A DNA stretch of 64,000 nucleotides, from positions 12,884,593-12,948,592 of the forward strand of contig OZ020516.1 of assembly GCA_963971425.1 (NCBI GenBank). Reading direction: 5' to 3'. Shown piece by piece: positions 1 to 64,000 of this stretch. Made by a program: the position numbers and the translations under genes. The stretch comes from Bryoerythrophyllum caledonicum (lineage: Eukaryota > Streptophyta > Bryopsida > Pottiales > Pottiaceae). Each line of letters begins with the position of its first letter. Position 1 is the first letter of the stretch. The notes below the pieces were generated by a model that was not told the DNA's origin, searched no databases, and saw only the letters and a list, made by a program, of their open reading frames with translations.

Positions 1-3000
1 GGTGGCGTTACTGGAGGCCACTATTATGTCTACATCAGACCAAATCTGACAGACCAATGGTGAGTATGTATTTTGACTTAGAATCAAGTGTATCAAGTAT
101 TAAATCAAGTTTTAATAAGATAACCCCTCTTTCATACTACTCTTTCCTCACACCTGGATTAATGGAAGAGCTTGGTGGTCTCTCAACTAGAATTCTTCAA
201 TTTAGTGTGGAAGAGCTTGGTGATCAAGTTAGAACTAGTTTTAGTGGCCTTGAGAAGGTAGAAGAGGTCACGAATCTTAGCCACCTTTCTCCACTTTGAG
301 CTAGATTTAGAAAATTAGAGCTGATTTTAATCATGAGAAGAGGTAAAAACTCTTGGCATCTTTGCCTCACTTAACATCAAACTCTAATAAGTTGTGTATT
401 TTGATGTTTTGTTGGTAAATTTCTAATAAGTCTTGTGTGTATTTTGATGTTTTGTTGGTTGAATGATAGGTACAAATTTGACGATGAGCTTGTTACAAAG
501 GAGGAGACTAAAAGAGCACTTGAAGATCAATATGGCGGAGAAGAACAGGTAGTGTTACACATTAATCTTATGTGAACACAAGAAGTTCTCTAGCTCCTGA
601 AGAGGCTTATTATTGTCTTGGATTTTGTTTTACTTTCAGTTGCCGCCACAAAATCCTGGATTCAACCCGATCCCTTTCAAGTTCACAAAGTATTCAAATG
701 CGTATATGCTGGTGTACATCAGGGACAGTGACAAGGACAAAGTTATATGCCCTGTGGATGAGAAGGATATTGCAGAGCATCTGCAGGTATGTATGATCTG
801 CTCTCGAAATGGGTAGTAGTTCTATTCCACTAATGTATGTTCTGTGGACATAGGCATACAAACAGACATTGTACTCATGCCACTTCCACCATTTCTAGCA
901 TAGATATCAATCTGAGTTTCTTTTTTTGGACTATAGATACGGCTCAAGAAAGAGCAAGGCGACAAGGAAAGGAAAAGGAAGGACAATGATGAAGCTCATC
1001 TCTACACGGTCATCAAGGTAAACAATGTTTTTTTTCCTTGAAGAACGTTAATTATCCTTCTTACTAGTAGGAACTCGTTGTTGTCCCCAACATGCCAAAT
1101 CAAATGTACCCATTATACATTGGTTATATACCCATTATTTATTTTATATTATTGTTATTTACATTAGATATCTGCTATTTACTTTAGATACCCGTCATTT
1201 ACTTCATATAGTTGGGGTGGTGTAGCCCCATAGTTTCATCCAAATGATTTACCTTTTCATCCACATAAATTACGTCGGGTATTGCGAGGTTCTGACACCG
1301 GGTATACCCCCCCCTTTTTTTATTGGTTTGATTGTGTTGGGCTCATTTGCCACAGGTTGCTGGGGATGAGGACCTCTCAAACCAGATTGGCAAACATCTG
1401 TATTTTGACCTCATTGACCATGACTCGGTAAAGAGTTACCGTATTCAGCAGGAAGTTCCTTTCAAGCAGTTCAAGGTAGTGTGCCCAACTTCTATCTGAT
1501 AATGGATGCTTATCAACTGATGTTGTTTTAACCAAGAAAAAAAATTCTAATTGATGCACTTCTTTGGTTTTTTTTGTTTTATATTAGGAAGAGGTTGCAA
1601 AAGAAACAGGTATTCCTGTGAATTGCCAGAGATTTTGGCTGTGGGCGCGACGGCGGAATCACACTTACCGTCCCAATAGGCCAATAACTGATCAAGAGGA
1701 GATGGAAACGGTATGAAAATTAGAGACCTGTAATACTCTTGATTAAAATTTAAAATATTTTTACTCTTGATTAAAATGTTCACAATACATAGAAAGTTAC
1801 TAATATTATTTTGTGAAGTCACTCGTTGTAATTGCTACTAGATCAATGGGAAAGTTTGGGTGATCTCACAATTAGAATTCTTCAAATAAATCTATGGAAG
1901 TGTTTGGTGGTCTCTAAATTCAAGTTTGAAGTAGTTTTAGTTGCCTTTGAGAAGGAAGGAAGAGAGGTCATGAATCCTAGCCACCTTTTTCCTCTTGGAG
2001 CTGATTATAGAAATTTAGAACTAATTTTAGCAATTACAAGTGAGAAAAGAGGTCGAAACTCACGGTTTCTTTGCCTAACTTTGCAAATAACTATATTTTA
2101 CCTTGAATACATACTATCAGCCAATAAAGTTGTTAAGTCTATCCAACTTTTTGTGTAACTTACACCAACTTACCCAGTTTGCTTTTTATTGGGGTTCAGG
2201 TGGGCAAGCTGAGAGAGTCTGCAAATAAGACACACAACCCGGAGCTAAAACTGTGGCTGGAGGTGAATTTGACTGGTCAGGTAAACAACAAAATATGTCA
2301 AATCATGAGTCATTCAATTACTACTATGGTATAATTTCATTTACTTTTTTCCAAGTCTCAAAACTTTTGGATTTAATCTTCTAGGAGCACATCCCAGTAC
2401 CTGTTCCAGAAAGAACCAAGGAAGATGTCCTGTTGTTCTTCAAGCTATACCATCCAGAGAACGAAGAAATTAGGTCAATATTGCACCTGGTTTTCAACAT
2501 GATTATCTGACTTGCAGTTGCCAATAATGATTTCTGTGACTTTTTCTAGTTTTTTATAGTTTTTTTTTATTAGTTTTTGGCACACACAAGTTGCTATACT
2601 GACAACTTGTGGAGGTTCTGTAAAGTAGAGAGAAGATTTCACAGCAAGGAATTGAACCTGCAACCACTTGGCTTGGTTTGGGTATTTGACACATTCATCC
2701 GGTAGTTTAGGGTCATCTTGGACCTTTTTGTCTTTTTCTAGTCTTTTGAGCAGTCTATGATGTTTTGGGGTTAAGTCTCAATAGTGATCCCTTCAATGAC
2801 GAATGTCTATTTCTTATCTTTGATGACACTTGCTTCATTTTCATCGGCCTCTTGTACCCTTTAGCGCCTAAGAGGCTTTGGTAGGGTTGTTATTTGTGCT
2901 TTTTCTCTTGTAACTCTTTCTACAATAGTCTATTGTCTCTTGCATTCTCTGAACGCATTTTGAGCTCCTCATTAGCTTTCCAACAGATCATTCCAATCTC

Positions 3001-3931
3001 CAGTGATTTAATGAATTGGAGTTGTAGATTTTGTTCTAAAACGTACCCATGGTGTAGATGATGTTTAGCTTAATCCAAGTAGATTGTCTCTGACATGTGG
3101 TCGAGATGGGCACTAAAAGGATTAATGGTTCTGAGATCATTTCAGAATCATCCTCTTTAAAAAATTAAAAAACAAAAGACTGCTCTTTCACTAGAATGTT
3201 ATAATGATTGATGCCCCTCACAGAGTTTTCCTTTTGATTTTTTTTTCATTTATTTCAGGTTTGTTGGGAGGTTGTTTGTGAAAGCAAATGGAAGGCCTTT
3301 GGATATCCTTGAGAAGTTGAGTGAGATGGCTGGATTTCCAACCAATGAGGAACTCAGTCTATATGAGGTATGTTGTTTATTTCTGAAATTGATTCATTTG
3401 AGTACCTTGAAGTTAGGTCAGGAGGGAACTTTAACCTCTAAAGGACCCTCGGGGGACATTTGTTTTCACTTTAATTACAATTATCTTTCAATCCGCACGG
3501 ACATAATTCACAAGATTTTACCACATTATCTTCTATAAGTCTAGAAGAAGATCCTATGGATACATTCTAAAAAAGTTCATCTCGATAGTTTTTAATCAAT
3601 GGAGTAGAGATTCTTCTAAAATGCCTTGGTACATGAGAGGTTAAATTATGAAGCTGTGGTTTGAATTTGTAGGAAATCAAGTTTGAGCCAACTGTTATGT
3701 GTGAACATGTTGACAAGAAATCAACTTTCCGGGGCAGTCAGGTTTGTATTATACCCAAGCATCCATATATTGGATTATAAAAGAACAATTTTCAATTGGC
3801 TTAATTTCTTATTAAAAAACATTTTCAGTCATCCATTTTATGAAGATTGTTTATCTAATTGCAACTTATATGTAAAAGTGATTGTATTGAGTGTTGAAGT
3901 GGGTATTTTCATTTAGTATGAGCATTTTGAG

Positions 3932-3997
<66 letters not shown>

Positions 3998-6900
3998 TTG
4001 ATGAATCCATAAATGAATTTGGAGGATTGTTATCATGATCTAGATTGAAAGGATCTGATAATTGTATATAATGGGTGCCTTAAAATAACATTTTTGATTT
4101 GTTGTTTTTCTGCTGGACGCACAGTTAGAGAATGGTGATATCATATGCTACCAAAAGTCTTTCACAAAAGAAGAGGAGAAAAATTTTCGATATGCGGATG
4201 TGCCATCATTTCTGGAATATATTTGCAACAGACAGGTATAATGATTCCAAAGCAAATTTTATTTCAACTACACTAAATACCTTCATTAATGCGAAGGTGC
4301 AATTTTCACACATAGAAAATATTTTACCTCATGATTGAAGATATTGGCATAAAAGAACATTTGTAAGTACGATCCAATCGACCATCAGGTTTTTTAAAAA
4401 AAAGGAAATGTAAAATGTCTTGATTTTACCAATGTGAATGTATACATCACTATCGTTTAAAGAAAGATCTCTAAACACAACAGATCAAGTTCCCCTTATC
4501 TCTATAACTCTAATATGTTCCTTTGGAGTACATGTTGAAGATTGTACACTTCCGACGCTTGGAGAAGCCCAAAGATGATGAATTTTGCATTGAGCTGTAA
4601 GTATCACAAGAGCAATCAATAGTTCCAAATATGCATACTCATTAAGTATAAAAATATAAAGTATTATTACATTGATTATCCCTAATAGTGCCACCTAAAC
4701 TAATTAATCCTCTAATGTTGTAACTTTTTGCATTTAATGAAGTGCGCTAATTAAGGTATTCCTAAATAAATACACCTTTTCTCTTGGTAAAATTATTAAA
4801 AAGTTTTAGCATAAAGTACATAGTTTGTGATCGATTTTGTGAATGTTGAGATAATTTGTTTGGATTACAAAACTCCTAAGAGAGATGGCGTTGTTTTTTT
4901 TCAGGTCAAGGCTACACACATATGATGATGTGGTGGAGAAAGTGGCTCACAAGCTTGGACTTGAGGACCCCTCCAAACTCAGGCTCACTTCACACAATTG
5001 CTACTCTGAGCAACCAAAGCCCCAGCCTATCAAATACCGTGGCGTGGAAAGGCTTGGTGATATGCTTGGTCATTACAACCAGGTTAGTATATTGTCAAAG
5101 ATTCCTTTTCTAAGAAAGTAATCTTTGAAGGTTAGGAGTTACGTGGTGGGAACTAAGAGTTTGGTCAAGAAGCTTCAATGGTCCTTGAATAGTAAACTTT
5201 GCCATGTATGTGCAACTAATGGTTAATCTCTTAGTTTTTATTGTCTAACTTCAAACCATTAAAGATATTTTCTTCTTAGCCTCATTAAAGAATAAGCTTA
5301 CATTGATTTGCCAGCTACTTGTTCTTTAGGTCACTCATCCAAAACAAAGTGGATGAGTTTACAACATATTTTTATCTTGTGGTTTATTTGAAATAAATGC
5401 TTGTGTGGAAGCAGACTCCATCAGATATACTCTATTTTGAGATGTTGGAATTGCCACTTCCTGAGCTGCAAGGCTTGAAGACCTTGAAGATTGCCTTCCA
5501 CAATGCCAAAACAGAGGAGGTAACTTACTAGCCAATTATAATGAACAAGAATTACATTGAAGATCTGCATTCCATCTCTCTAGTGGCTTTCTATTTTCTT
5601 TGTTTTCTTTTTTTTGAATTAAGTTACTTGAATTCAGTTCTTTATTACAATTTATTTCAGTTTACTTAAAATATTAATTTTGTTATTGATTTGTAAGGGA
5701 GTTTCTTTTGCTGAACAACAATAAAAAAGACCCTTGAGTTCTTCTTTTTTTAAGTCACCTGTAGTTTGAACAAGATATCCTTTTTTTTTGGTTATGATAC
5801 TATTAATTTTCCACCTTAAGATCTAACGGTCTGTCTATTTTTTTTGCACTACAAGAGAGAGAGTAGGTCATGTTGTATTGTGAATCTTCGTTATTCTTCT
5901 GCTTGTAGATGTTTGGAGCTATTTAGGGCTGATTTTAATTTCTTAAAATTAGTGGTCTTTGCCTCACTTCTCAAATACCTTCACTAAATTGATGAGTGTT
6001 TCCTTAGGTCATTTGATATCTTCTTTTGAATCCTAGAGAGCTTCTCTAATTCTTTTTTTCTGCAGGTATCAGCTCACAGCATCAGGTTGCCAAAGCAAAG
6101 TACCGTAGGCAATGTTATCAGTGAGTTGAAAACCAAGGTAATAAACCCTCAACCGTGAATCACTTAGCCCTTAAATGTCATAGAAATCTAGGAAGATTGG
6201 AAAAAGGCCTTTGTGACTTTCCTTCTAATGCCATTTATGATGGATGCCTCCTCATCCTCATCCTAATATTGATATTGTTTGGTAGACCAAGAGCAACCAT
6301 TGTTCAAGAGATGACGTGGAGGAAAATTATTAAAAGCTTTAGAAATTTTAACTAAATATATGGATTTGCTCTCAACAAAATAAAATAGTTATTAATATAT
6401 ATATTAATTTTTTTGGGGGGGGGTGTTTGGTCAGGTGGAGCTTTCAAGTCCAAAGGCTGAATTGAGAATATTGGAGGTCTTCTATCACAAAATATATAAG
6501 GTGGATGCCAACCTTTGCAAGAGAGTATTGTTAAAGTTTGAAATATGTATTTTGAATATTCATCTTTTTCAAAACTAGAATGGAGCTTCTTCTTTTTTTG
6601 GATAAAATTTTGGATGAAACCGTGGCATCAAGATTTTGTCGAGAATGTTGATTTAATAATATAGATTTATAATGTGTATATGCAATCTAAGTGTTTTGTA
6701 TATTTGACTTTAGCATTTTTGTTACATATTCATCGAAGGAGTGAATGCTTTTAGGAATACATTGTTATAACATTCTAGAATCAATGCAAAAGTAGCCTTT
6801 TGCCTTTTGCAAAAAGATTTATTGAGCCACACCAATGTAATTTTATTTTTCTAAGTTGCTTTGTCCATTGTTGATTGCTCAAGTAGTTTAAGAGGTGTAT

Positions 6901-9709
6901 AGCTCATTAGGAATTGAATTCCAAACTTGAATTTTGTGTTGGATAGATTTTTCCCCTAAATGAGAAAATTGAGAACATCAATGATCACTATTGGACACCA
7001 CGAGCAGAAGAGGTTTGTCTCTTCTTCCTCTCTATTTCAAATCACTATATATTTGTAACTTTGAGAGCATTCCACATGGAAATTAACTCATACAAAAAAA
7101 ACCTTCAAGCACACAATGGATTGTTGTAAGGATATTAAAGGACGCATTGTTTTCATAATGTCTCCATAATTGATTTATATAGTATCAAATAATAAATGGC
7201 TTCAACTCTTGAATTATATCTATCTCAATATGTACATGTTTGATTATTTTCAAATACATTTATAATGCCTATAATAGAATTAGAATTTTTTTCAACATGC
7301 ACTTTTACTATGACATGTGTTCTTTTATCAAATACTATCTTGATCAATTAGAACATTCCCATCTTTTGAAATTGAAATATGGTTAAATGAATCATTAAAT
7401 TTATGATTAAAAAAATGGATGTAGGTTCCGGATGAGGAGAAAGATGTGGTTGGTCTAGACCGTGTGATTCATGTCTATCATTTCTTGCAAGATCCTGCTC
7501 AAATTCAGATGGTAAGTAAAAGAATAACTAAACCTTCAAAAAGATGATGCTCCTCCTTTTAAGTATACTACTACTCCTTTCCTTGCTCTCAATAGCTATT
7601 TGTTACCAAAAGAATTTGCAGATTATTTTCAATTAGAATCCTTCTTCGATTCAGTCAATGGAAGAGCTTGGTGGTTGTTGAACTATAGTTTTAGCTGCCT
7701 TTGAGAAGGAATGAGAGGTCATGAATCTTAGCCACTTTTTCCCTTAGTTATTTAGGATTGGTCTTAGGAACTAAAAATAAGAAAAGAGTGAAAAACTCAT
7801 GATATCTAAGCCTCACATTAAGAAAGTAATTTAACTAATAGCCATGAATGAGTTCCAAAGGCCTCAATTTTGATCGTCAAATTTTCAAGTGAGTTATCCT
7901 GAAAATGTGGGGTATGAAATCTTTTGTCACCTCCAACAATAGAGTCTTATATTAGTAACCAAGACCACATAGAGCTGAGGGTGAATTGGATGAGGAGAGG
8001 CACTGTGGAGGAACTATTTGTCAAACTTAAATAGAGATTGCCATTCCTATGCATGTAAAGAAAGATAGCATGAGATTTGCTCATGCTCAATTAATTTTTG
8101 TAATTTAAATCTTGCCTTCTATCTGACCCTCTCTTCACAGTTATTACCTTCGGCCTCATACAACTTTCCTCATATGAAAGGACTTTCAGGATTACTCATT
8201 GTCCAAACCATCATTTCATATATTTTTATTTTTTTGGCACAAGTAGTTTTTTTTTCTTTTCTATTTTCTATTAGACTAACTGGGTTTATAATAACAGGTT
8301 CAAAACTTTGGTGAGCCCTTCTTTTTAGTTGTGAAGGAGAATGAGACTTTGGCAAAAGTAAAAGCAAGAATCCAGAACAAATTACAAGTGATGGAAGAAG
8401 AATTTTCTAAGGTCCGTTTGCTAATTTTCTATTTTCTAAGGAAATTTCTAGGAATTGCCAACATGAGTGAGAAAGGGAGCAACTACATCAAAGATTTATT
8501 TTAAAAATTTGGTGTAATGCCTTTGTGTTCATTTTTGGTGTAGTTGCACCCATGAGTAATAGCTATAAAGCTTTTGTTAACGAAGAAGCAAGTATGACTA
8601 TTTAATTTTTAATTTTTTTTGCAGTATAAATTTGCATTTGTGTCACTTGGCCGCCCAAAATACTTGCAAGAGGAGGATGTTGTTGCAAATTATTTTCAGG
8701 TATGTCAAAAATAAGTGTAATATATAGGACCGTTTTTGGCCTCTCTTCTTCTAGAATATTCTCAAGGAATAATTGCTTTCATCTGTGGAGAATACTTAAT
8801 TTGTTTTAGGCAATGCATGGAATTTCAGAAGAAAGAGACATATGGTGCTTGGGAAAACTATTTGGGTTTGGAGCATACTGATTCAGTTCCCAAGAGACCC
8901 CACCCAACCAACCAGGTACAATCGTTTTATAGATTTAACATTTATTTTTAACTCATTTTTATAACACCCTAAATTTACAACTGGAGTTCTTCTAGAGTCA
9001 CCCAAACTTTTAACCCCTAATGGACCACGGCCAATTTTAGAGGAATCTCTATCCTATTGATTAAAAATTGCCAAGATGAGCTGTTTGAGAATGTAACTCT
9101 AGGATCTTCTTCTTAACTTTTATAAGTTGATGTGGTAAATTTTTTTGTGAATTTTGATCATATAGATTGAAAGATGATTGTAGTCGAAGTGAAAAAATAA
9201 AGTCCCTCCAAATAGACACTTGGCCCTTTAGGGGTTAATGTACACTTGATAGCTCTTGGATTTGTATGTAGACTTGGTGGACTTAAACTCAAGTTACAAG
9301 TAATTTTAGTTGCCCTTCAGAAGGAGAAGAGAGAGGTCATGTTGTGCCATCAATCTTAGCCACCTTTTTTTTAGATAAGTTGAGGGCTAATTTTTTTATT
9401 GAGAAAAGAGGGCAATATTGTAATTCTAATGTTTCAAATTGTATTAATGTTATTTGTAATGTTCATGAAGATAGCATTGCTTTGGTTTTTAAAAATACTA
9501 TTTTCTTGTCCTATATAATTATAGATTAATATAAGAACTTGGTGGTCTTTGACCTAGAATCCTTCAAAGGAGTATGGAAGAATATGATGGTCTCTAAACT
9601 TAGATATTTAGCTTAATATTTAGCTAAATATCTAATTAATGTACACTATGTGCCCCTCTTATTGCAGATTCGCCACACCTTTGAGAAGCCTGTGAAAATA
9701 TACAACTAA
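1..9709 (+). CDS. UBP12/13-like: UBP12/13-like ubiquitin hydrolase, C-terminal part (5' end outside window)
   Basis: Deubiquitinase of the USP7/UBP12-13 family, a cysteine protease removing ubiquitin from target proteins. Only the C-terminal 671 residues are here. Exons: 1-59, 470-548, 640-786, 937-1017, 1356-1475, 1588-1710, 2200-2280, 2385-2473, 3259-3367, 3673-3741, 4125-4235, 4541-4596, 4905-5082, 5415-5519, 6066-6137, 6435-6500, 6947-7012, 7425-7511, 8298-8411, 8625-8699, 8829-8915, 9668-9709. All joins are GT-AG and in frame. The first exon carries the catalytic His box GGHYYVYIRPN; exon 3 (KYSNAYMLVYIR) closes the USP catalytic fold. Then follow the USP7-type ubiquitin-like regions, with KEDVLLFFKLYHPEN, LRLTSHNCYSEQPKPQP and LRILEVFYHKIYK. 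It ends KPVKIYN, the usual plant terminus. The catalytic Cys box and N-terminal MATH domain would lie upstream. Introns are long for the exon sizes and hold repeats. Confidence 0.95.
150..375 (+). repeat. Interspersed repeat, UBP intron 1 (copy 1 of family R1)
   Basis: Intron sequence beginning near GGAAGAGCTTGGTGGTCTC and running through GAGGTCACGAATCTTAGCC to TCTTTGCCTCAC. Related, diverged copies lie in introns at about 1838-2100, 5845-5970, 7625-7825 and 9258-9420. No open frame is maintained between copies, so this looks like a decayed non-coding transposable element rather than coding exons. Confidence 0.7.
1070..1260 (-). repeat. Helitron-B-related fragment in UBP intron 4
   Basis: The reverse complement of this stretch resembles the AT-rich interior of the Helitron-like element at 49166-49744: both have TATAATGGGTA followed by ATTTGATTT, preceded by tandem AAAGTRAATA-like runs. 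No terminus could be recognised here, so it is called a fragment. Confidence 0.45.
1838..2100 (+). repeat. Interspersed repeat R1, copy 2 (UBP intron 6)
   Basis: Same order of landmarks as the copy in intron 1: TTAGAATTCTTCAA, GCCTTTGAGAAGG, GAGGTCATGAATCCTAGCC, a TTTAGAACTAATTTTAG stretch, then TTTCTTTGCCTAAC. The similarity is obvious by eye but broken by many substitutions and small indels. Confidence 0.7.
3431..3644. mobile_element. MITE with TTAACCYCTAAAGG ends (UBP intron 9)
   Basis: About 214 bp bounded by TTAACCTCTAAAGGACC on the left and the inverted GAGAGGTTAA on the right. The reverse complement of 9010-9238 aligns along its whole length, including TATCTTTCAATC, AGAAGAAGATCCTA and TTTTTAATCAAT blocks. 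The two are therefore opposite-oriented copies of one short TIR family. There is no coding capacity. Confidence 0.7.
3930..3997 (+). repeat. (TTA)n microsatellite in UBP intron 10
   Basis: Uninterrupted TTA/ATT trinucleotide run of roughly 20 units inside an intron. It is a simple repeat and likely length-polymorphic. Confidence 0.95.
7625..7825 (+). repeat. Interspersed repeat R1, copy 3 (UBP intron 18)
   Basis: Contains GGAAGAGCTTGGTGG, GCCTTTGAGAAGG, GAGGTCATGAATCTTAGCC and a terminal TCTAAGCCTCAC block in the same order as the copies in introns 1 and 6. Confidence 0.65.
9010..9238. mobile_element. MITE with TTAACCCCTAAAGG ends (UBP last intron)
   Basis: A 229-bp unit starting TTAACCCCTAATGG and ending CCCTTTAGGGGTTAA, an inverted pair. 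Its interior is the reverse complement of the 3431-3644 element. It lies just upstream of another R1 repeat fragment (about 9258-9420) in the same intron. Confidence 0.75.
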
Positions 9710-11300
9710 GAAAGTTCAAAAAGAATCAAAAAATTAATAATTAATCAAAATTTTGATTTAAGAACTAAATTAATGTATTTCAAGAGCATGAAAACTAAAT
9801 TGATTTAAAATTAAGTTGTCCCTACCACTATTGGTTTTTCCACAAGGTGAGAGTGGTATTGAAATGAATGTAATTGTGAAATCTAGGATTGTTAACATTA
9901 GACATAAATTTTTAAGGTAGAAATTGTCCTTCACCTTGTAGCTTTTGGTGTATGGATGTATGAAGGAATTTACTAGTCTTTTGTATATTAGCATACTGAG
10001 ATTGCATACATGCCCATCTCCTTTGTTCTTGTCTTCTTTTAACCCTTTAAGGCCTACAAGCTCACAAGGCTTAGTAGAATCTATGATTGTAATAGATCAT
10101 GTGGAACATCTACACAGGGTAGATTTTATTGCTATCACTGTAGTTTGCCTGATAGGTTTTGGTACACATGCTCACTATATTTAATAGAAGCGCATTCATT
10201 TACCCAAGTTATTACAGTTCATGGATTAGGCTATTTGCATATTATTTAAAGAATGACCACCTATGGGCTCTTGTCCTTAAAGGAAATTTTCAAGTGTTCA
10301 CATGTTCTATTTGATAAAGGAATGTTCAAGCTATTGAAGGTTTCAATGCTCTTAAAAGTTATATAATGAAACAATATAGAACTCAATCTATACATTATAA
10401 AGGATTCCATAGAAGAACAAATTTAAAGAAGTTTTGTAGGGCACAACTAAGGCCCATGTTGATAACCTGATTTGGGTATTGTAAATGTACCTACATCTCT
10501 CAAGGATATAAAATGACAACAAAAAATATTATGTTGATGTTTCAAATCAATTGAACAAACCTACCCACCTTTCTTGAACATTGTTTACTTCCATGCAATT
10601 GTACTACAACATCACTAACTACAACATATATCCTCTAAATGCATCATCATTGAACACCATTCAACTTGGAAAAAATCTCAATGAGAGTCTTTTTAAGGTG
10701 AAAGAAAGAAAGTAATTGAAATATCTCCTATTTGCACCATGGGGAGAAATCAAGGGACGTGATTGTGCTATCCTAGAATGTCTTCGAGATATAGATAAGG
10801 AATAATTTAATCCATCAAATTCTTCCTATTTCTTAAATGTGTAAACAACTCCATAGAGTAATTTGACCCTTGTTGTTGGCCAAGAGATTAGACACACCCC
10901 TTTAATATGAACAAGAATTTAATTTTTTTGTTTTTAGTAGGATGTTTTTAGATGGCTATATTAAATTTTGCCTCAACTTTTCATCTATTTTAAAGCCATG
11001 TACAAATGGAATATGGAATACAACGGAATGCATTTATTTATATTTGGAATATAAACACATGTATTTTGTATGGGTAGAGCCTCTATCATGAGGGATTCTT
11101 TGGGTAGAACATATAAGATAGGTTTTGCGTGCCCGCGCACCGCCCGAAAAAATTCCTTTTGATGTCTAGGTTTTTTGGTGGGAGGGTTATTCAATAGGAG
11201 GGATTTTAGCCATGAGATTTCAAGATCCGTGCCACGTAGGATATTCTACAAGGAAAAGTGTAGAATGAACAGGATCAAAACCCCTCTGGGTGTTACATAT
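9710..11300. other. Gene-free stretch after UBP stop: 3' UTR and AT-rich spacer
   Basis: The first few hundred bases presumably hold the UBP 3' UTR and polyadenylation site. The rest is AT-rich with stops in all frames; no exon-like segment with splice sites and family resemblance was seen. A GC-rich patch near 11130-11150 (GTGCCCGCGCACC) is locally palindromic but I could not tie it to an element. Confidence 0.5.
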
Positions 11301-12119
11301 TTAACCCGTAGAGGCCCAAAGCATATTAACACCCAAACTCACTAAAAATTGCCACTTTCAAGGCAATCAGCACAAAATGCAAATCGACACAGTTATTACA
11401 TACCTGACCATAGGATCTTGTACTAGGATTGTACAAGTGTATGTGGTAAAATTTTTGTTGAGTTTAACCACACAGGTTGAAAGATATCAGCCTTTGAAGT
11501 GGAACATAACCTCCACTTGAGGTCATAACTAACCACCTTCATCAAACTTCGACCACCTTCTATGGCAAAGTTTAGCACTTCGATCCGTGATTTTCTAATT
11601 TTAACTCAAAAAGGATCATGTTAAGCACATGTGCACCAAATTTTAGAAGTAGAAGAGGGGTAGAACATGTCTTTACAAATCCTGCAATGCAACCATGTGC
11701 TAAGAATCAACAATACACTTCAAGTTTTGCATTTATCATATCCTTTCCATATTTTTGAAATTCAAAAATCCGTACAATAGATGCAAAGATTTCCATTTCC
11801 TTTTCAAGAGGAAATTTTCTTCTTTTCAGTTGGACTAAAACTTGAATTTCTATTGAATTTAGAATTAATCAAAGTTTTGCAACACTATTTGTTGTATGTC
11901 ACACCAAACCACTGCACTATTTGTATATGTTACTCAAAAACAATTGTAAGTTTTAAACCACAAGTCAGATTTCTACGAAAATTATGTTTATAGAAAACTA
12001 ATAAAATGTTGCCTATTCAATAAAAAATCCCAAAAAATCATGCCTAAATTTGCGAATGTGGTACCCTATCCAAACTCAAAATGTCCCTGGGGGGGGGACA
12101 TTGGGCCTTTAGGGGTTAA
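11301..12119. mobile_element. TIR element, TTAACC family (819 bp)
   Basis: Left end TTAACCCGTAGAGGCCC, right end GGGCCTTTAGGGGTTAA. The interior is the reverse complement of the sequence at about 38030-38770 and 63390-64000: shared blocks include ATCTTGTACTAGGAT, AAATTTAGGCAT and the TTTTGAGTTTGGATA segment seen inverted. No transposase ORF, so non-autonomous. Confidence 0.7.
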
Positions 12120-12514
12120 CCCTTTGGTGCCAAGCATGGCACAGAAGACCTCGGAGATTCTACAATTGTGGTAGATTATGCGAATCATCATGTACACATT
12201 GGATACATATCATTGCAACACTAATTCACGGAAACCACTGTTCTGGAGGCTGTAGTCGTCAAATTTGGCATTCGAGAGTTGCATGTGATTCCAAATTTCA
12301 AGGCGCACCTCCATTTTGAGATAGGTAAAGCCCACAAGTCGATGGATTCATCGATATTCTCCCAAAATAGTGCCTGGATACAGTGTACGGGACTATAAAG
12401 GTTTGACCGATTCCGTAAAATACTACTCAAAACCTCAATAAATGGCTATTCTCGAAGATTCTGCCCGACTCTCGCCCTTGTCCATGACCGCCTCAGCAAC
12501 GCCTGTGCATCAAG

Positions 12515-12785
12515 CGGGTATCAGACCTGCATCACCCGTACATCGACAAGGTATCAGCCTCGAAGTGCCTTCTCGGCCATCCCCCAAACCGCTATTTAAG
12601 TGGGCGATGCAGATGCACCTCAGTATCACCATAGTATAATACTAGTATCACCTGAGTACCACCCAGGTATCAGTTCCCCGATACAGAGGTGCTAAGTAAG
12701 CGGCGATTAAGATCAAGGCAGACGCGCCTCAGTATAACCAGAGTATAGGAATAGTATCACCCGAGTATTGTGTAGGTATCAGTGC
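12515..12785 (+). promoter_or_regulatory. Cluster of seven GTATCA(C/G) motifs upstream of the trihelix gene
   Basis: GTATCAG or GTATCAC occurs at 12518, 12551, 12623, 12645, 12667, 12754 and 12776, all in the same orientation within 265 bp and ending about 170 bp before the start codon. The context is also repetitive (AGTATCACCNNAGTAT, ACCCAGGTATCAG). Whether this is a factor-binding array or a decayed tandem repeat cannot be decided from sequence alone. Confidence 0.5.
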
Positions 12786-12952
12786 AGAAGCGCATTCCTT
12801 GTGTCTGATTGTTCTGCGACGTGAAGGTGCGGCGATGAAGGTCGTGGGTGGATGCGGTGGTGTTGCGTCGGAGGTGGAATCGCGACGGAGGAGAGATGGT
12901 GGATTGAGAGAGAGGAGGATGCGGAGGAGGTAGAGGCTTAGGGTTTGCGGCG

Positions 12953-15538
12953 ATGGAGAATGGCGTAGGTGGCATTGGATATGAGGGAGGAGTAGTGGTG
13001 GAGGCGATGGCGGCGGCGGCGGAGGAGGAGGAAGGGCCGACGACGCCGACGACGACGGCGACGGCGGGGCCCGACGAGGTGGACAGGAAGGAGCGGATGT
13101 ACAAGAAGGGGCCGTGGAGTGTCGCGGAGATGCTGGTGCTGCAGTCGGCGAAGCGCGAGGACGTGGTGCGCGCGGGCAAGGGCGTGCACCGCACGGCGCA
13201 GGAGAAGTGGCAGAGCATTGAGGACTTCTGCTGGGCGCAGCTCGTGCAGCGGAGCGCGCAGCAGTGCCAGGACAAGTGGGAGTCCATGAGCGCCGAGTTC
13301 AAAAAGGTCAAGGACTTCGAGTGCGGCGGGATGCTCCCCGGCCAGGAAATGTACTGGCAGATGACGATCGACGAGCGAAAGGCGGTGCGCGTCCCGCCGA
13401 ACTTCCAGAAGGAGGTTTACTCCGCGCTCTGGCAGTGGTACGATAAGAACCGCATCGTCGAACCAGGTACTGTCGTCGTCACAACCTCTCCCCACAAACA
13501 ACAGAAACTGTGGCGAAAGTCATGTCAAATTGTTGTTGACAATGATTCATGTTTCTCGATCCTCACAAGTATGTCAGAATTGCATTTACTCTGTGTCTGA
13601 TCGGTCTCAGCATGAATTGATGTAGAAACGTTTCTAGGATTGGTCTTTTCAAGGTTTCGAATGAGACTGTGCCAGGGTATTGCTGATCTCGATACTCGAG
13701 CGCAAGGATTGAACGTGCTAGTGATTCTTTAAAAGGCTTTTGAAAGAGACTGTTGATATAATTACAAGGTTTTTTGGATATTTGACCGCAAGGATTGAAC
13801 ATGTGACAGGCAGTGGGATGGTTTTGTCATCCAGCATTTCGAAAATGGAGGATCTGAAGGCGCACTCGCCAGTAGCGGGAGGATCTTCGTCTCCATCTGG
13901 AGTTTTGTCATCACAGAATAGAAAGAGACCTGTGGATCAGCGGGCTGTGACTCGGGTGCCTCGGAAGCTCCCTCGAGGTGAAGGCATCTCAGTGCCGATG
14001 AACTTTGATCCTCGGCTCATGACTCCAGGTGTGTGTGCTTGTTGATGTGTGCTTTCTATGATGTTTGATATAGTTTAGCCAGGGCTAATGAAACGTAATT
14101 ATTGTTTCTGAATGTGAATCCAAGACAGCCGAAAGAGAAGCTTGTTCTGTTTTCGAACTCGGCGATTTTGTACTCAGGGAAGGTGCGACGTTGAGAGGAG
14201 CCAAGTTAGCGTACAAGACGTGGGGTACAATGAATGAGGACCGCAGCAATGCGATAGTGTACCCGACTTGGTTTGCGGGCAGGCATTGGGAGAACGACTG
14301 GCTCATTGGGCCTGGCATGGGCTTAGATCCCTGTAAATATTTCATCATTGTTCCTAACATGTTGGGCAATGGTCTGTCCACTTCTCCAAGCAATTGCCCA
14401 CCCCCATACAACAAGGCTCGCTTTCCTAAGGTCGTTTATCTGCTTAATCTGTTTGCTCAGGCGAGACCTACCGGAATGGTCTTTGTTCTTTGGTGTTCAA
14501 CTATCAGTTGTAACATCCTCTATGGAAATGCAGGTCAGGGTGGAGGACAATGTCAGAGCACAGTATAAGCTGGTGACTGAAAAGTTTGGAATTCGGAGGC
14601 TGAAGCTGGTACTTGGCTGGGCCATGGGGGCTGGCCAAGCTTTTCAGTGGGCGACTAGCTTTCCTGATATGGTTGAGCGCATTCTTCCTGTCTGTGGCTC
14701 AGCGCGGACAAGCCCACACGCTGTTGTAAGTTGAACGACAACATTGCCATAGGGTGATTAATGAATTCAGATCCTTTTGTCGGGACCTTCTTGTAAATTA
14801 TTCAGTGCGGAGAAGACTTTGAAAGCAACAAACGAAGATGCTGCAATTCTGTTTAGTATTCATTCTGTGTTTGGTGAATGGTTCCGCAGGTCCTCTTGGA
14901 GGGTGTCAAGGGAGCTCTTACGGCTGATAACTCCTTTCAGGATGGTTGGTATGAAAAGGCACCATCAAAGGGCCTGCGTGCAGTTGCACGGGTTTATTCA
15001 GGCTGGGGATTCTCACAAACATTTTACTGGAATGAGGTGCGCCCATCCTGAACTGATCAAGGCACGCCCTCTAGTTGCAAAGCAGTTAGAAATTCCTGTT
15101 TTTGGATTGTTGATTGTTTGTTGAGTTTAGTAACTAACGGTGCTGTTTGTGGGAGTGTAGGTGTGGAGGGAGATGGGTTACTCAAGTCTGGAGGACTTCT
15201 TGGTAGCGTTTTGGGAGGGTTTTCTCTTGGACCGAAGAGATCCAAACAACCTGCTGACTATGTTGTGGACTTGGCAAAATGGTAACCTTGGTTTTACTGA
15301 AGGGTTTGAAGGGAGTGTGGAGAAAGCTTTGGCCTCCATTCGAGCCAAGGCAATTGTTGTGCCGGCTCAACAGGATCTCATTTGTCCCGTCTCTGATGCA
15401 GAATACGAGGTTAAGTTTATGCAAAATGCAGAGCTTCGAGTTCTACCTGGTGTATGGGGTCACTTTGCTGGTGCTGGCCTGAATGCAGTTGACACAAAGT
15501 TTATTGACACTGCAGTGCGCGATCTGTTGTCAATGTAA
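12953..15538 (+). CDS. Trihelix DNA-binding domain fused to homoserine-acetyltransferase-like alpha/beta hydrolase
   Basis: Exons 12953-13466, 13810-14028, 14129-14430, 14534-14725, 14890-15036, 15161-15538 give 583 residues. Residues about 51-171 form a trihelix (Myb/SANT-like) domain with KKGPWSVAEM, TAQEKWQSIED and QQCQDKWESMS. A basic Ser/Pro-rich linker follows (172-244). Residues 245-583 are a homoserine O-acetyltransferase-type hydrolase: GAKLAYKTWGT, VYPTWFAG, DNVRAQYKL, VERILPVCGSARTSPH. Catalytic Asp530 (QQDLICP) and His559 (WGHFAGAG) are present, but the nucleophile elbow reads GWAMGAGQ, so the usual Ser is Ala375 and acyl transfer is unlikely. Both linker introns are phase 1. The hydrolase exon has no ATG before its first strands, and only about 80 bp separate it from the exon 2 read-through stop at 14045; I therefore model one fused gene. 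A separate trihelix isoform ending at 14045 remains possible. Confidence 0.72.
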
Positions 15539-16145
15539 TCTACTCACATAACGTCTCATTATTAGTGTAAAAATACCTCGCATTTTCATCAGGTTTGTAC
15601 GTAGATGTAGAGAAACAACACTTCAGGCTCCAGATGCAGCTGCTGCTGCTGCATCTGCATAGGTCTTGAATTGGAACATTGGAAGCGAAGGAACATCGTT
15701 TCATTGTGTGTCTGCAGGTTTTCCTTGGGACCACATACAGGTAAGTCGTGTTATTTTCCGCCAAGATAACCACTTGTATACTTCTCCTTCAGAAGGAAGT
15801 TAGCAATTTTGTACAAAGCTAGATCATTACTATGAATAATTGATTCAGCTCCTACTGAGCTAGTTGACTGCAATCTTATCATTCATTTGGTACAGAAACG
15901 TTTGATGTTGAAGTGTATAAAGCATGGATTCCATGATGCACACCTCAATTAATATCCTCATGATACCATGCTAGTATTTCACCTCGTGTAATTGATATCC
16001 CCCCATACTATGGCGATACCAGCCCTATATCCGGCGTACAATCCCAAGCAGCATGTGAGGAGTGCTAGCAAGTCCGCTTCTCGGTTGACAACCGCCTCTA
16101 TCCTGACGCGATGCTATCTTTATACTACTGATGATTCTAGCTTTA
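15539..16145. other. Spacer after the fusion gene
   Basis: Probable 3' UTR followed by spacer. Inverted versions of the upstream GTATCA motif (TGATAC at 15960 and nearby GCGATACC) appear before the foldback element. No coding signal was recognised. Confidence 0.45.
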
Positions 16146-16606
16146 CCCTGAAGCATCAGTCGGGAACCGTATATACAGGCACGTATTTTACTCTGTAGGA
16201 TACAAAAAATGTACTAAAGTTTAGCAAGACTTGCACCTTTGGATTGAAGATTCTTCAACTAGCATCCTTCATTTGGAGGTCATTTCAATAGATCTGGACC
16301 TTATCATGTTTAAGTATGACATTATACATGTCGAATACTATGGCCATCAATGGTTGCTTCTAACCTTTAAGGGTTGACCCTTAAATGTTACAAGGTGCCA
16401 GTACTGGCCATAGTATTTTACATATATGGTGTTGTATTGGGAACATGATATGGTTCAGATTGATTGAAATGACCTCCAAGTGAAGGATGCTAGTTGAAGA
16501 ATCTTCAATCCAAAGGTGCAAGTCTTGCTAAACTTTAGTACATTTTTTGTATCCTACAGAGTAAAATACGTGCCTGTATATACGGTTCCCGACTGACGCT
16601 TAAGGG
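16146..16606. mobile_element. Foldback (long inverted repeat) element
   Basis: The left arm (16146 to about 16352) is the near-perfect reverse complement of the right arm (about 16397-16606); the outer roughly 140 bp of each arm differ at only a few positions. The outer ends read CCCTGAAGCATCAGTCGGG and, inverted, CCCTTAAGCGTCAGTCGGG. A loop of about 45 nt contains its own palindrome (ACCTTTAAGGGTTGACCC). A transcript through it would fold into a hairpin of about 200 bp. No ORF; best read as a foldback MITE. Confidence 0.85.
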
Positions 16607-17336
16607 TTAACACCGTGGTTATACTACCCTAATACCATGGTGATACTCAGGCTCTGAACACGATTACTACTTCGTGTGAACTTGTGTTGACAGACTGTGT
16701 TTTTGGAGCGTGATGACCGCTGAAGCTCTTGTTCGCCATAGCTAGGGTTTGCTCTCCTCACCGAGCTTTCACAGACAGCGTCTTTGATCTGCTCAAGCTC
16801 CTTCCTCCCCGTCTCTTCACGGCGATGCTCTCCACAACCGCAGGGATATGCAGATTGAGAAACCGGCTTGATTAACCACACGTTCGGCCGACACGGTACG
16901 TGCAGCCAATTCCCTCATTGCAATGTGTTCTCGCGAAGTTTTGGCGCGTCAGAGGCCATGGCGATTAGGAATAGCGGAGTAACGACCGTTTTGTTAAGGT
17001 TCAGTGAGGATTGTGGGAGTGAGGGTTTAGCTTTGGCGGGGATCGAGTTTTCTCTTGGAGATGAACCGTGTGGTGGAATGTGTTGAGGTCGTGTCTTGGT
17101 TTGAAGTTCAATTTTAGGGTTTTAGACTAGTGTAGGGGCCTGATTTCCTAACTTTAGAGTGTAAAGACCATTGATTACTGCTTTTCTTGATTGTTGCTTC
17201 GTTTGAAAAAAAAACCTTAAAGATATGCTAGTAATTAAGAGGGGAAAAAACCGTGCGACAAATGTAGAAATTGTATTTTGTCTTATCGTCATGTCTGATT
17301 CTTCGTCTTTGTGATAATGCAGATAAGTCAGCTCTG
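16607..17336 (+). other. Upstream region and probable 5' UTR/intron of the WD40 gene
   Basis: Lies between the foldback element and the proposed start codon at 17337. That codon follows an acceptor (TAATGCAG) at 17322, so transcription very likely starts further upstream with a non-coding first exon. A short ORF at 16868-17086 has no recognisable similarity and was not called. Confidence 0.4.
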
Positions 17337-20300
17337 ATGGATGGTGAACCATCCACGGGGTTGTCCGAGGATCGGAAGCGCTTGCTAGAGCAGCGGGATC
17401 TACTTCCTATCAACCGTGGCAAGCCTGTGTCTGAAAAATGGAAGCCTGTATGGCTGTGGCTGCAGTCGCTGGGCCGCACCAAGATTGTGGATTCGGCAGA
17501 GGTCACTGCCTGGCTAAACAGCAACCCGACTTATGCGACTGAAATGAAGCAGTTTCATAGCCACGGAACGCTGGTTCACTATGTGCAGAAGTGCCACTCC
17601 AGATTGGTTCATGGCCGGAATTACAAGTCGGAAGGCAAGAAGGTACGCAATTCGCAATGTGATAGATGATATAGTACAATGTATATATCTTCAGTGCGAA
17701 GATTACGAGAAGATAATTTAATAATCTGTCATTCGGTGCGTCTGCATTCCGTGGAGTACGGTACTAGACATTTCAAATATGTGCTCGCTGAGACACCTTT
17801 TTGTGATTGATGTGGCTTTTTTGCAATGGAATTGCTCTTTACTATCGAGAACAGTCATCTACCAAGCTTAGGAGGAAAGCCATTGAGGTTCAGCCAATCT
17901 CGGTCAAGAGACCCCTAAAGCGACGTTTAACGCATGATGTTCGGCTTCCAAATGGACGTTTCGGCCGCAAAACAAGTAAAGGGAATTTAGAAGCGAAACA
18001 GGAAGGTCCTTACCAGCTTCATTGGAGCCAGGAATTGGTGCAGAGTTTGTTCCCAACATCCAAGGCGGCGAAAAATGATTTAGGTACTTATGTTCGTCTG
18101 CATTTTCAACTGCATGATTATACTCGCAGAGCATCCTGAGTTTTTGTCTAAGAAATCTTCTTTGGTTGCAGATAAGGCTGAGGAAGCTAGTATTCTCGAT
18201 GCCGACACATGGAGAGATCAATGGCGAATGTTGTTGGACAGCGAGAACAGCATTGCTGAGGTGCTTGGAAAATCTGGTCCAGAAGATGTCGATAGAGTTG
18301 TGCAATGAGTGTGAATAGTTATTTCTGACGGTGTAAGCTCTTAGGCTTTCCTCTTTTATTTTAAGGTTATGCTCAGGTTAATAGGAACATGTAAATTTTC
18401 AATGAGTAAGTTTGTGTGTGCAAGACGGTTTTCCAGGTTGATCGTGTGACGGAAGTTAAAATTGAGAAGCCCCTCGGGACCAGTCCATACCCTAAAAGGA
18501 TTAAACGCCAGAGGTCTTTTTACAGCCCTGGTATGGACTCTGTCTTTGTAAATCCGAAGCAGGCATCTAATAGGAATTAATTGTTGAGAATGATGAATGT
18601 AAGCTTTTCTTTTTCGTCTTGACTTGGCTGAAAGAGGAAAGTGACATGGTTGGATAATCTGACTGCCTAGGTTTTTCAGTATTGTAAGATATTTTGTAGT
18701 ATGGGATGTGTTCTACTGACATACATTATAGTTTTGTACTTTACTAATTCGGTCGTGGGAGTGCCAATGCTCAGAGCGTTCGGATAGGCCAACATCTGCA
18801 AGCAAGGAGAAAGGGGAAAATTCAGGCGTGTTGGAGAAAGGTGCAAGCCCGGTGTTGGAGAAAGGAGCAAGCCCAGAGATGTTGGAGAAAGGAGCAAGCC
18901 CAGAGATGTTGGAGAAAGAAGCAGACCCAGAGATATTGGAGAGAGGGGCAATGTCTGAGATGTTGCATCAAGTGGACAATTTAACCCAATTTGAGTTGTA
19001 AGTTTTCCATTTGTTGCGCTTAACATTCTATTTTCTACTGCTTATGAGAGATGATCATAATCTATTTATTATCTGATTATTCTGGAGATTTCCTTTTATG
19101 AATAGTCAAATAGATGTTTAGTCTTGTTTCCGCCATGGTTAGCTACTCTAAATTCTTGTTTTTTTTCCGTACCTTCAACATAACTGTTGCATAATATTTG
19201 CAAATCTTCATCTATGCTGGTTACGGTCATCTGTGATGGAAAGAAGAATTCGATGTAAGAGAACCGTAAAGAAGGTTTATCTGATAAGCAGCGTACATGA
19301 TGAGGTGTACAGGATCTTAAAATTAGAGATGCGTTTGAAAGAGCCATTGTCGAGATGCAAAGGGCAGACTCATGATGCCCATGGAACGAGTAAAGCGGAG
19401 AAGGTGAAGCCGATTGGTGGTCGTATTTCCAGGAATGAATCGTTAAGAACGAGTCGAGGGGCCTCGGACACGCATAAGAATGCCTGGGCATTTTCTGACG
19501 CATCTGTAGGTAATAGAGTTCGTGAAGATTGTTTGAGTGCATTCTTTTGCTAATTGGAGGTTTATTTTCGGCACTCTGATTTTGCTACTCATTCAGTGGT
19601 AGATGCCACTCTATTTTCAATCTGATATTTTAAACCTATAGATCCGATTGCAGGAATCGAGATTGTAGCGCCAAGCATTGTTGAGTCTTTGATGGAGCGT
19701 GAGCAGGGTGGAAATTCAGGAACAGTTGCATATCGGCCTATGGAGGTTGGAACTCGAGGGAAAAGTTGGGCTACTGTCTTGAATGGTGGGTGAAGTCATT
19801 AGATTAAATTGTAAACTGATAGATCTCACTATTTGTGGACATTTTGATTCAAGTAAAATTAAATAGAAATACTCCTAGACATTGTTCAGCCCTTCCGAAT
19901 TCATGAATAGGATTCTGCTATAGTTATTTTTATGATTGCTGATTTATTCTTTTGATAGTATTTGTCTAGCGTGCACCACTTGTTCGGTTGATGACATGCG
20001 TGTGGTTGTCATAGGCTATCCTTTTGCAGTTCTTATTTTGCTCTGTGCAACTATTTAATTTCTTACAAGACAGGTTGCGTGCTTCTTGTACAATCCTGAA
20101 GCTTACGTGTGATAGTGTGGTTCTGCAGGTTGGGATTCGCTTGAGAAGCAAAGGTTGGGACCATCAAATTGGCTGGAAAGGCGAGCATATTCCTCTTGGA
20201 TTCCAAGCTGGTGTGCCTTCACTTCTAGCAGTGCTATAGCTCAACCATTAGGTAGCACACGAACGGATGTAAGTCATGATGAGATCCTTTTCCTTGTTCC

Positions 20301-23300
20301 CGTTGAAATGAGGATATTTACGTGATGCATACTCTGCAAATTATTGAGTCATCAGTCAATAGTGGTGTGACGCACTCCTTCCACAATGCACAATATAGAA
20401 TAGCTTCGTTTTATGCTTGGTTTCAATTCCGTGCCTTCATTTTTTTTCTATCATGTCGCTACTCTTCTACGTTCAGTTTCGTATCTCTTTCGTGTTCCGT
20501 GCTTGCACCCTTCCTTAATTTCCGAAATAACATGCTTTATCTTAGTTTCACTATTTCGGTAGGATACTAAGCAGATCGTTCCAAGATATGTATGTCATAT
20601 ACCCTATTCACTTGGTGCACTTCACGAATCCTTGTTGGAATGCTTCCAGGTTATGTTTCCGATACTTTTTGGACATATTTGCACTTCTCACATGTTTTTG
20701 AACACATGTGTTGGCTGTTTTCAGCAAGGTATTCAGAAAGTACTTGATGTAAGGTTTCATCCAGGTGGAGAACCGCTTTTGGCTGTCAGCTGCAATGAGG
20801 TTGGTCAACCTTTTCTCAAGTGATATGTAGAAATCGCTGAATTCAGATCTGTGAGATCTTTCATAAACGTTAATAATAACTCTTCCATCATCTCTTCAGC
20901 TGTGTCTTATTCTCCATCTGCATTGTGGATAATTCTGATCTGTACATTTATACCTTCAACTGTTACTGATGACAGCCTCCCCACGAGTTGATGCTATATA
21001 ATCTTGAAAGTGGCCGTGCAAAAGAGTTGATAGGACACAGTTCTCAGGTATCCTTCCTGATTCTTGATTTTGAAGTTCCTTCCGTGATGTTATTCACATC
21101 TTGCTATGAGAATATCTGGAGTTTTAATTTAGGGTTGTCTCTTTTTCTCATATATGTGGAATGTCTGACGATTTCGGTTGTGCTCTTTCCTCCAGATCCA
21201 GGCAGTTGAATTCGCTCTAGGAGGAGAAAGAGTCATCTCGTGTGCAAGCAATATCGTCAAGGTACGGTTCATTCACTAGATCATTAATTCCTAACTCTTT
21301 CCTATCTACTATGTAATGAATTACTCGTAATTTAATCAGTTCGATCGCTTTTATAATCTTAAGAAGGTCGTTTTTGTAACTCTTTGAACTTGCAGGTCTG
21401 GGAATCAGGATCTGGGGTCTGTCTACACTCCTTAGGACCTGGATCCGATGATGGTACGCCAGGACATACAAAGAAGATCAATGCGCTGGCTGTTAATGAA
21501 CTCCAACCCTGTAAGCATATCACTCTTCCATCTTTGTATAACACGACATTTAGTTATTAGAAATCGGTGCTTATTTGCTTGGTGTTGATGCTTGAGATGA
21601 GAAAGTAATGTGTTCTTTTGAATTTTCATTGCAATCGTCTCTTTCGAATGATTAAAATGGCTTTAATTCTAGGTCTTGCTGCAACAACTGGAGGCGAAGG
21701 AGATAATAAATTACTGCTTTGGAATGTATCTACGGGTGAACTGGCTTCTGACCTGAACGCAGCTTATAGGTTGGTTATTTGTATTGAATTTGGTCAATTT
21801 TGGCCTTCTGTGTTGTTGTGCTGATGTTTCGTCCTTGGGTAGGCTTACCTATGCACTTATTATTACGTCTAATAATCCGTTTACATGTCCAGGATAATCA
21901 GCGTATAGATTATTCAGATGGGAGCATGTGACCTACTTTGACTTTTATTAATGCTAATTATCTGGCAACTGTGGACAGGCAGGAGCGGTCAGATCTCCTA
22001 TCTATGGATGCCTTAAAGTTCTGCAATGAAAAATATCTCGTTTGTGGAAGCGATTCCCCAGGTGCTAAACCAGCAATTGTGCAGATTTGGGACATTGATG
22101 CGCTTGCCAATCTTGCAACCTTCCCCGCACATGATACTGTATGTGAAGTGTTTCTCTTCTCAGCAATTTTGTTGTCATACGAGTATGCTTATCAGGGTCT
22201 CCTTTTAGTTCATCACCTGTTGTGGATTTGATGATTGCTTACCTTGTTTACGTACCTGATGGTTGCAGTACGTTACGTGTCTGGATACCAATTCATCTGG
22301 ATCCAGTATCATCACAGGTATGTCAAGTTGATCCTTGTTTGTACTTGTGATGGCGTTTCGATCAGTTACTTCGAGGTCTATATTAGTCTAGAATTTATTA
22401 TTTTGGTGATGTGAGCCGCTGATATTTTAGTCAACTAGTAAATCTCATATTTATCAAATTATCTTCAGTCCAACAGTACCATCTCACAGCAGCAGGTCTA
22501 CGTACATCAGGCAACGCACTTCACATTTTAGCTTGCGGATGATATTATCAGAATCACAACATGATGCCACGTTCCATGTCGAACAGAAATGATCGCAATA
22601 ATTCCCATCTGAGGCCGGTTTTGATGATGAAAATGACATAAGTTAGCACACAATGATTCAGGCAGCGCTGATGTTTTGGAATAGGTGCTGGAGATGGAAG
22701 TGTCAGCCTCTTTGATGTGAGGACTGGGGGCAGCATTGTCAGATTGCCACTTAGTTCAACATGGGAGGTGAAGAAACAGATCAATTTTCCATCGGTGTTG
22801 TCTTTTTTGTTTTGGTGTCGTATATGCCTGTGCCTGTATTTTGGTCCTGAGTTGGGTAACCTAGACTGAAACTCGTGGCTGTTTTCTAAGATGCTGTTCT
22901 GTTATGACACATTTGTTACTATGTGTAATCGAGGTATTGAGGGAGCTTGATGCGTCATGGCAGGTTACATCAGTCTCGTTCAGTTCATGCGAGCGGTTTT
23001 TTCAAGCTTCATGCACTGGTAATTGCTCCTTCATTTGGGATACGCGCATGATGCCCTTGAAGATAGGGTCCAGATGCGAGGCACAACCTCCACCCCTGGC
23101 TCAGGAAAAACAGTTTCGAGCTCTTCACCAATTAAGTCATGGCAATCCCATGCCCACAGCAGAAAACGCATTCCAAGTTCCTGGGTACGTTAAACTTCTG
23201 TATCTTAACTACTGCTGCACTTCTCATTTTACCGATTTGATGTGGGCTTATTAATCGAGAATCTTGTTGCAGTTACGTCGATGTTGGAGATCAAGGCGTG

Positions 23301-24012
23301 AATGATGCGCGATGGTTTCAGAACGAAGCTGTTCTTGTGACTGCAAGTGGCAGCGGAAGGTGGGTAACTTGGACTTGAAGTTATGGGATTATGTTTCAAA
23401 ATCACAGTTCATTCATCAGAAAACAAATCTCAGACTCTTTATTCTCTATTATGGTGAATTTCAGCTGTTAGGCAGTTTGTTTCAGGATTGCTCTCACTAA
23501 CAGTATCAACCGTAACGTTCACAGCATCGCAATGTGGGATCCGTCGTTGGGGCAGCCCTGTGTGCGGCTGATTGCAAGTCATTCTCGTTGTATTAATACG
23601 GTCAGTGCCAGGCTCCTCAGCTCATTCATTTGATGTTACGCCACTAGCGTGTTTGGTAATGTATTCCAGCACTAATGTCATTTGTGATTGAACAATATAC
23701 AACACGGCATTTTCGTTTTGAGGAACTCTTGTTATAACTACTTTCTTGACTTCAGGTGGCTGTGTCGCCGAAAGACCAATTCATATGCACAGGAGGCGAT
23801 GATCAGAAAGTGGTAAGTTCGTGCTTGCTATACATTACCACTGAACCGAAATTCACTAAAGAAGCGACTTCAATTCTGGCAGAGTGCTTTCACCAAGTCA
23901 TGGTTTTTATTGGTTGCAGGTGTTGTATCAAAATGTACAGCAACAGTCGTGTCCTCGTTGGCGATTGACACATCCATTGCGCGATGAAACCTCAGGATCC
24001 TCATCTTTGTGA
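17337..24012 (+). CDS. WD40-repeat (beta-propeller) protein with conserved-looking N-terminal region
   Basis: Twenty-one in-frame exons give 926 residues: 17337-17642, 17855-18083, 18172-18299, 18437-18530, 18775-18997, 19244-19509, 19642-19785, 20129-20268, 20725-20799, 20976-21047, 21196-21261, 21396-21510, 21673-21769, 21979-22138, 22269-22317, 22685-22767, 22964-23184, 23273-23359, 23525-23600, 23756-23812, 23920-24012. The N-terminus (LLPINRGKPVSEKWKPVWLW, then HYVQKCHSRLVHGR) looks like a compact domain I cannot name. Residues about 260-320 hold tandem MLEKGASPE-like units. From about residue 511 WD repeats follow, e.g. VLDVRFHPGGEPLLAVSCNE, VISCASNIVKVWE, DNKLLLWNVSTGE, GAGDGSVSLFDVRTG, CTGGDDQKVVLYQ. 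It is presumably a protein-interaction scaffold; the partner is unknown. The joins at 18299 and 19244 use weak splice sites and are the least certain. Confidence 0.8.
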
Positions 24013-24146
24013 ACAGGTGCATGATCGGTTTTAGGGTGGGCACTTCATGATCTAGATTATTTAAAAGTCAAGTTTGAGCTAGAGCCGTTGCTGTTTGAAG
24101 GCACTCACTTGCACACCTACAATTGACTCGTTTTGAAATGCTGTAG

Positions 24147-24547
24147 GAAGAATCTGCACAGACCCGAAAAATACTTGCACGGTGCGAGGAGAATTCGAGT
24201 CCTCTTGGAGTGAAGTTTTGGCACTCCGGAAAGGTTAATTTTTGGTTGAAAATCAAAGAAGTCTATGTGTGTCACTTGTATCAAAATCTCAAAATTAGTA
24301 AACAAATTTCACATACTCCTTCGATAAGATGAATGCATAGAAGGGCAGACTCAATGATTTTACTAACCATTTCATACACATGCAGCTTTTACTAGTACCA
24401 ATCTTCAAGAACTTGCTGCCTGCCCAGGATGCCATTTCTATTATTCGCCCCATGCTACTCCCATGTGTCTCATATATGCTTCCTGCTGCAGTCAAATTGG
24501 TGATGAAGACCTGGCAACTGTCCCCTACACGAGCCATGCAGGATTAA
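24147..24547 (+). other. Two orphan exon-like segments downstream of the WD40 stop
   Basis: 24147-24233 (29 codons, ending FWHSGK before a GT donor) and 24386-24547 (53 codons plus stop, with LLLVPIFKNLLPAQDA and PTRAMQD) are each preceded by AG acceptors and are mutually phase 0. They could be an alternative 3' end of the WD40 gene (exon 23756-23812 also ends in phase 0) or the remnant of another gene. I do not recognise the sequence. Confidence 0.35.
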
Positions 24548-24696
24548 TTCATTTTCCGTTGCTTATTCAAAGTCTAAACAGAATACTGCGCTGCCACATG
24601 CTTCCTTGCGAGCATGAAGCAAATGTAGAAGAGTAGCTTTCATGCAGAAAATTTTCTTCTGGTAGTTTTGTACTTCACTTGGGTTCTCGCCATCAA

Positions 24697-24945
24697 CCTC
24701 GGTCGAGCGTTGCACCAAGCCTCAGCCTTGGGTGGGTCCATTTCTCTGGCCTTCTCACTTTTGGGGCTCTAGAGGCTTTTTTTGGGTTTTTTTTGTCAAA
24801 GTTGGTGCCTAGGGCCCAAAATTACCCTTGGAGGCCCCCTGTAGATCAGATAGGGCCCCCCTCCAACATAAAAATAGAGGCCGGTTTTGTTCCTACCCTG
24901 CCCCACCTTCCCAAGCCTAAAGCTTGGTGCAACACTCAACCGAGG
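24697..24945. mobile_element. MITE-like element with about 45-bp terminal inverted repeats
   Basis: Left end CCTCGGTCGAGCGTTGCACC continues into AAGCCTCAGCCTTGGG. The right end, inverted, reads CCTCGGTTGAGTGTTGCACC then AAGCTTTAGGCTTGGG. The 249-bp unit has no ORF of interest. Similar sequences also flank it directly (GGGTTCTCGCCATCA before, GGGTCCTTGCCATCA after), which may be part of a larger unit. Confidence 0.75.
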
Positions 24946-25797
24946 TATTAGTGAGATTTGGGTCCTTGCCATCACCCTTCAAGCGTATCTGTAACAATTC
25001 AAATGTTTACACATTCAAAAGGCAATCAACATTTTCACTCTTATCTCTTACGGCTCACGAAGCCTGAAAAAAATCTTCTAGTGTAATAGATCACAAAGAA
25101 CATCACCTTTGGAAGGAATATGTTTCATTTCGATCCCACTTCACAAAAATGAGGCTCACCACCGATTCTTAGCACCTATTTGTGAGTGAATGGTCTCATC
25201 AAAATCATCGTCACTTTGTTGCACGTCCATTATGAAGACTATTTCTAATTATGTTTCCTCAATTCACTGCAACAATGCAATTATACCCCCCAAACCACAT
25301 ATGAATCTTCACATTCATTGTGAAGACTATCAGTTCATGTTTCCTCAATTCGCCGCTACGGTGTAATTATACCCCCCAGGATCTCTTTTAGTGCACGTTT
25401 CAAGAGTGCATGACAAGACTCCTTGTATTCTTACATCACTCCATCAGTACATAGTGTGGATGTATGATTGATGTGGATCAAATACAGTAATTTGCATCAA
25501 GCACATGCATGTACAGTAACTGTAATTTGCAGATGCATGTCAAGTATAATTGGGATTGCATGTGTACAAACTCGAACTATCTGGTCCACATTCTCAATGA
25601 AGTGATTGGTGTAGTAGAAGAAAATGGAAATGAATGATATATTGCAACCGAACGAGGTAGCTGTACAGTATGAAGAAAAGCCTTGCAAACACTTCGCTGT
25701 TCACCGTCCACTGAAACTAACTACGGCTAAGGAGGTCGTCTTTTTACACGGACCTGTTTGGTGGACGCACTTCATTCTTTAGAATCTGTAAAGAAAG
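24946..25797. other. Spacer with a local duplication, downstream of the LEA gene
   Basis: A segment with GTGAAGACTAT, TGTTTCCTCAATTC and AATTATACCCCCCA is present twice about 90-100 bp apart (25230-25290 and 25320-25380). The end nearest 25797 should be the LEA 3' UTR. No gene was recognised. Confidence 0.45.
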
Positions 25798-28700
25798 TTA
25801 CTTGGCTGCGTAGTCAGCAACTTGGTCCGCAGTGGCTCTCCTCGTCTCCGACGTGAACACCGGCTCCTCGCTCTGAGGGAAGCCAACCGAAGCTCTATCA
25901 CTGGCCACTCCCGCGATGTCGGCCGCCTTCCTCATGGCCGCCGCAGTGGCGCTGGCGTTCGGGTCATGCGCTCCCTTCTCCGCCTGCTCCTGCGCGGCGT
26001 CCGCAGCGCTCTGCGACGCGTGCTGAATGCTATCCAGCACGGAGGTGGCCTTCTGCTTCAGGCTGTCCCATGACAACCCCCCACCGGTAGCCGCCGCCGG
26101 GGCAGTAGCAGCAGTGTGAGCATCGGCGTGCCTCGCAGCAGCAGCTTCCGCGGCCTCGTCACGCACCTCCCGCTGCAGTGCATTGGCCTTTCCCAACGCG
26201 TCCTGCACGTGGGCAGCCACGGGATCCTGCGTCCTGGCGACGACGGGTGTGTCCTGGATCGTGTCGAAGGTGTCGGCAGTCTCGTTGCCGAAGCTTTGGA
26301 GCATCTGGGCGGCCTTCTCCTTCCAGTCGATTCCCGTGGCGACGGTGGGAGTGTGGTAGTCGTCGCTCTTCGTCTTGGCGTACGTGGGATCCACTGGGTG
26401 GGATCCGGCCTGCCCTGCGCCCAGAGTACTCTCCGAGAGCGTCTTCCTGTCGGCGACGTCGTTCACCGTGTCGGCCATTTCGTTGTTGGTGCTTTCCAGG
26501 ACCTGCGAGGCTTTTTGCTTGAGGTTGTCCCAGTTGAGCTCCGGACCGGGATGTTGGGAGGTGTGAGCGCTCTTGTCCTTGGTGGAGTCCCAGACTGAGC
26601 CGGCGTGTGAAGCTCCGGAGTGTGTGACGCCTGCGGTGCTTTCGGAGAGGGCACTCCTGTCCTGCGTCTCCCCGAATGTGTCTGCCGTCTCGTTCTTGCC
26701 TGCCTCCAACATCTGCGACGCTACTTGCTTCAAACCTGCTTCGTCGGAAGGCTTCGTAGCCGAGTCCTGGTGACCGCCCAGGAACTGAGAGGCTCTCTCC
26801 TTCAATCCTTCCAGGTTAATCAATGGGCCTCTCTTCTGTTCGTGGGCGGCGTCGTGAGCGCTCGACTTGTCCTTGGTGGAGTCCCAGACGGAGCCGGCGT
26901 GTGTGGCGCCGGGGTGAGTCACGCCTGCAGTGCTTTCGGAGAGAGCGCTCCTGTCCTGAGTCTCCCCGAATGTGTCTGCCGTCTCGTTCTTGCCTGCCTC
27001 CAACATCTGCGACGCTGCTTGCTTCGCACCTGCTCTGTCGGAAGGCTTCGTACCTGCCTCTTGGTGACCGCCAAGGAACTCGGAGGCCTTCTCCTTCAAT
27101 CCTTGTAGGTTGATCAATGGGCCTCTCCTCTGTTCGTGAGCAGCGCTGTCGTCTACTTTGTTCTTGGCGTCGTCTGCAACCTCGGATGTTTTGTCCTTGG
27201 TTGACTGCCAAGTGGAGCTGAGTTTGTTCTCCGCGTCTTGAGCTGTATCCGACACGCTCTTTTTGGTAGAGTCCCAGGTGGATGCAGCGTGGTCGCCAGT
27301 CTCGTTCGCCTTGCGCTGCGCTGCATCCGCGGTCTGATTTGTCTTGTGCTGTGCGCCACCCAAAAGATTTGACGCCTTCTGCTTCATCTGCTCCCACGCA
27401 GAGGCCGACTGATCCTTGGTCGCGCCCGCGGCGTCGTATGACCGATCCCTAGTTGAATCCGCTGCAGCAGCAGCCTCATCCCGCGTCTCCCCTGCCTTCT
27501 CTTTCGTGGCATCCCACGTCTGCCCCGCACTCCTCTTGGCTGACTCCCACGTCGACCCAGCGCTGTCCTTTGCTTCTTCCTTCTTCTCTCCAGCCTGTTG
27601 CGTCGTTGCATCCCACGTCGACCTTGCACTATCCTTCGTTTCTTCCTTCTTCTCCTGCGCTGCACCCGTCAACTCAGAAGCCTTCTGCTTTGTCGCATCC
27701 CACGTCGACCCTGCACTACCCTTCGCTTCGTCCGTCCTCTCCTGTGCTGCACCCGTCAGCTCGGAAGCCTTCTGCTTCGTCGCATCCCACGTCTGCGCAA
27801 CGCTGTTCTTGGTACCCTCCCAGGTGGACTCCACACTTCCCTTGGCTGCTTCCTTCTTCTCTTGGGCAACATCCGCAACCTCCCCAGCCTTTTGCTTCGT
27901 CGCGTCCACCGTGCGCCCAGCACTGTCCTTCGCCTCCTCCTTCTTCGCCTGCGCAGTCCCTGTCAAATCACCAGCTCTCTGCGCAGTCGCGTCCACCGTG
28001 CGCCCAGCACTGTCCTTCACCTCTTCCTTCTTCTCCTGCGCAACTCCCGTCAGCTCCCCAGCCTTCTGCTTTGTCGCATCCCACGCCCCAGCCGCCTTGT
28101 TTTTCGCAGCCCCAGCGTAGTCCCCAATCGTCTGCTCAGCGCCCTCCACGGTCTCCCCCGCCCTCTGAGAAACAGTGTCAACTCCTTCACGAGTGGAGGA
28201 CGAAAGACTCTTAGAGGCCTGATCCAGGTTCCTCCTCGCCTCTTCAATGTAAGTGTACGTGTTATCCTTGCCATGCCCGTAGCTGCAGAGCCACCAATGA
28301 AGCCACCAATTTAGTCGATCACGCCTTAATAAAGCGATGGCCATGACCAAACGGGAGAAAAGAAAATCAATCAGTTACCTGTCTTGTCCCGCCTTGTAGG
28401 CACCAGCAGCCGTGTCCTTGGAGCGCTGCGACGCGTCCTGGGTGTAATCCGCGGCCTTGTTATACTTATCAGCGGCCGTGTCCTTGGTGCGCTGCGACGC
28501 GTCCTGAGTATAATCCGCGGCCTTGTTATACTTATCAGCGGCCGTGTCCTTCACATTCTGTGTGGTATCAGACGTATAATCCGCGGCCCGGTTATACTTA
28601 TCAGCGGCCGTGTCCTTCACATTCTGCGTGGTGTCGGACGTGTAATCCGCGGCCCGGTTGTACTTATCTGCCGCAGCATCCTTCACATTCTCCGCTGTTT

Positions 28701-29585
28701 CATTCGCCGAGTCCTTAGTCTGGTGGAACGAGTGCAGCACACCGTCCTTCAAGCCAGCAAGCTTCTCCTTCGCTGCCCCCGCGTACTGCGACGCTGTGTC
28801 CTGTCAAAGAACACATCACCAGATCATCAGATTCACATCTCTCAACTCAATCACAACAAAAATGAGCGTACATGAAAACAGATTAACATACATCACATTG
28901 CAAACAATGTAGACAAACGCCGCCGTCATCCATGAAACATCCATCTCAACCTACAATCCACGGTTTCCTTGCCATGTAACCGCTCGAAAGCACCCAAAAA
29001 AAGGCCAAGGAAGAAAAAACATAGATAGTTGGGGAGCGAAGCCAAACAGTCGACTCGACCATTTTCCAAAACACGAAAACCTACAAATAAGGTGCAACTC
29101 ACAAGACTGTACATCGTCAACATACAGATGAATCTCAACCTAAATTTCACGGTTCTCGTTCTTTTCTTTGGAATTCAAACTCGAGAATCTTCCAAGCTAC
29201 GAAGAAGGTGTGATTCGCAGCAGATGGGATTTCACGTTATTTGACTTACAGCAACGGAATCTTTAGCGCGAACAGTGGTGTCGACAGCGGAGTCCTTGGT
29301 CGCCTTCGCGGAGTCCGCAACCGCCCCGCTCTTCTCCCGCGTGTAATCCACGGCCGAGTCCTTGGTGGCCTCGGCCGAGTCCGCGACCTCCCCGCTCTTC
29401 TGGCGCGCGTAATCCTTGGCCGACTCGTACCGGTCCTCCGCGCCCTTCATGACCGCCAGCCCCTCATCCCGCACCGCGCCCTTGTACTCGCGCGCGCTCT
29501 CCTTGGCCGCCTCCGTGCCCTGGGCCGCATGCTCGCGCGCCTCGTCGCGCGCATTGTTCGACTCCGACCGCAACTTCGACGCCAT
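25798..29585 (-). CDS. Large LEA (group 3/LEA_4-type) desiccation-related protein
   Basis: Three exons on the minus strand, 29585-29250, 28800-28379 and 28282-25798, give 1080 residues. The protein is almost wholly hydrophilic, rich in Ala, Lys, Glu, Asp and Thr, with no Cys noticed. It consists of 11-mer-type amphipathic helical repeats such as TWDATKQKASELTGAAQEKK and YTREKSGAVADSAKATKDSA, as in LEA_4 proteins that protect membranes and enzymes during drying or freezing. Exon 2 holds four 22-residue units (AADKYNRAADYT core); exon 3 holds two 98-residue tandem units starting RGPLINL. It is much longer than typical LEA proteins, consistent with internal duplication. No signal peptide is evident. 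Long antisense ORFs here are by-products of the repeat composition. ABRE-like boxes lie upstream at 29804-29896. Confidence 0.92.
26530..27126 (-). repeat. 294-bp tandem duplication inside the LEA gene
   Basis: Two in-frame copies offset by 294 bp (98 codons), each starting RGPLINL and running through SQMLEAGKNETADTFGETQD to the GSVWDSTKDKS block. The divergence is low, suggesting a fairly recent unequal exchange. A third, shorter and more diverged relative follows at the C-terminal side. Confidence 0.8.
28440..28705 (-). repeat. 66-bp in-frame tandem repeats in LEA exon 2
   Basis: Four copies spaced exactly 66 bp (22 codons), each with the CCGCGGCC...ACTTATC core on the plus strand. The inner copies are almost identical. 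The period preserves frame and two 11-mer helical repeats per unit. Confidence 0.85.
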
Positions 29586-29799
29586 CGCCGCAACAACCCC
29601 TAAGTATATTCACAAACTAGGTAGAATTTCGCTTCGGTAACCGCCACTTTCTATACAAATTATGCTAGCTTTCTCGAGATCTATCCTCTATTCCACAACT
29701 GGAGCACGAGATTGGGATGCATTTCGATGGATTCTTCTTCTTATGAGACGGGTTTGTTTGTTTGGGAAAGAGGTGGGATTGCAAGCGGTGATTTGGGTG

Positions 29800-29896
29800 T
29801 GTGCCACGTGGACTTCCATGCTCGACGGCGACACCTGGCCTTCCGTGAAGGGGGGTGCTGCCACGTGTCGGGACGCCACTTGGGTGGGTGACGTGG
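29800..29896 (-). promoter_or_regulatory. Three ACGTG (ABRE/G-box-like) elements upstream of the LEA gene
   Basis: CCACGTGG at 29804-29811 (a palindromic G-box), CCACGTGTC at 29861-29869 and GACGTGG at 29890-29896, about 220-310 bp upstream of the LEA start codon. ACGTG cores bind bZIP factors of the ABF/AREB class in plants, and clusters are typical of ABA- and dehydration-induced LEA genes. The functional role is inferred. Confidence 0.7.
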
Positions 29897-29899
29897 AGG

Positions 29900-31231
29900 C
29901 GCTGGTATTGCGAACCGTCCTCCACATCGCGGTGTGTTGGGGAACGGGGAGCGCGTTCGGGAGCCTTGGGGAACGTTGGGGATAGGTTCGGAACTTCATC
30001 ACAGGGACATGTGAACTGCCAACGCATGATGCCGGGATGCACTAATAGTAAGTTACTGATCTGGGAAGGTAAAACCAGGGTTATTGAATACATGTATTTG
30101 GAATACTGAATACATGTATTCAGATGTATTCAGAATATTGTACTAGTACACCATGTAATCCTGCTCTTGCGCTGCAATTGTTAACATGCTTTCCACCTGG
30201 CCACCACTGTTTGTCATGATCCTCATCAGCCCCCTTGATTTGTACTTAATCATGTACTTAATTGTCACTTGTACTTAATCATGTTTTCAAGCGTATTCAA
30301 AATACATCAACAACAATTGAATACATGTACTTGTATTGAGAATTCAACTACATGTACTCTGTATTTGATAACCTTGGGTAAAACACCCCGTAACCCCTTT
30401 AGCGACGATGGAGGAATTATTTGCTTTGCATCTTCGATCTGGGTAGAATTTACCTTGAGCATCTCTGAAATCCATAGAATGTTTCCATGTGGAACCTACA
30501 GTTGTTAGCAATTTGGTGACAGTTGCAGTTTTTCCTCCGCATTTTTTATAGATCAAGCGTGGACAACAGAACCTACGGACTCAAAGGGCGCCCTTGTGCA
30601 TCACATGGAGATGATTGCTCTTAGGAATCTTCCAAACGGAGCTAAAATGCAACGGCCGCCTCCAAATATGGCCGATTCATCGCGAAATGGTGAAGCAATG
30701 TGTATGGATGGAGAGAGGAAAGAATTATACATTATTGTTTTACATGTGATGGCTGGTAGAATAGTAATTTCAACCCAAGTGGTTTCATATTTATTTCAAT
30801 GAAATGTGATTTGGTTGTGAATTTTCAAAGTGTATTGCCATGTTTAACCGGTGGCCGTCAATAGATACTCCTCAAAAGTGCCTACAAAAAGCAAGGGGCC
30901 AATTCACAAATCACTCCAAAATGACCACCTATGGACCTTTAAATCCAAAATGTCCTACGGCTAGAAAATCATGACCAGATTGAAGAACAGAACGCTGTGC
31001 TTCGTCCTTTGAGTGGTACACACGTTCTTCAAAATATAAAAGATCTTCCTTAAACTTGAATTTATCAACCTTCTTGTTGAATGACGCTTGATATCAAAGC
31101 ATCTAGATTGTGGCAACAACGTTGGCCTCAAACTCAAAAAATACGTGGCTTCCTCCAACTGTTTGAATCTACCACAAAGTGGAGAGTATTTTCATCAAGG
31201 AAAAGCCCAATGAATCGATCAGGTGTCAATC
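29900..31231. other. Intergenic region between the LEA and anthranilate synthase genes
   Basis: Contains GAATACATGTATTC-type palindromes and TACTTAATCATGT direct repeats (30080-30360). A dispersed-repeat copy at about 30690-30880 resembles 52868-53032 (shared GGAGAGAGGA, CAACCCAAGTG, TTTCATATTT and GCCATGTTTA blocks). The part nearest 31231 should be the anthranilate synthase 3' UTR. No gene is seen. Confidence 0.5.
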
Positions 31232-34200
31232 TTATTTTATGAAAGCAGCCTCTGCAAGATCAATTGCACGCGCTAACGCAGCAGCCTTGTTCACTGTCTC
31301 CTGATACTCGCTCTCGGGGTCGCTATCCGCAACGAGTCCCGCACCCGCCTGCAAGCAAGCAAGCAAGACCAGCATTGTAACTTCATCAGTCGGAAAACAT
31401 CATCCTAACAAGGGCAGGCAACCTCTAGAGTCAAGGGGAGCAACAAACCTGGAGATGAACCACCCACTCCCTGCGGCTGTCGGTGTGTTTGTACGAGTAC
31501 ATTGTGTCGTTTCTTTGCGTCGGGAACACCATAGTGCGTAACGACAATGCAATGTCCATCTGCCCCGTGAAGGAGATGCCTCCAATGCCACCACTGTAGG
31601 GGCCTCTCCGTGTTGGCTCTAGTTCGTCAATCAGCTCCATTGCCCTCACCTGTTTCATGTATTGCAAATGTTTATCTCTCATGTAATAGAAGACTCGCAA
31701 AAAAACTAACTCGAAGTTGCAGGAAATGTCTTGCAAGGTAACGAAGATAAGTTGAAAGCAGAGTTGCGTCAGTGGAAGAATACTAGGATAGGAAAGAAAC
31801 GACAGTCACCTTGGGCGCGCCGCTGACGGTACCAACTGGCAACGCTGCTCGCAGTGCATCCCAGCTAGAAAGATCGTTCAATAATTTCCCTGTCACCTGT
31901 CCATCCAAACACGGGCCCCATCATCAAGTGGTGCAGTGGGGAGAACTACGACATACAACCAGATGCCGAAGAAAATGGTAAGCAACCAGATTGGAGTTAC
32001 AAGACATTTTAGCACCGAAATTATCACTAAAACTAGAAACGACTAACTAAAGAAAACATCAGAGAGCGAGAAGGCCCTTCCAACATGTGAGAAGGGAGGC
32101 AAATCGAGCATTATGGGAGAGAAAAGTACTGTGGAACTGATGTGCATCACATGTGAGTACCGCTCCACCTCCATCAGTTTCTCGACTTTCACTGTACCTG
32201 CAATGGAAACCTGATCCAGCACCAAAATACAACTATTTTCAGCCCTCATTTTATTTCCAGTGACGTACTACTGATTGCAATAATTTAGTCCTATGCCACA
32301 TACTTGAAGCACCTACAGAGCGATGGAAAACAAAAGAATTCAACCTCTGTAGAAGGCAATTGAAAAAACCGAATGGTTGAAACAACACTTGGAGCATTGA
32401 TTGTAGGCTCAATCTCCACATCCAAAGATATAGACGCGGTAAGACTCGGAAGCTTCGATGATGATGGAATTTCTACCTTTCCAACGTCGTTGCGACCTAG
32501 ATCCACAAGCATAACATGCTCTGCACATTCCTTCTCGTCAGCTAATAAATCCTTCTCCAGCGCCAAGTCATCTTCGGGAGTCGTCCCTCGTCTGCGAGTT
32601 CCTGCTAGTGGTCTGTTTACGACAGTCCCCTGTTTGCAAAATAGTGAGATGAAAATCAAGCACTAGAAGCTGCAAAAGGAGACATCAATACAGCCAATAC
32701 ATGTGGAATTCAACAACGCTACGTCTGTAGTACTTACGTTTGCGATGCGAGTAAGAATCTCTGGACTAGAAGCCACCATTATGGCACCCCGTGCCTGCAG
32801 CAAAGAAATGAAAAAATGAATTTAAACTCAGACGCATGTATCAAGGAGATAGGATTAAAGAGTAAAAATGAAAACTACTACTGTACTTGAAACTAGTTAA
32901 AATGTGTACAATGAGATATCCTTGAGCTTCTCTCCGAAACAATGATCGAAACGAGTGCTCCTCATACTTCGACATTCTCTACTATTGAGTTTTATGGCCC
33001 ACTCACATGTTCTTAAGGTGTTCAGAGTCAAAAGGTGGTGTACCTGAAGGTAGATCATGTATGGACTAGGATTCACAATCCGCAGAGCCCTGTAAACCTC
33101 AAAAGGGTCTGCAAATGTCCTTCTCTCAAACCTCTGACTCAGGACCAACTGGAAAATATCGCCGGCCAATATGTGCTCCTTCACTCGCAAGATGGAATCC
33201 TTAAATTGCTCAGGAGTAAAATTCGACTTAATTGAACTTTGACCGTGTTGTTCAATGGACATTTCCACTGATCCACTCGAAAGTTTAACCCTTCAAAAGC
33301 ACAAAGGAGAAAATTTAGTAGGACGTGACAAGACACAAAATCAATCATTTACCCTAAAACTACCTGCTGGACAATGAGTAATAAGACTGTAGATGTTAAA
33401 AAATCCAACGTATCTACAAAATAGAGTTAGTGCAGATACCGAATGTTTTGAAGACGAGACGCCAAAAGATCAAGTTTTTTAGTTCCGTCCTTGAAAGCAG
33501 CTTCCGGGCTATCGAATTGATCCACATGAACCCAATGCAATACATACACCAACTGACATTCACACCAGGAATTTATTAGCTGCTATCATGAGAATAGGAC
33601 ACGTACTGGAACCAAGTACAGCACAAGATACGTTCAAAGAACCTAAGCTACCGATACTTGGAAGCACATAGAGATAACAAGAGCAGGAGTTACAACATAA
33701 CAAACTCCTGGTAAGAACACAGGAGTAAGAAAACTTGTAATGAGCAAGGTACCGTAAGATAAACCAACAAGTGAATTACGGAAACATTTGTTACCTTTGT
33801 AACATGATCAAAAACCAGAACATCGTTGTAAAGCCCAAGGTGGATGTCAGGTAAACCTCGGTCATCTCGGGGTGCTGAAGAAAATGGAATCTTTTTCTTC
33901 TCCACATACCTCACTGTGTCATATGAAAAGTAACCAACCCACCCTCCTGCAACCATACTCGAAAAGTTACCACATGGTAAGATTAAGTGCCGAAATAGAC
34001 ATCAAGGTACTCGCACATGTAAGGCACCTCACTTTGAATAAAAACATATGCGCAAGGGAGGACTGATGAGTAAAATGTTGGGCCATACCGCAGAAAACAT
34101 CTGGAAGGCTATCGATCTTCACCGGTTTCCACTTTGATGCAATTTCTGCAGGTTCATTCATGGGATCGTCAGAGATCTTCTCTTCACGGGTGCCTTTCTC

Positions 34201-35651
34201 GTGATTCATTATCGTAATGCGGTCTTCCTTGGCAATAATCTCCATGGAGGGTTGAGCTCCAACCATACTGTATCGTCCCTGTATTCACTCCACCCACCCT
34301 CATTTTAGAATGTCACTCTCCAACATAAACATTCTAAAAGGGTAATAAAAAAAAACTATTGAATTGTGATAGCAACCACAAATGTTCAAAGAAAGAATGA
34401 CTACTTGGACAGCTGTTTAATGACTTACAAGGCTTGCTTATCGAACTCACCATATTAATACTCTTCCCATTTTCAACGGATTCAAAGAGAAAGGACGGAG
34501 CCTCACGGTCATCCTCTTTGACTAAGCACCGGTACGCTAACACCGGTGTAAGATGATCAGCAAAAATGCGACGATACACTGGCACCAAGTTTCCTCTTTG
34601 TGCAGCCTCTAGAAATTGTGCCCGCTCTGAAATACAACATGAAATTCACCACCCATCTTCAGAGGAATTTAAGATTAGAACGACGCCTGGCAGTGCTTTT
34701 ATGAGACTTCTAAACTAACATCGTGCTCCCGTTTGTTAGAATTACATGTAAACATGCTGCCTTCCAGCACAAAAAGCTGTAAACCCTAAAGAATTATACT
34801 TGAGTACTAATATCGTATGTTCCCTTTGCATATTCAAACAGCTGCATAATATATTCAAACGTATTCAAACATATTCGAAAAGCAGCATAATTCTTAAACC
34901 CTAAAGAATTATCACATATTTTCCTTGTGGGTTTTGATTTCTTTAAAGGCTGCATAATGCTTAAACCCTGAACCCTAAAAACATGTGTACATTACCTGGG
35001 GATGATTCATCTTGATCTCCAATAGCTGGTGCATCTGTCGTTGTTTTCACAGCTCGACATGAAATGACAGGTTTAACAGATCTTTGGGTATAGCCACCAA
35101 CCTGAAGCATGTACAACATGAAGCATGTACAAACAAACAAAAAACAATAAAAACAAAATGCTTCAGTAACGGCCTTGAAATTCAACGATTCAGGGTTTAG
35201 GGTTAAAGGTTTAGGATCTAGGACAAGCTACGTAGCACGATGAATAGAACAATACTGAACCCTTACGGCAGATTAAACCCATCAGACATAGGAAAAGATC
35301 AACACCGATCCTTTGTAGAGCAGTATTGCTGACATCGAATGACAACACCGCTAGCACTGCTTTGGAAGAGAAATGGCGAAGTGAGCTGTGAACTCTCCAT
35401 AAAAGTAGTATTCACGTGAAATAGGAAGGAAATGTGAATTGCCAAGGACTCCGAAAGTGAAACCTAACAAGCTGCCAGGGGCAATGGTCACTCACAGAAA
35501 CTCCATTTCCATACTGCTTCGAATGAAGATCTTTCCTACTTTTCACAAACAAGGTAGTGTCCCTCGCACTACTCCTCTGCTCTACCGCCACGGCTCTCGC
35601 AATCCCCACGGCGCCATAGCCAACAGCGCCGCAGCGAACAACGCTCTCCAT
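31232..35651 (-). CDS. ASA: Anthranilate synthase alpha subunit (plastid-targeted)
   Basis: Catalytic subunit of anthranilate synthase, converting chorismate plus amide-derived ammonia to anthranilate, the first step of tryptophan synthesis in the plastid. Exons (minus strand): 35651-35496, 35101-34996, 34626-34451, 34278-34089, 33946-33795, 33552-33440, 33290-33044, 32794-32738, 32629-32477, 32210-32130, 31896-31810, 31649-31449, 31348-31232; 611 residues, close to other plant alpha subunits. The N-terminus has transit-peptide-like composition. The FLFESVENG region corresponds to the tryptophan feedback site (LLESVE-like). Catalytic-domain landmarks: [81 protein letters not shown] and [15 protein letters not shown]. 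No interruption was seen, so it should be functional. The C-terminal glutamine amidotransferase (beta subunit) is not fused. Confidence 0.95.
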
Positions 35652-35654
35652 CGC

Positions 35655-35655
<1 letters not shown>

Positions 35656-35731
<76 letters not shown>
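35656..35731 (-). repeat. (GA)n tract in the anthranilate synthase leader
   Basis: An uninterrupted CT run on the plus strand (GA on the gene strand) of about 38 dinucleotides starting only a few bases before the ATG. Such tracts are common in plant 5' leaders and can influence transcription; it is also a length-variable microsatellite. Confidence 0.95.
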
Positions 35732-35734
<3 letters not shown>

Positions 35735-36344
35735 TACATGGTGATTTATTCATAAATCAGAAATAGAGAGTAGTCATCTGTACAAATGACCTTACAATTC
35801 ATCTATCTATATCTATAAAAGAATACAGGATGAAGGGCGATCCTTTTGGATGAACACGTGGATGAAAAATTGGCGCGCCGATGAGAAAACGCAGTTTCTG
35901 ACGAAGAAAATGTAAATCTCACGACGAAATCCCCCACAGAAATTCCCGAGTTCTAATTTTGTTGGGTTTTGGAAATTTCGGAGGTTCGGAGTCTGCAGAA
36001 GTTTTTCGGACGTGCGATGTGAAGGAGTTATTGAGGTTGTTGCGATAGGCTGAAGGAAGAGGCAAGGATCCCAGATCCAAGTGAAGTGAGAAAGAGAGAT
36101 GGATTTCATTCTCCCCAAGTATGTTGAGGTTTGGAGAAGTGTCTGAGGTTTGGATTCGTGTTTGTGGACGTGCAGAGGCATCTACTGTGGGAGATGCATG
36201 GCTATGTGACTGAGATTTCGGTTGAGATGCGAGGGGTTCCACGTCTTTCTGTTTCGTTTCAGGGTTCTAGCAGGCGACGGCAGGAAAGAAATGGTTGGAG
36301 TGGAGCAATGAGATCGCAGGCGCGGGTGCTGGGACCGATGAGAG

Positions 36345-36514
36345 TGGAGCAGGGGCGGGCGGAGCCGCAGAAGGAATCGCAGAACGAGAAGAAGCGCGCC
36401 CTGGACATGCCAATGCCGGGGCAGCAGAGGAAGGTGAACCGGAAGATGCACGCGGGCGAGGAGCGGAAGAAAGACGAGGAGGACGTGTGTTTCATCTGCT
36501 TCGACGGCGGCGAT
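36345..36514 (+). pseudogene. Captured exon fragment of a PHD-finger (NERD/CCCH-19-like) gene
   Basis: In one frame the Helitron interior encodes a basic stretch followed by KKDEEDVCFICFDGGD, the start of the PHD finger found in plant NERD-type (PHD/SWIB/Plus-3/GYF) proteins. Only the first Cys-x2-Cys zinc-ligand pair is present; after GGD the resemblance stops abruptly. It is therefore a truncated captured exon, not a functional gene. The family assignment rests on this short motif from memory. Confidence 0.6.
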
Positions 36515-36947
36515 CAGAGACCTCACCGAGAGAGAAGGAGAGATCGAGCTCACAGACTCTGTTTCTGACGATGCAGGGAGAGGCGCGCTTGAAGATGACC
36601 AGACTTTGAAGAGGTTGCTCTCATGGCGAGAGCTTCGCCAGGCTGGGGGAGTCTCAAGCTCTGGGCGCTGTTCTTCGAGGCCGGTGAGAATCGCATTGTG
36701 GATTCCAGTTAGGTTTCAGAGAGCTCGGAATTGAGACTTTGAGCTTGGATTTGCTGAATGCTCTGGATGCTTTTTTCTTTGAGGTTGAATTCGTTGGAAC
36801 AATTGGTCAAGAGTGCTTGTGGAATTGGAATTGCGATTTGCGTTAGGGTTTGAGTTGAATTTGTTGGAACAATTGGTCGAGAGTGCTTGTGGAATTGGAA
36901 TTGCGATTTGCGTTAGGGTTTGAGCTTCGGTTTGCTGATTTATTGCA

Positions 36948-37217
36948 ATGCTGGTGGCGTGGTGCGTGTTGTTTGCAGGCTTAGGGATCACGGTGTTGTT
37001 AGCGATGTTTTTGTTATGGCGAGCATCGTTAGTCGAGCCGGGATTCGTCGCGGAGGTGAAGCTTGGGCGTGGTCTCTGCGAGAGGGAGCTCTACCCCGCG
37101 CCGTGGGAGCTTCGGGCGGACCAGGTGACAATTCTGGACCAGGTGACATCATCCTCTCGATCGACGTACATTCGATCGATCAGCCATGGACGGAGCAGGC
37201 TAGGGACACGATCTTGA
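36948..37217 (+). other. Unrecognised ORF with a hydrophobic segment inside Helitron A
   Basis: An 89-codon ORF whose first 25 residues are strongly hydrophobic (VLFAGLGITVLLAMFLLW) and could be a membrane segment or signal anchor. An AG acceptor-like site lies at 36980. It may be another captured fragment. No family was recognised. Confidence 0.3.
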
Positions 37218-37647
37218 TAGAGGCTCTAATTTTCCTGTCTGAAAGTGTTGGTTCTTCATCACGGCTTTGTCAACAAACACGATCTGGATGGAGTTTCTTG
37301 CTTTTAGAATTGCATGTGTCCATGATCTGATGGAGTTTCTGATTATCTCCTTGCTTTGTTTTGTGGATTGTATCTGAAACTTATCTTTCTTTATCACAAT
37401 CATGTCCATGGCCACGATCTTGATGGAGTGTCTTGATACTTGAATTGTATCTGAAATTGGTGGTTTCTGAAATTGAGTCCGTGCTCACGATCTGGTAGAG
37501 AGTCGAATGATCCGCTCGCTTTGTGAACATTTGTATGTGAAATTGATCTTTGCTCATCACGATTTCCTCCATGATGTAATGTCAGTTTCTTGCTTCTGTA
37601 CCTGGGACTGTCATCTTTCTGTCCGGAGGACACGGGTACCCCACTAG

Positions 37648-38775
37648 TCTTAAATAAAAACTAATTAAGTTTTGTGCACCAATTGCTATGGTGCACTATT
37701 TGCACTAAAATGGAGAAATTTTGTCACTTACGTACACATGAAGTGGTCAATATTGTATGCAAGAGACATGTAAATTCACAACAAAAAAAAATTGAAATCT
37801 TGCAATTTTTTTTTAAAATTCTTATAGTTTTAAGCAAAAACATGACATTTTGGGCCGCTGACCAATGCACTTGGTTAAGTGCATGATTCCATAATTGCGT
37901 ACTTTCTGAGAGTTGTTTTGAACTATAATTAGCCTCTGAACTATGACTCTATGCAATTCTGCACAATCTGCACCTCCTTGAGGCCCCATCTGCTTTGAAG
38001 ATTTATACCAAACTACATCTCAAAGCCTTTGTTAGCCCTTGAAGGCCCGATGCCCCCTCTGGAAACATTTTGAGTTTGGATAGAGTCCCACGATCTCAAA
38101 TTTAGGCATTATTTTCTAAGATTTAATTTAATCTAGTGGGCAACTATTTATTAGCTTTTCGCAAACATAATTCTTGTAGAAATCCCACTTTTGTTCCAAA
38201 AATTACAATTTTTTATTACATATACAAATAGTGCACAGGTTAAGTGTGGCATGTATCAAATAGTGCTAGAAAGCTTCAATTAATTCTATATCAAAAATTT
38301 GATTACTCTCTTAAAATTTGTGCAATTAATAAATAATAAAAAAATCCTCTTGGAATGGAAATGAAAATCTTTGCATTTGCTATATGGACTTTTGAATTTC
38401 AAAAACAAGAGAAGGATATGATATATGCAAAAAGCTCAAAGTGTATTGATAATTCTCATTATCTAGTTGCATGCAAAGATTTTGAAGCGCACCTTCTACC
38501 CTCTAAAACTTGGTGCACATGTGCTTAATCTAATTGTTAAAAGTTCAACTTAGAAAATCACCTTCCATAGTGCAAAAAGTTGCCATAGAGGGCGGTAGAA
38601 GTTTATTGAAGGTGATAATACTTGAAGTATAACCTCAAGAAGAGTGTATGTCTCATTTCAAAAATGCTGATATCTTTGTTAAAGAAATCAAATGTTCTAC
38701 CACATACACTTGTACGATCCTAGTACAAGATCCAACGGTTAGATATGTGCAAATTGTGTGTATTTGCTAAATTTA
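37648..38775 (+). repeat. Dispersed repeat, copy 1 (right flank of Helitron A), with internal TTAACC-family element
   Basis: Together with 35760-35801 this reproduces 62945-64000 for over 1 kb (for example AAAATGGAGAAATTTTGTCA, GCAAGAGACATGTAAATTCA). From about 38030 both copies contain a TTAACC-family unit (TTTTGAGTTTGGATAGAGTC, AAATTTAGGCATTATTTTCT) that also occurs inverted at 11301-12119. Because both copies hold it at the same place, the whole block was duplicated after that insertion. Confidence 0.8.
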
Positions 38776-40443
38776 GTAATGTAGAATGTATAGACAATAT
38801 TTGGGTTTATATACGGGCTAAAAACAAGTAAATTGGGAAGTTTGTTCAATAGTTCCGTAGTTTAGTTAGTAAAATAGGAAGTTTCATGGGAAAGTTGGTT
38901 AAGCGGTTAGATGGTACGTGATTGTTGAAATCTGATTGTTAGAATCTCGATTTTCAGTTGTAAATAGGTTGAAGAAGATGAAATCAAGGCCAAATTGTGA
39001 TAGTCGTAAGCCGGGGTATGCTTGGAGCAACCTCTTGTTTTCTTTGTGTTTTGTTATGTCATAGTGCAGAATTATGATTAGGACAGAGTATTAATAAAAT
39101 TGTGATTGAAGAATTGTGAATGTGTGAGTTTGAATGAGTTTTATGAGTATGATATGTGCATTGTGGAGTTAAAGAAATTAGATTATTGAATTATGATAAG
39201 TGAAGAAATTGAAGTCGGTGAGACAAAATTGGTTATTGAATATGATTAAGAGAGCTAATTGCTAATATTGGAATATAAATAAATACATGTTGTGAGTACA
39301 GTGAATAGAAGATAGAAATTGAAGTGATCATGAGATGATTGTGCATGTGTAATTGGAAGTTCTTTATGTATGGAGATATGAGAGAGATAACTTGGATATT
39401 TTGTAATAGTTGAGTGAATTTAGAAAGCGAGTGTACAATCAATTGTGACATTAAGAGGACCGATTCATATATACAAGTCTTTCCCCGCAAACAAACCTAC
39501 CTATACTGATTTGGTGGTTTGGGTTCATTTCCAATCCCAACCAAAACAATAACTACAAGTAATCTATAATTTCTTTTCAAAAATGTAGTATTGGGGCTTG
39601 AACCCAAGACCTTAGGGCTCCAAGGCCAAACCTTCAAGCACATGCCACCAGGTGTAGAGGCTTTTCCAAGCCCCATACCCCTTTAATATCTCTTCATGCC
39701 ACAAAATTTGTAAATAAACAATTTTTTCAATTTCGGCATTTCCACTTCATATTTTTCAATCTAATCAATAAATGCCAGACTAGAGGTTCACCTATGCTAT
39801 GACTAGTCAAAAAAGTTTTAAGCATATTAATCAATTAGGCGAGCTATATAAATTGAAATTGATATATTGTAGCCTTCTCCAAATTCAAGTACGCACATAT
39901 TTGATGTTATTATCAATATCTAAAGTGACCCGACATGGAATTCATATGCTCTCCTTTTCTTGTATTATGCTTGAGTTTTTGATTGCTATAGTGTAGCCGT
40001 CTCCAAATTCAAGTACACAAATGGTTACTTCATACTACTCACGGTTATATAATCATATATAAACATAGTAAATTAGATAGTCATTTGTGTGCACCTTTCA
40101 AAACTCATAGTATTGTATGAATACATTATTAATAAGCATGGTTTGCAAAGTAACATAATAACCCCAACACATTGTGCATAAACATTTCGAGTTCTAATGT
40201 AGGTGATTTATGATGCATGTACATCGAAGTTCTAATGTAGATAATTGTCGTACATTTAAGTCTACCATTTACTTTTATACATCTCAAAATTTGACATTCC
40301 AAATTTCTAATGTCACAAAATAGGTGAGAGAACAATGAATACACATTAAGTGCTTCAAGATCACTTGAACAATATAACCCTACAAGATTCACAATTCCAC
40401 ACACAAATGATTTTATTGAACAATAAGGTGAAATATACATTTT
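38776..40443. other. Gene-free AT-rich region with decayed repeats
   Basis: Mostly A/G-biased, low-complexity sequence. A short direct repeat (TCTCCAAATTCAAGTAC at 39877 and 39992) and a possible tRNA-derived SINE remnant on the minus strand near 39590-39660 (B-box-like GGGTTCAAGCCC) are the only structures seen. A solo LTR around 38770-39110 is conceivable but its ends could not be shown. Confidence 0.4.
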
Positions 40444-40842
40444 TTATCCAATGAAAGGAATTAGCTGAGAAATATTTAGACCCTCAGCACGAACATTGAA
40501 GTTCTCAGAATTCCAATGTTGTATTGTCACTACTATAGCCCATATATAGCCGATCCCGTTTAGTTCAGGCACTATATAGCCAAAAATCACAAGAATAAAT
40601 TCTATTTCCATATGTTCTACTACCGCTTGAATTGCAATAGAAACACAACCTACTAAAGACAATACAAGTGGAATTATAATCGTCTTATCCACATCTCCCA
40701 TCATCCTAACAATGTAATAAACCAATATAACACCTACAAACACAATCACTAAAATTTTAAGTCCAGAAGCCCAGTAACTTAGACGACTATACTCCTCCTC
40801 GACAGCATCTACACTGTCCTTTGAGAGAAATGTATATGCCAC
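40444..40842 (-). CDS. Hypothetical small membrane protein
   Basis: An intronless 132-codon ORF starting MAYTFLSKDSVDAVEEEYSR. After a charged N-terminus of about 28 residues come three to four strongly hydrophobic segments (ILVIVFVGVILVYYIV, IIIPLVLSLVGCVSIAI, IEFILVIFGYIV, IGYIWAIVV), as in a small multi-pass membrane protein. I know no family for it. It ends about 1.6 kb from the DUF7869-like element and its start lies just beside a perfect hairpin (40848-40897). It could be a TE accessory gene, a host orphan or a chance ORF; the regular hydrophobic periodicity argues mildly for real coding. Confidence 0.4.
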   Translation of the reverse strand: MAYTFLSKDSVDAVEEEYSRLSYWASGLKILVIVFVGVILVYYIVRMMGDVDKTIIIPLVLSLVGCVSIAIQAVVEHMEIEFILVIFGYIVPELNGIGYIWAIVVTIQHWNSENFNVRAEGLNISQLIPFIG

Positions 40843-40847
40843 ATTTA

Positions 40848-40897
40848 ACTAAATCTAGACTTTGAATAGTCTAGAATGGTCAAAGTCTAGATTTAGT
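40848..40897. repeat. Perfect 17-bp inverted repeat at the start of the membrane ORF
   Basis: CTAAATCTAGACTTTGA and its exact reverse complement TCAAAGTCTAGATTTAG are separated by 14 nt. It lies only a few bases upstream of the 40842 start codon, in the probable leader or promoter. It could be a transcript hairpin, a protein-binding site, or the joined ends of an excised element. Confidence 0.75.
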
Positions 40898-41280
40898 CAT
40901 CAAGAGAATGTGCAAAAAATATGGCACAAAGGTGCATCGGGAGATCTACCGAAGAAATCGAAGATGGTGAAATTCTTCTGAAAGGAAGGAGCTCTATGGA
41001 AGAAGCGTTGGAAACATTAATGGGTGTGAAATGGTACCATGTGCCCTTGCATTCACATATAGGAGGATCTTCCGATGTGACCAACTGTACCTAGAGAACT
41101 TGGAAGTGAATCCCTCAAAAGTATGAGGAAAGAATAATTGATGATAAATAAGGGTGAATGGATCCTTTACAAAACAACTGATGATGTTCCAAAGTAGATC
41201 AAGGGGGACATGCTAGTAGTACCTGCGAGAACAATCCGGTAGGAAACAAATGTGGCATACAGTCGGATCCAGTAGACACA

Positions 41281-42000
41281 ACAAGTAATTTAAAAAAAGG
41301 CCGAGACAGTAAAGATAAATCATGACAGCAACAGGCAAATCAATAATAGAATAAATTGAGATGTAGAAATCTAACACATGCAGATATAGGAGGGATAGAT
41401 AGATCTTCCTATCTCTTGGACTGATTCACTGAAGACAATTCATGACAACAACAGGCAAATTCATAACCGAATGTATTAAGATACGCAAAGCAGACACATG
41501 CTGGTATAGGAGGGATAGATAGATCTTCCTATCTCTTGGACTGATTCACTGAAGACAATTCATGACAACAACAGGCAAATTCATAACCGAATGTATTAAG
41601 ATACGCAAAGCAGACACATGTTGGTACAGGAGGGATAGATAGATCTTCCTATCTCTTGGACTGATTCACTAAAGACAATTCATGACAACAACAGGCAAAT
41701 TCATAACCGAATGTATTAAGATACGCAAATCAGACACAGGCTGGTATAGGCCCAATCGATAGATCTTCCTATCTCTTGGACTGATTCACTGGAGACAATT
41801 CATGACAACAACAGGCAAATTCATAACCAAATGTATTAAGATACGCAAATCATACACATGCTGGTATAGGTGCAATCGATAGATCTTCCTATCTCCTACA
41901 CTCAAAAGCACCCAACAAATGTAACATACAATCGGTCCCAGTAGGCACTGAAGGCTTTTCCAAAGAGGATTGATTCACTAAAGAATTTTTATCACAACAA
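41281..42000. repeat. Tandem array of 120-bp units
   Basis: About six head-to-tail copies with an exact 120-bp period; the middle four are nearly identical and the outer ones diverged. Each contains AGATAGATCTTCCTATCTC, CTGATTCACTGAAGACAATT and CATGACAACAACAGGCAAAT. The AGATCTTCCTATC core recurs in the intron of the neighbouring DUF7869-like gene and on its other flank. There are no unique spacers, so it is not CRISPR-like. Confidence 0.95.
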
Positions 42001-42405
42001 CAGGCCATTCAATATCATATGTATTAGGATGTGAAATCTTACACATTCAGATAGAGTAGGGATCGATAGATCTTCCAATCTTCTAGACTTAGGGTCGATA
42101 TAGGATATTGCCTAAGGATCGATAGGTCGTCTAGTCTTTGAACTCAAGGATCCGCCACGTTTGCACCTTCAAGGTTTGTCATTGCTGCTATTCAGTCCCT
42201 CTGTGGAATTGTTCGAGTCTGAGGGTTCAATGTACTTGACCAAGAAGAAAATACGACGGAATCAACATGAACGTGCACCGGACGTCGTTTCTCCGGAACC
42301 CACGTCGCCGACCAACAATCCTTGTACTTCTTCTTGTGGTTCTTGAACACACATTTCTTGGCTCCCAGAATTGGATAATAAACATTCCATATTGCTCATC
42401 AGCAA

Positions 42406-45400
42406 CTACTCTATTGACTGTTGATTGCCTCTCCCTAACCAGACAGGATAAATCTCAGGGTCAGATGGACGGAGAAGGACCCAAGATCCGGAAACGACGT
42501 CTCGCCATGGATTCAAAGCGACCTTCGATCTGCTCGAACGTGGGCCACAGAAAGGTTCAAGCTCCTCATCTTCAGGTGTGACATCTCCTCTAGTAATAAG
42601 GCTCAAAGGAGCAGAAATTATCGCACTCCTATCTTGAATCGGCCAAAATCCTTCTACCAAAGCCAGGGGTGTGGAAGGAAGAGGTTTCTCAAGTTCCTCA
42701 AGAATTGCATTCCAGTATGTAATATACGGTGGAAAATCACGTCGAAAGCCCTCACATTTTTCCATCCCCTTCTCCCAGAATTTTATATAACCTTGAATTC
42801 CAGATTTAATGAAGGACCTCTTATCAATTGTTTTGGAAACCCTCTCTCTTGCCTTCTCAATTTCCTTTTCTTGATTGCTAGTTGGAGAAGGAACCTCGTC
42901 TCCCCACACTTGCCTGAAAGGCACTGACTTTGGGAGGCCGGAAGGTATCTTGAGACTTCCGTCGGCATCCGACTTCCAAAGCCGTATACCAGAGTTCTTT
43001 CCGGGTAGCCAGTGAGTGTCAACTGCGTTCTCTTTGTAGCGCATGACGGGCCAACCATCGTCATCTACATAGAATTTGAAGAGGTGCGTATCTCCTAAAC
43101 CAGTAAGTGTATTTTGGCCGTCACATAGAAAGCCTTCGACGAATGATTTGAAATCCGCAACCTCTTGAACAAACTCGGGCATAAAGCCCAACTCCTGCGA
43201 TTCCATAAAAGACCTCATCAAATCCGCTACCACATACGTATTCCGATTCTTAAGGGCCTTGGATAAGTGGCTGAAGTAAGCATCGATATCCTTATGCGTG
43301 TGGCCGACTAATAAGAATCCAACTTGGATTTCCTTGAACACCCTACGATAAGTCAACATCGATAAGAAAGCCATGAGAAACTAGTTCTTATTGTCCTTTG
43401 CGGAGTTGTCCAGTTGCAAATATAGATTTTTGGGAAGTGGGACGACTGCAGTTGAGTGGTTTGGTACCACCGTAGGTAAAAGGTTCATACATCTAGACTT
43501 TCCTTTCAACAAAGCCTCAAAAAACGAGTTTGCCGGCTCGTGAGGAAAAAGTTCACCCGGAACGCGAATGGGAGGTTCTTCAAGACGACGAAGCAATCTC
43601 GCTAGGGATGAGATTGTGTAATTTGAGTCCCCTGGCCACAAGTCGGTAGAATAGTGGGCGTACGCACCGTCTCTATGTCCATGCGTCACCATACCGGTGA
43701 CGTTCATTGGGAGCTGACTAAGAGGTGAAGTGAGTTTGGTGGAAACACGCATGCGCGGGATCGCAGTCCTGGCTGTATCCATTTTATCGTGGATAATGCA
43801 AAGAATCTCCCCCTTATTGCGCTTTGACTCCTCTCTCCAACTATGGTATAGACGCCTACATGAAGCTTGAAGATTCAAGTGCTGACTCCGTTGTTTCACG
43901 AAGGATACATACTCGGCAGAGCCCTTCACCGATTTGTTGATGAACTGTTGAAAAGTGCCGCAGACGGTGCACTTGGCAAAGGAACTCCCAACAGACTTAA
44001 CCGCAATGTTGTTGAAGAACTCCTTCTTGATTCTACTCACAGCACACTAAGAAACAATGGGCAACCCATTATGTAGATTTGTCTACAGACAGAGCCAAAC
44101 AACAGAAATTAGGAAACGTGTCATTGTGGGCAGTGAAGGGATCGAAAGATCTTCCTATCTACCAAGAGATGGAATTGATGCCATTTACTGGTGAGAAAAT
44201 CCAAGCAATAACTCATGAATAGGATAAGAATATCTACCTATCCTCTAAAGCATCCACATGAATGAGTCAAAGACTAAATTGAGGTGAACTGTGTTGAGTA
44301 ATACCTCTGTGGTGTCAGCCTGGATCCTCTTCCAACTATGCCCAGAGGGCAGAAACTTCAATGTGTTCATCCGCCCTGGTACAGTCGTGCGCATCTGATG
44401 AGGCATGTGATTAGCGTTTTCACTTATGATAGCAGAAATCGTACCCATGGCTTGCACGGTTCCGAGGCGCGGACGTTTGACGCCTTTGTTCTCGTGCATT
44501 GACGAAATGATGCCCTCTTTGTACTAGTTGATATAGATGTGGAACGTTGACTTTGGAATACCATGGATCTGGTACCATGCTGTTGAGCAGACATCTTGTC
44601 GAAGCAGAGTCACATACTTTCTTTTCCTATTATTTCCCAAGTAACGCAATTGCCCACCCACAGCTCTACCATACTCCCGTCGGTCATCGAAATCTTTCAG
44701 CGAGAACTTTTGCCGAATGAGGAGCGTATCTTGGGGCCGGAATAATCTGACGCATTCGTTAGGACAACATGACAACGAACTGACTGCCTGAATTGCTACG
44801 GAGAGAGTCTTCTTTGCATAAGAGGTGAATTTCTCCTTGATTCGCGGTTTGCGACGAACAAAGCGGTATGCTGCTTTCGGACGACCACCAAGGTGGGCGT
44901 TGGGGTCCACAGGAGGAGGAAGTCGGATGAAGTGGTCCACTGTCTCGCTCAGACCACGCCTCCCATCGAATCTACAATCAAGAATGGGCCACCTCTGATG
45001 GCTCATGATGTCGTTACGGTCTCCGATGAATACGTCAAAGACAGTGACGCCAATGTTCCCCTCCCCCAATGTACTGTCCTGGAAAGGCTCAACAGATAGG
45101 GCGCAATTGATGCGACCAGATGCAATCAGAAGTCCATTGCAATTATAGCGTATCACCACCATCCCCACTCATTCCTCTTGCGGAAAGAACGGACGAGAGT
45201 CCGCAGATTCGGAACTGCCATCAAATTCTGGGTCGACCAATACTAGCTCATCTGGAAGGACAACGCATGCTGACACCCAAAGAATAGTTCTACCGATTGA
45301 ATCAGCCAACAAAGTAACACCCTCTTGAAGTGGGTGAATCAAAAGACATCCAGCTGCAGGACAAATTTCCACAGGTCGGAGAAGAGTCATCTAAGGCATG

Positions 45401-45645
45401 TGAACGTTGATGTCAACGCCAAGCCAACGCCCTAAGGGGGCTGCTTCAATAACAATGGCGCGTCCCACAACCCCATGGCCGGCATAGCAAAGCAGAACAG
45501 CCATTGCGTGCGCTAGTTCACCTCGGCGGTCTCGCATGCCATTGTCACGGGCACAAGAAGAAAACATCCTAACTGGTCCAATTATGGCCCTGCGCAAGCA
45601 TTCAAAACAGTCCATCAACAACCGGACAAGAACACCATCAAGCAC
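42406..45645 (-). pseudogene. DUF7869-like transposable-element gene, interrupted by stops
   Basis: One continuous reading frame from 45645 to 44305 and, after a GT-AG intron (44304-44047), from 44046 to 42406. It has in-frame stops at 45391 (TAG), 45169 (TGA), 44524 (TAG) and 43381 (TAG). Recognisable blocks: CCPNECVRLFRPQDTLLIR with HGIPKSTF (N-terminal half), CTVCGTFQQF, IHDKMDTARTAIPR, LYLQLDNSAKDNKN and VGFLLVGHTHKDIDAYFSHL. The last three resemble the DUF7869 region of plant, algal and fungal repeat-encoded proteins, with Asp residues placed as in an RNase-H-like DDE/D core (inference). The 5' start is not defined and more exons may lie upstream. Frame conservation across four stops implies recent death or tolerated stops. 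Family name given from memory. Confidence 0.7.
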
Positions 45646-46500
45646 AAAAGAGAGATTGACAGATCAACATATCCGGCAAAATTCACACTCACCCTGAGAG
45701 ACAAGTCGACCACGAGAAAGATTGAAATACCTTCCTATCCAGTGGGTCCCTCCAAGGGACTCAAAGATCATCCAGCCTACAAGGTTACTCAGTAGCCATA
45801 GTAAATCATAAGACAGATCGAAAGATCTTCCTATCTACAAGGTCACCCTAAAGACTTACCGGAACATTAAGCGAATCGATAATCTTCCAATCCCCAAAGT
45901 CCCTCACAAATTGAAGTTAACCATGACAGTGATCAAAAGATCTACGGATCTTTAGGTCTCAAACACAACAAAATTATCTACGAGGGAGTTTGAAAGATAC
46001 TCCAATTCACGAGGTCTCGAAAAAACCTTAGACGAACCAAGTGAGATCTTCCTATCTGCAAGGTCCCCCTCTCCTAGAAGTTGTTGATGAGGAGATCGAA
46101 AGATCTTTCGATCAAGAGGGTGGATGAAATGGATCGAAAGATCTTCCCATCCACACCGTCTCACTCTTATCAAATATTTAGGAGCGATGGGCTATTAAAG
46201 AATTGTAGAGGATCAAAAGATCTTCTTATCTGCAAGGTCCTCCTCTCCTAGAAGTTGTTGATGAGGAGATCAAAAGATCTTTCAATCAAGAAGGTCGATG
46301 AAATGGATCGAAAGATCTTCCCATCCACACCGTCTCACGCTTATCAAATATTTAGGAGCGTTGAACTATTAAAGAATTTTAGAGGATCGAAAGATCTTCC
46401 TATCTATGAGGTCCCCCTCTCCTAGAAGTTGTTGATGAGGAGATCGATAGATCTTTCGATCAACGAAAGCAACGAGAGGGTCTGGTGGTTATTAATATAC
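45646..46500. repeat. AGATCTTCC-rich repeat flank with 174-184-bp tandem units
   Basis: CTCCTAGAAGTTGTTGATGA recurs ending near 46090, 46264 and 46448, each followed by a GATC-rich palindrome; at 46094-46113 GATCGAAAGATCTTTCGATC is a perfect 20-bp palindrome. AGATCTTCC(T/C)ATC motifs repeat throughout, linking this flank to the intron (44145-44160) and to the 120-bp array on the other side. Confidence 0.8.
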
Positions 46501-47540
46501 CTCAAGTTAGTGTGTTCTATCGGAATGGAAACAACATTGACATTGGAACGAAACCAATAGTATTGTGCGATGTATGAATCCATACCACAAGATTAATTCC
46601 ATATACAAATAAGTCGACAGTGGAACGGAATCATGTGCTAAGTCAATGAAGTCAATGTTGTAGGACAACATTGTCACTGGAGCAAAATCGATAGAATTGT
46701 GCGAAGTATGAATCCATACCACAAGCTTTATTACATTCACATACAAATTGAGAGAGCCTCGGAATTCGAGGCATTCAACAATTCAATTCTACTCGTATAT
46801 AGAAAGCACTAGTATGGAAGTGATCGACGTTGAAGTTCAGGAGACAATATCAACCTTATCACATCGGATGTACGGCGTCGTAGCAATTTCCTAATGTTTG
46901 AGATAACAAACGCACTCGCAGAAGAAATGCTGAAAGAGGGAGGCGACGGTACCGTTGTTGAGGCGAAACTATGCAGAGATGGATCACGATCGAGCTCTAG
47001 ATGATAGCATCAATGAACACAATCCAACTCCACGCACGAACACCCACGACCAAGCTTGCGCTGAAGGCGCCAGCATCTACTAACGCTTAAGCGCTCATAC
47101 TCCAACACCACACTCGATACAACGCATGCTCAAGCTCTGTTGCCTTGAATACGAACTCCCTGACCACGTCCCTCACGTTCTCCCTCTAACATTCGCTCTA
47201 ACGTTCTGTCAATCTAATTGCGCCTTACTACACACGATGCCTACCACTTGCTGTAGTGCTGAAAAATAAGACTTGAAATTGCTTCAAGTCAGGGATGGAG
47301 TGTCTCCTTTCAAACTTGAGCGGCAAATTGTATGTCCAATTCTTGGCATCATAGAATGATTGACCATTTTGGCGGGGATGGAGAGTAGCGTTTGTTGTAA
47401 TGATTGACAGATGAAATGGAATCTTGAGTGTAACGGTTCTTGACAATTAAGTGGTCAGAATTTAATGATGAAGATCTGTAGTTCTCATGTTCATCCCACG
47501 GTGCACCACAAGTGCTGATTGACATCGGACGGTTTGAATT
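46501..47540. other. Gene-free region with a local duplication
   Basis: About 70 bp with GTATGAATCCATACCACAAG is present twice (46540-46615 and 46675-46745). The remainder up to 47540 has moderate complexity and no recognised coding exon. It may be the 5' side of the DUF7869-like element, but no terminus was found. Confidence 0.4.
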
Positions 47541-47559
47541 AGTCTAGTGAAAGATTGAA

Positions 47560-48690
47560 TACAAATAAAATAGAGAATTAGTCTATTAAAGGATTGAATA
47601 TAAAAAATTAGAATCACAAAATAGAAAAGAATATCAAAAAATAGAATAGAGAAATAGAATCAAAGATTGCATAGAAATAATTAGAATCACAAAATAGAAT
47701 AGGGAATCAAAAAATAGAATAAAGAAATAGAATGAAATATTGAATAGAAATAATTAGAATCACAAAATAGAATATAGAAATAGAATGAAAGATGGCATAG
47801 AAATAATTAGAATCACAAAATAGAATAGAGAATAAAAAAATAGAATAAAGAAATTGAATGAAAGATTGAATAGAAATAATTAAAATCACAAAATAGAAAA
47901 GAGAATCAAAAATAGAATAAAGAAATTGAATGAAAGATTGAATAGAAATAATTAAAATCACAAAATAGAAAAGAGAATAAAAAATAGAATAAAGAAATAG
48001 AATGAAAGATTGAATAGAAATAATTAGAATCACAAAATAGAATAGAGAAATAGAATGAAAGATTGAATCGAAAAAACTAGAATCAAAAAATAAAATAAAG
48101 AAATAGAATGAAAGATTGAATAGAAATGATTAGAATCACAAAATAGAAAAGAGAATCAAAATAGAATAAAGAAATAGAATGAAAGATCGAATAGAAATAA
48201 TTAGAATCACAAAATAGAATAGAGAATCAAAAAATCGAATAAAGAAATAGAATGAAAGCTTGAATAAAAATAACTAGAATAAAAAAAAGAATAAAGAAAT
48301 AGAATGAAAGATTGCATAGAAATAATTAGAATCACTAAATAGAAAAGAGAATAAAAAAACAGAATAAAGAAATAGAATGAAAGATTGAATAAAGATAATT
48401 AGAATAAAAAAATCGAATAAAGAAATAGAATGAAAGCTTGAATAAAAATAACTAAAATAAAAAAAGAATAAAGAAATAGAATGAAAGATTGCATAGAAAT
48501 AATTAGAATCACAAAATAGAAAAGAGAATAAAAAAATTAGAATAAAGAAATAGAATGAAAGATTGAATAGAGATAATTAGAATCACAAAATAGAATATAG
48601 AAATAGAATGAAAGATTGAATGAAAAAAACTAGAATCAAAAAATGGAATAAAGAATTAGAATTAAAGATTGAATAGAAATTACTAGAATT
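47560..48690. repeat. A-rich minisatellite array
   Basis: About fifteen imperfect copies of a roughly 70-78-bp unit made of AAAGAAATAGAATGAAAGAT, TGAATAGAAATAATTAGAAT and CACAAAATAGAATAGAGAAT. The purine/A strand bias is extreme. Unit length varies through loss of sub-modules, suggesting slippage. Confidence 0.95.
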
Positions 48691-49165
48691 ATACATACAA
48701 CATACAATTATATATCGATACATTTTATATATTTATATATATATCCAACATACAACTATACATACACAGATCTTACATATATATATATACAACACACAAT
48801 TATATCTCCATACGATTTATATCTTTATATACAACATACAACTATACAAACATACATTTTATACATATATACAACATACAAGAATTATATATCGATACAT
48901 TTTATATATTTATATACACATACAACCTACAACTATACATACACATATGTTATATATATATATATATATATACAACACACAATTATATCTCCATACGATT
49001 TATATCTATATATACAACATACAACTATACATACGTACATTTTATTCACATATATTATATATACATACATTTTAGTCATATATACAAGATTCAATAATTA
49101 TATATCAATACATTTTATATATGTATATATGTCCAACCTACAACTATACATACACAGATGTTATA
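48691..49165. repeat. TA-rich tandem array
   Basis: TATATCGATACATTTTATAT and CAACATACAACTATACATAC alternate with a period near 180-210 bp (about 48708, 48892, 49102). It abuts the A-rich minisatellite on one side and Helitron B on the other. Confidence 0.85.
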
Positions 49166-49744
49166 TCTACTTATATAATAGGCGACAGTCTGTTTGTCCG
49201 CCGCTCCCGGTTACGTGACCTTTGGATTTGCCATTTGAATCAAATGTGCCCTTTGAATTGAATGTGAACTTTGAAAGAATCCTCCATATGTGCCCTTTGG
49301 AGGAATCCTTTATAGTGCCCTTTAGAGGAATCCTTTACAGTGCCCTTTGGAGGAATCCTTTATAGTGCCCTTTTATTCAAATTTGGCTTAATGAGTTTTA
49401 AAATTGTATTATGTATCAAAAATAGAAAAATAAAACCATAACTTCCAACATATTGAAACTATACAATATACTACCTCGGGTACATAAAATAAATGATAGT
49501 TACCTAAAGACAATAACACGTATATGAAATAAATATTGGGTATTTAAAGTGAATAATAGATATATATATAGTACATAATGCGTATATAATGGGTAAATTT
49601 GATTTTTGCATTTACATATGTTTATTTAACTTGGGATTGCCCTGCCAGTTGATGACAACGGGGGATAAAATACAAAACATACAAACGTATATTTAACACA
49701 CCATCCTCCGCTCTCCCCGTCGGGACGACGGGTATCAACCCTAG
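49166..49744 (+). mobile_element. Short Helitron-like element (Helitron B)
   Basis: Starts TCTACTTATATAATAGG after an A, and ends in a 7-bp-stem hairpin (CCCGTCG-GGA-CGACGGG, allowing shared loop bases) followed by TATCAACCCTAG and then T. These are the standard plant Helitron termini. It is 579 bp with no ORF. A small internal tandem (GGAATCCTTTATAGTGCCCT type) lies at 49270-49375. A related fragment sits inverted in UBP intron 4. Confidence 0.72.
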
Positions 49745-50701
49745 TCCTAAATAATAAAAGAATCTTGGATGAAGGGTGATCCTTTTGGATGAACGCGACG
49801 GATGAAAAACACGTCGGATGGATGAACGCGCAAATGGAAAGTTGCGGTTAGGGTTTGAAAACGGGAATCGGCGGAGTCGCAGGTGAAGAGCTCGGACGAG
49901 CTGAAACATGCTACGATCTGCTGCAAGGTGGTAGAGGAGACGAGCTGGGAAGACAGGCAGGGTGAGGCTGTAACTGCACTCGGAGCGTGACGGAGACTCG
50001 ATTCTTCACAGGTGCATGTCAATTTCGAGGTTGATTGTAGTTTCCGAGTTTGCGTTTTCGTGTTTGGTGAGTTGTGTAGGCTGGATCCACTCTCGCTGCG
50101 TATCATGTTGTAAAAATGATGATCAGTTCTAAAGAAAACGTCACATGGATCGACGTGGGTCCGTGTTTTGATTTCATATCGCATGCAGGTTTGACAATGT
50201 GAGAATCCTCGCGAGAATCTGCTCAACGCAGTAGCAGACGTTACTCCAGATGGAAAATACCAAAGTGCAATCAAAGATCCTGACCAGGTTAGTCTCTCAG
50301 ACAGGCTCATATTCACATGTGATATTCGCTCTTAGGTCGGACCTTTGATGGATACGCTCAATGACCATCCATGTGATACTTATGAGCAATTCTTTTGTTT
50401 CTGAATATGATTCGCTTCTGTTTGGTTGCAGAGATTTGGTGCATTTATGGCTCCTCTATTATCAGGCCGCGTGACGATTCTTGTGAGCGCCGTCTACCAA
50501 TCAAAGATAGAAGGCGAGGAGCCTGGCAAATACTTCTTACAGCGTGTCCATGATTTTTCTGAGTCGTTAATCATAGAGGAGTCAGGAGTTGGTGATGTGA
50601 AGTTAACGGTGCCAAGCAGCGAGATTGTAGAAGTTGCGAAGCAGCTACAGATTGAACGAGATTCCTCGCGGGGAGGTTGGCGACAACGGGATTGGATTTA
50701 A
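49745..50701 (+). mobile_element. Second gene-capturing Helitron-like element (Helitron C), 3' end not found
   Basis: Begins exactly where Helitron B ends. Its first about 70 bp (AAAAGAAT, GGATGAAGGG, GATCCTTTTGGATGAAC, GGATGAAAAA) match the 5' end of Helitron A, so both belong to one subfamily. Inside is an acyl-CoA oxidase fragment with an intron, fused to an unrecognised coding stretch ending at 50701. No hairpin plus CTAG terminus was found downstream, so the right limit given is only the end of the captured ORF. Confidence 0.6.
50189..50506 (+). pseudogene. Acyl-CoA oxidase gene fragment (two exons, frameshifted)
   Basis: Exon 50189-50287 encodes FDNVRI then, after a one-base deletion near 50208, ENLLNAVADVTPDGKYQSAI. 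A GT-AG intron follows, and exon 50432-50506 encodes RFGAFMAPLLSGRVTILVSA, together matching the central region of plant peroxisomal acyl-CoA oxidases. Frame continues past 50506 into KYFLQRVHDFSESLIIEESG, which is not acyl-CoA oxidase and looks like a second captured fragment. Retention of the intron indicates capture from genomic DNA rather than cDNA. It cannot make a working enzyme. Confidence 0.75.
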
Positions 50702-50769
50702 GATCTGGCCTCCTGCACGGTGCCGTAGAGCATCATGAACGAGAGAATTGGTGCGATGATCGTACTCTT

Positions 50770-51075
50770 TCAGGTGCCTGGAAAAGTGTTCTGGCCGTAA
50801 TTTCCACGCTCTTGATTGAATAAAAGAAGAAGAGGAAATTAGTCTCATGAATGTGTATTTTTTTAGGTATCTGAATCGAGTTGCTACATCCATGCTTTTG
50901 ATTGGAAGAGGGAGAGGAGATTAGTCGGATGGATTTTTTTCCAGGTGCTTGGGAAGTGTTAATACCTGCTTTTAGGATTTTGGATACATGCTTTTTGTTG
51001 GATGGAAGAGGATGAGAGAATCAGTCTGATGGATGTGTGTGTTTTTTCAGGTGCCTGACTTTAGGGTTATTACAT
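50770..51075 (+). repeat. Imperfect tandem repeat, 85-110-bp units
   Basis: Three to four units, each with a TTTTTTCAGGTGCCTG-like start, TACATCCATGCTTTTGATTG, and GAGGAGATTAGTCGGATGGA. They resemble repeated intron/exon borders (polypyrimidine tract plus AG), but no conserved protein reading was seen. Confidence 0.7.
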
Positions 51076-51998
51076 CCATGCTCTCGAGAGAAGACACCTA
51101 TACTGCCAAGCCATCTAGCATATGAAAAGATGGCCGAAGGTTGGCATGAATTTGTGCAAAATCGTCTTGAACATGGGCTGTTGAATACACGCTTTCTTGG
51201 TGTGGAGGAATGGCAATGAAGTGTTGAATGCTGGAGTATTTTTGTCAACTTTTGTGATGAGGCCAATGGTGATAATTGTGTACAACGATTCAACCATGTA
51301 CTGGGAAGCTTTCAGGAGACAAAAGAATTGTTTTATGCCAAAGTGGAAGAGACATGCACGTGCATGGTAAATATTGACGAATCTCAAAGATATTTGGAAA
51401 GCTGGTACTTGACCTCAAAACTCAATCAAAACGGGACATGGAAAAGCTGTGATAGACTTTTACATTAATAGTGTTTTGAACCTAAAGTTTTCACTAGGCA
51501 AGAAAGTAAGCTAAGCAATCTCACACACATGACGGCTAAATAGACAATACATGTGTCAAGCGGACAATGAAACATTCGTATCCATCATCTTTGGTGACAA
51601 AGGGCACAAAATCATCATACAATGTCGAAACCTAAACCACAGAAACTGAGAAATGGACACAACAAAAGAATTCCAAATCTACTACGAACTCACAATCAGA
51701 AAGGTGTCCTCTCGAATATCAAGGCCAACGACTTGCGTAAGCTCCAACACCTTCTGCTGCTTTGTAAATGCAATCACATCTCACCCATCAACAATATGGT
51801 AACCCGAAATCCCCAAAAACTCAACCCCAAACCTCCAACGAGAGCATTGACCCCCTGAAACCCTAATCTGAAACTTTGGAGATCAATAATTCCTAACCTG
51901 GGTCAGGTTGAAAAAAACAAATATTGTCAAGTCACCATGACAAGAAAAACCACAAAAAAAAAATGTACAGGGCGGGGACGGGGACAGGGGACAGGGGN
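51076..51998. other. Gene-free sequence before the assembly gap
   Basis: Short ORFs only (for example 51622-51858), none recognised. The last bases before the gap are G-rich (GGGGACGGGGACAGGGG), which is difficult to sequence and could form a quadruplex. Confidence 0.4.
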
Positions 51999-52197
51999 NN
52001 NNNNNNNNNNNNNNNNNNNNNNNNNNNNNNNNNNNNNNNNNNNNNNNNNNNNNNNNNNNNNNNNNNNNNNNNNNNNNNNNNNNNNNNNNNNNNNNNNNNN
52101 NNNNNNNNNNNNNNNNNNNNNNNNNNNNNNNNNNNNNNNNNNNNNNNNNNNNNNNNNNNNNNNNNNNNNNNNNNNNNNNNNNNNNNNNNNNNNNNNN
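51999..52197. other. Assembly gap (run of N)
   Basis: About 199 unresolved bases; ORFs drawn across it are meaningless. The real length is unknown. Confidence 0.98.
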
Positions 52198-52821
52198 GGA
52201 ACTCAATGCACACTAAGATATGGTCTAGATTCAGCATCAACTTCTTTGCCTTTCAAAAAAACAACTTGGATGCATGCAAAAAACCGCACTCCATTCCAGC
52301 ATGATTGACGTACCCTAAACCACGCTCTAGCACCATGCTCTCACGCAACTCTTCAGAGATGTATAGAAACTAAACCTAAACACAAAAACCTCCAATCAAG
52401 AATGTCGATGGCAAGTTCAATATCCTTCTTGCACCCCAACGACAATCCTTGTACACGAACATTCTCCCTGGCCTACGAGAGGGCATGGTGGAAACCCCAA
52501 ACCCCAAACTGTCATCAATGTGGAGGGCGGCTATGGCAGGAGCGGCAGGGTGTCAAGATCCATTTTTCGGCTTGGACATTACTGCCGGTCAGGGTCAACG
52601 AGGCGTGGGCTGCCCGGTGAAGGGAAGGACGGGCTGGGGGAAAAAAGGAAGGAGCTGGGCAGGGACGGCCGGGCACATGCGCGGGCGGGAGGAAGACCGG
52701 GCTCGGCGGGCGGGGGAAACCGGGCTGGGCGGGTCCGAGAAGGAGGGTCGGGCCCGAAGGCAACCACCCTGACGAGGCTGCGGCATGGGCCAACGCTCGT
52801 CGGGGTGAATTAGCCAGATCC
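52198..52821. other. Post-gap region with a GC-rich island
   Basis: 52590-52770 is strongly G-rich (GGGCGGG, GGGCTGGG motifs) and unlike the AT-rich surroundings. ORFs in several frames on both strands reflect composition only. It may be related to the G-rich sequence lost in the gap. Confidence 0.5.
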
Positions 52822-52839
52822 CTCGAAATTGGCATACAG

Positions 52840-53185
52840 TAAGGTAAGCCCCCCTAAATCCGACAAGCTAAGGAATGAGCATATATGGAGAGAGGAGATA
52901 ATTATACTATTATTTTTCAGTGATTGCCAATAGAATTGCAATTCCAACCCAAGTGATTTCATATTTTTTGATGAAAATTGAATTTTCGAAATGTGCAGCC
53001 ATGTTTAGTGGGTGGCCAGCTATAGGTACCCCCCATAACCAACGATCAAAAGTAAGGGTCTTGACTAATAGCAAACCTCCATTTGGAGTTGAGTTGGTGG
53101 TAATGGGATGGAAGAGGGTTGGATATACCCCAATTTTATAGGCGTTGGCTATGGGTTTTTGTTGGTTATGGGGAGGCTTACCTTA
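52840..53185. mobile_element. MITE-like element with TAAGGTAAGCC ends
   Basis: Left end TAAGGTAAGCCCCCC and right end GGGGAGGCTTACCTTA are inverted. The interior is shared in part with 30690-30880. Outside it, CTCGAAATTGGCATACAGT occurs both just before (52822-52840) and at 53333-53351, as if a slightly larger unit had been duplicated. Confidence 0.6.
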
Positions 53186-53400
53186 AATATGGCTCTTTTA
53201 TACACTATTGTAATATGAGTGCTGTGAAAGTCAACCTGAGGGATTTCTCGGAGCGAATCTTGGGATGTTGGACTGAAAAAGATTTCTGCAGTTGACTGAG
53301 TCTTGCTACAATGGATTATTATATCATGTAAGCTCGAAATTGGCATACAGTGATTTCAATTAGTGCAATGGATCACTTCATCGTAGAAGCTCGAAAATGC

Positions 53401-53640
53401 TATACCGACTAACCACTGACCTGGCTCAGGTCTCCCCGGCCCCGCCCGCTGTGGCGGGGGCTCGCCTTGTTTTTTCCTCTTGCAATAAAGTCTTCCTTTG
53501 CTTGTGTCAAAAAAAAAAATTAAAACCTGGCATGATTTGCCTGGCCTTCAGTTTGTTCTCCCCCTTCTTCTTCGCAGTAAAGTTTCTCTTTGCTTGTGTC
53601 AAAAAAAAAAAATTAAAATTAAAAAATGATATACCGACTA
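53401..53640 (+). mobile_element. Poly(A)-tailed retroposon with 11-bp target-site duplication
   Basis: TATACCGACTA at 53401-53411 is repeated at 53630-53640. Between them lies GC-rich sequence ending in GCAATAAAGTCTTCC, CTTTGCTTGTGTC and a poly(A) run; the same 3' module is then repeated (AGTAAAGTTTCTCTTTGCTT, TGTGTC, poly(A)). This is a 5'-truncated LINE or SINE insertion with a duplicated 3' tail. Confidence 0.8.
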
Positions 53641-53906
53641 CAAGAATTTCTATGAGGATTCCGTCTAAGGATAGCTGATTAGCAGGATTTCTGGTACACC
53701 GTTCACTCTATATAGGTACACTAAAATTTATGTTTAGTGTAGTATACACTAAATGCGAATCCATACACCAATTGCGAACGAGGCATTTAGTGTAGTGACA
53801 AAACCCTACACTAAATGCCAACTACTACACTATTTGTCAATTTTAGTAAAGATTTCAACATAATTTTTTTCACTTGTGCACATTTAGTGTATCAATAGTA
53901 GAAGTA

Positions 53907-54839
53907 TTAACCCCTAAGGGGCCAAACGTCCCCCCGGGGTCATTTTGGATTTTGGGCATGTACCTACAATTCGAAAAAAAATCCTTTTTGATTGAATTTT
54001 TTTATCAAAATAGGATCTGATAAGAGCTTCGTGGAGATTTTTTTTTTTTTTTTTTTGGATTTATGGTTTGAAAGTTAGTACCACTTAAGCCAAAAGTGGG
54101 GACTCCGGGCACCTCCAAAATTTTTGACAAAAGTTTCTATTGACATTGAGATTTTTCACACATATAAAGAATATTTTCTTTTATGGAAATTTTCAAAAAA
54201 AATTCTTGTCTTCAGTGTAAAAAGGCATTTTATTCCAAGTCAAACATTTTCACACATTTTCGGGCAACGAGGGAAAAAAAATTCATCTTTTCTACATAAA
54301 ACCTAGAGATCTTCATATTTTTCACTTTTTATTTTTTCAACAACAATATGTGGTGAAAACCTTCTTATTGACCGTTTGAATTATCATTCGAATACATACG
54401 TAGTTCACAAAAAAAATAAAACGTGAAATGGCTATTTTTGAACCTCCACTCCTTGCACACTTGTTTTTAATATGCTACACCCATTTTTTACCTCTAAAAA
54501 TTGGAGTGTTGGGAAATAACATCATGCTTAAGACAATGGTAAAAGATTTAGACCTTGTTCAATGCAAAAATTTGATACAAAGTGAAGTCAAAGTCTACTG
54601 ATCTACTCAACGCAGGGAAGAAAATGAACCATTGTTTTGACTTCAAACACTAAAAGTTATCAATCTGTGCGGTGGATTGCAACCAAAATTTTACGGTATG
54701 TTCATAATGAAGTCTATTTAAAGATCTTACGGTTGAAAATCCGAATTTACTTTTAAATGTGATTTTCATGTCTCTTTTTGGCAGTGACAGTTTTGGACTG
54801 GTTTTAGAGCGAAAGTGGTCATGGTCCTTTAGGGGTTAA
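53907..54839. mobile_element. TTAACC-family TIR element (933 bp), nested
   Basis: Starts TTAACCCCTAAGGGGCC and ends GGTCCTTTAGGGGTTAA. The interior is homologous to 58412-59609 (shared TTGACATTGAGATTTT, TTCTTATTGACCGTTT, ACTCCTTGCAC, AAAGTGAAGTCAAAGTCT). It sits inside the 53675-55633 element and so inserted later. Confidence 0.8.
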
Positions 54840-55369
54840 AAAAGGTCCAGCAGTCGAGGGCTATTAGAGTATCTTATCAACAGCTTTCAATTGGCCACAA
54901 CTCATTCATTATAAACCCGAATAGGACATATGAGGTGTTTTTTGGCATCTACAGAAATTTAGATTCTTAAAAACACCTCATTTGCCCAATTTGGACAAGT
55001 TTTGAATGAGTTATGACCATTTGAAAGTTGCAAATGAAGAGAAGCATGGGCTGGAATGATTGAGGGATTGATTGGGATTTGAGTGAAGGTTACATTAATG
55101 ACATTGGTAGCTAACACCAATTGTCAAATTCTTTACAAATAGTGTACTAGGATAAGTACACTATTCGTACCACTACACTAAACATAAATTTCAGTGTAGT
55201 CTGGACCATACTATTTCAAAATACCTACACTAATTACAGTAAACTCAAATTGAAGTGGTCCACCGCAATTCTCAATCCACATCAATTATGTACCTCATTA
55301 AATAGTGTTGGGTGTTTCAAAAAAATTCACACAAATTTAATATGGAATGATGGAGAGGTGGCAGCGAGT

Positions 55370-55500
55370 GAAGGTGAGGTGGCAATGAGCGGTGAGAAGT
55401 GGAAGACATTTGACAATGAGCCATGGTGAGGTGGCAATGAGCGGTGAGAAGTGGAAGACATTTGACAATGAGCCATGGTGAGGTGGCAATGAGCGGCGTG
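55370..55500 (+). repeat. 58-bp tandem repeat
   Basis: GAGGTGGCAATGAGCGGTGA, GAAGTGGAAGACATTTGACA and ATGAGCCATGGT repeat a little over twice inside the right part of the TIR element. Confidence 0.85.
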
Positions 55501-55633
55501 ACACATGTTGCAATGTATCCACATTAATTTTGATCCAAAACCAAAAATGATGTGGTCCACATCATTTTTCATCCACATTCCTAATGAATCCACACTATAC
55601 AAAGTGAACGGTGTAATGAATCTCGGTTAGTAG

Positions 55634-56487
55634 GATTAAATATGATTTTTATAGCTTTTGGATTTCTAATATTGTTTTGTCATGTCTTTTTACAATAAGT
55701 GCATTCAAATAATACATGTAGCAAGGTGACTGTCTGGTTCAATGGAGTTACATATGGGACATGTGATAGAGAGAAAACTTTCACGTCCAAAGAATAGTTG
55801 TTTTTTTAGCATTTCCCATTTATTGGCATGTTTTAAATTTTATGATTCAAGTTTTTGTGCGTCTATGATAAGGGGATTTGTCCAAAAATCATTAAAGTGT
55901 TTGTGGTCAATGATTCTATTTCCTATCCATTTTTCTACATTTGGAAATTTTAAAGCTAGTTCCTTTAAGTTGATGTTGAGGTCATATCTTTTGAATATTT
56001 GGCTAGAAATCTTATAGGGCCTTCTTCTAGGGTGTCGCCCATAGACGGCCATTCTTTTCTTTGATAATAGAATGGTCTTGGGTGGGCATGTTCGTATGGT
56101 GGTCTAGCTTCTTTATGAGATTTATCTCTTCCATTTTTGGCAAATTTGTGCAAGAAGTAAAGAAGCGATGGAGTGCATGAAGCGAAAAACTGGCAAGTGC
56201 ATGTATGCCGACAAATTCATCAATATATTTCAAGTCGGAATTGGACAACAAGTTTTGCTGTGCAACTGGCATTTAGATTCTGCCTGATGATATAATACCT
56301 TTCAATTTAGGATTTGGAGCTCATTGCCAAGGTTCAGCAAGTTTTACGTATAAATAATAATTTTGTTTCACTCTGTAGGTGCATGGAGGCGACTATGGGA
56401 AGAAAGTGTTTCCTGAGATAGAGCTGGTGCAAATACTAATGCTACACTGGTAAGATGTACCGAGACGCCGACACACATGTAGAGTTA
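55634..56487. other. Gene-free spacer between two DNA elements
   Basis: AT-rich with short ORFs only (for example 55742-56017 and 56027-56272 on opposite strands), none recognised. It ends with the TTA target duplication of the PIF/Harbinger element. Confidence 0.45.
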
Positions 56488-56775
56488 GAGCATCGCCAAC
56501 ACAACGCCGTAACGATCAGGGCAACGGTAACAGAAAGAGTACCGTTGCTTTTTGGCCGGAAATTAGCCCTAGCAGCTCCACTGCAATGTGAATTTTTTGC
56601 AGTTTTCCACGGCACATTCACAAATGAATGGCAAAGAGGGAGGAAGTACCATCCGTGTATGTTGGTCAACTTTTGACTATGGCTGAAATAGACAGTGTTT
56701 GTGTGGATGGCAGGAAAGTGAAGAAGGGAAAGAATTTTTTTTGAGGAGGAAGAGAGGTAGTTGTGATTCTCGTTC

Positions 56776-57745
56776 TTGCATGTTTTGCAAGACCCTCGCC
56801 ATGGAATTGGCCAGAAGAGTGCAAATTTTTGGAAGCGCATCACCGAGCACTACAATCAAAATAGGCCTCAAGGTGGAGGATTTCGTCCTACACGGTCATT
56901 GGAGACGAAGTGGTCGATCATCAAACACGACGTTGCCAAGTTTGTTGGGATCTACGGCGGCGTGCACAACTTGAGGAAGAGCGGCACGAGTTTGGAGGAT
57001 GTCTTGCTCCGCGCTCTTGAGCTTTACAAGTTGAAGTCTGCGAATGGATCTAGCTTTTCTTACACACACGCCTGGAGGATTTTGAAAGACGTGCCGCGGT
57101 GAGAAGAGACTAGCGAGGAAGCACGGAGGCAGGCAAGCATTGCTGCTATGAAGAAGCAAGTTGACGATGTGGATATTGACAGGGTTGGAGAGGAGGGCAG
57201 TGAGGTGGACATCTGTGACGAAGTTGAAGATTGTGGATACAGGCCCACTAAGCGACCAAGAGGAACTCGTAGTGCTAAGGAAGAGCATAAGAGGGAGAAG
57301 CTTCGTGACTCCGCGCTTCACATGCAAGCGAAGGCGACCTCCGAGATGGTGGATGCCACAAGGCTCAAGGCACAAATTTTGGCCGACCAGGCCGCCTTGG
57401 CGCTCATTACAATGCCGGATTCCGACTGCCCCCTTGCCAAAGTTTCTACTCCTTAGAAAACAAGAGGAGATCGCGCGCTTGCGACGGAGGTTGGCCGAGG
57501 ACGAAAAGATCAGTGCCGCAACGGCATCGGCTTTGCAGTTGCCTTCTGGAGGTCCAATTGCGGACGGATCCAGAGTGCCACCGCCCATGGAAATGCGCAC
57601 GCCGAACCTCACGTCAACTCCGTCTATGGCGCATAAAGTTCACAGTTCAGGTCCGACGTCAACGCTGCATGAGGAACACGGTTTGTGTCAACCTTCGGCG
57701 CCTGCAACCTGGAGTCCGGCGCATCGCCAGCCAACTTCACCGTAG
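56776..57745 (+). pseudogene. PIF/Harbinger ORF1 (Myb-like, NAM-associated type), disabled
   Basis: The DNA-binding partner protein of the element. The first part reads FWKRITEHYNQNRP, TRSLETKWSIIKHDVAKF, SYTHAWRILKDVPR and then TGA at 57102, where the family has Trp. The same frame continues past the stop (RRQASIAAMKKQV, YRPTKRPRGTRSAKEEHKRE). Near 57440 the frame shifts to FLLLRKQEEIARLRRRLAED, the usual coiled C-terminus. So one nonsense and one frameshift mutation separate it from a working protein. Confidence 0.85.
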
Positions 57746-58411
57746 TTACCAACTTTATGCAGGCATCTGTCGCCGTCGCATGCACGTCCGAACGTCTCCC
57801 AACCCGGCCTCGAAGTCGGCATCGCACAGTCCACCGAGCCTGCAGCAGCCGCCTCTGAAGGCGACATGAGACCGCCTGCAGTCCCAGTACACACCGCACG
57901 CAGCCTCCGCAGATCAGCGATCGCGACCTCGCCCTTTTCACTTCAAGCGACCAAGCCCAACTCCGTCAAGAAACTCTCACTTGCATGCATATAGTAATAG
58001 ATTACAATTCACGGAGAGTCCTTCTAGCGGCTTCATGCCACAAAATCATAGGTACGACAACGATTTCAATTCCCCTGGCGGTGAGAGTCTTGGTGTGTTC
58101 CAAGGTTTTAGCCACCCATACAATTTAAATGATTTTAGTTAGAAAAACTCTAAATCCCAATACAACCTTTTATGTCATAATGGAAGTGTTGTAGTTGTTT
58201 CTGAGACTCAGGAAGAGTCCTCAGATTTTAATTTAAATGCATGAGGCCTATACACCATAGCCTTGTTTTGTAAATATTCAAATTTCATTGAAATTTGTGA
58301 TTTTAGCAGTAACTTGTAATAGCAAAAGACATTTTCCCTCATGAAACACTCCAAAACTCCCACTATGAATAACTTGCAAAAAATCTCATTTTCAACTCTA
58401 GTTTTGGACTT

Positions 58412-59609
58412 TTAACCGTAAGGTGTTAAAACAAAGCTCTATATAAACTTATCTTATTTTTTGGGTTGCAATCCACCGTACGGATTAAAAGATTATAGTG
58501 TTCGAAATCAAAAATAATCTTCATTCGCTTCCATGTGTTCAATGGATTAGCAAACTTTGACTTCACATGGTATCAATATTTTGCATTACACAAGGTATAA
58601 ATTTTTTTAAATCTCTGTTTACCATGATGTTCGTTGCCTATAAACCAATTTATAAGGGTAGAGAAGGGATGTAGCATATTGAAAACAATTGTGTAATGAG
58701 TATAGGTTCAAAAACTGCAAAGTCATATTTTTATTTTTTTTAAATCTTTTGCTTTACAAAGAGAATAAGAAGTTTGTCCCCACATATTTCTATAAAAATA
58801 AAAATACGTGAAACATATGAAGATCTCTAGGTTTTATGAAAAAAAATATAAAGATTTCCTCCCTTTGCCGGAATTGTGTGAAAATGTTTGAGTTTGGTTT
58901 AGGGGATCTTTTTACAGTAATGACAAGAATGTTTTTTGACAACTTCAACGAAGGTAATATTCTGTAAGTGTATGAAAGAACTCGGCAACTCCAAAATGTT
59001 GATAGAAGTCTCTATTGACATTGAGATTTTCCATACATGTACAGAAAATTACTTTCTTTGAAGATGTCAAAAACAAAATCTTCTCTGTAGTGTGAAAAGA
59101 CATTTAAACTCAATGCAAACATTTTTAAACATTTCTTATTGACCGTTTAGATAATCATTGCAAAACATATTAAATTCTCAAAAAATTAAATTGGGGATTG
59201 ACAATTTTCGAACCTCTACTCCTTGCACTACTGTTTGGAATATGGTACACCCCTTTTCTACCTTTAAAAATTGGATTATACAGAACTAACATCATGCTAT
59301 ACACAATGGTAAAATATTTAGACCTTGTGTAGTGCAAAAAATTGATACCAAGTGAAGTCAAAGTCTGTTGAGCCACTCAATGCAGGGAAGAAAATGAACC
59401 ATTTTAATGACTTCAAACACTTTAATCTTTCAATCCGTGCAGTCAAAGTGCATGAAATTTTGTGAGTATGTTAATTAGTAAGCCTTAATGGAGATCCTTT
59501 TTTCAAAAGGATAAATATAAAGTTTCATTTCCTTCTTTATTCATTGCACTAGATTTAACAATTCTGAAGTGTTTTTTGTGTGAAATTGTCAAGGGCCGTT
59601 AGGGGTTAA
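58412..59609. mobile_element. TTAACC-family foldback element nested in the PIF/Harbinger copy
   Basis: Ends TTAACCGTAAGG and CCGTTAGGGGTTAA. The left arm (about 58420-58720) is a diverged reverse complement of the right arm (about 59200-59600), with GACTTCACATGGTATCAA against TTGATACCAAGTGAAGTC as an example. The right arm is homologous to the element at 53907-54839. It lies in the intergenic part of the host transposon, between ORF1 and transposase. Confidence 0.75.
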
Positions 59610-60093
59610 GTAAACAACAATATTATACTTCATATTGTCATAAAGTATGCTAAAATGATTGGAATATCCTTCTCCAATTAAATTCTCTGTATGTGATAAG
59701 GAGAATAATTTTTTTAATTACTGTAAACCTCAATTGATCTCTCAGTACTGGCCATGCCTTGAATATGTGTGCTAATGAAAGGATGAAAGTGTTGTTGACT
59801 AGTATAAAAGTGTTGTTGACATAGTTTCTTATCAGACAATCAAAATTTCATGAAAACTAATCGCATGATTTCCATTAACTTCAAAAACATGTATGAAGAA
59901 CACAATAGCATAAAAGTGACTACTCCAATGTACGTAATGGCAAATAAGCTCAAAGGAACGCGTCAACCCTCTAATAGGTATTCTCACCCTTCAACTCCCA
60001 CAAGTGCTCCACTAAATCGTTTTTCAAGGCAAAATGCCTCCTAGTGTGCTCAATCTCTGCCATACCACGGATGAATTCCCAATTCACCCCTCT

Positions 60094-61253
60094 CTAAACT
60101 CGAGTACCTGGACGACCATCAAACAAGACTTCTACATCTAAATCACGCTCGTCCTCAATGATCATATTGTGCATAATGCAACATGCTAGCATTATGTCAC
60201 CCATAGTGTCCACGTTCCACTGCCTGCATGGATTCTTCACAATCTCAAAGCAAGCTTGCAAAACACCGAAGCATCTCTCAATGTCCTTGCGGGTGGCTTC
60301 TTGCATTGATGCAAAGTGGGTGCGCTTTTCGTCTTGGGGCTCGTAAATTGTTTGGACAAAACAACTCCATTTTGGATAAATTGCGTTAGTCAACAAATAG
60401 AATCTAGGGTAGACATTGCCGTTCACAATGAACGTCAAGTCTTGCCCCTCACCCACAAGAATGCCCTCAATAACAATGGACCTATCCAATACAATCAAAT
60501 CATTGTTGCCCCCTAGCAATCCAAAACACGCATGCCATATCCACAAGGTTTGGTCAGCAATAGCCTCAAGGATAATGTTGCGGTTGCCATCTTTGTCTTG
60601 GTATTGTCCATGCCATGCAACAGGGCAATTCTTCCACACCCAATGCATACAGTCCAATGAACCAAACATGCCTAGTCATCCCCGACCCTCAATAATAAGC
60701 ATTTGATTCACAATATTAGAGCGGGTGGGCTTATGCATGTATGTGGCACCGAAGCACGCTCTTACAACAATACAGAACCTCTTCATAGACTTCATAGCCT
60801 TGCTCTCCCCGATGCGACTATATTCATCGGTGGCGTCGCTGAAACCCCGTACGCCAGTATACACATGGCCGCTGTATACTTATGTAACGATGACATCTCC
60901 AACGTCCCTACACAGTTGCTTTTTTGCACAAAATAGAAATCATAAGTACAAATGGTGTCCATAATTCTCACAAACAACTCCCTCTTCATTTGGAAACGGC
61001 GTCTAAACATCACAGGACCAAAAATAGGATTATCAGAGAAATAATCATAGTAGATGCGCTCATGACCCCTCTCAAAATTCCTATCAACATTGGTTGTTCT
61101 TCCTCGCCTACTCCCTCCAGCTCTCATTTTCTCTTCTTCATCTTCAAACTCTCCCATTTGAGCCACAAGCATAGCCCAAACTTGCTCCTGGCACTCATCA
61201 TCTTCAAGTTCCGCTTGCAAGTTCTTGTACAACTCTTCTCTCCATTGTTCCAT
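60094..61253 (-). pseudogene. PIF/Harbinger DDE transposase, disabled
   Basis: Starts MEQWREELYKNLQAELEDD and has the family order RRRFQMKRELFVRIMD, LHKYTAAMCILAYGVSA, then a one-base deletion near 60842 shifts to ATDEYSRIGESKAMKSMKRF. A TGA near 60684, where Trp is expected after IIEGRG, interrupts just before MFGSLDCMHWVWKNCPVAWH. The catalytic triad is visible: Asp in GSLDCMHW, Asp in NNDLIVLDRS and Glu in DIERCFGVLQACFE. It ends VEVLFDGRPGTRV. Roughly 385 residues if undamaged, normal for the superfamily. Confidence 0.88.
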
Positions 61254-61541
61254 TAGAACTCACTCACCAAAACCCCCAAAATCAAGAAAAAAAAGGACAT
61301 AGCCACTATCCACGTCGCACAGAGACTTCATGCTCTCTAGAACCTTAAGTCGCCGCTTGTTGCTGATGTGGCAGCTCGTTGATGACGTGGAAGCTTGCAC
61401 TTATGTGCGGCGTTGAAAGTAGAGAGTGTTGTTGTGGAGCAGCTAGCTCGCCCCGCCACATCTTTCCCCATGCCACGCAAACTGACGTAGTAAAGGGATG
61501 TACCGCGTCAGTTCCGCGTCGTAGTGCTGGCGATGCTCTTA

Positions 61542-62944
61542 CATATACTCATTTCACGATCAAGCACGGTGTTGTAATTAAAGCAATATCATGCAATCAT
61601 ATCCATCCTTGTGAAATCTGAGTTCTATTGCAAACATGTTTTTAGAAGTGTTGTTGTGGGTGAGGTAGAGATTTCCGAGAGAGTGTCTATTGACTATTTG
61701 TACTTGGACTTGACCAAGGCTACAATTGTGAGGTTGCAAATGAATCCTCTCAAGCTTGCATCGCTTTTAGAATTATGAAATTTCAAAGCACAAAATAAAA
61801 TGTAGCAACAATGTTGATGTAGTGATATTCCTACATCGAAATTTGAAATTACTGAGTCTACGGTTTAAAGAGTCAAAGTTTTTGGATGGACAATTATGAA
61901 AGCAATGTGAACGTTGTAAATGTATTCTAAGTAATCTAATATAATAATCACAAGCTTTAGGTGACTTGGAATTGTTTTCCCGTGTTGTTGACGGGATGAT
62001 GGGTTTGTACACTTGTTTAGTATCATATTTATACAAATTTAGTATAATTATGGATATAATGTTCATTAATATAATTTTTTTGGATTTTGTAAATATTTAA
62101 TATATACTGTAATTATATTACAAGTCTTGGTAACTGTTACAAATGAAAAGATGAGATATTTAATTTAAAATAAAAATGCACTAGAATCCACAGTTGTAGA
62201 TATTTTGTTGAAATGTGTACTATGTCAAAGTGGGGCATCTCATGCTTGTCATGGTGTTACAACATTCACTATTTAGCAAAAGGAATATTGTTTATGTCAT
62301 CAATAGAATATCAGTTAAGTATTAATAGCATACTTTATATACTAGAGAAAATCATCTAAATCCAAACACACTAATAATGATGAAATTCAAGTGACTATAA
62401 TAAAAAAATGCAACTTTTGTGAACACAAGTGAACTGCCTCTAAATGTGTAAAAATGCGTGAAAATGCTTGAAAGTCTGTGAAAATGCGGGAAAATGTTTG
62501 AAAGTGTGTGAAAATGTTTGAAAATGTTTAGACTTGGGTTGATATGCTAAATAATCATCTCAGACCTTTCATTCCATATTTTAAGGAAACCAAATTTAGA
62601 AGGGGTTTAGGACTTGCATTGGCCAAAACTCAACGCCTTCATGTCAATTGTAAGGCTTTTTAGCTTCCAAAGACCTCATACTGAGCAAGAATGCATCTAG
62701 AAATGAGCTAGATAATCACCTGCCAATTCACCAACAGACCTCCACAAGCAAGAAAAGCACATCTACAACATGAATTCCATACCCTAGAAACACCACCAGC
62801 AAAAACCGAGATGACTAGAAACTTTGAAGTGAAATGATGGTAGTTGTTCTCTCAAAACCAGACTAATCAACCATAATTCTTTAAAAGTCCTTACGATTAC
62901 ATGGTTCAAATTGGATGGATGCATCCTCGGTTTACTCCAAAATC
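61542..62944. other. Gene-free AT-rich spacer with a small minisatellite
   Basis: Between 62447 and 62530 a 10-12-bp motif of the type GTGTGAAAATG repeats about seven times. Nothing else resembling a gene or element terminus was seen. Confidence 0.5.
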
Positions 62945-64000
62945 GAAAAAAGAAAGTAGTCATCTGTACAAATGACCTTACAATTTATCTCAAATAAAAA
63001 CTAATTGAGTTTTGTGCAACAAATGCCATGGGGTGATAATGTATGATGACAATTGAGGTGTCTTTTTTGCACTAAAATGGAGAAATTTTGTCACTTGTGT
63101 ACGCATGAAGTGGCCAATGTTGTATGCAAGAGACATGTAAATTCAATACAAACAAGTATTGAAATCTTAAACAAAAATCTTATAGTTTTAAGCAAAAACT
63201 TGACGTTTTGGGTGCCAACCAATGCACTTGGCTAAGTGCCTGATTGCTTAATTGCGTGTTTTATAAGGGATTTTTTGAACTATAATTAGCCTCTAAAACT
63301 ATGACTCTATGCAATTCTGCCCAATCTTTAACTCCTTGAGGCCCCATACGCTTTTAAGATATATACCAAACTACATCTCAAAGCCTTTGTTAACCCTTGA
63401 AGGCCGGATGTCCCCTCTGGGTACATTTTGAGTTTGGATAGAGTCCCATAATCTCAAATTTAGGCATTATTTTCTAAGATTTAGTTTAATCCAGTGGGCA
63501 ACTTTTTATTAGCTTTTTGCAAACATAATTCTTGTAGAAATCCCACTTTTGTTCCAAAAATTACAATTTTTTTATTACATATACAAATAGTGCACATGTT
63601 AAGTGTGGCATGTATCAAATAGTGCTAGAAAGCTTTAATTAATTCTCTATCAAAAATTTGATTAGTTTCTTAAAGTTTGTCCAAATAATAAATAACAATA
63701 AAATCCTCTTGGAATGGACATGAAAATCTTTGCATCTGCTATATGGACTTTTGAATTTCAAAAACAGGAGAAGGATATGATGTATGCAAAAAGCTTAAAG
63801 TGTATTGTTAATTCTCATTATATAGTTGCATGCAAAGATTTTGAAGGGCACCTTCTACCCTCTAAAACTTGGTACACATGTGCTTAATCTAATTGTTAAA
63901 AGTTAAACTTAGAAAATCACGAACCATAGTGCAAAAAGTTGCCATAGAAGGTGGTAGAAGTTTATTGAAGGTGATAATACTTGAAGTATGACCTCAAGAA
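62945..64000 (+). repeat. Dispersed repeat, copy 2: empty-site paralogue of the Helitron A target
   Basis: Aligns with 35760-35801 joined directly to 37648-38775. Around 62980-63010 the sequence ACAATTTATCTCAAATAAAA is continuous where copy 1 holds Helitron A. The TTAACC-family insertion (from about 63390) is present in both. The repeat continues past the window edge. Confidence 0.85.

Follow-up and report, generated by a model that had tools for sequence, protein, structure and literature searches.

At positions 12953-15538, on the plus strand of the window (the whole 64,000-nt stretch of DNA analysed here, from contig C3), lies a gene of six exons, whose product carries, in this order, a trihelix DNA-binding domain, a basic linker and an alpha/beta hydrolase of bacterial type. 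This enzyme-domain transcription factor, new, unusual and testable in its combination of a trihelix domain with such a hydrolase, is very probably real. Taken as a whole, the data are best explained by a trihelix factor whose bacterial-type hydrolase became a ligand-binding or oligomerising module, a reading that we consider rather probable, though far from secure.

All introns of the gene are of the GT..AG type, and the exons (Table 1) add up to 1752 nt, that is 583 amino acids and a stop codon. The first-pass annotation had described two modules in one phase-compatible exon chain, and this description is borne out, as phase 1 is found on both sides of exon 2 and both Pfam domains are recovered from the same chain: Myb_DNA-bind_4 and, at residues 310-452, PF00561 Abhydrolase_1 (35.9 bits, cut-off 25.8). 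The trihelix position was reproduced by the genome-wide search with 44.5 bits. By its Myb/SANT-like domain the gene belongs to the trihelix (GT) factors, related genes of which are present in the genome, while the helix-rich C-terminal region, usual but not strictly defining for these factors, is absent, the linker and the hydrolase being found instead. The basic stretch of exon 2 is NLS-like when read by eye. The scan of the window for Rfam families and tRNA genes gave no match.

Table 1. Features of the fused gene in the window and exons of its paralogue (paralogue positions are those of locus L017)
Feature	Position	Strand	Remarks
Exon 1	12953..13466	+	start codon, low-complexity N-terminus, trihelix domain (Myb_DNA-bind_4) and extension; ends in phase 1
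Trihelix DNA-binding domain, residues 54-121	13112..13315	+	PF13837 Myb_DNA-bind_4 (Pfam), 40.7 bits, cut-off 27
Exon 2, symmetrical phase 1-1 linker, 219 nt	13810..14028	+	carries the basic stretch NRKRPVDQRAVTRVPRKLPR
Intron 2, separates the two domains	14029..14128	+	on read-through the trihelix protein ends at 14045
Exon 3, alpha/beta hydrolase begins	14129..14430	+	exon chain; NF005757 match
Exon 4, nucleophile-elbow region	14534..14725	+	exon chain; alignment with bacterial relatives
Codon of Ala375, nucleophile position	14621..14623	+	alignment to 80 bacterial relatives and the paralogue
Exon 5, hydrolase	14890..15036	+	exon chain; paralogue
Exon 6, end of hydrolase and stop	15161..15538	+	Asp530 (15374-15376) and His559 (15461-15463) kept
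Paralogue, exons 1-6	3092-3779, 3990-4199, 4367-4668, 4772-4963, 5140-5286, 5791-6168		phases as in the window copy

The search for the hydrolase in the 437-Mb genome (894 contigs; threshold E 0.001; all six candidates were scored) identified two loci only, the window and C12:8246365-8248164. In the second locus (L017) a trihelix exon again lies just upstream of the hydrolase, and the exon count, phases, domain order and linker are all repeated. Translation of L017 is taken to start at 3092, where the first ATG in frame follows a stop at 3077. Exons 3-6 have identical lengths in the two copies (302, 192, 147 and 378 nt), while the linker exon, 219 nt in the window and 210 nt in the paralogue, differs by alignment gaps of 3, 9 and 3 nt that keep the frame in both. 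Intron 2 is 167 nt long in the paralogue. Identity over aligned bases is 68% in the linker exon and 56%, 49% and 51% in introns 2, 3 and 4, respectively.

The silent divergence between the copies is high (dS 0.6-1.5). In the hydrolase (NG86, 339 codons) dN is 0.056 and dS 0.92, so that dN/dS is about 0.06, and 305 of the 339 residues are identical. The corresponding values are dN 0.118 and dS 0.62 for the trihelix domain with its extension (121 codons, dN/dS 0.19), and dN 0.164 and dS 1.47 for the linker (69 codons). The N-terminus alone (46 codons, dN 0.61 vs. dS 0.85) looks nearly free. The existence of two copies in one genome points to an old join that has been retained, the age and spread of the fusion resting on this single duplicate pair. 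A chance join or an assembly join is ruled out by the same structure on a second contig, and contamination by the GT-AG introns within a 38-Mb contig and by the existence of two copies. The 17.4-24.0 kb region of the window also matches the C12 region, and this shared neighbour block points to a segmental duplication. In the window the block follows the gene on its 3' side, while on C12 it precedes the paralogue on the 5' side, hence the segment was duplicated and rearranged and is not simply collinear.

The hydrolase domain belongs to the bacterial subfamily NF005757/PRK07581, scoring 502.4 bits in the window and 519.4 bits in the C12 copy, with a curated cut-off of 332. The NCBI model of NF005757 spans 339 positions, and its family carries the name hypothetical protein. 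Assignment to MetX homoserine O-acetyltransferases was rejected, since both models of this enzyme stay under their curated equivalog cut-offs (TIGR01392, 139.3 of 500 bits; NF001209, 135.7 of 331). The label "homoserine-acetyltransferase-like", given to the domain by the first-pass annotation, is thus appropriate at the superfamily level, while as a family name it has to be replaced, the close match being NF005757 and not MetX. With these scores, and with the catalytic serine lost (see below), the link to homoserine activation raised there is disfavoured as well. The best matches among solved structures are PDB 5d6o (E 8.8e-69) and 5e4y (E 3.4e-64), which we take to be CgHle and MekB, acetyl-ester hydrolases homologous to MetX. 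These hydrolases are active enzymes, deposited as homoserine O-acetyltransferase, while the window copy has Ala in the nucleophile position.

The prokaryotic relatives show up to 75% identity, reached by actinobacterial genes. From 124 pattern-matching stretches, 113 were found to encode a relative, and the best 80 of these 113 were kept (loci L030-L109). A quick tree built from 82 rows joins the two plant sequences as sisters (support 100), on a branch of 0.55. With a midpoint root, the pair falls among all 33 actinobacterial rows with support 94, just below the starred level, while the smallest starred set beyond the plant pair also takes in five cyanobacterial rows (97), hence the actinobacterial placing is not firm. 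Transfer from bacteria into the plant lineage would fit these observations, drawn from prokaryote-only searches and from this genome.

Genes adjacent to the bacterial hydrolases were studied by tblastn of neighbour proteins against the 80 loci, with flanks of up to 3 kb (15 loci are shorter than 6500 bases). Relatives of a CN_hydrolase amidase were found in 26 loci and those of an FmdA_AmdA formamidase in 21, while an ABC ATPase (an unspecific query) has relatives in 29 loci and a periplasmic-binding-type protein in 24. An amidase or a formamidase is present near the hydrolase in 46 loci, at least one of the four neighbours in 63 and none in 17, all these being counts without a random-locus control. 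According to these neighbours, the bacterial NF005757 hydrolases possibly have a role in amide use, and the ligand of the plant domain would perhaps be a small amide or acyl compound.

Comparison with other trihelix genes of the genome indicates how the join could have arisen. Past the trihelix domain, the first GT preceded by G, taken as a donor-like site, falls in phase 1 in all nine family members examined, which makes intron 1 look ancestral. Seven other relatives were read, and six of them (L110, L112-L116) are unfused. Downstream, in the place taken by the hydrolase in the fused genes, these six show an open frame that contains a basic patch as well as a long stretch of charged residues, exemplified by LACILKVNNTRVIGAMMESEDRKDKRHREDMDMEEKKLEFEREKFRGTMQLGVGYI in L115. 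We read this stretch as a coiled coil or, more generally, a helix-rich C-terminus; Pfam, run on the downstream frame of L115 alone, recognized no family there. Replacement of the last exon behind the phase-1 intron is the simplest account of the join.

The seventh relative, L111 (G000:C14:14033600-14038700, minus strand), has no helix-rich C-terminal region of the kind seen in the others. In the nine-row domain tree it groups with the fused pair (99/99), though with a branch length of 1.13, which makes its placement unsure. A weakly matching linker-like exon (E 0.059) is followed in L111 by a long open frame that extends to the end of the fetched stretch and has no Pfam match, while by its appearance it looks like a BED/hAT transposase. 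This gene may represent another fusion within the trihelix branch of the fused pair, or else contain a nested element. In L113, L114 and L115 the trihelix match falls into two parts, suggesting that in these three genes the DNA-binding domain is interrupted by an additional intron, which would be absent from L110, L112 and the fused genes.

The two fused proteins differ in the active site. The nucleophile position is occupied by Ala375 in the window copy (GWAMG), while it is Ser in all 80 bacterial relatives (GWSMG) and in the paralogue (GFSMG); that this Ser acts as nucleophile is deduced from aligning the domain with PDB 5d6o and from the known biochemistry of MetX. Asp530 and His559 are kept. 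The window copy has neither the complete Ser-His-Asp triad that characterizes MetX nor the Ser of the GWSMG motif that characterizes NF005757. In the C12 copy Ser, Asp and His are all present in conserved contexts. The 80 bacteria share 94 invariant positions. Six of these (375, 408, 411, 446, 532 and 533) are lost in the window copy only, one (374) in the C12 copy only, and four (293, 294, 301 and 347) in both. Residues 532 and 533 are two and three positions after the catalytic Asp in the sequence. The paralogue has oddities as well, Trp294 and Phe374 in the window numbering, where Ser and Trp, respectively, are found in 80 of 80 bacteria, and hence the activity of either copy may depart from that of the bacterial enzyme.

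The window copy seems to change faster than the paralogue. Relative-rate counts (window to paralogue) with four outgroups are 17:5 (p 0.017) in two cases, 15:7 (p 0.13) and 15:6 (p 0.08), so the data lean towards this conclusion, being significant with two of the four outgroups. As a serine hydrolase the window copy has very likely lost its activity, yet as a protein it is kept, and the missing nucleophile is a hint that the domain serves for sensing and not for catalysis.

The following history would account for these features. A bacterial, perhaps actinobacterial, hydrolase gene would have entered the plant lineage and become attached to a trihelix gene, downstream of its conserved phase-1 intron. 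The fused gene would then have been duplicated, with both copies retained, and the window copy would have lost the nucleophile serine and further residues invariant in bacteria, purifying selection continuing all the while. The fused protein is expected to work in the nucleus, binding DNA via its trihelix domain, while the hydrolase domain would serve as a non-catalytic module that binds a ligand, dimerises, or both, and in this way adjusts DNA binding or activation. The sister protein, which retains all three of Ser, Asp and His, could still bind the ligand as well as turn it over slowly. The first-pass annotation had suggested a metabolite-sensing regulator; the loss of catalysis under continuing purifying selection fits this suggestion, sensing itself being what we infer.

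The strongest rival is that the fused protein is real but its hydrolase is only a scaffold for dimerisation or protein interactions, which replaced the helix-rich C-terminus and senses no small ligand. We regard this as possible, although on balance doubtful. The unfused relatives L110 and L112-L116 do have a basic patch and a charged stretch in the place of the hydrolase, MetX-type hydrolases are dimers, and loss of the catalytic Ser would suit a scaffold equally well. On the other hand, a scaffold has no obvious need to replace the nucleophile and two residues near the catalytic Asp while the domains remain so nearly identical, and the paralogue retains Ser, Asp and His. A more specific form of the sensing hypothesis, which we put forward tentatively and hold to be on the unlikely side, is that the factor directly senses a small metabolite through the horizontally acquired bacterial hydrolase, of which one duplicate would have given up catalysis and the other retained it, so that the first would read the signal and the second both read and clear it. 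The metabolite would then perhaps be the amide or acyl compound suggested by the bacterial gene neighbourhood.

It is improbable that the protein, at least the C12 copy, is an active hydrolase, nuclear or tethered to chromatin, which makes or removes a metabolite at the target genes, with the window copy as a dead regulatory partner. The conserved contexts of Ser, Asp and His in the C12 copy speak for activity, but the window copy has no nucleophile, and the C12 copy itself has Trp294 and Phe374 where all 80 bacteria have another residue.

As an alternative, the first-pass annotation had offered two overlapping genes. In this model, taken here to include adjacent genes, the trihelix gene would stop at 14045 and the hydrolase would have a gene to itself. 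The spacer is indeed short, and read-through of intron 2 reaches a stop after a few codons. The hydrolase coding sequence, however, has no start in either copy. The earlier observation that the hydrolase exon has no upstream ATG is confirmed and extends to the paralogue: upstream of exon 3 an in-frame stop is met after 12 codons in the window and after 9 codons in the paralogue, with no ATG before it. The first in-frame ATG within exon 3 is at 14230, and a start there would drop the first strands of the fold. Nevertheless, the first 33 hydrolase codons, preceding the first Met, are strongly constrained at the protein level, with 19 silent and 2 replacement codons between the copies. The absence of an ATG before the stop in both copies and the constraint on these codons mean that the hydrolase must be spliced to an upstream exon.

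No other conserved first exon for the hydrolase was found by blastn of 9000-16600 against L017 (E up to 0.1, plus strand), where all five blocks fall on the six exons. In tblastx of the same regions, the matches listed include two short ones 3' of the gene and none that is non-exonic upstream. As the hydrolase needs an upstream exon, and the linker exon, in frame in both copies, is the only shared candidate seen, overlapping genes are very unlikely, and the fusion is very probably real as far as DNA alone can show. A trihelix-only form ending at 14045 may possibly arise by retention of intron 2, and a hydrolase-only form may possibly start from an in-frame ATG at 13818 in exon 2. The lost nucleophile and the leaning towards faster protein change could indicate that the fused gene is decaying into a pseudogene in the window, but this is hardly credible, given the intact reading frame and splice sites of all five introns and the low pairwise dN/dS in both the hydrolase and the trihelix part.

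Bacteria routinely use one-component regulators, in which a single chain carries both the DNA-binding and the ligand domain. To our knowledge they are rare in plants, BZR1-BAM being the case known. The bacterial NF005757/PRK07581 hydrolases resemble the fused protein over the whole hydrolase domain. They differ from the window copy in the nucleophile Ser, and we know of no fusion in this family. Plant alpha/beta hydrolases have become hormone or ligand receptors in GID1, where the triad is broken, and in D14/KAI2. Unlike the fused gene, these are separate proteins with no DNA-binding domain, and they belong to other hydrolase families.

BZR1-BAM proteins are described as combining a plant DNA-binding domain with a beta-amylase domain whose catalytic residues are poorly conserved, and as nuclear in Arabidopsis (PMC6394054). 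The same source proposes a link of metabolic signalling to gene control and reports conservation in most flowering plants, and its authors state that no sequence with BZR1 and beta-amylase domains together was found in bryophytes and lycophytes (PMC6394054). The fused gene shares with BZR1-BAM (Arabidopsis BAM7 and BAM8) the combination of a DNA-binding domain with a whole enzyme-like domain whose active site is impaired. It differs in having a trihelix domain instead of BES1/BZR1 and an alpha/beta hydrolase instead of beta-amylase, and neither domain of BZR1-BAM was detected by the Pfam scan. BZR1-BAM is the closest known design, which by analogy the fused gene would resemble in its working and not in family membership. 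An alpha/beta-hydrolase domain has also been recruited into a regulatory protein in the Hyd-NLR immune receptors of bryophytes (PMC11218826). These are NB-ARC-LRR receptors with an N-terminal hydrolase and with no trihelix domain, the comparison being one of domain make-up.

Among the literature matches listed, no trihelix-hydrolase fusion is named in titles or in the beginnings of abstracts. If the proposed working is true, the fused gene is a second, independent plant case after BZR1-BAM, in another DNA-binding family. The natural pair of a catalytic-looking and a catalysis-dead copy would provide a direct way to test the change from enzyme to sensor, and would likewise bear on how horizontally gained genes enter plant gene regulation.

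Several other features of the window and of the genome were observed. Just 3' of the fused gene, window positions 16223-16338 and 16413-16529 match one stretch of C12 in opposite directions, forming an inverted-repeat (foldback) element. The regions at 53.9-54.8 kb and 58.4-59.6 kb of the window are dispersed repeats, each with many matches in the C12 flank, and are probably transposable elements. The psaA sequences of two plastid-like contigs have their closest matches in the PDB chains 8htu and 6l35, from photosystem I of Physcomitrella, which makes a moss or a near relative the likely host. Among the plastid-like contigs, there are two different intact psaA/psaB pairs (G000:C894:44676-49041 and G000:C821:55046-59411). 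The C821 pair has Ser at several sites where the C894 pair has Leu or Phe, with at least one site reversed, and looks as if C-to-U RNA editing were needed, or as if two plastid sources were present.
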